A stretch of 36,487 nucleotides of DNA from Alphaproteobacteria bacterium (lineage in GTDB: Bacteria; Pseudomonadota; Alphaproteobacteria; Rhizobiales; JAJRRF01). Below the pieces are notes generated by a model. The model worked only from the letters and a program-made list of their open reading frames with translations, did not search any database and was not told the origin of the DNA. Shown one piece after another: positions 1 through 36,487 of this stretch (positions within the stretch are counted from its first letter, which is position 1; each line of letters begins with the position of its first letter). The stretch covers positions 1-36,487 of the forward strand of contig JAJRRF010000274.1 of the NCBI GenBank assembly GCA_024279735.1, read 5' to 3'. Made by a program: the position numbers and the translations under genes.

Positions 1-144
1 GAACGCGACCTGCGCATGATGAAAGTCAGGGAAAAAATCTCGGGCAGCTTTCGTACCCGTGAAGGTGCAAAAACCTTTGCCACCATCCGCTCCGTCATAT
101 CCTCAGCCAAAAAACAAAAACTCAATATCCTTGAAGTTTTGTAA
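1..144 (+). CDS. IS66-family transposase, C-terminal fragment (cut by window edge)
   Basis: The first 47 codons are open in frame 1 and end at TAA 142-144. The peptide starts ERDLRMMKVREKISG and ends with SSAKKQKLNILEVL. This is the typical C-terminal segment of IS66-family TnpC transposases, where a 'R.MK..QKISG.FR...GA..F...RS..S..RKQ' pattern closes the DDE domain. The upstream part lies outside the window, so it cannot be told whether the copy is complete or a remnant. The right end of the element may lie near 180, where the sequence ends in GTTAC: its complement would begin GTAAC, roughly like the GTAA start of IS66 ends. This end is an inference. Confidence 0.8.
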   Translation, partial: ERDLRMMKVREKISGSFRTREGAKTFATIRSVISSAKKQKLNILEVL

Positions 145-215
145 AATCCTGGCTTGCTGGTTATTTAAGCTGGGGAGTTACAAAACTTAATGTTTTTCAT
201 GTTGACAGTGCACGG

Positions 216-246
216 CATGGATACCGCGTCAAAGCGCGGTATGACA
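216..246. repeat. Short palindromic unit with TCAAAG loop (copy 1)
   Basis: ATACCGCG at 221-228 and CGCGGTAT at 235-242 form a perfect 8-bp stem around the loop TCAAAG. The outer context, GCATGGAT before and ATGAC after, recurs at 33718-33750 around another stem with the same loop. This is the style of dispersed REP-like palindromes often found in alphaproteobacterial intergenic regions. Confidence 0.6.
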
Positions 247-344
247 GTGAATAGAGGTATTGTGTCACGTAAAATTCGACACATTTAAGAGGTCATCGCG
301 TACTATAAAAAACCTTCATAGCTCCCCCTGTCCAACGACAAAAA

Positions 345-368
345 ACCCGTCCAAACCAATGGACGGGT
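345..368 (-). terminator. Rho-independent terminator, PodJ-like gene
   Basis: ACCCGTCC (345-352) pairs perfectly with GGACGGGT (361-368) around an 8-base loop. An A-run lies on the left (a U-run for minus-strand transcripts) and a T-run on the right, so it could work in both directions. It lies about 30 bp beyond the stop of the minus-strand gene at 401. Confidence 0.8.
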
Positions 369-400
369 CTTTTTATGTTATCAACTGATATTAGCAAAAC

Positions 401-3400
401 CTACAGGGCTGCATAATCGCGCCAGTAATATTTTTGGCTCAGGTCAATATTGGCCTTACGTGATGGCTTCTTGGTTTTCCAAGCACTTACCATATTGCGG
501 CTCTCCATGATCTGCCTGATCTTCATTTTTCGAGCCAGGTTGTCCTTTTGCTCCTTGGCAGCCTTGTCACCATTCTTGGCAGCCAAAGCAAACCATTTAT
601 AGGCCTGTTTCATATCTTTAGATTTTCCCAGGCCATTATAATTAATGATCGCCAGGTTAAACTGGCTGTCTGCCAGGCCGTATCTGGCTGCCTTGCTAAA
701 CCATTTGGTCGCCAGGATATAGTCAGCCTTGATCTGTTTCTGGCCAGAAAAAATCACACCCAGATTATGCATGGCTTTCACATTGCCGCCATTGGCTGCC
801 TTCCGGTACCAGTCACGTGCCTTTTCGATCTGTTTAGGAACACCCCTGCCGCGCTCATACAGCGTGCCAAGCCTGTATTGCGCTGGAGCAAAACCCTTGT
901 CAGCAGACCTACGATACCATTTTACAGCTTCCTTATAATCCTTCTTCACACCCTTGCCATTCTGAAACCGTCTCGCAACCTCAAACATGGCGGAAGCCAC
1001 ACCTTTTGCAGAAGCCTGCCGCAATGATGAGGAACCGATACGCACAGAAGGACGGGCAAACTTACCGTTTACCAATTTTTCTACTTTTTCTCCACCTGTC
1101 GTCAGGTCCAGGGCTTCATGCCGTCCCAGACTGCTTGTGACAACAGGTGCATCATTGATACTGCCTCCGGCGACCTCAATAATTTCAGTATGGCTGGCCA
1201 CATCTGTATACTGGGTCTTGCCCACTGGATTAGCTGCCTTGTCATTTGCAGAAAGACGTTCAGTATTGGGCTTGCCCTGACCGGAATAGCTCCACTTGAC
1301 CAACTTCTTTTCACCGACCAACCCCTGGCCTGCCTCAAGTGTTGCCACCTTCTGATTCACAGGCTGACTGACAGAAGCTGTCATCTCAGGTGCGCCCTGT
1401 GAGCCCTGCGATTTCAGGTGGTCATAGAACAGGTAACCTGACACGGAAAACATCAGCATGGAACTGATCGCCAGCAGGACTGAAGACTTCGCCTTACCCC
1501 TGGTATCACTTACGATCTTCTTTTTGTCCTTGACCAAACTTTCAAACCTTTGCTGGTGTGTCTGGCCAGAAAATTCAGTTGTATGGTATTCATTCATCCT
1601 CGCGGGGGTATGCTCCTGCTGCCCACCAGGCATTGGCACATTAGCCTGACTATCCTTGCCAATAGTTGTCCTGACAGATTCCTGTGACTGACCCTGGATA
1701 CTATCTCCAGAGCCAACTGCCCCATATCCTGCATCGCCAGACTGAATGTCATGATTTACCATTGGCGCATTGACAAAATTCCTCAAAACCTGGGCGGAAA
1801 TGGACTCATTAACGACAACCAGCTCTTCCTGAACCTCTCTCGTTTCCTCTTTTGCCTCTTCCTGTTGCGCATTACCAAATTCTACAGCCTTGATATCAGA
1901 CTCTTTCTCTTCACTCATGATTAGTTCAGGGCTTCCCGCGACCTTCTTCTCAAAATCAGCATCAACCAAAATGGGCGCAGCAGAAACCATTTTTTTATCA
2001 GTGCCGATTTCAGACATTTTTTCATGAAGCTTTGCCAACGATGACTGCATCAGTTCATAGGCATCAGCCTGCTTTTCAACAGATTTTCCGAACCGAGCAT
2101 TCATCTCTTTCAACTCATCCTGAACAGTTGTCATATCAGAACGGGTCACAGAATTTTCATCCGATTTCTCAAGACGCTCATTCAGCTGTTTCAGCTCATC
2201 CTGAACGGTAGCCATATCTGAACGGGATACAGCATGTTCCTTGATGGTATCCAAAACAACATGGGCTGAAGACTGGACTGCAATTTTGGAAGCTGTTATT
2301 TCTGCAACCTTCTGTGCCTCGCCAGTCATTTTACGGAAGCTGTCCTGTTGCAATTCCAAAAGACCAGAAGCCTTTTCCTCGCTTTTAAGCTGGGCTGCCA
2401 TCAACAGAGCCAGACTATCCTCAATCTTGTCCAGACGCTGTTCATGGCCTGTGCCAGCCCGATCTTCCCCAACAATATCATCCTTGGAAATGACAGGCAC
2501 TGGTGCATCCTGGGATTTCTGCGGTTCTGGCTTTATAGCAACAGCAGGCTCTTCATCTTCAACATTAACAGGCTTGGCAGGTGCTGGGGGCTGCTTGACA
2601 GCTGTGACAGAACCTACAGCTTCTGTAGGTATTTCGACAGCCTCAATACCCGCAACAGCCTCAGACCCTTTCTGCACTTTTTCATTCTTCACTTTTTCAT
2701 CAAGTGATTTTTCCAAATTTCCAGCCACCATTGCCAGACGGTCAAATGCTTGTGAAGATTTTTTCTCTTCTGGCTCTGAGACAGCTGCCTTTTCAGGCTG
2801 CATCCTGACTGCATCATCCTGCCCAAATGACCCGTTAGAATCATCCTCATATGGCAGTTTTTTTCCTTCATCCCTGGCTGCCGATGTATTCTTAGTTTCT
2901 TCCTGGACAACAGTAGCCGGTCTTTCTTCAGAAACAATCCTGTCAAGCTCACTGGACTTGTCATTATGGAGACCAGAAAGTTCCTTCACTTCCAGGGCTG
3001 CCAAAATTTCCTGATAAGTCCTGGCTTCCTGTTCATCCTCATCGCTCATTTCCAGTACAGATGTCTGGTCCTCCCTTCTTGGCTGCAAGGAAGAACCTAC
3101 TTCATCAGATACAGGCTTACCCTGCATCCCTCTTCCAGCCTGTCCGTCCTTACTTGGCTCAACCTGGCCAGTACGGCTATTGGACTGTTTTTGTGACATC
3201 TGCAAAAAGGCACGATCCTGCTCTTCCTCGGACAGAATAACCTGCCCATTACCAGCTCCATCATTCCCCTTATCAGCGTCGGGACTAAGAACCTTATCCA
3301 CCTCCCCGCCTTCAGAAATTTCAGAGACGCGGTTTCGCATTCTCTCAAGAATCTCGTAAAAAGACCGGCTTGAAATATCAGCATTGCCCGCATTATTCTT

Positions 3401-3427
3401 TTTTTGCGCCACTTTAAGATTCTCCAA
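401..3427 (-). CDS. PodJ-like Sel1-repeat membrane protein
   Basis: A 1008-residue protein. About 640 residues of charged, low-complexity and coiled-coil sequence lie at the N terminus. One membrane segment follows (about 648-671, LLAISSMLMFSVSGYLF), then a linker and four Sel1/TPR-like repeats (about 811-965, with motifs such as AVKWYRRSADKG and AYKWFALAAKNGD). This order, coiled coil, single membrane span, then periplasmic Sel1 repeats, is that of the alphaproteobacterial polar localisation factor PodJ and relatives, which place division and polarity proteins. No peptidoglycan-binding domain is visible after the repeats. Residues near 402-450 contain a tandem duplication with a repeated RSDM.TVQDELK core. 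The start is TTG at 3427 with only a weak ribosome site, and a stop codon lies six bases upstream; ATG at residue 30 is the alternative, but similarity to the PodJ N terminus begins before it. A terminator follows. Family is fairly sure; a PodJ role is inference. Confidence 0.75.
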   Translation of the reverse strand: MENLKVAQKKNNAGNADISSRSFYEILERMRNRVSEISEGGEVDKVLSPDADKGNDGAGNGQVILSEEEQDRAFLQMSQKQSNSRTGQVEPSKDGQAGRGMQGKPVSDEVGSSLQPRREDQTSVLEMSDEDEQEARTYQEILAALEVKELSGLHNDKSSELDRIVSEERPATVVQEETKNTSAARDEGKKLPYEDDSNGSFGQDDAVRMQPEKAAVSEPEEKKSSQAFDRLAMVAGNLEKSLDEKVKNEKVQKGSEAVAGIEAVEIPTEAVGSVTAVKQPPAPAKPVNVEDEEPAVAIKPEPQKSQDAPVPVISKDDIVGEDRAGTGHEQRLDKIEDSLALLMAAQLKSEEKASGLLELQQDSFRKMTGEAQKVAEITASKIAVQSSAHVVLDTIKEHAVSRSDMATVQDELKQLNERLEKSDENSVTRSDMTTVQDELKEMNARFGKSVEKQADAYELMQSSLAKLHEKMSEIGTDKKMVSAAPILVDADFEKKVAGSPELIMSEEKESDIKAVEFGNAQQEEAKEETREVQEELVVVNESISAQVLRNFVNAPMVNHDIQSGDAGYGAVGSGDSIQGQSQESVRTTIGKDSQANVPMPGGQQEHTPARMNEYHTTEFSGQTHQQRFESLVKDKKKIVSDTRGKAKSSVLLAISSMLMFSVSGYLFYDHLKSQGSQGAPEMTASVSQPVNQKVATLEAGQGLVGEKKLVKWSYSGQGKPNTERLSANDKAANPVGKTQYTDVASHTEIIEVAGGSINDAPVVTSSLGRHEALDLTTGGEKVEKLVNGKFARPSVRIGSSSLRQASAKGVASAMFEVARRFQNGKGVKKDYKEAVKWYRRSADKGFAPAQYRLGTLYERGRGVPKQIEKARDWYRKAANGGNVKAMHNLGVIFSGQKQIKADYILATKWFSKAARYGLADSQFNLAIINYNGLGKSKDMKQAYKWFALAAKNGDKAAKEQKDNLARKMKIRQIMESRNMVSAWKTKKPSRKANIDLSQKYYWRDYAAL

Positions 3428-3941
3428 ATATTATCGCTCAGGGACAAATGCCCTCATGATCCCGGTTTTTTATGGCCTCACCAAGAAAAATTCTTTGGTT
3501 TCATAAAAAATCCGGACATCAAATTCTTACCTAAATTTCAAGGAAAATGATTAATTTTGCATTAATCCTGGTAAAAAATTATGATGAATATTCAGAGGTT
3601 TTCCCTAAAGCCAGTTGATATTACCCGTTTCAAAGGCACGCAGCCTTTTCGCGCTACAGCGTGGCAGGCGACACACTTGTGTGTGCCCTTTGACTTCGCT
3701 TTCGCTCCGTATTTTCATCTAATAGGAAATTTTGCACGATTGTCTAAATTTTGCGTAACATCAATTCATAAAATAAAAAAATGGCGGACACTCTTAAAAA
3801 CGTGATAAGAAAAACTATATTAAGAGTCTCATTTCCTTAATATAAGCTGATCCTTTCGATAGTATCAGTAGTAATCGGGCTTAGCCGCAAAAGCAGCCCC
3901 TTCCAAAATTTAGGATTTATATTTTAAAGAAGGAAACAGCC
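3428..3941. other. Divergent intergenic region with a large hairpin
   Basis: This 514-bp gap separates the divergently transcribed PodJ-like gene and the secreted-protein gene, so promoters for both should lie here; none is clear enough to mark. At about 3629-3693 the complementary arms TCAAAGGCAC and GTGTGCCCTTTGA enclose inner GC-rich hairpins, including ACACAC-TT-GTGTGT. A 74-codon open frame at 3581-3805 has no ribosome site and no protein-like pattern, and I do not accept it as a gene. Confidence 0.5.
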
Positions 3942-4412
3942 ATGAAGGCCATTTTAAGAACTTCACTCACCCTTTTTGCCCTGCTCATGGCGGCCAGCCC
4001 CGCTTTTTCCCAAGCCAACAGGTTTACCATGACCCCATCCGACAATGGCTTTTTAAGGCTTGATACCCATACTGGAGCGATTTCCATCTGCAATAACAAT
4101 GATGGCCAGTGGAATTGCACGAGCCTGGCTCCAAAAGAACAGAGCCTCCCTTCAGGCCGGAACAACGGAACTGTTTCCGACGATGTAACCAAGCTACAGC
4201 AAGAAAACAAGGAACTGAAAGCAGAGATAAGAAAACTTGAGGAAGAGATTTTCAAGATAAGCAGGAGCAACCCTGGGAACAAACAGCTCAAGCTGCCTTC
4301 TGAGGAAGATGTTGACAAGGTTATGGGCTTTATGGAACGTATGATTGAGCGTCTCAAAAAAATGGGAAAAAACCTTCAGGACGACAATACAAAATTTGGC
4401 ACCCCGCTCTAG
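3942..4412 (+). CDS. Small secreted coiled-coil protein, conserved near yjbQ
   Basis: A 156-residue protein with a clear signal peptide (LFALLMAASPAFS, cut after about residue 23). A short conserved segment follows (RFTMTPSDNGFLRLDTHTG, then CNN..GQWNC, two cysteines), then a coiled coil (about 85-110, QQENKELKAEIRKLEEEI) and a C-terminal helix (SEEDVDKVMGFMERMIERLKKM). I recall this architecture from alphaproteobacterial proteins of unknown function: a small beta-rich head with a Cys pair, then a coiled coil, then an 'LPSEEEVDK...FMERM' tail. The ribosome site AAGGAAACAGCC sits just before ATG 3942. Its stop codon TAG (4410-4412) is the first bases of the repeat at 4409-4453. The gene probably acts in the periplasm; function unknown. 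Confidence 0.8.
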   Translation: MKAILRTSLTLFALLMAASPAFSQANRFTMTPSDNGFLRLDTHTGAISICNNNDGQWNCTSLAPKEQSLPSGRNNGTVSDDVTKLQQENKELKAEIRKLEEEIFKISRSNPGNKQLKLPSEEDVDKVMGFMERMIERLKKMGKNLQDDNTKFGTPL

Positions 4413-4453
4413 TGCATAGTGCGAGCAAAGCGAATCGATTTGCTTACACTATG
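4409..4453 (+). repeat. Palindromic repeat left of yjbQ (copy 1)
   Basis: The unit begins CTAGTGCATAGTGCGAGC. CATAGTGCGAGCAAA (4415-4429) and TTTGCTTACACTATG (4439-4453) pair at 13 of 15 positions, giving a long hairpin. A second, inverted copy lies at 5089-5123, with 28 of 35 bases matching. The unit supplies the TAG stop of the upstream gene. Confidence 0.75.
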
Positions 4454-4515
4454 AACCCATTAGTGTCTGACCAAATATTCAGGCAGAACCCTTTGACAAA
4501 AATATAGGAGACAGG

Positions 4516-5010
4516 ATGAAACTAGGCTTTAATACGTCCACCAGCAGCAACAGGGGGATTTCTGCCAGCTCCCTGTTTCAACAAAACCTTATCCTGGAAA
4601 TTCAGACACCGTGCCGTGGCTTTACCGAGATAACAGAACAGGTCAATCACTGGATTGACAGCCTGAAAATCGACAACGGCCTGTTGACAGCCTTTATTTG
4701 CCATACTTCGGCCTCCCTGCTCATCCAGGAAAATGCTGACATCACCGTCCAGTATGACTTGCTTGACCAGCTTGATGTCCTTGGGCCGGTTGCAAGCCAT
4801 TACCGTCATTCCAATGAGGGCGCAGATGATATGCCTGCCCATATCAAGTCCATGCTGACCCAGACAAGCCTGACCATTCCTGTCCAGGACGGGAAAACGG
4901 TTTTGGGAACATGGCAGGGTATCTTTGTGATTGAGCACCGCTCCCAAGCCCATACCAGAAAAGTAGCCCTTCACTTTCTCGGTGAACAAACCTTGGATCA
5001 GGACAGTTGA
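4516..5010 (+). CDS. yjbQ: YjbQ family protein (UPF0047)
   Basis: A 164-residue protein of the YjbQ/UPF0047 family, small trimeric enzymes reported to have weak thiamine-phosphate synthase activity. The true cellular role is unsettled. Family marks seen: FICHTSASLLIQENAD (about 60-75), the H-rich patch HYRHSNEGADDMPAHIK (about 96-112), and the C-terminal signature LGTWQGIFVIEHRSQAHTRKV (about 130-150). The N terminus is about 20 residues longer than in typical members, but ATG 4516 is preceded by a strong AGGAG ribosome site five bases away, so the start is well supported. The gene lies between two inverted copies of a palindromic repeat and converges with the rhodanese gene. No Trp or His of the signature is missing. 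Confidence 0.9.
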   Translation: MKLGFNTSTSSNRGISASSLFQQNLILEIQTPCRGFTEITEQVNHWIDSLKIDNGLLTAFICHTSASLLIQENADITVQYDLLDQLDVLGPVASHYRHSNEGADDMPAHIKSMLTQTSLTIPVQDGKTVLGTWQGIFVIEHRSQAHTRKVALHFLGEQTLDQDS

Positions 5011-5088
5011 CAGCAGGAATCCAGAGCAACCTGCAAGCAGGTTCGGTCAGTCGACCTTGCTCTAGCCCTTTAACTGCGCATTTAACCC

Positions 5089-5123
5089 GCAAACCGTAAC
5101 GGCTTGCTCCCACTATGCACTAG
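5089..5123 (-). repeat. Palindromic repeat right of yjbQ (copy 2, inverted)
   Basis: The complement of this stretch begins CTAGTGCATAGTGGGAGC and matches the unit at 4409-4443 at 28 of 35 positions; the outermost 20 bases differ at one. It supplies the TAG stop (complement of 5120-5122) of the rhodanese gene. It contains its own small hairpin, GCAAGCCGT with ACGGTTTGC. Confidence 0.75.
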
Positions 5124-5494
5124 CCAGCCTTCTTCACTGGATAGCGACTATTTTCCCAACTGATCATGCCGCCCTGCAACTGGGAAACATCTTTAAAACC
5201 AGCCTTTTCCAGAACCCTTACAGCAGGGATAGAGCGTGTCGCAGACCTACATATCACAACCAGGGGCTTGTCTTTTTCAAACGGCAACGCATTGACCTGG
5301 GTTCTGATGATGCTGAGAGGTACATTGAGGGTTTTGGCAATATGCCCTCCCTCCCACTCTCCAACAGTCCTAACATCTATCAGGTTCGGGCGTTTTTTGG
5401 GATTTGCCAGCTGACGCTTTAGGTCAAGCGGCAACACTTCGGGTACAGACCCGATTGGCAGCCACCAAAATATGCCCACTAGAAAATCTTTCAT
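5120..5494 (-). CDS. Rhodanese-domain sulfurtransferase
   Basis: A 124-residue single-domain rhodanese. The domain covers about 22-120, with LIDVRTVGEWEGGHI (38-52) and the active-site loop CRSATRS, catalytic Cys82. Proteins with this fold carry sulfane sulfur on the Cys as a persulfide. A hydrophobic N-terminal stretch (FLVGIFWWLPIG, 4-15) may tether it to the membrane. The start ATG 5494 is preceded by AGGGA at 9-10 bases. It converges with yjbQ. Rhodanese of this type is often fused to or next to a DUF2892 membrane domain (as in YgaP); here the DUF2892 gene is 28 kb away at 33135. Confidence 0.9.
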   Translation of the reverse strand: MKDFLVGIFWWLPIGSVPEVLPLDLKRQLANPKKRPNLIDVRTVGEWEGGHIAKTLNVPLSIIRTQVNALPFEKDKPLVVICRSATRSIPAVRVLEKAGFKDVSQLQGGMISWENSRYPVKKAG

Positions 5495-5522
5495 ACAATT
5501 ATCGTCCCTTTATCAAACCTAA

Positions 5523-5579
5523 GGACACCTGCAAAATAACCGAATCGTTTCGCTTGATCCTTTATTTCTGAGAGTATCC
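5523..5579. repeat. GGACAC-ended repeat, internally deleted copy
   Basis: The left part GGACACCTGCAAAATAACCG matches the left end of the 155-bp copy at 32970. The right part CTTGATCCTTTATTTCTG (5553-5570) is identical to 33098-33115. The roughly 95 bp between them in the long copy are absent here. The two ends are imperfect inverted repeats (GGACAC and, complemented, GGATAC). It ends at the stop codon of the symporter gene. Confidence 0.65.
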
Positions 5580-7426
5580 TAAACCCGGTTTCTTCTTGCC
5601 TCAATCCGCTGTGCCTTGTCAAACAATGTTTCCCCTCCTGCCACACGCATTTCATCACATTTCATGGCAACCTCTTTTGAGGGTGAACCTGCCAGCGACA
5701 ATGTGATTGCCACAAGGAAATTAACCGGGACTGCCAGGGCGGCAGAAGTCATCGCACTAAAATTAAGGAAGCCGTCAAACCCTATAAAAATACTGCCCAA
5801 TATCATAAAGCTAGAAATTGCAAAACCACTCACCATCCCCGCCATAATTCCAAATCCCGTTGAACGCTTCCACCAGATAGAAAGCAACAGGGCCGGGAAA
5901 AACACAGAGCCAGACAGGTTCAGAGACCAGACCAGCATTTTGAGGACATCCGTTTCCTGTGTCAGGGTAAATGTTACGCTGATGACCAGGACAGCAATTA
6001 AGGTCAACCTCGAGACCAATAGCCTTTTGGTATTTGAGGCGTGCCGAAAAAGCAGGCCATGGAAAAAGTCACTGCTGACACTGTTGGCAATGACCAGAGC
6101 CTGCCCACCAGCTGCTGCCAGAGAGGCAGAAATTCCCGCTGCGGCCAGCATCCCAACAATCACAAAAGGGTATTCAGAAATTTCAGGCAGGATGAACAGA
6201 ATACCGTTACGAGCAACTTTTAAATCCTGGGCTCCAACAATACCGTCCCCGTTCCGGTCTGTCATTGTCACCAGTTCCGCCACGTTGAGATGCTGAAACC
6301 ATTCAGGCAAATGACTGATTGGCTGGCCAACGATAAACTTCAAGACGAGAAACTTGGTAAAGACCGCAAAAGCTGGCAGTGACAACAATAATACCACAAG
6401 AACCAACAATGCCCATCCCATTGAACGGCGCATCTCAGAAACGCCGCTGGTCACATTAGAACGGATTAACAAACTGGGTAGGGAAGCAAACCCCATCACA
6501 AAGACAGCCATCAACAACATAAATTCAAACCAGCCAAAGGCTCCAAATGCTTGCAAAAACGGTTTTGTAATATACCCCATGTCATAGATTGGCAGCCCCT
6601 CTTCCAGCGTAAAGGGACGGATAGCAGTGATTCCCTGAAGCGATTCCATTTCTGCCAGAGGACGTAACAATGTCCCATAAGTCAACTGGGGTAATGGCAG
6701 ACCAGTATATTGGAGAGCCATAATAAACAGGGGGGTCATCAGCCCCAGAAAAATAACAATACCCTGGGCACTTTGCGTCCATGTCAGACCGCGCATACCT
6801 CCCGGCAGGGTTGAGAGGGCAACCACACATGCCATCCCGATGACAATCACAGGATAGGAGATTTCCGAAAACCAGAACAAGACCCCCGCGCCGATACGGA
6901 ACTCTGCACTCAGCAGCAACATGGCGGGTGGGATAAGGCACAGCAATGCGACCAGCCGCAACAGGGAACTGTCATAACGCTCCTGAAAATATCCAGGCAA
7001 TGTATAGGCTCCAAACTTTCGCAGATAGGGCGCAAACAGAACGGCCATTATAAAAATACCGCCAGCCATACCAATGACCATTGCCATCGCATCAAAACCA
7101 ATAATGAACAGTGCACCTGTAATCGCAATAAGGCCAACACCCCCCAACGCATTGGTCGCCAAAGCAAGTCCATTAAAAAAGGCAGGGACACGCCGTCCCG
7201 AAATATAGAATTCATCAAGCAGGACAGAACGGGATACAATACCAATGGCAAGATACCCCAGAACAGGCACAGAAATCACAAGATGTGCCAACCAGATCGC
7301 ATTGACACCTAGCCGCTCAAAAATAGTCAGCAGCAGGACTGAAGCAATGATCGCACTGGTAAAGAAGCCAAAATTTGTCCTCAGGTGAGGGTTTACATTT
7401 TTAAAAGATGAGTATGTCTTCATCAT
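5579..7426 (-). CDS. Sodium:solute symporter, VC_2705 subfamily
   Basis: A 615-residue polytopic protein of the sodium:solute symporter (SSS) family, with about 13 hydrophobic segments over its length. It follows a DUF4212 small subunit, which marks the two-gene VC_2705/acetate-pyruvate-like type. Conserved sequence includes YISGRRVPAFFNGLALATNALGG near 70-95 and SLAAAGGQALVIANSVSSDFFH near 430-450. Between two membrane segments an EF-hand-like loop occurs at 391-402 (D.N.DG.V...D), a feature I recall in this subfamily. The substrate is probably a small organic acid, but this is inference. ATG 7426 or the next ATG at 7423 are possible starts; the ribosome site is weak. A 120-bp gap separates it from the upstream subunit gene, and both are probably one transcript. 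Confidence 0.88.
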   Translation of the reverse strand: MMKTYSSFKNVNPHLRTNFGFFTSAIIASVLLLTIFERLGVNAIWLAHLVISVPVLGYLAIGIVSRSVLLDEFYISGRRVPAFFNGLALATNALGGVGLIAITGALFIIGFDAMAMVIGMAGGIFIMAVLFAPYLRKFGAYTLPGYFQERYDSSLLRLVALLCLIPPAMLLLSAEFRIGAGVLFWFSEISYPVIVIGMACVVALSTLPGGMRGLTWTQSAQGIVIFLGLMTPLFIMALQYTGLPLPQLTYGTLLRPLAEMESLQGITAIRPFTLEEGLPIYDMGYITKPFLQAFGAFGWFEFMLLMAVFVMGFASLPSLLIRSNVTSGVSEMRRSMGWALLVLVVLLLSLPAFAVFTKFLVLKFIVGQPISHLPEWFQHLNVAELVTMTDRNGDGIVGAQDLKVARNGILFILPEISEYPFVIVGMLAAAGISASLAAAGGQALVIANSVSSDFFHGLLFRHASNTKRLLVSRLTLIAVLVISVTFTLTQETDVLKMLVWSLNLSGSVFFPALLLSIWWKRSTGFGIMAGMVSGFAISSFMILGSIFIGFDGFLNFSAMTSAALAVPVNFLVAITLSLAGSPSKEVAMKCDEMRVAGGETLFDKAQRIEARRNRV

Positions 7427-7546
7427 GAGAAATCCGCATTAGGCATGAAACATTAAGAAACTGCCCTGCCCCTAAAAATTAACCCTATCGAAGACAAGAC
7501 CATTATTTGCCTTATCCCTTAAAAAGGGTATCTTGCCTAAAGAAAA

Positions 7547-7807
7547 CTAGATATTTTCTGAAGCCCCATATTTGCGGTCAATATTATCCTGCTTCACAGA
7601 CATCCAGAACAGCAATGCTGCCATAAGGAAAAGCCCGCCAGAGCCAATCAGGAAATATCCCAACGGAAAACCCAAAAAGGAAAAGTTGCTGAGCTGGCCA
7701 TAAAAAACAGGCACAACAACTGTAATGCCAAAAAAGATTGACAACAAGAAGAAAACCAGGCTTTTGGTTGCGTTCCAGTGCCTGCTGCGGTGACGTTCAT
7801 CAATCAT
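7547..7807 (-). CDS. DUF4212 small subunit of sodium:solute symporter
   Basis: An 86-residue protein with two membrane segments (about 16-34 and 46-68) and a basic N terminus (DERHRSRHWNATKSLV). DUF4212 proteins are small membrane partners always found next to VC_2705-type symporters; the exact role is unknown. The ribosome site GAGGAAAC lies about 8-10 bases before ATG 7807. The symporter gene follows on the same strand. Confidence 0.88.
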   Translation of the reverse strand: MIDERHRSRHWNATKSLVFFLLSIFFGITVVVPVFYGQLSNFSFLGFPLGYFLIGSGGLFLMAALLFWMSVKQDNIDRKYGASENI

Positions 7808-8346
7808 TCTTACGGTTTCCTCGTCAAAATTGCTCCCTGTAGGGCGAACCTAAAGTCTTATCTAAAAAGACACGCCAGACTCTCAGGGTGATTCAATTCA
7901 TATTTTTCACTATAATTGTAGAGACAGGGCATGCCCTGTCTTGCTTGCCACAAGATAAAACTAATATTCTTGATACCTTTTAAGGCAAGGCATGCCTTGT
8001 CTCTACGTTTTAGCCCTGCTTAAAATCCCTAATATCGATGGATTGAATTGCCCTGCCAGACTCTAGATGGGTTTGCTCCAGAATTTCAAGCCCCAAAGAT
8101 ATAAAGTTGAACATTATCATAGATTTATGTCTGCCTTACGTCCAGCCCCTCCAATTCACAATATTTTTTAAAGTGATATGGTAATTATACCAGCATGATA
8201 AGGTAGTGGCTGAATATAGCTGGCATCATGTTTCATGCAATGATAGGACAATGGATAAAATGTTGTCCTATCCATTTTCCCGAACCACCCAGAATAGCCA
8301 GCCATCCATCCCTAATTTCAAAGCCAGTTATCAGGTATTGCCTCCC
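7808..8346. other. Intergenic region carrying MITE copy A
   Basis: A divergent gap between the DUF4212 gene and xthA. It contains a 172-bp MITE (7884-8055). In-frame codons run on upstream of xthA to 8206, but the conserved exonuclease sequence starts only at ATG 8347, so this part is treated as non-coding. Confidence 0.6.
7884..8055 (+). mobile_element. ISAs1-like MITE, copy A (172 bp)
   Basis: Ends are CAGGGTGATTCAATTCAT (7884-7901) and, complemented, CAGGGCAATTCAATCCAT (8038-8055): 15 of 18 identical. It is flanked by a perfect 9-bp direct repeat CCAGACTCT (7875-7883 and 8056-8064). Inside are two palindromes, AGACAGGGCATGCCCTGTCT (7922-7941) and AAGGCATGCCTT (7987-7998). There is no room for a transposase. 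A CAGGG end plus an 8-10-bp duplication is what I know of the ISAs1 family; assignment to that family is inference. A second copy is at 22497-22669. Confidence 0.85.
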
Positions 8347-9177
8347 ATGAAAATCAAGCTTGTCACCTGGAATGTCAACTCAATCAGAACCCGGGTAGAC
8401 CTTATTGCCCGCTTTGTTGAGGCAGAAAAACCTGACATATTCTGCCTTCAGGAAATCAAGTGTACCAATGACCAGTTTCCCCATCAGGCTGTCAGTGAAA
8501 TGGGCTTTGGCCACACTGAAATCCAGGGACAAAAGGCCTATCACGGCGTTGCCACCCTTTCAAAAGTTCCCCTGAAAAGACTGGATTGCCATGATTTTGA
8601 TGGCACAGGCCAGGCCCGTCACCTTGCTGTTGAGATCGGCATCGGGACTAGGACAAAAAAGCCCGTTGTGTTGCATAACTTTTATGTCCCTGCTGGCGGC
8701 GATGTCGCAGACGAGGACGAGAACCCAAAATTTAAATGCAAAATGACATATCTGCGGGAAATGGAAAAGCATTTTACCAAGATCGCGAAAAAGGATGCCG
8801 ACCATCACAAGATACTGGTTGGCGACCTCAACATTGCGCCACTGGAAACCGATGTCTGGTCGCATAAACAGCTGCTGAAAGTGGTCAGCCATACCCCGGT
8901 TGAGGTAGAGGCACTGGGTAAGGTGCAACAGTCCTATAACTGGCTGGACATGATGCGCCACCATATTCCGCCTGAAGAAAGGCTCTATAGCTGGTGGTCT
9001 TACCGCTCAAAAGACTGGCGCAAGAATAACCGTGGCCGCCGCCTCGACCATATCTGGTTGTCACCCACCATGAAACCTGCCAGCCAGGCCCTCAAGGTTT
9101 ACGAAACCGCCCGCGACTGGACAAGACCGTCCGACCATGCCCCCGTCATTGCGGAACTGGATCTGGATCTGGTTTAG
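8347..9177 (+). CDS. xthA: Exodeoxyribonuclease III
   Basis: A 276-residue protein of the ExoIII/AP-endonuclease family, which cuts DNA at abasic sites and degrades 3' ends in base excision repair, in the cytoplasm. Active-site residues are all visible: N9/N11 in TWNVNSIR, E36 in LQEIK, D160 and N162 in GDLNIAP, RLDHIW, and D263-H264 in SDHAPV. Length is close to that of E. coli (268). The start is ATG 8347 (MKIKLVTWNVNS), which matches the family N terminus; in-frame codons upstream to 8206 do not look like the family. No strong ribosome site is seen. It converges with the cNMP-fold gene, with a six-base gap. Confidence 0.95.
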   Translation: MKIKLVTWNVNSIRTRVDLIARFVEAEKPDIFCLQEIKCTNDQFPHQAVSEMGFGHTEIQGQKAYHGVATLSKVPLKRLDCHDFDGTGQARHLAVEIGIGTRTKKPVVLHNFYVPAGGDVADEDENPKFKCKMTYLREMEKHFTKIAKKDADHHKILVGDLNIAPLETDVWSHKQLLKVVSHTPVEVEALGKVQQSYNWLDMMRHHIPPEERLYSWWSYRSKDWRKNNRGRRLDHIWLSPTMKPASQALKVYETARDWTRPSDHAPVIAELDLDLV

Positions 9178-9183
9178 GATGCC

Positions 9184-9621
9184 CTAAACGGCCTTGATCT
9201 GGTTACCCGACATATGGCTTAGTCTCTGGTGGATTTTATCGGAAAAATGTTCTGCGATATTGGGGAACTGCTCCATAAGGCTCTGCACTGTCTCTCGTGA
9301 CAGTTGCAACACCTCGACCTCATCATTGGCAATGATGGTGTGGCTAAAGTGATAGTCAATCAGCATTGCCAACTCCCCAACCAGGCTTCCCTTCTCCAGG
9401 GTCAACTGCTTTTGCCCAGATGTCTGGCTGTCCATCACGTCTGCGCTGCCATTCAGGATAAGGTAGGCAGCATTTCCTGACTGTCCAATCTTTGCCAGAG
9501 CCTCACCCCTGTGAAACAGCAGACGCTCAGAACTGAATGCCAACAAGGACAGGTGCTCGTAGGCCAGTCCATTAAACAATGGCACCCTATGCAAAAATTC
9601 TATCGTTTTTTCAAGTTCCAT
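9184..9621 (-). CDS. Stand-alone cyclic-nucleotide-binding-fold protein
   Basis: A 145-residue protein that is a single cNMP-binding domain, with no DNA-binding or channel part. Family pattern: FLHRVPLFNGL (9-19), a beta roll with YLILNGSADV, GSLVGELAMLI (phosphate-binding cassette) and a C-terminal helix (EQFPNIAEHFSDKIHQRL). In the cassette, the arginine that normally contacts the cyclic phosphate is absent: after GELAML comes IDYHFSHTI. The protein may therefore not bind cAMP or cGMP. It lies 152 bp downstream of the response-regulator gene on the same strand. Role unknown, possibly a partner of a signalling pathway. Confidence 0.85.
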   Translation of the reverse strand: MELEKTIEFLHRVPLFNGLAYEHLSLLAFSSERLLFHRGEALAKIGQSGNAAYLILNGSADVMDSQTSGQKQLTLEKGSLVGELAMLIDYHFSHTIIANDEVEVLQLSRETVQSLMEQFPNIAEHFSDKIHQRLSHMSGNQIKAV

Positions 9622-9773
9622 TTTGAAGGCATTCCATAAGAGCCTGACTTAATATTCAGCCTGACCCAAAGATAAGGGACATATCCTGACTCGGCCTGTA
9701 TGGTATCCACAAGAAACAAGAAACCATAACAAAACATTAACAAATCAAATTTATGACACAGTATCCCATAAAA

Positions 9774-10460
9774 TTATGGCACTAATCGGTATCCGCCAGT
9801 CTCTGTAACCAATAATTCTGCATTTGAGGGATCTTTTTCAACCTTTTGACGCAAACGGTAAATATGGGTCTCAAGTGTGTGTGTACTGACATTGGCATTA
9901 TAGCCCCAGACCTCATGCAACAGCACATCACGGGTTACAACAGTGCGCCCTGCCCTGTATAGATATTTCAGGATGGAGGTTTCCTTCTCAGTCAGCCGTA
10001 TCTTGTTGCCATTCTCTTCCTCAAGAATTTTCCCTGATGGCTTGAAGGTATACGGGCCAATAGTGAACACAGCTTCCTCACTCTGTTCATGCTGTCGCAA
10101 TTGCGACCTGATACGTGCCAGTAAAATTGCAAACTTGAATGGCTTAGTGACATAATCATTGGCACCGGATTCCAGCCCCAATATCTGGTCTGCATCACTG
10201 TCTTCAGCAGTCAGCATGATGACCGGCCCCTTATAGCCATCACGGCGCATCAGCTTGCAGCCCTCACGGCCATCCATATCAGGCAGGCCGACATCCAGAA
10301 TAATCAGATCAATATGTTCCTTGCCGACAGCCTCAATCCCCTGCTTGACATTTCCCGCCTGGAGCAACTTAAATTCCTGCTGCATATCCAGCTGTTCGAC
10401 AAGGGCTTCCCTGAGAATTTCGTCATCATCAACAATCAGAATTGTACGTATGGTACTCAT
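9774..10460 (-). CDS. OmpR/PhoB-family response regulator
   Basis: A 228-residue two-component regulator. The receiver domain (about 5-118) has the acidic pocket DDD (11-13), phospho-acceptor D56 (LIILDVGLPD), T84 and K106 (TKPF). The winged-helix DNA-binding domain (about 128-226) has LTEKETSILKYLYRAG and STHTLETHIYRLRQKVE. The best start is ATG 10460, with GGAG eight bases upstream; a GTG three codons earlier overlaps that site. No histidine kinase gene is nearby, so it is an orphan in this window. The target genes cannot be told. The cNMP-fold gene follows downstream. Confidence 0.93.
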   Translation of the reverse strand: MSTIRTILIVDDDEILREALVEQLDMQQEFKLLQAGNVKQGIEAVGKEHIDLIILDVGLPDMDGREGCKLMRRDGYKGPVIMLTAEDSDADQILGLESGANDYVTKPFKFAILLARIRSQLRQHEQSEEAVFTIGPYTFKPSGKILEEENGNKIRLTEKETSILKYLYRAGRTVVTRDVLLHEVWGYNANVSTHTLETHIYRLRQKVEKDPSNAELLVTETGGYRLVP

Positions 10461-10679
10461 TTCAATCACTCCATTTTTCTCAGGAAACCAGCTTTTTCGT
10501 CAGGTCAAGTTATGACAAAGTTGGGTTGCAACTATTTATCACCTAAAATCAGTATTTGCCATAGAGGATAAATCATAATAACCTGTTCCATTATACATTA
10601 TCGGCCTAAACACCCAAAACCTAACCAGACATAACGCCTCTACACTGCTATAAAACACACTGACAAACCATTAAAAAAC

Positions 10680-11225
10680 ATGACTTATGCAATCTTAACA
10701 AAACCCGCCAGCACCATCCTGTCTTATCAGTCCCTTTCTGCATCAGACAGTACTGGCAGACTGGCTCTGGGGCAGTCATCCTGGCCGTGCGTCGCTGGAA
10801 AAACAGGATGCAGCACACGCAAACGTGAAGGGGATTTATCAACCCCTATCGGAAGATGGCCCATTACAACAGTCCATTACCGCCCTGACCGCGTCCCCAG
10901 GCCGATCACTGGACTGAAAACCCAGGCACTAAAACAGGGTGATGGGTGGTGTGATGCCGCCGGTGACCGTAACTACAATCGGGCTGTCACATTGCCCTAT
11001 CCTGCCAGCTGTGAAGACATGTGGCGACAAGATCATGCCTATGATATTTGCGTGGAACTGGATTACAATATATATCCCCGCAGCAGGGGGCTGGGCAGTG
11101 CTGTCTTCTTTCACCTGATACAGCCAGACAGCCGCTTGACAGAGGGCTGCATAGCCGTAAACTACAGGGATATGCTGCAAATATTGCAAAGACTGTCAAA
11201 GGCCAGCTTTTTACGAGTATTATAG
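10680..11225 (+). CDS. L,D-transpeptidase (YkuD domain), no signal peptide
   Basis: A 181-residue protein made up almost entirely of an ErfK/YbiS/YkuD-type domain of the COG3786 kind. Recognised blocks: RKREGDLSTPIGRWPI (48-63), YRPDRV (67-72), DGWCDAAGDRNYN (88-100), and the active site with H145 (FFHLIQPD) and catalytic C157 (TEGCIAV). These enzymes form or remodel L,D-crosslinks in peptidoglycan. No signal peptide or membrane segment is visible, so export is not evident; this is common in this subgroup. The arginine that follows the GC in classic YkuD enzymes is Ala here. No good ribosome site lies before ATG 10680. It converges with yggS, 13 bp apart. Confidence 0.85.
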   Translation: MTYAILTKPASTILSYQSLSASDSTGRLALGQSSWPCVAGKTGCSTRKREGDLSTPIGRWPITTVHYRPDRVPRPITGLKTQALKQGDGWCDAAGDRNYNRAVTLPYPASCEDMWRQDHAYDICVELDYNIYPRSRGLGSAVFFHLIQPDSRLTEGCIAVNYRDMLQILQRLSKASFLRVL

Positions 11226-11238
11226 CCCCAAAATCGCA

Positions 11239-11892
11239 TCAGTCCCTTTTGCCAAAAATGGCAGTCCCAACCCTTGCAAAAGTTGAGCCCAACCTGACTG
11301 CCTTTTCATAGTCACTGCTCATGCCCATAGAAAGCCCTGGCAGGCCATGCCTTTTTGCCATTTTCCCAAGCAGGGCAAAATGCAAGGCAGATTCCTCATC
11401 CACTGGCGGGATGCACATCAGCCCTTCAACCGACAGGCCGTAATCCTGCTGGCAAGCATCCAGGAAGGACGGCAGCTCCCCAGGCAAAATCCCTGCTTTT
11501 TGTGTCTCCTCCCCTGTATTGACCTGCACCAATAGCTTTGGAAATTTTTGCTGGCTGGCCATTTCTTTTGACAATGCCTTTGCGATCTTAGGACGGTCAA
11601 CGGTATGGATCACATCAAACAGCGCGACCGCATCCGCAGTCTTGTTGGACTGGAGCGGACCAATCAGGTGCAGTTCAATATCAGGAAACTGCTGTTTCAG
11701 GGCTGGCCATTTCTGCTGGCTTTCCTGTACCCTGTTTTCACCAAAACAGCGGTGTCCTGCTTCGAGCAAAGGCATTATGTCTTCTTCGCTGTAGGTCTTA
11801 CTGACGGCAACGAGTTGCACAGCTTCCCTTTTCCGACCAGCCAGCTGACACGCCTTGCCAATATTATCCAAAACTTCCCTATACCCTGCCAT
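11239..11892 (-). CDS. yggS: Pyridoxal-phosphate homeostasis protein YggS
   Basis: A 217-residue single-domain PLP-binding protein of the YggS/PROSC family. The PLP lysine is K32 (VAVSKTYS). Other family marks: FGENRVQE (49-57), HLIGPLQSNK (75-84), LLVQVNTGEE, and the phosphate site LSMGMSSDYEKAVRLGST with FGKRD at the end. The family buffers free PLP and affects amino-acid and cofactor balance; no enzyme reaction is known. Start ATG 11892 has AGGGTGG upstream. It stands between two convergent or divergent neighbours and is not in an operon: ldt faces it, and the alkB gene is divergent at 11962. Confidence 0.94.
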   Translation of the reverse strand: MAGYREVLDNIGKACQLAGRKREAVQLVAVSKTYSEEDIMPLLEAGHRCFGENRVQESQQKWPALKQQFPDIELHLIGPLQSNKTADAVALFDVIHTVDRPKIAKALSKEMASQQKFPKLLVQVNTGEETQKAGILPGELPSFLDACQQDYGLSVEGLMCIPPVDEESALHFALLGKMAKRHGLPGLSMGMSSDYEKAVRLGSTFARVGTAIFGKRD

Positions 11893-11961
11893 AGCCCAAC
11901 CACCCTAAATGTTAATCCAAACGTCATTGATTTTTCTTAGACAATAAGGGAAGCTGGGACA

Positions 11962-12579
11962 ATGCAAAAAATAGAAATAAAGCCAGGACTGGCCTATTAT
12001 CCAGAAGCCATTACGCGGGACGGGCAAGAAAAGCTGTTACAGGACATTCGTTCAGTCATCTCCCAAGCCCCGCTCTACACATCGATGATGCCACAAAGTG
12101 GCAAGCCAATGTCTGTTCAGTCAACCAATTGCGGGGCATTGGGTTGGTACAGTGACAGGGTGGGCGGTTACCGCTACCAGGCCAACCATCCCTTTACCCA
12201 GAAAAATTGGCCAGCCCTGCCCCCCTGTCTCTTCGCCCTATGGGAAAAATATGCAGACTATCCCGATCCCGCTGATTGCGGCCTGATCAACTATTATAAC
12301 AAAGATGCCAAGATGGGGCTCCATTCTGACCAGGATGAGCGCGACTTTAGCGCGCCTGTCGTCTCAATTTCCCTTGGCGACCAGGCCAACTTTATCATTG
12401 GCGGACTAACGCGTCGAAACAGAACCTCCAGCCTCAAACTCTCTTCTGGAGATATTATTGTGATGGGCGGCAAGATGCGGCGCATTTTTCATGGCATCTC
12501 AAGGCTGTACCCTGCTTCCTCAACCTTACTGGAAGAAGGCGGCAGGTTTAACATCACATTACGAAAGGCAGGTGAATGA
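11962..12579 (+). CDS. alkB: AlkB-type 2-oxoglutarate/Fe(II) DNA dealkylase
   Basis: A 205-residue AlkB-family dioxygenase. The iron ligands H121 and D123 (GLHSDQDE) and H177 (IFHGISR) are present, as are the 2-oxoglutarate residues R195 and R201 (RFNITLR) and the NYYNKDAKMG block. The family removes alkyl groups from 1-methyladenine and 3-methylcytosine by oxidation. Length and motifs fit bacterial AlkB (about 216 residues). The start ATG 11962 has GGGA about 12 bases upstream. The next gene overlaps its stop codon by four bases, so the two are probably translated together. Confidence 0.93.
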   Translation: MQKIEIKPGLAYYPEAITRDGQEKLLQDIRSVISQAPLYTSMMPQSGKPMSVQSTNCGALGWYSDRVGGYRYQANHPFTQKNWPALPPCLFALWEKYADYPDPADCGLINYYNKDAKMGLHSDQDERDFSAPVVSISLGDQANFIIGGLTRRNRTSSLKLSSGDIIVMGGKMRRIFHGISRLYPASSTLLEEGGRFNITLRKAGE

Positions 12580-12830
12580 AACGAAAAAAGATATGGGTCA
12601 TGGATCGGGACAGCCTGGAAAAACTGCATACAGGTAGCCTTATGACACGCAGAACGAGGCTGCTTGCCTGCGAACAGAGACCTGAAATGAGCGACCAGGA
12701 CGGGGGCAGCATTCCTGAAGAAGGGGCGATTGAGTTTAAGAGTGACCCCCGCTGGCAACAGGCCTATTCAAACCTCCTGCATGTTCTTTCAGCCAGGGAA
12801 AATTGGCCTCATAAGAAAAAACATCCATAA
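12576..12830 (+). CDS. Small protein overlapping alkB
   Basis: An 84-residue protein that I do not recognise. It starts at ATG 12576, in an ATGA overlap with the alkB stop, preceded by AGGCAGGTGA. The sequence is basic at the start (KRKKIWVMDRDSLEKLHTG), has a MTRRTRLLACE segment, and ends with a compact motif FKSDPRWQQAYSNLLHVLSAR. No membrane segment and no cysteine pair. The overlap and amino-acid make-up support a real gene. Co-translation with AlkB suggests a related task, but this is only inference. Confidence 0.6.
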   Translation: MKRKKIWVMDRDSLEKLHTGSLMTRRTRLLACEQRPEMSDQDGGSIPEEGAIEFKSDPRWQQAYSNLLHVLSARENWPHKKKHP

Positions 12831-12915
12831 AAAAGGGATGCCCAAAGCACCCCTGATATATCCAGCAGAAAGCTGGAAACAACTTTAAAGCCTGATTCAA
12901 TATTCACACAGGCTC

Positions 12916-14934
12916 TTACTGCTTCAGGTAATAGTTCAAATTATCAATTTTACCCTGAGCCTTCGCCAAACCAGCACCCTTGGCCTTTTCATACCATTCC
13001 AAGGCGCGGTTTGGCTCAGGCTGGAATCCCTGGACACCCAGTTTCTCAAAATAGATCGGGTCATAGGTGCGCCCCATAGCCATCGCCGCTTCTGCGTTAC
13101 CGCCAGCAGCAACCTGACCATACAAAGAACGCGCAGAGATAAGGTCACCCAACCGATACAGGTTATTGCCGCGCTTCAGCAATAGCTTTGCTCGCTGGGC
13201 AGATATTTGCGGAACCGGTGCAACTGCTGCGCCCACAGCAGCAGTACGCTGCTGACGTATCGGCTCAGCCGTATCACCATAATTTTCCTTAGAAAAGGTA
13301 CGGCCAACCGGAATTCCCTGGCTCAAACGTCGCGGCGCACGAGCTGGTGCAATAACTCTGCCTTGCGCCCTTGGACGCTGGTATCTGCTAGCCTTTGCCG
13401 TTGGCAACACACCGATACCATCATCCTCATTTGCTTCAGAGATACCTTCAGGCAATGTCGGCAACTTGGGAGCAACCTTAATCGGTGCAGGTGCTGGCTG
13501 TGGCTGAACAGGCACTGGATTATAGGCCGCAACTTTTGGCTCAGGCTGTACTCTTCTTGGAACTGCTGCAACCACAGGTGCAGGCCTGGAACCAATAGCA
13601 ACCTTAAAGGTTTTTGGTGTACCGACAGCTGTCCTGGCATCATCCTTAATTTTCTGCATATAAAGGTCGATTGTTCCCTTATAGCCATCCAGAGCCGTGA
13701 ACTTCAGTCCCTTTACAGCGTCTGGCGCAACCAGCCAGTTACCATCCCCCATATCCACTCCGGAAGATAATTCTGCACCATCCGGCATTCCGCCAATACG
13801 AATATATTGATCAGCCTTCACCTTTAGGACTGTCGCATCAAGGTTAAGAGGGACATCCTTGCCCGTTTCAGAAAACCGTGTATTTGACTGGACCGTCTTT
13901 GTCTGTGCCGCTACAGGAGCTGATGGGATCACCACCGGGGCTACTGGAGCTGGCATAACTTGCACAGCAGCCACTTTTCTTTCGACCACAACAGCCCGGG
14001 CTTTTTGCACCTGCGCTGGACGTGATGGCATTGCCTGTGGGATCAGGGCTTCGGGAGCTGACACAACCTTCGCCCCAAGCTTGTCTGAAGATATGCCAGT
14101 GGTTGACAAAAGGTCTGGGTTCATCACAACGGCACCAACACCACCTGCAACCAACACCCCCCCTATCAGGCCTATAGCCCCCATGCCTTTACCACTTTTT
14201 TCAGTCACAGTTTCTGTCTGATAAGTGGCTTGTGCTGTATTTTGCGGCGGCATATTATTATTTTGGATCTGTCCCTGTCCCATAGACGACGGCTCGCCAT
14301 AGGATGAACCAGAAGACATCCTGTTGCCAGAACCTGCATTAGGATCACTAGCCATACGGAAACCACCGCCAAGTTGCTGGCTGGCTGTTGCACCGCCACC
14401 AACAGAAGCACGGTAAACATTACCCTGCTCCTTTTCAAGCCTACTTTGCAGGCTTGACCCAAGACTGCTCCCGACAACACCTGAAGATTTTGGCCTATCC
14501 ATACTTGCAGCAAGCTTCGCCTTTTCTTCACTCTCAAAAGCAGGTTTATATGTAGGGTTAACCTGAATCGATGACCCTGGTTTTTCTTCAACAGCAGGCT
14601 TCACTGAGTCAGGTAACAAACTCCCTTTTGAGGCACTCTTATGGGCATCAGACAGGGAAGTGACCGAGCCAACGGAAGAACTGGTAATCTTGCTTTTGCT
14701 GCCAACTATGCCAATATTTTCCAGAACCGAACTGTCCATCGGCTTCGACGGATTTGGTACAGACGTATTTCCAACCGCAAAAAGAGAGCTACTCCCTGTT
14801 TGCTTTTGAGAGGCGGAAGCCGCAACAGAACCTGCATCTTCCAGAGTAGACTGCAACTTTTCAGCTTCTTTTTTTACTTTTTCCAAAGAGGATTCACTTC
14901 CCTTGTCAGAACCTATTTTTTTTGAACTCGCCAT
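12916..14934 (-). CDS. Membrane-anchored TPR/Sel1-like protein, unknown function
   Basis: A 672-residue protein. Residues 1-245 are disordered and rich in Ser, Gly and Gln. One glycine-rich membrane span lies at about 250-272 (MGAIGLIGGVLVAGGVGAVVM). A Pro/Ala-rich linker follows, then a beta domain at about 345-430 (LKVKADQYIRIGGMPDGAEL, then DGNWLVAPDAVKGL and GYKGTIDLYM). A second Pro-rich linker leads to C-terminal TPR/Sel1-like repeats at 579-672 (KRGNNLYRLGDLISARSLYG, AMAMGRTYDP, PNRALEWYEKAKGAG). This C-terminal module recurs in many alphaproteobacterial proteins without known role. It lies 107 bp downstream of the TAXI-type gene on the same strand, and both are likely one operon. The start ATG 14934 is preceded by GGGAG (from 14941-14948, complement) at a suitable distance. 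Confidence 0.8.
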   Translation of the reverse strand: MASSKKIGSDKGSESSLEKVKKEAEKLQSTLEDAGSVAASASQKQTGSSSLFAVGNTSVPNPSKPMDSSVLENIGIVGSKSKITSSSVGSVTSLSDAHKSASKGSLLPDSVKPAVEEKPGSSIQVNPTYKPAFESEEKAKLAASMDRPKSSGVVGSSLGSSLQSRLEKEQGNVYRASVGGGATASQQLGGGFRMASDPNAGSGNRMSSGSSYGEPSSMGQGQIQNNNMPPQNTAQATYQTETVTEKSGKGMGAIGLIGGVLVAGGVGAVVMNPDLLSTTGISSDKLGAKVVSAPEALIPQAMPSRPAQVQKARAVVVERKVAAVQVMPAPVAPVVIPSAPVAAQTKTVQSNTRFSETGKDVPLNLDATVLKVKADQYIRIGGMPDGAELSSGVDMGDGNWLVAPDAVKGLKFTALDGYKGTIDLYMQKIKDDARTAVGTPKTFKVAIGSRPAPVVAAVPRRVQPEPKVAAYNPVPVQPQPAPAPIKVAPKLPTLPEGISEANEDDGIGVLPTAKASRYQRPRAQGRVIAPARAPRRLSQGIPVGRTFSKENYGDTAEPIRQQRTAAVGAAVAPVPQISAQRAKLLLKRGNNLYRLGDLISARSLYGQVAAGGNAEAAMAMGRTYDPIYFEKLGVQGFQPEPNRALEWYEKAKGAGLAKAQGKIDNLNYYLKQ

Positions 14935-15041
14935 CTAAAAAACTCCCGGACACCTCAAAATACTAAATACTATGAATTTCAGCCAGACAATCCCAAAAAA
15001 ACTATAAAACTTCATAACCCCAGACTGTGAAGCCCTGAAGG

Positions 15042-16175
15042 CTAGTTTACTTTTTTCTTTTGCCACTGGATAAACTGCTGAAACAGGGCATTACGGTCTG
15101 AAGCAGACAACTTATTAGCATCTCCGCCAAGGCTGCTCAAAAACCCCTGAAAGTTTTTCTTGCCATTTCCAGCAGAACTAACCTGGCGGGCAACAACCTT
15201 GCGCTGAACCTTATTATTTTTCAGCCAGCTTTGCGCAGCACTAAACCTTGTCCAGCCAGGGACAGTAGAGTTCAGATTAACCTCTTTCCACTTTGGATGG
15301 CGCGGGAACTCCTGAAACTTTTTAAAGTTTGCAAAAAAAGCATCTATGAATTTTGATACTTTTCTATGGCGCGTCGAGTTTCTTTTCCAGTTATACACAG
15401 CCATAACAGCCCCAACAGATACAGTCTCAACATATTCCTTAGGCGCAACCAGATCAGGGTAGTCCTCATTGGTCAACGAGGCCGGAAGATAGTTTTCCTG
15501 CAAGGCATCTACAAAAGTGACATCAAGAAAGTGAACGCGGTTCTTGAAGGTAATATTCTCAAAGCCCCTTGAAGGCTTGCCCGCCACGTAGACCACCGCA
15601 TCAAGCTCACCGCGTTTCAGCATTTCATTGGCCGTTTTCTGGTCAAAGAAAAAACGCTCCACCTTAACCTTGTGAGCATTAAACACAACTTCAGCAGTCA
15701 TCGCTGTGCCAGAGTTCTTTAGGCCAAAATTAACACGCCTGCCGCCCAGGTCGTTCAGGCATTTGTAATTCATGTTGGCAAGGACATGGAACTCTTCATT
15801 ATAAAGCTTGGTAATATATTGCAGCTTATTCTTGATCCCAGGATAACGCCTTGTCCTATTAAAGAAATCAAGCACATCAGAAGGAACAATAGTGACATCC
15901 ACTCCCTTAAGATAAAGCAGGTCAGCCACATTTTGCTGTGAACCCTGCCCTACAATAGGAATAATCCTCAAGGAATTGCCATTGTCCAAGACCCGAGCCA
16001 GGTCACTGGTCGCGCTCAGGGCGGTACTGTCAGCATTCCCTGTGATGACCCCGACAGTTCCCTTGTTGGAACTATTCAGGCTGGCTCTGTCCAACCGACT
16101 TTGTGCCACTGCTTCAGAAAGCAGGGGAAGCTGCCAAAACAGGATTCCCACAGCAATTGCAAAACCTTTGTACAT
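15042..16175 (-). CDS. TAXI-family periplasmic solute-binding protein, no transporter nearby
   Basis: A 377-residue protein with a signal peptide (AVGILFWQLPLLSEAVAQS). The body is a TAXI/TRAP-type receptor: GTVGVITGNADSTALSATSDLARVL, SLRIIPIVGQGSQQNVADLLYLKGVDVTIVP in two segments, GGRRVNFGLKNSGTAMTAEVVF, and LKRGELDAVVYVAGKPSRGF. In classic systems such receptors feed a TRAP membrane transporter, but none is present here. The C terminus has KWKEVNLNSTVPGWTRFSAA and a Lys-rich tail. The start ATG 16175 has GGAG ten bases upstream; the frame opens slightly earlier at 16199 without better support. The membrane-anchored TPR gene follows at 107 bp. Binding substrate unknown; a regulatory or sensing role is possible. 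Confidence 0.88.
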   Translation of the reverse strand: MYKGFAIAVGILFWQLPLLSEAVAQSRLDRASLNSSNKGTVGVITGNADSTALSATSDLARVLDNGNSLRIIPIVGQGSQQNVADLLYLKGVDVTIVPSDVLDFFNRTRRYPGIKNKLQYITKLYNEEFHVLANMNYKCLNDLGGRRVNFGLKNSGTAMTAEVVFNAHKVKVERFFFDQKTANEMLKRGELDAVVYVAGKPSRGFENITFKNRVHFLDVTFVDALQENYLPASLTNEDYPDLVAPKEYVETVSVGAVMAVYNWKRNSTRHRKVSKFIDAFFANFKKFQEFPRHPKWKEVNLNSTVPGWTRFSAAQSWLKNNKVQRKVVARQVSSAGNGKKNFQGFLSSLGGDANKLSASDRNALFQQFIQWQKKKVN

Positions 16176-16669
16176 GATAAACCTACTCCTCAACACCACA
16201 AACCAAATAATATATTCAACAACTGCCTGCTATACTGAACCCTGCGCCTACCCTCCATAACTGAAAGAATAGCAAAAAAAATGTCATTCCCAAATAAAAG
16301 CCAGGAATATCAGTTAATATTTACCGCACAGTCCAGGCAACAAAGACCCTGCATCACCCAATATATCCCTAAAACACTATACCAGAATATAAATCGCCAT
16401 CCTCGGAAACTTGTTTTTTATTTTAAACTATGGCAAAAAAAATAACATTTGTCGACTTAATCAGGGATGCTTTTGCAAGCTATCCCGTTGATTTTCTTGA
16501 GTGTTGCTATTCCGTCTCGCTATTTCCTATAAACTAGGTTATAATTTTACATAACCCATATTTTGGGTGTATTTTGCTGATGAAACCATTTGAATATCCT
16601 GGCAACATTTCAGCAAGAAAAATATGTTAGCGGATATTCCCCATAAATAATATAAATAAAGGAGTGGAA
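16176..16669. other. Divergent intergenic region, TAXI gene / CBS gene
   Basis: This 494-bp AT-rich gap should contain promoters for both divergent genes. The only promoter-like signal I mark is at 16504-16545. A small hairpin lies near 16553-16569 (ACCCATATTTTGGGT). No coding frame of interest is seen. Confidence 0.5.
16504..16545 (+). promoter_or_regulatory. Possible sigma-70-type promoter for CBS gene
   Basis: TTGCTA (16504-16509) and TATAAA (16528-16533) are spaced by 18 bp. A perfect TATAAT at 16540-16545 is an alternative -10 box without a good -35. It lies about 125 bp before the CBS gene start. Sequence likeness only. Confidence 0.3.
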
Positions 16670-17107
16670 ATGACCGTAGGAGAATATATCAGGAACAGGA
16701 ACAAACAGGTTATTTTTTGTCGGCCTGAAGACAGCATCCAGACAGCAGCAAATCTCCTGAGTTCCAACAAGATCGGAGCCATGCCCGTCAAGGATGCCAA
16801 TGCAGACCTGGTTGGCATGCTCTCGGAAAGGGATATTGTCAGGGCATTTGCTGAGCATAGCAGCGCATTGGCCAACAAACAGGTCGCTGACTTCATGACA
16901 AGACAGGTGATTAGTTGCAAGACTGATGACAGCATTCCCTCCGCCATGGAAACCATGACCAACAGGCGTATCAGACATTTGCCCGTCTATGACGGGGACA
17001 GCTTTGCTGGTGTCATCTCGATTGGCGATACGCTGGCCGTCCGTCTGAATGACCTCAAGGTTGAGCGCGATGTCTTGAAAGACCTTTCTATCGCTTCACG
17101 ATATTAG
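16670..17107 (+). CDS. CBS-domain pair protein
   Basis: A 145-residue protein made of two CBS domains (about 8-62 and 72-128), with motifs IGAMPVKDANADLVGMLSERDIVR and IRHLPVYDGDSFAGVISIGDTL. CBS pairs bind adenine nucleotides and act as energy or ligand sensors; stand-alone members regulate partner proteins that cannot be inferred here. The start is ATG 16670, with AAGGAG five bases upstream; a GTG at 16664 overlaps that ribosome site. A strong terminator follows at 17151-17184, so the gene is transcribed alone. Confidence 0.93.
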   Translation: MTVGEYIRNRNKQVIFCRPEDSIQTAANLLSSNKIGAMPVKDANADLVGMLSERDIVRAFAEHSSALANKQVADFMTRQVISCKTDDSIPSAMETMTNRRIRHLPVYDGDSFAGVISIGDTLAVRLNDLKVERDVLKDLSIASRY

Positions 17108-17150
17108 TATCTGAGCTGATATCCAGTCATCAATCTAGCTAACCAACCCA

Positions 17151-17184
17151 AAAGGTCTTTGCCAGTCGCCTGGCAAAGACCTTT
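17151..17184 (+). terminator. Rho-independent terminator after CBS gene
   Basis: AAAGGTCTTTGCCAG and CTGGCAAAGACCTTT form a perfect 15-bp stem with loop TCGC, followed by a T-run. It is 43 bp past the stop codon. Confidence 0.93.
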
Positions 17185-17338
17185 TTAATTCATCCAATGC
17201 CCTGGAGGGATCAGGCGTTGAAGAAATTTACAGACAAGAAATCCTGAATACTCTCTCCTGCCTGCACATCAGACATATGGCTTTTCCCTCCAACTTCAAG
17301 GGCAAGTCCAATCTTTTTTCTGGCCCCAAAATAAAAAA

Positions 17339-17366
17339 TCACAACAAGTGCCTCCACTTGTTGTGA
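17339..17366 (-). terminator. Rho-independent terminator after lolA
   Basis: TCACAACAAGTG (17339-17350) and CACTTGTTGTGA (17355-17366) form a perfect 12-bp stem with loop CCTC. On the minus strand it is followed by TTTTTTATTTT. It lies about 80 bp past the lolA stop. Confidence 0.88.
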
Positions 17367-17448
17367 CTATTTTCTAACATATTCAAACAAACATCCGTCA
17401 AATCCCTTAAGGGATTTTCATCCAATTACATACTTTAACACCCCAAGG

Positions 17449-18165
17449 TCAGCCCTTGTCAAAAACATTGGCCAGACCGATATTGGAAGGCTTAAACATT
17501 TTGTCTTCAACCGCCTTATCCATGCTCAGGTTGCCAATTTCAATCCTTGTATCCAGCCCTTGCGCATCCCTAATAACCCATTCCAGCAGGTCAAGCTTCT
17601 TGCCATTAGCAAAAACCAGGCGGATCTGGCCAGCAGCATTTCCTGACTTATCAGCCAGGGAAACAGATATTTTCTCAGCACTTTCGCTCATATTCAAAAT
17701 GACAGCATCCCTCATGATATCGACATTTTCAGAGAGCAACATTCTGAACGGCGTAGACTCCAAAGGGTAACGGTCTACTGTTTTCAGGTCATGGTCTTCA
17801 ATAGAAAGATATTCACCATCAGAAATAATCATCAGCAGGCTTGGTGAAGCATAGTCAAACCGCATCTTGCCAGGACGCTGGACAAAAAACTTGCCCTTTT
17901 GCTTGTCCTTGTTTGGGTTTGTCTGCCTAAAACGCCCCTGGAGACTTGTAAAACTGTTCATGTAGGTGTTCACCCTTTTCAGGGTGGTCATTTGCTTGCT
18001 TGAGATCGTGATGCCGCCCTTTGCAGCATTGACCTCTGTGTTCCAGGCTGAACCCGTTACTGCGTTGACAGGAGCCTTGCGATCATCTGCAAAAGCTGAA
18101 TGAGTTGCCAAGACCATAACGCCAGCAAGACTTAACGCATATATTGATTGTGTCAGTTTCGTCAT
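17449..18165 (-). CDS. lolA: LolA family outer-membrane lipoprotein carrier
   Basis: A 238-residue periplasmic protein. Signal peptide MTKLTQSIYALSLAGVM up to AFA, about 26 residues. The LolA fold is marked by FTSLQGRFRQTNPNK, GKFFVQRPGKMRFDYASPSLLMIISDGEYL and LEWVIRDAQGLDTRIEIGNL. LolA carries lipoproteins from the LolCDE transporter to the outer membrane. The start is ATG 18165, preceded by AAGGA nine bases away; codons upstream to 18198 are in frame but add a non-signal N terminus. It is the third gene of a run aminotransferase-ftsK-lolA, the common alphaproteobacterial order. It is separated from ftsK by 388 bp with a terminator, so it likely has its own promoter. Confidence 0.9.
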   Translation of the reverse strand: MTKLTQSIYALSLAGVMVLATHSAFADDRKAPVNAVTGSAWNTEVNAAKGGITISSKQMTTLKRVNTYMNSFTSLQGRFRQTNPNKDKQKGKFFVQRPGKMRFDYASPSLLMIISDGEYLSIEDHDLKTVDRYPLESTPFRMLLSENVDIMRDAVILNMSESAEKISVSLADKSGNAAGQIRLVFANGKKLDLLEWVIRDAQGLDTRIEIGNLSMDKAVEDKMFKPSNIGLANVFDKG

Positions 18166-18553
18166 AACACGAGTTCCTTGAATAGCTAAATACCGCATTT
18201 AAATAAACGCCCATACATTCTTAGGTTTTGTTCTTGCCCCAAAAAACGTCAACTTCATGGCAAGAACAGAAACATGGGGGCTAGCCTCAATATCAGCCCC
18301 AAAAACCTCCCTACTGTGATAAATATACACCCGACAGGGGCAACCACACAAAGGGAAAAACAAGAATCGGACAATCAAAAGCTACCATATCTAAAGGTGC
18401 TAAATATGGCAGAAACGAGGTCGAAACCACTATATAACAATTAAGGCTGTGCATGTGTATAGAGCAAAACCTGGCCCTGAAAACAAGACAAAGCCCCCCC
18501 TGGAATGTACCAGAGGGGCTTTTCCCAATTCAAATTTTGAGTTTTGCCTGAGC
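18166..18553. other. Gap between lolA and ftsK
   Basis: The gap holds the ftsK terminator near 18490-18522 and, presumably, the lolA promoter, which I cannot define. Nothing else is seen. Confidence 0.5.
18490..18522 (-). terminator. Likely terminator after ftsK
   Basis: AAAGCCCC at left and GGGGCTTT at right form the outer stem, and CTGG/CCAG extend it with mismatches. The U-run on the minus strand is broken (TTTGTCTTGTTTT), so strength is uncertain. It lies about 30 bp past the ftsK stop. Confidence 0.6.
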
Positions 18554-21178
18554 TTATATCATATCACCCATTTGCGCATCTTCATCATTGCGCATCAATA
18601 TTTCGCGCCTGCCAACATGGTCAGCCTGACTGATAAGACCCTCATCCTGCATACGGTCAATAATTGAGGCCGCCTTGTTATAACCGATAGAGAGGCGACG
18701 CTGGATGTAACTGGTAGATGCCTTCTTGTCCCGCAGGACAATGGCTATCGCCTCATCGTAAAGGGCTTCATTTTTGTCCCCGCCACTTGCCGCAGGGATA
18801 ACTTCAGCTTCCAACTCTTCCTCTTCACCTTCTGTCACAGCATCAAGATATTTAGGTGTGCCCTGCTTCTTGAGATAGGCCGTAATTTCTTCGACTTCCT
18901 CATCAGTAACAAAAGCACCATGAATACGTTCAACCTTGCCGCCGCTCTTCATATAAAGCATGTCACCCTTGCCAAGAAGCTGCTCAGCCCCCATTTCACC
19001 GATAATGGTACGGCTGTCAATCTTGGAAGTCACCTGGAAACTCATCCGGCTTGGGAAGTTGGCCTTGATCGTACCTGTAATGACATCAACACTTGGACGT
19101 TGCGTTGCCATAATAATATGGATACCCGCAGCACGCGCCATCTGAGCCAGACGCTGAACCGCGCCCTCAATCTCCTTACCGGCGCAAACCATCAGGTCAG
19201 CCATTTCATCGACGACAACAACAATGAATGGCAACTTTTCATATTCAAGCGTTTCAGTCTCATAGATGGCTTCACCTGTCTCAGCATCAAAACCGGTCTG
19301 GACTGTACGGGTCATGAATTCGCCATTCGCAATGGCTGTATCCACCTTATTGTTAAAGCCGCCAATATTCCGGACACCCATCTTGGACATCTTCTTATAG
19401 CGTTCCTCCATCTCTTTCACAGTCCACTTCAGGGCAAAAACTGCCTTTTTAGGGTCTGTTACAACAGGGGACAACAGATGGGGAATGCCTTCATAGACTG
19501 ACAGTTCAAGCATTTTGGGATCAATCATGATGAACTTGCACTGCTCAGGTGTCATGTTATAGAGCAGGGACAAAATCATGGTATTAATACCGACAGACTT
19601 ACCCGAACCAGTTGTACCTGCAATCAGGAGATGCGGCATTGCAGCAAGGTCAACAGCAACACTCTGGCCACCAATATTCTTGCCAAGCACCATCGGCAAA
19701 CGGTAATTCGACAAATGCTGCGCCTGGGACTCAAGCTGCTCACGCATATAGACAATCTGACGTGACTTGTTCGGAAGCTCAATACCAATCAGGTTCTTGC
19801 CGGGTATAACTGCAATCCTGGCAGATATAGCACTCATATAGCGGGCAATATCATCTGTAAGGCCAATAATTCTGGCGGACTTCACTCCCCTGGCTGGCTC
19901 AAGTTCATACAGTGTCACCACTGGCCCCGGGCGCGCATTGACAATCTTGCCCTTGACCCCAAAGTCAGCAAGAACTTCTTCAAGTCTCTTACATTCAACC
20001 TCAAGCTCTTCATCTGCAACCAAAATCTCAGAATCTGACACTGGCGTTGCATTCATCAGATCCAGTGATGGCAGGGCAAAATTACCTGGCGCAGGCAAGC
20101 CTGGGCGTGACTGGTATGCCAATGCCCCTGGAACAGTTTCAGGAACTGCTTTCTGGGAGAAAAAGCTAAAGATTGATTTCGCCTTTTCTGGCTGCCCAGC
20201 AACCGGTGTCGCCATATTGCTGACTGGCACGGCCTGCATTGCAGGGGCAGCACTCATGGCTGTAACCATAGGAATTTCCTGCGGGATTTGTTGCTGTGTA
20301 ACTGGCTGCGGTATTTGCGGCACATTTCTAGCCACATTATCAGCAGCACCTGCAAATATGGCACCGCCTACCCGTGGCTCAACCCGCCCACCATTAATAC
20401 TACCAACGACCGGAATTTTTTGTCCCGCAGATGGAGTTGACGGTGCTGATGACGGCATATTGACAGCCTTCGCAACAGGCTCTCCTCCATTTTCGTAACC
20501 CTCAAGCTTGGACACCATATCAGAAATAGAGGTATTTGAGAGGTTGTCCGCCTGCCCTGCCTGAGACTTTGCCCTCTTGCCAAGCATCATCATTGACAGG
20601 TCTGCCACAGTAATGGCAGCAGCCACAGTCGCGGCCCACAAGCCAATAGCTGGCAAAAGAAGCGCATTCAGCACAAGTGTCATTTCTGGTACAAGGCCAA
20701 CCCATGACATCATGGCACTGGAATAACCCAGAACCTGATCCCCGATCCAGCCACCAATACCGTTTGGCAGAGGCCATGCTTCAGTTCGTTCAATATTAGA
20801 CAATGCGCCAGCCAGGATGAAGACAGAGAGAGGCCACATTAGCAGCCTCACCAGACTCTGGTTTGGCATTTTCAGAGCCATCAGATGCCAGCCCCATGCT
20901 GCCATCGGCAAAAACACCCAGATAGATGCCAGACCAAAAATTTGGAAAAGGATATTGGAAACAGATGCCCCATAATACCCCAAAAGGTTCTGGACAGGCT
21001 TGTCTGTCAGGTTCTGCATACTGGGGTCAGAAACAGACCAGCTTCCCAGGCTCATCCAGCCCGCAACAGCGAGAACAAGAAACAACATTCCGATGAAACG
21101 CAAGACCCCGTTTTTTAGGCCTGACTGAACAGAACCGGGGAGCAAACGTGTGTGGGTAATATTTTCCGCCAGAGACAT
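18554..21178 (-). CDS. ftsK: DNA translocase FtsK
   Basis: An 874-residue protein. Four N-terminal membrane segments (about 25-190) anchor it at the septum. A Pro/Ala/Gln-rich linker (about 210-370) follows, then the motor: Walker A GTTGSGKS (521-528), Walker [10 protein letters not shown] (about 653-661), [19 protein letters not shown], and a C-terminal winged-helix gamma domain (about 807-868, [20 protein letters not shown]) that reads KOPS-type DNA sites. FtsK moves chromosome termini and activates dif recombination at division. The start is ATG 21178 with AAGG upstream; a TTG six codons earlier is the alternative. The aminotransferase gene ends 20 bp upstream, so the two are probably cotranscribed. 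Confidence 0.96.
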
Positions 21179-21198
21179 TATCTTTTGAACCTTCAAAG

Positions 21199-22395
21199 TC
21201 AGATGAGCTTAACAATATGTTCCAATGCTTCCCTGGTTTTATCAATGTCATGAACCATGGCAACGCGCGCATAGTCCTCACCGGGATTTTTTTCACCCGA
21301 TACATTTTTGGCCAGAAAAGCACCTGGAAGTATTTTGACACCAAAACCTTTCCAAAGTGTTGACGCAGCCTTGACCCCGCCCCCTATTTCAGAAAAATTT
21401 AACCACAAAAAGAAACCTCCCTTAGGTTTTTCATAGTTAAAACAATCACTTATAATAGAATCAGCCAGGTCAAACTTTAACCGATATAGTTTACGGCTGT
21501 TATCCACATGGGCTTCGTCAGACCATATTTGGGTACTTACCAGCTGGATCGGCAAAGGTATCTGGGGACAGGCTACATTCCGAAAAGCCATATATTCTCC
21601 TATAAAACCAGCATCCCCCGCACAAAACCCTGACCGCAGTCCTGGGACATTTGAGCGTTTTGAAAGGGAGTTAAAGGTGATGATATTTAGAAAAGGGTCA
21701 ACTCCCACAATCTCCCCCATACCACGGGCAACTTCCAGTGCACCTTTCGGCGGCAGGCCAGAATAAATTTCTGAATAGCATTCATCAGAAAACAACATAA
21801 AATCATGTTTTCGCGCCAGCATGATCACTTTTTCCAGATACTCCTTGCCTGCAACAGCCCCCTGCGGGTTGGAAGGGGAGCACAGGTAAAAGGCCGCAGT
21901 ACGGTCAAGTAAAGCCGGGGACAGGGCATCCAGGTCAGGCAAATAAGAGCTGTCCTTGTCACAGGGCAGGTAAACAGGTTCGCATCCCGCTGCCAGGGCT
22001 GCGGCTGCATAACACTGGTAAAACGGGTTTGGAATGAGGGCAGCAGGCTGCTTCCCAAACTGCTTTCTCCCCTTGGCAATAAACAGGGCAGAGAACAGCC
22101 CTTCCCTCGAACCATTTAGGGGCAGGATATTTTGGGGAGCGGTAATAACATCTGCCAGAACTGGATAACGCCGCCAGTGCCAATCTTGCAAGGCTTGTTG
22201 CAAGTCAGGATGCCCCGCAATCGGGGGGTAGCTCATAAACAGGCCTTCATTCTCACTGATAACCTGCGCAACAAAGCCAGGCATTGCATGACGCGGCGCA
22301 CCAATTGTCATGTCAACTGGCTCACCTCCTGGCGGAATGCCGTCCAGCAATGTGCGCAATTGGGCAAAGGGGGAATTTATTGTGCTCAGTTTCAT
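21199..22395 (-). CDS. dapC: Class I/II aminotransferase, probable N-succinyldiaminopimelate aminotransferase
   Basis: A 398-residue PLP enzyme of fold type I. The PLP lysine is K246 in [15 protein letters not shown], a block typical of DapC-type enzymes. Also present are N176 (CSPSNPQG), D204 and Y207 ([10 protein letters not shown]), and the N-terminal [14 protein letters not shown]. DapC transfers an amino group from glutamate in the succinylase branch of lysine and meso-diaminopimelate synthesis, which feeds peptidoglycan. The substrate is inferred from the motif and from the usual alphaproteobacterial position before ftsK. ATG 22395 has a weak ribosome site. It is the first gene of the run dapC-ftsK-lolA. 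Confidence 0.8.
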
Positions 22396-22684
22396 GGTTT
22401 TTACTCATTGTTTATGAAGGCCTGTCATTCAACAGCAGGCAATATCACAAAACCATGAAGTATAAAATGGATTAACAGCTACAAGCCTAATAACCTCAAG
22501 GCAGTTCAATTCATATATTTTAGAGATTTCAAACAAGGTTTAAGCGTAGAGACAAGGCATGCCTTGTCTTAAAATCTATCCAAAACAACCGTTTTATCAT
22601 ATAGTCAAGCAAGACAGGGCATACCCTGTCTCTACAGTTTCAGTGAAAAACCATAAATTGGATTGCCTGCAATAACCACCAGTT
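22396..22684. other. Gap carrying MITE copy B
   Basis: The region between the carboxypeptidase stop and the aminotransferase start is mostly the 173-bp MITE (22497-22669). The roughly 100 bp at its right side should contain the aminotransferase promoter; no clear boxes are seen. Confidence 0.5.
22497..22669 (-). mobile_element. ISAs1-like MITE, copy B (173 bp, inverted)
   Basis: Ends are CAAGGCAGTTCAATTCAT (from 22497) and, complemented, CAGGCAATCCAATTTAT (to 22669). The flanks TAATAACCT (22488-22496) and CAATAACCA (22670-22678) match at 7 of 9 positions, as expected for an aged 9-bp duplication. Aligned to the complement of copy A it shares the ends, both internal palindromes in the same order, and blocks such as CAAGCAAGACAGGGCAT. 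It starts 15 bp past the carboxypeptidase stop codon, so its hairpins may end that transcript. Confidence 0.8.
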
Positions 22685-23659
22685 CTAATGCGCACCAACA
22701 ACCCGTTTTTTCTTTTTCTTCCTGACATTCCGCCGCCGTTTCTTCTTTTTCTTGATGACTGGCCTGCCGCAAACAGTTGGCCTCAGGTTTGCCGGAGCAA
22801 GTGCCAGCTCTTGTTTTGTGACAGCAATATTTTTAATGGTCTGTCCTGGGAAAAATGTCCGCTTCCAGGCCAAACGGTCAAAACCATAGTCCAGCAGTCC
22901 GGCAATCCTCTTATGGCGTTTCTTACCGTTCCGGCTTCCAAACACAACGGCAACCAGGTGCACATTCCCCCTTCTTGCACTGCCCACAATATTATAGCCT
23001 GAAGCACAGACAAACCCAGTTTTCATACCGGTAGCACCTGGGTATTTTTTATGAATCAGGGAATTATAGGAACGCAACCTGCGCTTTCCCATCATCATAT
23101 GCCCCAGTGTAAACAATTTTGCATGTTCCGGGAAATCCTTGATGACCGCAGATGCCAACAGCCCCATATCATGGGCTGTGGTATAATGGGCAACATTATG
23201 CAAGCCGTTTGGATTAACAAAATGGGTGCGGGTCATGCCAAGCTCATGTGCTTTGGCATTCATCATACTGGCAAAGCCCTCAACACTGCCGCCAAGCTTT
23301 TCTGCAATCATCACAGCCACATCATTGGCAGACTTGATAACCAGAGCCTTCAAGGCTGTGGCCACCGATATTTCAGACCCGACAGGCAATCCAATCTTGC
23401 TTGGCGGCTCCTTAAGGGCAGTCTCAGTGGAAATCACCTTATCTTCCATCGTCAGCTTGCCATGCTTGAGTGCCTCAAACATAAGATAGGCCGTCATCAG
23501 CTTTGTGGTTGAGGCTGGATGCCATAACCTGTGCGCCTCTTCTGCATAAACAACTTCACCACTGTTTATATCAAACACCAGGGTCGGAGTTGCCCACGCA
23601 GAACTACTTACAAAAGGAGACAGACACACAAGTAAAAAAAGAAAAGATCGGTACATCAT
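22685..23659 (-). CDS. D-alanyl-D-alanine carboxypeptidase (peptidase S11)
   Basis: A 324-residue penicillin-binding protein of the DacA type. Signal peptide MMYRSFLFLLVCLSPFVSS up to AWA. All three active-site motifs are present: S50-x-x-K53 (STTKLM), S110-x-N112 (SAND) and K213-T-G (KTGF). It trims the terminal D-Ala from peptidoglycan pentapeptides in the periplasm. The PBP5-type C-terminal beta domain is missing or reduced; instead the protein ends with a strongly basic tail (about 300-320) with KKKKKRRR and RKKKKKR. The start is ATG 23659 with GAGA eight bases upstream; a TTG at 23671 is possible. A MITE follows directly downstream. Confidence 0.92.
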   Translation of the reverse strand: MMYRSFLFLLVCLSPFVSSSAWATPTLVFDINSGEVVYAEEAHRLWHPASTTKLMTAYLMFEALKHGKLTMEDKVISTETALKEPPSKIGLPVGSEISVATALKALVIKSANDVAVMIAEKLGGSVEGFASMMNAKAHELGMTRTHFVNPNGLHNVAHYTTAHDMGLLASAVIKDFPEHAKLFTLGHMMMGKRRLRSYNSLIHKKYPGATGMKTGFVCASGYNIVGSARRGNVHLVAVVFGSRNGKKRHKRIAGLLDYGFDRLAWKRTFFPGQTIKNIAVTKQELALAPANLRPTVCGRPVIKKKKKRRRNVRKKKKKRVVGAH

Positions 23660-23939
23660 AATATATCTCAACGCCTCAGAAAATTTTATATTTGGATGTT
23701 ATAGGAAATAACCTGATTTCATCCAAGTAAAATCATGAACCATATCCCCTTTATCCTTGCGCCGTGATGTAAAAATGATCCCCTTAACATTTTCAGATCC
23801 AGCACGGTCTCCATTACAGAAACCCACACAAAAGAACAGCATAAACCTGCCTCCACTCTAGGACGGCACGTAAAATTGGGCAAGATAAATAGAAAGTTTA
23901 TTTCAAGGCGCAACTAAAGTGGTAATGCAATACCAAAAA

Positions 23940-24025
23940 TGGTGCCCCTGGCCTGACTCGAACAGGCACGCCCTTGCGGACAACAGATTTTGAATCTGTC
24001 GCGTCTACCATTCCGCCACAGGGGC
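23940..24025 (-). tRNA. tRNA-Leu (anticodon CAA)
   Basis: The complement folds as a class II tRNA of 86 bases: acceptor GCCCCTG with CAGGGGC, discriminator A, encoded CCA (23942-23940), anticodon stem ACAGA/TCTGT with loop TTCAAAA (anticodon CAA), a variable arm TGTCCGCAAGGGCG, and T-arm with GTTCGAGTC. The T-run after the CCA can end transcription. It reads UUG codons. It is a lone tRNA between the carboxypeptidase and yqaA genes. Confidence 0.95.
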
Positions 24026-24231
24026 ACTAAAACCATTAAATTTTTCAAGAACAGAAATAATGTGTGCGAATGAAACATCCTCATATCATATTCTTTTGCT
24101 TTTGTAGATATTTTTATTGAATGTTCCCCTATTTTATTTCACCACCAGGAGAGCAAAGCCTGCTACAAAAAATGGTAGTCTTAAAAGACACTGCCCGGAA
24201 CGGCACCCAACTATCAGGATATGACGAGACC

Positions 24232-24819
24232 ATGCTGCGAAAAATATATGACTGGATGATGAAAATGTCAGCCCATCCCAGGGCTACCCTGGCACTGGCA
24301 ATTGTCTCTTTTGTCGAAAGTTCCTTTTTTCCCATCCCCCCCGACATTATGCTAATCCCGATGGTGATAGCCAAAAGGAGCAAGGCATTTTTCTACGCTG
24401 CTGTCGCATCTGTTTCTTCGGTTCTTGGCGGTGCAGCAGGCTATGCCATCGGATTCTTCCTGTTTCTGTCCGTTGGCGAAGGCCTGCTTGACTTTTATGG
24501 CTACTCTGAAAAATTTACCTCATTCACCACCTATTACAAGGAAAGCGGCTATGGCCCCTGGATTGTCCTGATGGCAGGCATCACCCCCTTTCCATATAAG
24601 GTCATTACTATTGCCAGCGGTGTTATCGGCATGAATTTTTATATTTTCATGATTGCCAGTATCATCGCTCGCACACTGCGCTTTGCCGCTGTTGCTGGCC
24701 TACTCTATTATTTTGGCCAGCCCATCCGTGAATTTATAGAAAAATATTTTGGCCTTGTTTCCATCGTATTTTTTGTCCTGCTGGTTGGCGGCTTTGTTGC
24801 CATCAAATATATGTTCTAA
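24232..24819 (+). CDS. YqaA-like DedA/VTT-family membrane protein
   Basis: A 195-residue membrane protein of the YqaA branch of the VTT (DedA) family. Marks: VESSFFPIPPDIMLIPMV (about 27-44, the re-entrant helix region), VLGGAAGYAIGFFL, and GITPFPYKVITIASGV with its conserved proline. Four to five hydrophobic segments are seen. DedA relatives are linked to lipid flipping and membrane proton balance; the YqaA branch is uncharacterised. The start is taken at ATG 24232 (MLRKIYDWMMKMS), which fits family N termini; in-frame ATGs upstream to 24121 lack ribosome sites. It lies 21 bp before dsbB, a frequent alphaproteobacterial pairing and likely one transcript. Confidence 0.85.
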   Translation: MLRKIYDWMMKMSAHPRATLALAIVSFVESSFFPIPPDIMLIPMVIAKRSKAFFYAAVASVSSVLGGAAGYAIGFFLFLSVGEGLLDFYGYSEKFTSFTTYYKESGYGPWIVLMAGITPFPYKVITIASGVIGMNFYIFMIASIIARTLRFAAVAGLLYYFGQPIREFIEKYFGLVSIVFFVLLVGGFVAIKYMF

Positions 24820-24840
24820 GAATTTTATGGAGTAAACTGA

Positions 24841-25344
24841 ATGGACTTCCTGCTGCGACCACAAAACATGACAGTACTGGCATTGCTGGCAGCAATTGGC
24901 GTACTCCTGACAGCACTGGCTTTCCAGCATATTGGCGGCTACATCCCCTGCACCCTGTGCTACCTTGAGCGTTATGCCTATTATGCGGCCATTCCCCTTT
25001 CCCTACTTGCCCTGCTGGCCTTCAACAGGGAACAACATAGCGTTGGCCTGGTCATCATGGGCATTCTGGCACTGGCCTTTCTAGCCAATGCTGTCTTGGG
25101 TGGTTACCACGCTGGGGCAGAATGGAAATGGTGGCCTGGCCCTGCGACCTGCGCTGCAACATCTTCTGTCTCAGGCAATGCAGGCGGACTGCTTGAAAGC
25201 CTAAAAACCATCAAGGTGATCAAATGTGACGAGGCCTCTTTCCGCATGTTTGGCCTGTCCTTTGCAGGCTATAACGTCCTGCTCTCACTGGCTCTTGCCG
25301 GCCTGCTCCTCAGCTCTATAGGCAAGGACAGAAAGAAGGCATAA
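24841..25344 (+). CDS. dsbB: Disulfide bond formation protein DsbB
   Basis: A 167-residue inner-membrane protein with four membrane segments. The first cysteine pair is C37/C40 in IPCTLCYLERYAYY, the second is C104 (GPATCAA) and C129 (VIKCDE), in the order expected for DsbB. DsbB passes electrons from DsbA to quinone. The start ATG 24841 has GGAG eight bases upstream. It follows the yqaA-like gene by 21 bp. No dsbA is in the window. Confidence 0.93.
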   Translation: MDFLLRPQNMTVLALLAAIGVLLTALAFQHIGGYIPCTLCYLERYAYYAAIPLSLLALLAFNREQHSVGLVIMGILALAFLANAVLGGYHAGAEWKWWPGPATCAATSSVSGNAGGLLESLKTIKVIKCDEASFRMFGLSFAGYNVLLSLALAGLLLSSIGKDRKKA

Positions 25345-25403
25345 GGGTACCATCATAAAAATTACGCCCAACATGCCCTTAACCATATCCATTAAAAGGA
25401 AAG

Positions 25404-25631
25404 GGTAGTGGCCGAAACCTGTTTTTTATAAGCATCTGATTTTAATAAATAATATCATGTCAAACCCACTAAATCTTTATGCGTCTTAATCGCAATAATC
25501 TTTATAAAGGAATACCGTATTTTCGCAGTTATACTATTTTTGAGAATGTCATAAATAGCAATATCCTACGAAGTTGACGTAACCATTTGATTGACATATT
25601 AAAAACCTATCAACGGGCTTCGGCCACTACC
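25404..25631. mobile_element. MITE with GGTAGTGGCCGAA ends (228 bp)
   Basis: The left end GGTAGTGGCCGAAACCTGTT and the complement of the right end GGTAGTGGCCGAAGCCCGTT are 18 of 20 identical. A direct repeat AAG flanks both sides (25401-25403 and 25632-25634), as expected of a 3-bp target duplication. The interior is AT-rich and non-coding. The parent transposon family is not identified. No second copy is in the window. Confidence 0.8.
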
Positions 25632-25840
25632 AAGAAATTTATGCAGTTCTGCGCCCAAATACAACGTTTTATCATCGTTTCTAGGCCGAATTTTTCCTTT
25701 CTACATTGTCCAGGCTGGATTTAAAACGACCATAAGCCTTGCAATCTCTTATATTTGTGTGAATGCCGTAGTTGCGCTTGTCCTTCGCTGCACTCGGTTT
25801 TGAGTGCCTCAACCTCACAAGAAACATGGTGTCCCCGAAT

Positions 25841-25859
25841 GAGAGAGAGAGAGAGAGAG
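25841..25859 (+). repeat. GA dinucleotide microsatellite
   Basis: A run of nine and a half GA units, in a non-coding gap about 40 bp past the stop of the minus-strand membrane protein gene. Confidence 0.9.
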
Positions 25860-25899
25860 GCATCACCTGGCCTTATCCCGTTGCAGCTGCCACTCTTGC

Positions 25900-26283
25900 T
25901 CAGCTCATTATTTCCTTATTTTTGAGGCAGAGGACAAGACCCTTCAACATCCGGTACGCAAACCACAGAAAGAGAGAGCCAGCCGCAAAAAAAATAATCA
26001 CAAGGCGCATGACTTCCCCTTTTTCAGATTCACCCACCAAAGAAAAAGAGGCTGCATCAATATTTAACAGCACAAGAACAAAACCCAATAACAGGACTGA
26101 AAAGAAAAAGAACCGCTTCGCGGACTGTAGCTGCCAGACAATATGTGTGCCTTCCCATCCTGACATTTTCCTCATCTGAAACCCAAACAGAAAGGCTGCC
26201 ACAAAACTTAGCCCCATTGTGACACCTGTCACAAGATAGCCAATATAAACCATCAGCACATATCTTTTCTGGTCACTCCACAT
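25900..26283 (-). CDS. Small membrane protein, unknown
   Basis: A 127-residue protein with three hydrophobic segments (about 10-31, 55-75 and 92-112). It has a loop MRKMSGWEGTHIVWQLQSAKR between the first two. The layout resembles DUF4870-like bacterial membrane proteins, in which a similar 'E.H...Q.R' loop occurs, but this is only a likeness. The start is ATG 26283 with AGAGG eight bases upstream. It lies 41 bp downstream of the OsmC-like gene and is probably the last gene of an smc-osmC-membrane protein transcript. Confidence 0.7.
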   Translation of the reverse strand: MWSDQKRYVLMVYIGYLVTGVTMGLSFVAAFLFGFQMRKMSGWEGTHIVWQLQSAKRFFFFSVLLLGFVLVLLNIDAASFSLVGESEKGEVMRLVIIFFAAGSLFLWFAYRMLKGLVLCLKNKEIMS

Positions 26284-26324
26284 AACCAAGCCTCTCTGAA
26301 ACTCACAATTTATCTTCAGGTAGC

Positions 26325-26732
26325 CTAAACCTCAGGCGGGGTGTCTGCCTTGTTAAAGGCCTTGATAGAGACCTCTACACATTCGCCAATTGTTCTGGAA
26401 ATGGTACATTGGTGCGCCGCCCGCTCGACAGAAGCCAGGCGTTTTTCGGGCAGTTCTGGCCAATAGACCTCCATATTGATCGACTTGTAGACATTCGGGT
26501 CGCCGCCAAATTCCCAGGACAGCCGCATCACGATATTCTCAATATCAACATCAATCCGCAGGCCGTAATGGTCAATCACTGCAAAGGTGCAACGCGCATG
26601 ACAGGCCACCCACAGCCCAAGCGCAGACAAATGGGGCATCTTGCCAACCAGCTCAATATCCCATCCGCCCTCATGCAAATCATAAAGCCGCAACTCTTTT
26701 TGGCCAAGCACCTGTATTTTCATCTGTCCCAT
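26325..26732 (-). CDS. OsmC-like protein
   Basis: A 135-residue OsmC/Ohr-fold protein. The two family Cys positions fall at ALGLWVACHARCTFAV (about 40-55) and AAHQCTISRTI (about 110-120), the latter like the 'CPVS' site of OsmC. OsmC and Ohr proteins reduce organic peroxides with a Cys pair; sub-families without a proven reaction are common, and this is one of them. The start ATG 26732 has AGGACAGGA just upstream; ATG 26723 is an alternative. The gene begins 70 bp after the smc stop and probably shares its transcript. Confidence 0.8.
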   Translation of the reverse strand: MGQMKIQVLGQKELRLYDLHEGGWDIELVGKMPHLSALGLWVACHARCTFAVIDHYGLRIDVDIENIVMRLSWEFGGDPNVYKSINMEVYWPELPEKRLASVERAAHQCTISRTIGECVEVSIKAFNKADTPPEV

Positions 26733-26802
26733 TCCTGTCCTGTTGTTTTCACTGGCCTTTCCCCTACCATAAAAACCCAGAACCCATAACGAAAAATTAT
26801 GC

Positions 26803-29800
26803 CTACCCCACTTCCCGCAACCTTTCTGCATCTTCCAGGTCGACAGAAACCAGCATAGAGACCCCCTTGTCGGCCATGGTGACACCAAACAGGCGGTTCA
26901 TCCGTGCCATAGTCTGGGGATGGTGGGTTATCACCAAGAAGCGGGTGTCGGTCAGGCTGTTCATTTCATCCAGCAGGTCACAGAACCGTCCCACATTTGA
27001 ATCATCCAGCGGGGCATCCACCTCATCCAATACGCAGATTGGCGAGGGGTTGGTCAAAAACACCGCAAAAATCAGGCTCATCGCTGTCAGGGCCTTTTCA
27101 CCGCCAGACAGCAGGGACAACACTTGCGGTTTCTTGCCAGGCGGCCTGGCAAGAATTTCCAACCCAGCCTTGAGCGGGTCATCAGACTCAATCAGTTCCA
27201 GACGCGCCGTCCCACCGTTAAACAGGGTGGCAAACAGCTTTTGGAAATGGGCATTCACAACTTCAAAGGCCTCCAGCAACCTAGCACGCCCTTCCTTGTT
27301 CAAGCTTGCAATAGAGCCGCGCAACTTGGCAATCGCCTGTTCAATATCTTCTATATCCTTGGCCATCGAACCCGATTGCGCTTCCAGTTCCTCCAGCTCA
27401 AGGTCAGCCCGCAAATTAACACTGCCCAGCCTGTCGCGTGAGGATTTCAGCTGTCCCAGGGATTTTTCTATCGCTTCTGGCGTTGGTAGGCTGCTTTGGT
27501 CAGCAATCTCGGCGATCCCCAGACAGCCCTCCGGCAGGCAGCGGAACTGTTCCTTGATCCTGCAAACCAGTTCAATCCGCTTCTCACGGCTGCTTTCAAG
27601 CTTGGCCTCGGTGCGGGCGCGGGCTTCGCGGGCATTACCAAGATCATTACTGAGCTGCACCAAAGCCTTGTCATGATCCCTGAGCTGGTTTTGCGCCTCC
27701 TGCAAGGCATCGGCGGCCTCACGCCTGTCCTGCTCTGCCCCAGCAATCTTGTTCATAAAGGCAGACTGCTTTTCAACCAGGTCTTCAGGGCTGGTTTCCA
27801 GAACAAGCAACTGCTCAGCAACATCCTCAAGACGGTCTTCCAGTTCCCCAATATGGCTACTCGCGGCATCCTTGCGGTTTTGCCAGCGTTCCAGCTCTAT
27901 TGTTATCGCTGACAACCGCGCATTTCGCTGTTCATGCTCCCGTGCCAGGGCATTGAGAAGAGCCTTGGCCTCACTATAGTCGTGACGCGCTTCGTCAGTC
28001 TGGTCACGGGCAATATCAAGTTCCTGCTGCAAATTCTCCAAGTCACGCCCTGTTTCCAGCAATGGCGCAAGCCGTAATATTTCCTGCGACGCGCTCTTGA
28101 GCTGGCCTTGCAGGCTGGCCTGTGTTGCCTCATGGCTGGCACGGCTTTGGCGCAACTCACCCAGCTTATGCTGTGCCTGGGCAAGACCGTCGCGTGCCTG
28201 CCCTATCTGGGCACGGTTTTCCTCAACACGCAACATTAAATCCTGTTTCTGGTTACGCGCCTCGTCCAAGATCATATTGACCTCTTCAAAGTGCGCATTG
28301 GCCTGCTCAACGGCAGTAAACTTGCCCTCCAGCCCTTGTTTCAACTCCTCAAGACGGTTGCGCTCTTCCAGTCTTTTGGCGGCTCCCGACAGGCTTTGGG
28401 CAGAGCGGGTATAGCCATCCCAACGCCACATGTCCCCATCAACCGAAACCAGCCTTTGTCCTGGCTGCAACTGCTTTTGCGCCCCATCCCCTTCAGCCTG
28501 ACTGATAATGGCTGTATGGCCGAGCCGCGCCTTTAGGTGAGTGGGAGCCTCGACAATTTCTGACAACAGTTTCACTTGCCCCTGAAAAGAAGACACGCCA
28601 GAATCACTGGCGACATTTTTCCAATGGGCAGGGGCTTCCTCCTCAACCGGGTCTTCCAGCTCTTCACCAAAGGCCGCAACAAGAGCCGCTTCATAACCAG
28701 GCTGAACCTGCACCATGTCTATAATGGCTTGCCAACTGCCATCGCCGCCTTCAGGGGTCAACAGCTTTTCCAGTGTCGTTATTTCAGTTTCCAGCTTTTG
28801 CGCATCCATCCGCGCTATCGAAAGCAGTTCCTGTTTTTCTGAACGCTGGCTGTCATATTCCGCCAACAGCACCTCCTGGCTCTCTAGCTCTTCGCCCGCT
28901 TCTTCAAGCTGATCCTGTGCCTGCTGCAATAGCTCCCCAAGTTCACTGACAGACTGCTCCAAAGTTTCGCTGTCTCCCAACAAGGCCAAAGTCTTATCCA
29001 GTTCAACCAGCTGGTTTTCCAGCGTCTCTTGCCTGTTCTGCTCAGACAACAGGGCCGTTTCCGCCTGTCTTATTTGCGCTGTCATCTCCGCATGGCGGGT
29101 GGTCAGAACAGCCAGGTTCTCCTCTGCCCCCTGCATGAGAAGCTGAGCCTCATCCAGGGCAAGGTGCGCCTGTTCCTGCCTATTTGTCCCGCCCTCACCC
29201 ACAGCAAGACTCTCTTGTTCCTGCCTAAGGGTTTGCAGGCTTTCACCTGCCTCAATGACCTGCTGTTTCTCCCGTTCGGTATCTTGCTGGAGTTGCCCCT
29301 GCTGCTGGGAAAGCTCCTCTTCACGAGCCTGCCTACGCTCCTCTTCTTGTGTCAATGCCTTATGCTCAATATTCAGGCGTTGCAGAACGGCAGCCGCAAT
29401 CGTTTCCTTCTCCCGCAATGGCTGGAGGGTCTCTGACTGGCTTTCCTGTAAAGCGCGCAACCGCGCCTCTGACTGGCTATGCTCACCCACCAGTTGCAAG
29501 GCCTGCTGAAAAGCCTGTTCAGCCGCCTCAACCCTGGCATGGGCATATTGCCACTGCACATAGAGCAAGGTTGCCTCACTTTGGCGAATTTGCGCAGAGA
29601 GATTTTTATACTGGGCAGCCTGGCGCGCCTGGCGTTTCAGGCTGTTGACCTGGGTGGAAAGCTGCCCCTGAATATCCCCCAACCGCTCCAGGTTGGTTTC
29701 TGTATTCTTCAGGCGCAATTCAGCTTCATGGCGGCGGGAATAAAGACCCGATATGCCTGCCGCTTCCTCCAGAATAACCCGCCTGCTCTGCGGTTTACTA

Positions 29801-30261
29801 TTCACAATCTCACCAATACGTCCCTGTTGCACCAGAGCTGGAGAACGTGACCCTGTTGAGGCATCTGCAAACAGCAACTGGACATCCTTGGCACGAACCG
29901 GCAGGCTATTGATTTTATAGTCAGACCCCTTGTCGCGCTCAATGCGGCGACTGATCTCAATAATATCACTGTCATTAAAGGCAGCAGGAGCCGTGCGTGA
30001 ACTGTTGTCCAGTGTCAGCACAACTTCAGCAACATTGCGTGAGGGACGCTTGTCTGTACCAGAAAATATCACATCATCCATGCCAGAGCCGCGCATATTC
30101 TTATAGGAGGTCTCGCCCATCACCCAGCGCAAACCTTCAAGCAGGTTGGACTTTCCGCAGCCATTTGGGCCAACCACACCCGTCAGCCCCTCGTCAATGA
30201 GCAGCTCAGAACTTTCGACAAATGACTTGAACCCTACCAGTTTCAGGCGCGTAAATTGCAC
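26803..30261 (-). CDS. smc: Chromosome segregation protein SMC
   Basis: An 1152-residue SMC ATPase. Walker A GPNGCGKSN is at 31-39. Two long coiled-coil arms flank a short hinge region near 500-610, of the type seen in alphaproteobacteria (PGYEAALVAAFGEELEDP). The C-terminal head has the signature LSGGEKALTAMS (about 1051) and Walker B CVLDEVDAPLDD (about 1076), then LVITHHPQTM. SMC with ScpAB compacts and separates sister chromosomes. The start is GTG 30261 (protein begins MQFTRLKLVGFKSF), with GGAG eight bases upstream; the frame opens six codons earlier at TTG 30279. ScpA and ScpB are not here. Two small genes follow in the same direction. Confidence 0.96.
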   Translation of the reverse strand: MQFTRLKLVGFKSFVESSELLIDEGLTGVVGPNGCGKSNLLEGLRWVMGETSYKNMRGSGMDDVIFSGTDKRPSRNVAEVVLTLDNSSRTAPAAFNDSDIIEISRRIERDKGSDYKINSLPVRAKDVQLLFADASTGSRSPALVQQGRIGEIVNSKPQSRRVILEEAAGISGLYSRRHEAELRLKNTETNLERLGDIQGQLSTQVNSLKRQARQAAQYKNLSAQIRQSEATLLYVQWQYAHARVEAAEQAFQQALQLVGEHSQSEARLRALQESQSETLQPLREKETIAAAVLQRLNIEHKALTQEEERRQAREEELSQQQGQLQQDTEREKQQVIEAGESLQTLRQEQESLAVGEGGTNRQEQAHLALDEAQLLMQGAEENLAVLTTRHAEMTAQIRQAETALLSEQNRQETLENQLVELDKTLALLGDSETLEQSVSELGELLQQAQDQLEEAGEELESQEVLLAEYDSQRSEKQELLSIARMDAQKLETEITTLEKLLTPEGGDGSWQAIIDMVQVQPGYEAALVAAFGEELEDPVEEEAPAHWKNVASDSGVSSFQGQVKLLSEIVEAPTHLKARLGHTAIISQAEGDGAQKQLQPGQRLVSVDGDMWRWDGYTRSAQSLSGAAKRLEERNRLEELKQGLEGKFTAVEQANAHFEEVNMILDEARNQKQDLMLRVEENRAQIGQARDGLAQAQHKLGELRQSRASHEATQASLQGQLKSASQEILRLAPLLETGRDLENLQQELDIARDQTDEARHDYSEAKALLNALAREHEQRNARLSAITIELERWQNRKDAASSHIGELEDRLEDVAEQLLVLETSPEDLVEKQSAFMNKIAGAEQDRREAADALQEAQNQLRDHDKALVQLSNDLGNAREARARTEAKLESSREKRIELVCRIKEQFRCLPEGCLGIAEIADQSSLPTPEAIEKSLGQLKSSRDRLGSVNLRADLELEELEAQSGSMAKDIEDIEQAIAKLRGSIASLNKEGRARLLEAFEVVNAHFQKLFATLFNGGTARLELIESDDPLKAGLEILARPPGKKPQVLSLLSGGEKALTAMSLIFAVFLTNPSPICVLDEVDAPLDDSNVGRFCDLLDEMNSLTDTRFLVITHHPQTMARMNRLFGVTMADKGVSMLVSVDLEDAERLREVG

Positions 30262-30484
30262 CAGACAAACTCCTGCCAATAGCGTGTGATTATAACAAAC
30301 GTCCCATTATAATGCACATCGGCCACCTATTGGCAAGTTACAGGCCATTCACTGGGGGATAAGTCGCACTCATGCCAGCCTCTCATTGGGGAAAAGACAT
30401 TCCTCCAAACTTTAATATTGACGTTAGACTGCCATATGCTGCAAAACTTTGGCAACTGACACCTTTTCAGGACAAAATAAAATT

Positions 30485-31822
30485 ATGACTGTAAAAGTTC
30501 GTTTTGCCCCCAGCCCGACTGGAAAACTCCATGTCGGCAATATCCGCACTACCCTGTTTAACTGGCTTTATGCCCGCCATCATGGCGGTGTGTTTATCCT
30601 GCGGCTTGACGATACAGACAAGGTACGTTCCACAGCAGCCTTTGCCCAGGGGATCAGGGATGACCTGGACTGGCTTGGCCTGGAATGGGATCAGGAGTTC
30701 AGCCAATCAGAACGCTTTGAACGTTATGATGCTGTGACCCAGGGTCTCAAGGACAGCGGGCGGCTCTATCCCTGCTATGAGAACCCCGATGAACTGGACA
30801 GGAAACGCAAACGCCAGCTCGCCCAGGGCAAGCCCCCGATTTATGACCGTTCCGCCCTGAAGCTCACAGACAACCAAAAGACAGACCTTGAGGCTGAAGG
30901 CAGGACAGCGCATTGGCGTTTCAAACTGGAAGAAAGGGACGTTTCCTGGCAGGATCTGGTACGAGGCGACCAGCATATTGATGCCTCTTCCCTGTCCGAC
31001 CCTGTACTGATACGCGGCGACGGCAGCTATCTCTACACCCTGCCCAGTGTGATTGATGACATAGACATGGCCATCAGCCATGTGATTCGCGGCGAAGACC
31101 ATGTCTCCAATACAGGGGCGCAAATCCAGATTTTTGAGGCACTTGGGAGAAAACCGCCTATTTTTGCCCACCATAACCTGTTGGTCAAGGCAGACGGGCA
31201 GGCTCTGTCAAAGCGTTTCGGGGCATTATCTGTAGAATCCCTACGTGAGGACGGACTTGAGCCTCTGGCCATTATTTCCCACGCCGCCACTATCGGAACT
31301 TCAGACCCAGTTCAGGCCTTTCCTGAGCGCAAAAAGATAGCGGAGAATTTTGGGTTTGATAAACTGTCCCGTGCCCCTGCCCGGTTTGATGAGGAAGAGT
31401 TACGCGGCCTCAATGCCAAACTGCTCCATATCCTGCCTTATGAAAAAGTCAAAGGAAGGTTGTCAGAAATAGATAGCCGGCTTGATGAAAAGTTCTGGCA
31501 GGCTGTCCAGGCCAACCTGTCTGTGTTTGAAGATGTCAGAACCTGGCAGGAAGTTGTATATGACCAGATTGATCCAGTGATTGAGGACGGGGAGTTCTCA
31601 GACCAGGCCGCAAAACTGTTGCCTGACGGAGAACTGGACGACACCAGCTGGAAAACTTGGACCAGCGCGGTGAAGGAAACAACAGGACGCAAGGGCAAAA
31701 GCCTGTTCCATCCTCTTCGCCTCGCCTTGACGGGACAAGAGCGCGGACCTGAACTGGCCGCAATGCTCCCGCTTATGGGGCGAGACAAGGTTCTCAAACG
31801 TCTTAGCGGACAAAGAGCCTGA
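30485..31822 (+). CDS. gltX: Glutamyl-tRNA synthetase
   Basis: A 445-residue class I synthetase that charges tRNA with glutamate. The HIGH-type motif is in RFAPSPTGKLHVGNIRT (6-22) and the KMSKS-type motif is in ADGQALSKRFGAL. The sequence around LREDGLEPLAIISHAATIGTSD is that of one of the two GluRS types that many alphaproteobacteria carry; one type may charge tRNA-Gln for the amidotransferase route. The protein is shorter than E. coli GltX (471). The start ATG 30485 gives MTVKVRFAPSPTG, as in the family; codons from 30449 are in frame but not family-like. It is divergent from smc and converges with the GNAT gene. Confidence 0.95.
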   Translation: MTVKVRFAPSPTGKLHVGNIRTTLFNWLYARHHGGVFILRLDDTDKVRSTAAFAQGIRDDLDWLGLEWDQEFSQSERFERYDAVTQGLKDSGRLYPCYENPDELDRKRKRQLAQGKPPIYDRSALKLTDNQKTDLEAEGRTAHWRFKLEERDVSWQDLVRGDQHIDASSLSDPVLIRGDGSYLYTLPSVIDDIDMAISHVIRGEDHVSNTGAQIQIFEALGRKPPIFAHHNLLVKADGQALSKRFGALSVESLREDGLEPLAIISHAATIGTSDPVQAFPERKKIAENFGFDKLSRAPARFDEEELRGLNAKLLHILPYEKVKGRLSEIDSRLDEKFWQAVQANLSVFEDVRTWQEVVYDQIDPVIEDGEFSDQAAKLLPDGELDDTSWKTWTSAVKETTGRKGKSLFHPLRLALTGQERGPELAAMLPLMGRDKVLKRLSGQRA

Positions 31823-31850
31823 AGACCCCTTATTCAGAAAAGTTCACTTT

Positions 31851-32462
31851 CTAAATATGCTGGGCAGGATGGGCGTTGGTTTCGCCTTCGCTCTCTGTCT
31901 CTTTCTCTTGCCTCTTCTTGTTCTTGTCACTCTGGATTGGCTTAACCTGTTTTTGCATGATCGCAACAGGCAGGAAGATTTCTGTTCCAGCTGCCTCTGT
32001 GTCGTGAATGATGAGTTCATAGCCACGGGCTGTAAAAAAGGAACTGGCATTGAGGTTGGCGCGTACCATTAAGGTTGTAAATCCAGCCTCACGGGCAGAG
32101 GTTTCTGCCTTTTTCAGCATCAAGCTGCCAATGCCTTCACGGGCAAACAGGGGATGGGTATATATTGAGGTAATATATGCTGATTTTTCGCCTGGATCAT
32201 GCTCTGTCCAGCCAGATGTACCGACCAATTCATTATGAATCCAGGCTGTCTGTAATTTTTGGTACATCAATTCTTTGGCATATTGCCCGGTTTCAATAAG
32301 AGCCATACGTGCTGCAAGCTCCATATCCGAATGATAGGCAGTGCCAAGCACCTTTACAGACAATCGGTGCAAATAACGGATAGAGGCAAAGTCATCAATC
32401 GTTGATGGCTTGACTGTAATCATGTTTGTAATACTGTGAGACAGTGTAGTTGTATGTACCAT
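31851..32462 (-). CDS. GNAT-family N-acetyltransferase
   Basis: A 203-residue protein with one GNAT domain (about 14-160). The acetyl-CoA loop is FAREGIGSLMLKKAE, followed by LMVRANLNASSFFTARGY. Such enzymes transfer acetyl groups from acetyl-CoA to amines; the acceptor is unknown. A C-terminal tail of about 30 residues is very charged (SDKNKKRQEKETESEGETN) and lies beyond the domain. The start is ATG 32462 with GAGGGC just upstream; frames upstream to 32558 lack a ribosome site. It converges with gltX, 28 bp apart. Confidence 0.85.
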   Translation of the reverse strand: MVHTTTLSHSITNMITVKPSTIDDFASIRYLHRLSVKVLGTAYHSDMELAARMALIETGQYAKELMYQKLQTAWIHNELVGTSGWTEHDPGEKSAYITSIYTHPLFAREGIGSLMLKKAETSAREAGFTTLMVRANLNASSFFTARGYELIIHDTEAAGTEIFLPVAIMQKQVKPIQSDKNKKRQEKETESEGETNAHPAQHI

Positions 32463-32792
32463 TTCGCCCTCATTTATTAGTTGTATATTACGATTAGATC
32501 GTTTGAATTTGGGTTTATGATGGTATGAATTTGGAGATACAAAGGCCATATCTTGCACAAGGCCTTTATACTCACCAGGACAAGCCCCCTCTTTTTAAGT
32601 GCTGAAAAACCTTGGTGAAAGCAGGGTTGACAGGCTTGTCCCTGAATTGGCAACAGCAAAATATATGGAATTGCCGCCAAAGTACCTGGCTTTATGGCAC
32701 AACACATAATTTTGCCTCAAAATATTCAGGCAATTATGTCCAAAAAGCAGGTCTTCCCTAAACATTATAATATTCTTATGTTTTAATACTTA

Positions 32793-32880
32793 GAGCACCC
32801 TCCAAATGAACCAAATCGCTTAGCTTGTTCTTTTGCTCGCCAGCGTCGTTTCAAAAATACGTGTATAGCCCGCAGTCCAG
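32793..32880. repeat. GGACAC-ended repeat, partial copy
   Basis: GAGCACCCTCCAAATGAACC, then AATCGCTTAGCTTGTTC and CGTCGTTTCAAAAATACG align with the left half of the copy at 32970. The right half is missing. Confidence 0.55.
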
Positions 32881-32922
32881 TCCAAGATTTTCCTGTCACC
32901 TTGATAGCCAAACACAAAAAAA

Positions 32923-32945
32923 CCCAGTCCTGGCTTCAGGACGGG
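32923..32945 (-). terminator. Bidirectional terminator-like hairpin
   Basis: CCCAGTCCTG and CAGGACGGGG form a stem with one mismatch around GCTT. An A-run precedes it and TTTTC follows. It most likely ends the DUF2892 transcript on the minus strand, through the repeat at 32970-33124. Confidence 0.65.
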
Positions 32946-32969
32946 GCTTTTCTTGAGCTATCTTTGTTC

Positions 32970-33124
32970 GGACACCCTCAAAAATAACCGAATCATTTAG
33001 CTTGTCCTTTTATCCGTCAGTGTCGTTTCAAAAAGTCTTGCATAGCTCGCTATACATCCCTTTTTGACCTAACTGACAAACAAAATTACTGCGCTATCTT
33101 GATCCTTTATTTCTGCTTGTATCC
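32970..33124. repeat. GGACAC-ended repeat, full copy (155 bp)
   Basis: The ends are GGACACCCTCAAAAATAA and, complemented, GGATACAAGCAGAAATAA, an imperfect inverted repeat. Inside, TCAAAAAG (33030-33037) and CTTTTTGA (33059-33066) enclose an ATAGCTCGCTAT hairpin. Ends and parts recur at 5523-5579 and 32793-32880. No open frame inside. Confidence 0.65.
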
Positions 33125-33134
33125 TTACCAGAGT

Positions 33135-33338
33135 CTATCGCATTCCCAGCTTTCTAAAGATCCATGTCATTGGGCATAGCCCAGTAAGGCCAGACTGGAA
33201 CAGGTTTGCCCCGATAAAGGCTGTGAACCATAGCAAGCTTGGTACGGTAATATCAATATGTCCAAGATAATGTGCCGCAGCCAGGCTCAGCATAATGAAT
33301 AGGCCTGCCATTGACATTGTAAGACTTTGTGCAGTCAT
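33135..33338 (-). CDS. DUF2892 (YgaP-type membrane domain) protein
   Basis: A 67-residue protein with two membrane segments (about 8-24 and 31-50) and the motif LTGLCPMTWIFRKLGM, the family mark of DUF2892, which is the membrane half of rhodanese fusions such as YgaP. The conserved Cys is in GLCPM. The start ATG 33338 has GGAG nine bases upstream. It may anchor a rhodanese in the membrane, but no rhodanese gene is adjacent; one is at 5120-5494. Confidence 0.88.
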   Translation of the reverse strand: MTAQSLTMSMAGLFIMLSLAAAHYLGHIDITVPSLLWFTAFIGANLFQSGLTGLCPMTWIFRKLGMR

Positions 33339-33562
33339 GAAATTGTGCTCCCAAAAGATGATTGTCCAGAACCAAAATGATAAACAACCGTTATTGTTAT
33401 ACAGCCTGTCCTGTCAATATACGGAAGATATTCTTTCGCAAAAGAGGGATGAAAAGACTAAGCACTTATAATTATTTACTATTTTGCCTGAATTATTATT
33501 GATTAATATCACCTACTATAAGACAGATAGAGCAAAAACACCATTGATTTATTGTTCATCCC

Positions 33563-33595
33563 AAAAAAGCCCCTGACAAGGCAACATCCTTGTCA
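33563..33595 (-). terminator. Terminator after the 17-kDa antigen gene
   Basis: TGACAAGG (33574-33581) and CCTTGTCA (33588-33595) form a perfect 8-bp stem around six bases. The minus-strand transcript then reads GGGGCTTTTTT. It lies beyond the palindromic repeat cluster. Confidence 0.75.
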
Positions 33596-33632
33596 GAAGA
33601 TTTTTCATATTTAAAGAACATCTCTCTATCTT

Positions 33633-33749
33633 GTCATCCCAAGACGCAAGATCTTAGGATCTACACTGTGAAGATTGCAGATATAAACCAGCTTTGCCAA
33701 AAGGCCAAAATCTTCAGCATGGATGGCAAGATCAAAGTCTTGCCATGAC
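33633..33749. repeat. BIME-like nested palindrome cluster (copy 2 of TCAAAG unit)
   Basis: Three nested or adjacent stems are visible: ATCCCAAGA/TCTTAGGAT (33636-33660), TGAAGATT/AATCTTCA (33669-33716), and ATGGCAAGA/TCTTGCCAT around TCAAAG (33723-33746). The outer arms GTCATCCCAAGA and TCTTGCCATGAC are also inverted repeats of each other. The right unit has the same loop and flanks as 221-242. Confidence 0.7.
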
Positions 33750-33823
33750 GAAAATGAAAAATAGAGTGTGGGTCAGCCATCACTTTAACACTTAAATCAA
33801 CGCTGTTAATATTGCGGGTATCA

Positions 33824-34297
33824 TTAGGATACCTTACTCCAGGAACCATCCCTGTTACGGCACGCACGGCCACGCATGGTTTCCCTGCGGCCATCAATAT
33901 AGATGGTATGGCGGAAACGTCGGCACTGTTTCCTGCCCATTGAATAGGAGCGTTCCGGAATAATTTCTCCGCGATGACCACTGTCAGGGTTGTTCCACGC
34001 TACAGCACGACCTGAGCGTCCAGATTCCAGGGCATCAAATTCAGCCTTGGAGGCTGCCAACTGGTCTGCCTTGTCGAGGGAACGGCCAACCGAGCTGCCA
34101 ACAATACCGCCAACCATAACGCCTGCCATGGTTGCCAAAATGCGTCCACTGCCCTTGCCAACCTGATTACCCAATATACCGCCTGCAACCGCGCCAACAA
34201 TAGCCCCTCCGTCTTCCTTGTTCAAACCACCATTAGAGCTACACGCTGACAATGAAAGCGAAAGGACAACAACTGAAATTAAAGAAATATTTTTCAT
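33824..34297 (-). CDS. Glycine-zipper lipoprotein, 17-kDa surface antigen family
   Basis: A 157-residue lipoprotein. The signal peptide MKNISLISVVVLSLSLSAC ends at lipobox Cys19 (LSAC). A glycine-zipper hairpin follows at about 33-75 (GGAIVGAVAGGILGNQVGKG and MAGVMVGGIVGSSVGRSLD). The C-terminal part has a family pattern (AVAWNNPDSGHRGEIIPERS, CRRFRHTIYIDGRRETMRGRACR, RDGSW). It belongs to the 17-kDa surface antigen / RT0821-Lpp0805 family of outer-membrane proteins. The start ATG 34297 has AGAAG upstream; codons to 34363 precede it but do not form a signal peptide. BamB is upstream on the same strand, 160 bp away, so it has its own promoter or a joint one. Confidence 0.9.
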   Translation of the reverse strand: MKNISLISVVVLSLSLSACSSNGGLNKEDGGAIVGAVAGGILGNQVGKGSGRILATMAGVMVGGIVGSSVGRSLDKADQLAASKAEFDALESGRSGRAVAWNNPDSGHRGEIIPERSYSMGRKQCRRFRHTIYIDGRRETMRGRACRNRDGSWSKVS

Positions 34298-34456
34298 GAC
34301 TTTTCTTCTCTGCATATTGGTTAAATGTATTTTGTCTGTCTGACGCATGGCACAAATACGCAAAATCCAACAGTTTTGTTGCGCTTATCTACTATATTTC
34401 ATTGAAAGGTGCAACAAGAATACGTTGAAATTAAGAATGCACCTTCCTGGCAACCT

Positions 34457-35836
34457 TTAGTTCAACGCAATAAGCTGCGCCTTATCCGTCAGCAGCACCA
34501 TACGGCCACCAGCAATGATGGGGGGCAACAGGCTCTTATAGCCAATATTCTTCTTTTTCACAATCTTTCCGCTTTGAGCATCAACCCCAATCAGCAGTCC
34601 CTTTTTCGAGACCAGCCACAGGGTATTGCTTGCCAGAACCGGCCCACTCCAACGGCGCGACATAGACAGTTTGGTCGTCCAGCGCACCTTACCTGTCTTG
34701 TGATCCATAGCAATAAGCTGTCCGTTGACATCAACCACATAAACCGTATTGCCGCTGACCCAGGGCATCTGCATTGACCTGATGTTTTTGTTCCAGATCC
34801 TGTCACCAGAACCCAGCCTTGTTGCAATCATACGTCCTGCATGACTGACAGCATAGAGGACATTGTTATGGATAACAGGCCGAGCAGGGTCACTCATAGC
34901 CGCAAGCGATGAACGGTTGCGTGAACGTGACAGGGATTCTGCCAGAGAGGTCTCCCCAGTATTAATATTATAGGCGATTACATCTCCTGAAGAATAGGGT
35001 ACCACCACTGTCTGCCCTGAAACTGCCGGGCTTACATTGTCCAGGATACGCGCCTTGCCAGTACTGCCAATCTTTGACCAGACCTCATTGCCTGTAGCAG
35101 CATCCAGGCAAAAAACCTGGCCTTCTGTACTGACAACAAAAATTTTGCCCTGGGCTGCTGTCGGTGAAGTCCTGATCGGCGAGCCAAGGTTCTTTTTCCA
35201 GGAAATCTTCCCGTTAGAAGGGTTAATTGCATAGACACGGCCATACCCTGTTGCAGCAACAAGCTGGCCATTGTCAATCGCAAGGCCGCCGCCATAACCC
35301 TCTTTTGTACCTTCTGTTGCAGGCTTCAGCGATGTTGACCAGACCTTGCTGCCGCTGGACAGGGAGGTTGCAATCACAGTGCCGCGAACATCCATTGTAA
35401 AGACATGGTTGCCATAGACGACAGGAATAACCGTCAGGCGGCCAGAAGAACTGGAGCCATAACCTACATTTGTTGACCAGGCTGGTGAAAGACCAGCCTT
35501 ATAGTAAAGGTGTCCAGGATTATTGCTGGCAGTGCCCCCAGGCTGGGTCCATCCTGCATTCTGGACAATGGTTGGTAAAGAAACAGGGGTGGTTGCCCTT
35601 GTCGAGCTGGACACCAGGCTGGATTCCGGCTTCAGGACAGCAACCCGCTCCCCAGGCATAATCACTTCCTTTTCCTTGAACGGGTTAAGCTTGCTGACAG
35701 AACTGGCAACAGACCCCAGTGAGCCACATGAGGCCAGACCCACCGACAGGCCGACCAATACAAGGACAGAAAGTTTTGGAAGCTGTTTTACCTGCTGTCT
35801 GGCTTTTGCCTGCTGTCTCATTTTTGGGTGTGCCAT
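34457..35836 (-). CDS. bamB: Outer-membrane assembly lipoprotein BamB
   Basis: A 459-residue lipoprotein. A basic N-terminal region and hydrophobic stretch (LSVLVLVGLSVGLASC) end at lipobox Cys37. The rest is an eight-bladed PQQ-type beta propeller with repeats such as VYAINPSNGKISWKKNLGSP, VFCLDAATGNEVWSKIGS and LIAMDHKTGKVRWTTKL. BamB helps BamA insert beta-barrel proteins. It is longer than E. coli BamB (392). ATG 35836 is used as start; ATG 35821 is possible; neither has a strong ribosome site. In many alphaproteobacteria bamB lies with a TPR gene and der; neither is recognisable beside it here. Confidence 0.9.
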   Translation of the reverse strand: MAHPKMRQQAKARQQVKQLPKLSVLVLVGLSVGLASCGSLGSVASSVSKLNPFKEKEVIMPGERVAVLKPESSLVSSSTRATTPVSLPTIVQNAGWTQPGGTASNNPGHLYYKAGLSPAWSTNVGYGSSSSGRLTVIPVVYGNHVFTMDVRGTVIATSLSSGSKVWSTSLKPATEGTKEGYGGGLAIDNGQLVAATGYGRVYAINPSNGKISWKKNLGSPIRTSPTAAQGKIFVVSTEGQVFCLDAATGNEVWSKIGSTGKARILDNVSPAVSGQTVVVPYSSGDVIAYNINTGETSLAESLSRSRNRSSLAAMSDPARPVIHNNVLYAVSHAGRMIATRLGSGDRIWNKNIRSMQMPWVSGNTVYVVDVNGQLIAMDHKTGKVRWTTKLSMSRRWSGPVLASNTLWLVSKKGLLIGVDAQSGKIVKKKNIGYKSLLPPIIAGGRMVLLTDKAQLIALN

Positions 35837-36366
35837 CTTCAATAATGATCCTGTAAAAATTATGTGTCCTGACATGTCTATGGGTTACCCAACACATGCA
35901 CATCATCCTGACCAGCCCTCCCCCAAAATCCAGACATCGAACGTTTGGGAGAATAAAATATATTAGGGCAGCAATGGGTATGCTGCAAAATATTAATGAA
36001 CAAAAGCCGCCTTTGTCGCAAAACTAAACTGTGAGTGTGCTGTAAAAACTATATTTTTGATCATTTTTAGGGGTTCTGCCGATGACTGAACCCAAAAAAC
36101 ATACAAAAACCACGCCCCTTTATTCTCATTTTGAGAGAAAAACGAATCACTCCAGCCTTTTAGAAAACACTATCAGGCTCAATTGTTGCCTTTTAATGGC
36201 AAGCGATATTTTTATGAGATGTGTGGCATTTTATCCTGCTATCCTGGGCACTTCAATTCATGGTCTTAGTTATTTGGCGCGAATGGGTTTGAACCCGCTT
36301 GCAACGTTTTTTCGTCTTCCGAACAAACCAGAAACGTGTGGAATGGGTCATAGTACACGACTCTCT
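35837..36366. other. Right-hand gap, uncertain coding content
   Basis: About 530 bp without a convincing gene. A 97-codon plus-strand frame at 36082-36375 starts with ATG behind AGGGG at a good distance. It has poor protein pattern (LLMASDIFMRCVAFYPAILG) and is followed at once by a possible terminator. I list it separately with low confidence. The bamB promoter should also be here. Confidence 0.4.
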
Positions 36367-36375
36367 TCAGGCTAA
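36082..36375 (+). CDS. Possible small protein, uncertain
   Basis: A 97-residue frame beginning MTEPKKHTKTTPLYSHFERK. AGGGG lies about 8 bases before the ATG. A hairpin AGCC-GGCT followed by GTTTTTT lies just after the stop codon (about 36376-36400). Against it: no recognisable domain, scattered Cys and Pro, and a competing minus-strand frame that overlaps its end. Unresolved. Confidence 0.2.
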   Translation: MTEPKKHTKTTPLYSHFERKTNHSSLLENTIRLNCCLLMASDIFMRCVAFYPAILGTSIHGLSYLARMGLNPLATFFRLPNKPETCGMGHSTRLSSG

Positions 36376-36486
36376 AGCCTTTTGGACGGGCTGTTTTTTC
36401 GTTTGTGGGGCTAGGAACTTTTTAAGCAGGCGGATTGCTTCATCTTTTTGGTGCATGAGCAATTGCCGTAATTTATCAAGCCCATA
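36367..36486 (-). CDS. C-terminal fragment of an unidentified protein (cut by window edge)
   Basis: Thirty-nine codons are open from the right edge to TGA (complement of 36367-36369). The peptide starts YGLDKLRQLLMHQKDEAIRL and then LLKKFLAPQTKKQP: a helical, charged, protein-like C terminus. It is on the strand of bamB. It cannot be identified from this piece. Confidence 0.35.
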   Translation of the reverse strand, partial: YGLDKLRQLLMHQKDEAIRLLKKFLAPQTKKQPVQKALA

Positions 36487-36487
36487 A

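Follow-up and report, generated by a model that had tools for sequence, protein, structure and literature searches.

How the stop codons of two unrelated genes on opposite strands come to lie in the arms of an inverted repeat that encloses a third gene, yjbQ, is the question raised by the window analyzed here, a stretch of 36,487 nucleotides representing contig C26 of a 3.04-Mb genome in 308 contigs. The initial annotation had described this arrangement, and its base-level observations were reproduced: CTAGTGCATAGTG occurs exactly at 4409–4421 (+) and 5111–5123 (−); a repeat search returns arms of 35 nt (4409–4443/5089–5123) that are 80% complementary, i.e., 28 of 35 bases, with 645 nt between them; a single base differs in the outer 20; and TAG at 4410–4412 and at 5122..5120 terminates the plus-strand ORF 3942–4412 and the minus-strand ORF 5120–5494, respectively. 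The 35-base palindromic unit that it had delineated is a genuine match but an incomplete one, the right copy being a full element of ~103 bp and the left copy a short derivative. We consider it likely, with a probability of roughly 0.85, that a non-autonomous mobile repeat family inserting at CTAG explains both the coincidence with stop codons and the flanking of yjbQ. The features of the locus are as follows:

3942–4412, + strand: upstream gene for a small secreted-type hypothetical protein (tblastn to loci L123, L124, L127 and L128)
4409–4412, + strand: CTAG target/left tetranucleotide of the left copy, whose TAG (4410–4412) serves the upstream gene as stop codon (sequence, ORF list)
4409–4463, + strand: left copy, a short derivative with CTAG and the hairpin CATAGTG...CACTATG, then TTAG, hairpin 2 missing (3' limit ~4463; pattern match)
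4516–5010, + strand: yjbQ (UPF0047, PF01894; Pfam E 3.4e-37)
5021–5123, − strand: right copy, full-length subfamily A, with body 5025–5119, left CTAG 5120–5123 and right end CTGG 5021–5024 (covariance model, alignment with 46 other copies)
5062–5065, no strand assigned: internal CTAG between hairpins 1 and 2 of the right copy, the same position as the nested-copy insertion site on contig C107 (sequence)
5120–5123, − strand: left CTAG of the right copy, whose TAG is the rhodanese stop codon (sequence, ORF list; rhodanese C-terminus full length compared to locus L125)
5120–5494, − strand: rhodanese-like gene (PF00581; Pfam E 8.1e-15), convergent with yjbQ, an order also found in L125

A genome-wide search with CTAGTGCATAGTG returned 69 matches at up to one mismatch, 35 of them exact, while the reversed-pattern control returned none, and the pair in the window is therefore not a chance resemblance. 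The motif represents the left end of an element of ~106 bp, organized as CTAG, hairpin 1, CTAG, hairpin 2 and CTAG, whose right end is recognisable in 47 of the 69 aligned copies, most of which give one ~106-bp element. In the A element, hairpin 1 is formed by GCATA..GCAAATCG/CGATTTGC..TATGC, and hairpin 2 by GGGCAAGGTCggctGACC..CCTGCttGCAGGTTGCYC, after which CTAG follows. Hairpin pairing is kept through compensatory changes, namely U-A to C-G at one pair in 12 sequences and two-sided changes (11 and 15) at two further pairs. A covariance model from which the CTAG ends had been left out recognized at least ~124 places in the genome at E<1e-3, a lower bound since 150 of 1017 candidates were scored; it assigns the left copy in the window 30 bits (E 6e-4) and the right copy 96.4 bits (E 1.6e-20). 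A second subfamily, B (AGCATAATGAAGAC...TTTTGCTCTAG), has its left end represented 40 times in the genome compared to zero in the control, and A/B-like hybrid copies exist beside the two subfamilies. Together these amount to at least 139 copies in the 3.04 Mb, and the 139 obtained after adding the B copies were examined further.

Among the 78 copies classed as full-length, which were selected for having both ends within one base of CTAG, the tetranucleotide is exactly CTAG at 48 left and 60 right ends; the remaining left variants include TTAG (11), ATAG (5) and GTAG (1), while the outer base of the right CTAN is G in 60 and A in 5 copies. CTAG is the only terminal inverted repeat in most copies, long inverted ends being present in two (on contigs C175 and C269). 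With 139 copies of ~106 bp, none of which lies inside an ORF call, the family is short, non-autonomous, multi-copy and intergenic, as MITEs are.

The relation of the copies to gene ends was assessed on the genomic stretches surrounding the hits, by taking as a gene any ORF of ≥90 codons directed towards one of the two ends of a copy, a definition that involves no trained gene finder. By this measure, one end falls exactly on an ORF stop codon in 52 of the 139 copies (34 at the left and 18 at the right end), the stop being TAG in 51 cases and TAA in one, while the other 87 copies (63%) are not on a stop codon. The suggestion of the initial annotation that the repeat inserts at stop codons is thus borne out in effect, but the specificity proves to be for CTAG, and most copies lie elsewhere. 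One way in which such a coincidence could arise is that the element brings its own TAG, thereby making a new stop on landing and truncating or trimming the gene, as the TAG is part of the terminal CTAG and all frames of a full-length copy reach a stop within ~42 nt of its left end. Stops created in this manner would spread over the three frames, whereas at the offsets expected for the two remaining frames only seven ORFs stop, the distribution of 52:2:5 favouring the TAG frame (p~3e-18 under equal frames). Furthermore, the proteins that end at an element are full length against their family profiles, as seen for HolB (365/366), GAPDH (329/330), SodB (193/193), the TorF porin (244/244), ChpT (209/211), RsmD (192/194), SoxX (77/78) and a pteridine-reductase-like SDR (258/261), these being the element-ended proteins with an informative full-length profile. 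In the window, the hypothetical protein ends in ...PL, as do its counterparts in L124 and L123, whose stops are TAA and TAG, respectively; the C-terminus of the rhodanese-like protein is within a residue or two of that of its L125 homologue. The genes are thus untruncated, indicating that the element occupies pre-existing gene ends rather than creating them, and we regard truncation by the element as very improbable.

The target is CTAG, and not stop codons as such, as indicated by three observations. On contig C107, an A element is split precisely at the internal CTAG by an insertion of ~103 bp; CTAG borders the insertion on either side, and the host copy is otherwise intact. The ~40 uninterrupted A copies represent the empty counterpart of this site. 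On contigs C46 and C185, B and A elements are arranged head to tail with one CTAG common to both. Finally, TAG is preceded by C in 39 of 51 element-associated TAG stops compared to 22 of 68 TAG stops that belong to these loci but not to an element (p=2.5e-6). CTAG reads identically on the two strands and is located at both ends, so that either orientation keeps C-TAG, which explains why left as well as right ends meet stop codons. In non-element DNA, a stop codon is formed by 22 of the 102 CTAGs that lie outside gene interiors, as opposed to 52 of 139 for the elements, and stops are consequently over-represented relative to the available non-coding CTAG (odds ratio 2.2, p=0.01). CTAG specificity by itself may thus not explain the whole pattern; combined with the loss of harmful insertions, it gives most of the stop pattern, with a modest remainder. 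That the element is directed to stops beyond the availability of CTAG, as a mobile element seeking stop codons as safe sites, for example through a transposase with a preference for exposed DNA at the 3' ends of genes, or through a benefit of a hairpin behind the stop, appears distinctly unlikely.

In the scenario that we favour, i.e., insertion of a non-autonomous element at CTAG, the mobile unit would comprise ~102 bp, consisting of the 98-bp two-hairpin body plus a terminal CTAG. It would insert at CTAG and, more rarely, at sites differing from it by one base (e.g., TTAG), restoring CTAG on both sides of itself, so that the stop of a gene ending in ...C-TAG would stay exactly in place irrespective of side or orientation. 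We infer that the element transposes, and that insertions at gene-end C-TAG and at intergenic CTAG survive while those inside genes are purged by selection; C+TAG at a gene end would be a place where landing does no harm. The flanking of yjbQ would accordingly follow from two insertions that struck the ends of two unrelated genes ~700 bp apart.

Two further explanations centre on the pair itself and on its hairpins. The initial annotation had considered a mobile cassette around yjbQ, and the inverted orientation of the copies, 645 nt apart, is what would be expected if they mobilised the gene as a composite unit. The left copy is a short derivative, however, and a comparison with relatives revealed the same gene order without the repeats in distant alphaproteobacteria: the hypothetical gene precedes yjbQ in L123, L124, L127 and L128, and yjbQ and the rhodanese-like gene are convergent in L125. 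This conservation indicates that the copies in the window are separate insertions. Moreover, the copies are dense, with eleven close pairs within 750 bp in several arrangements; ten of these are other than the window pair and enclose other sequences in other orientations (two of the ten representing the same nested C107 insertion), so the bracketing of yjbQ is not special. The cassette is therefore rejected, and a composite unit has next to no probability. Of note, the small secreted-type hypothetical gene directly upstream of yjbQ is kept in the four distant alphaproteobacterial loci at ~30% identity, and its conserved position hints at a possible functional link with yjbQ.

The second explanation, that the repeat is retained at gene ends by selection for a role as (double-sided) terminator or as stabiliser of mRNA 3' ends, draws on the strong hairpin of the left copy (−22.8 kcal/mol, z −3.3), on the covarying stems and on the flanking genes, which are co-directional in 56, convergent in 32 and divergent in 13 cases. 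This scarcity of divergent flanks also fits purging from promoter regions. The right copy, however, folds overall no better than shuffled sequences (z −1.4 on one strand and −0.5 on the other), 87 of the copies are off stop codons, and the hairpins are not followed by a T-tract, only one of 50 gene-end copies being terminator-like. In six of these 50, the gene's own intrinsic terminator follows immediately on the far side of the element (zero in shuffles), the arrangement that insertion between a stop codon and its terminator would produce. The double-sided terminator of the initial annotation thus finds no backing in these data; a dedicated terminator role is unlikely and selective retention for either function improbable, while an incidental effect of the element on mRNA 3' ends is possible.

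The enzyme that would mobilise the family was sought among the Y1 and IS630 genes of the genome, and none of those examined has matching ends. The genome encodes two Y1_Tnp genes. The first (C83:742-1322, L047) is of the Y1/RAYT type and is associated with its own GTAG-REPs (GTAGGGGCGCATTGCATGCGCCC), which are located at its 5' side and present in 14 copies in the genome; the second (C205:640-1400, L068) lies between inverted GGTGACAGTTTACTAAATACA repeats with 12 genome copies and corresponds to a TIR-type RAYT. Neither gene has ends that match the family, and around the single, decayed IS630 gene at the end of contig C259 no such ends were found in the 2.1 kb read. A 4-bp target duplication was rejected, because a variant at the left end does not recur at the right (0 of 9 copies with both ends variant), while a 2-bp TA duplication is inseparable from the CTAG ends. 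At the outer base, the left end is more variable (C48, T11, A5, G1) than the right one (G60, A5), with p=0.04 in a paired sign test on the whole tetranucleotide, which mildly favours an IS200/IS605-like arrangement, in which the left end comes from the target and the right end belongs to the element, over an IS630-type TA duplication. A peel-and-paste Y1/HUH enzyme of the IS200/IS605-RAYT type is thus slightly favoured over a DDE transposase of the IS630 type. For the latter, the true target would be TA within CTAG, with TA duplicated and an element running G...C, and the preference of IS630 for TA in CTAG is established (Tenzen & Ohtsubo 1991, as cited in PMC2170065); a 107-bp repeat of IS630 type, RUP, is known (PMC2229807), and the decayed gene on C259 testifies to the presence of such an enzyme gene. 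Given the asymmetry of the outer bases, the fact that little beyond CTAG is common to the two ends, and the lack of matching ends at the C259 locus, we consider an IS630-type enzyme a tentative alternative.

Several known systems resemble the family in part. GTAG-REP/BIME sequences with their RAYTs (PMC3733652, PMC6006769) are likewise small, palindromic, intergenic and multi-copy, with a TAG-ending tetranucleotide at the foot of a hairpin. They differ in having GTAG (or GTGG) 5' of the hairpin, whereas GTAG is found at 1 of the 78 full-length left ends here and CTAG occupies both ends and the middle, and in their size of 20-40 bp as opposed to a ~106-bp bipartite unit; furthermore, no RAYT flanked by the CTAG element was found in this genome. 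The pneumococcal BOX repeats, in which 36 CDSs end in a repeat-encoded stop while strong evidence of truncation is absent (PMC3049150), similarly supply stops without evident truncation, but are modular (boxA/B/C), of other sequence and with proposed ISSpn2-like ends. RUP and IS630-type MITEs (PMC2229807) are comparable in length (~107 bp), intergenic location, copy number (~100) and TA-containing target, yet RUP has IS630-Spn1-like terminal inverted repeats where most copies of the present family have CTAG alone common to both ends, and no match to these ends was seen in the 2.1 kb read around the single decayed IS630 gene of the genome. With IS200/IS605 and their non-autonomous derivatives the family shares subterminal hairpins at both ends, a left tetranucleotide plausibly taken from the target and the lack of a 4-bp duplication; no TnpA with matching ends was found in this genome, and membership is putative. 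The sequence family is new, as is its possession of CTAG internally as well as at each end, while its behaviour is already known in kind from GTAG-REPs and pneumococcal BOX. It offers a countable reason for why REP and BOX repeats 'provide' stops, in that a TAG-containing target regenerated at both ends would render gene ends harmless, and it is a lead to a CTAG-specific transposase.

The consensus was also searched in 297 genomes of the same order and 385 of the same class, all of which lie outside the genus and family of the host, and one true copy was found elsewhere, in genome G087, a member of another family. This copy (C36:1908-2011, L190) is 87% identical, has TTAG at its left and CTAG at its right end, and occupies an intergenic position on a contig of 4.8 kb, upstream of an LpxH-like gene; either a transfer or a contig foreign to the G087 assembly would account for it. 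A weak, short match in genome G290 was dismissed as a second outside copy, as the covariance model did not confirm it. Pattern searches gave chance matches only in the same-order genomes and no match to YTAGTGCATAGTGCRAGCAAA in GTDB r220 contigs, and searches of plasmids and of Rfam for the element also returned no match. The family is usable as a marker of one uncharacterised alphaproteobacterial lineage.

Other repeats are present in the window. Inverted pairs of GTAG-tagged palindromes (GTAGAGACAGGGCATGCCCTGTCT) are located at 7915-8008 and 22545-22650, the two places being mutually inverted copies, which suggests a GTAG-REP dimer family separate from that of the CTAG element. At 32773-33050, a 101-nt unit is directly repeated with 72% similarity and has a 38-nt motif in common with 5528-5565.
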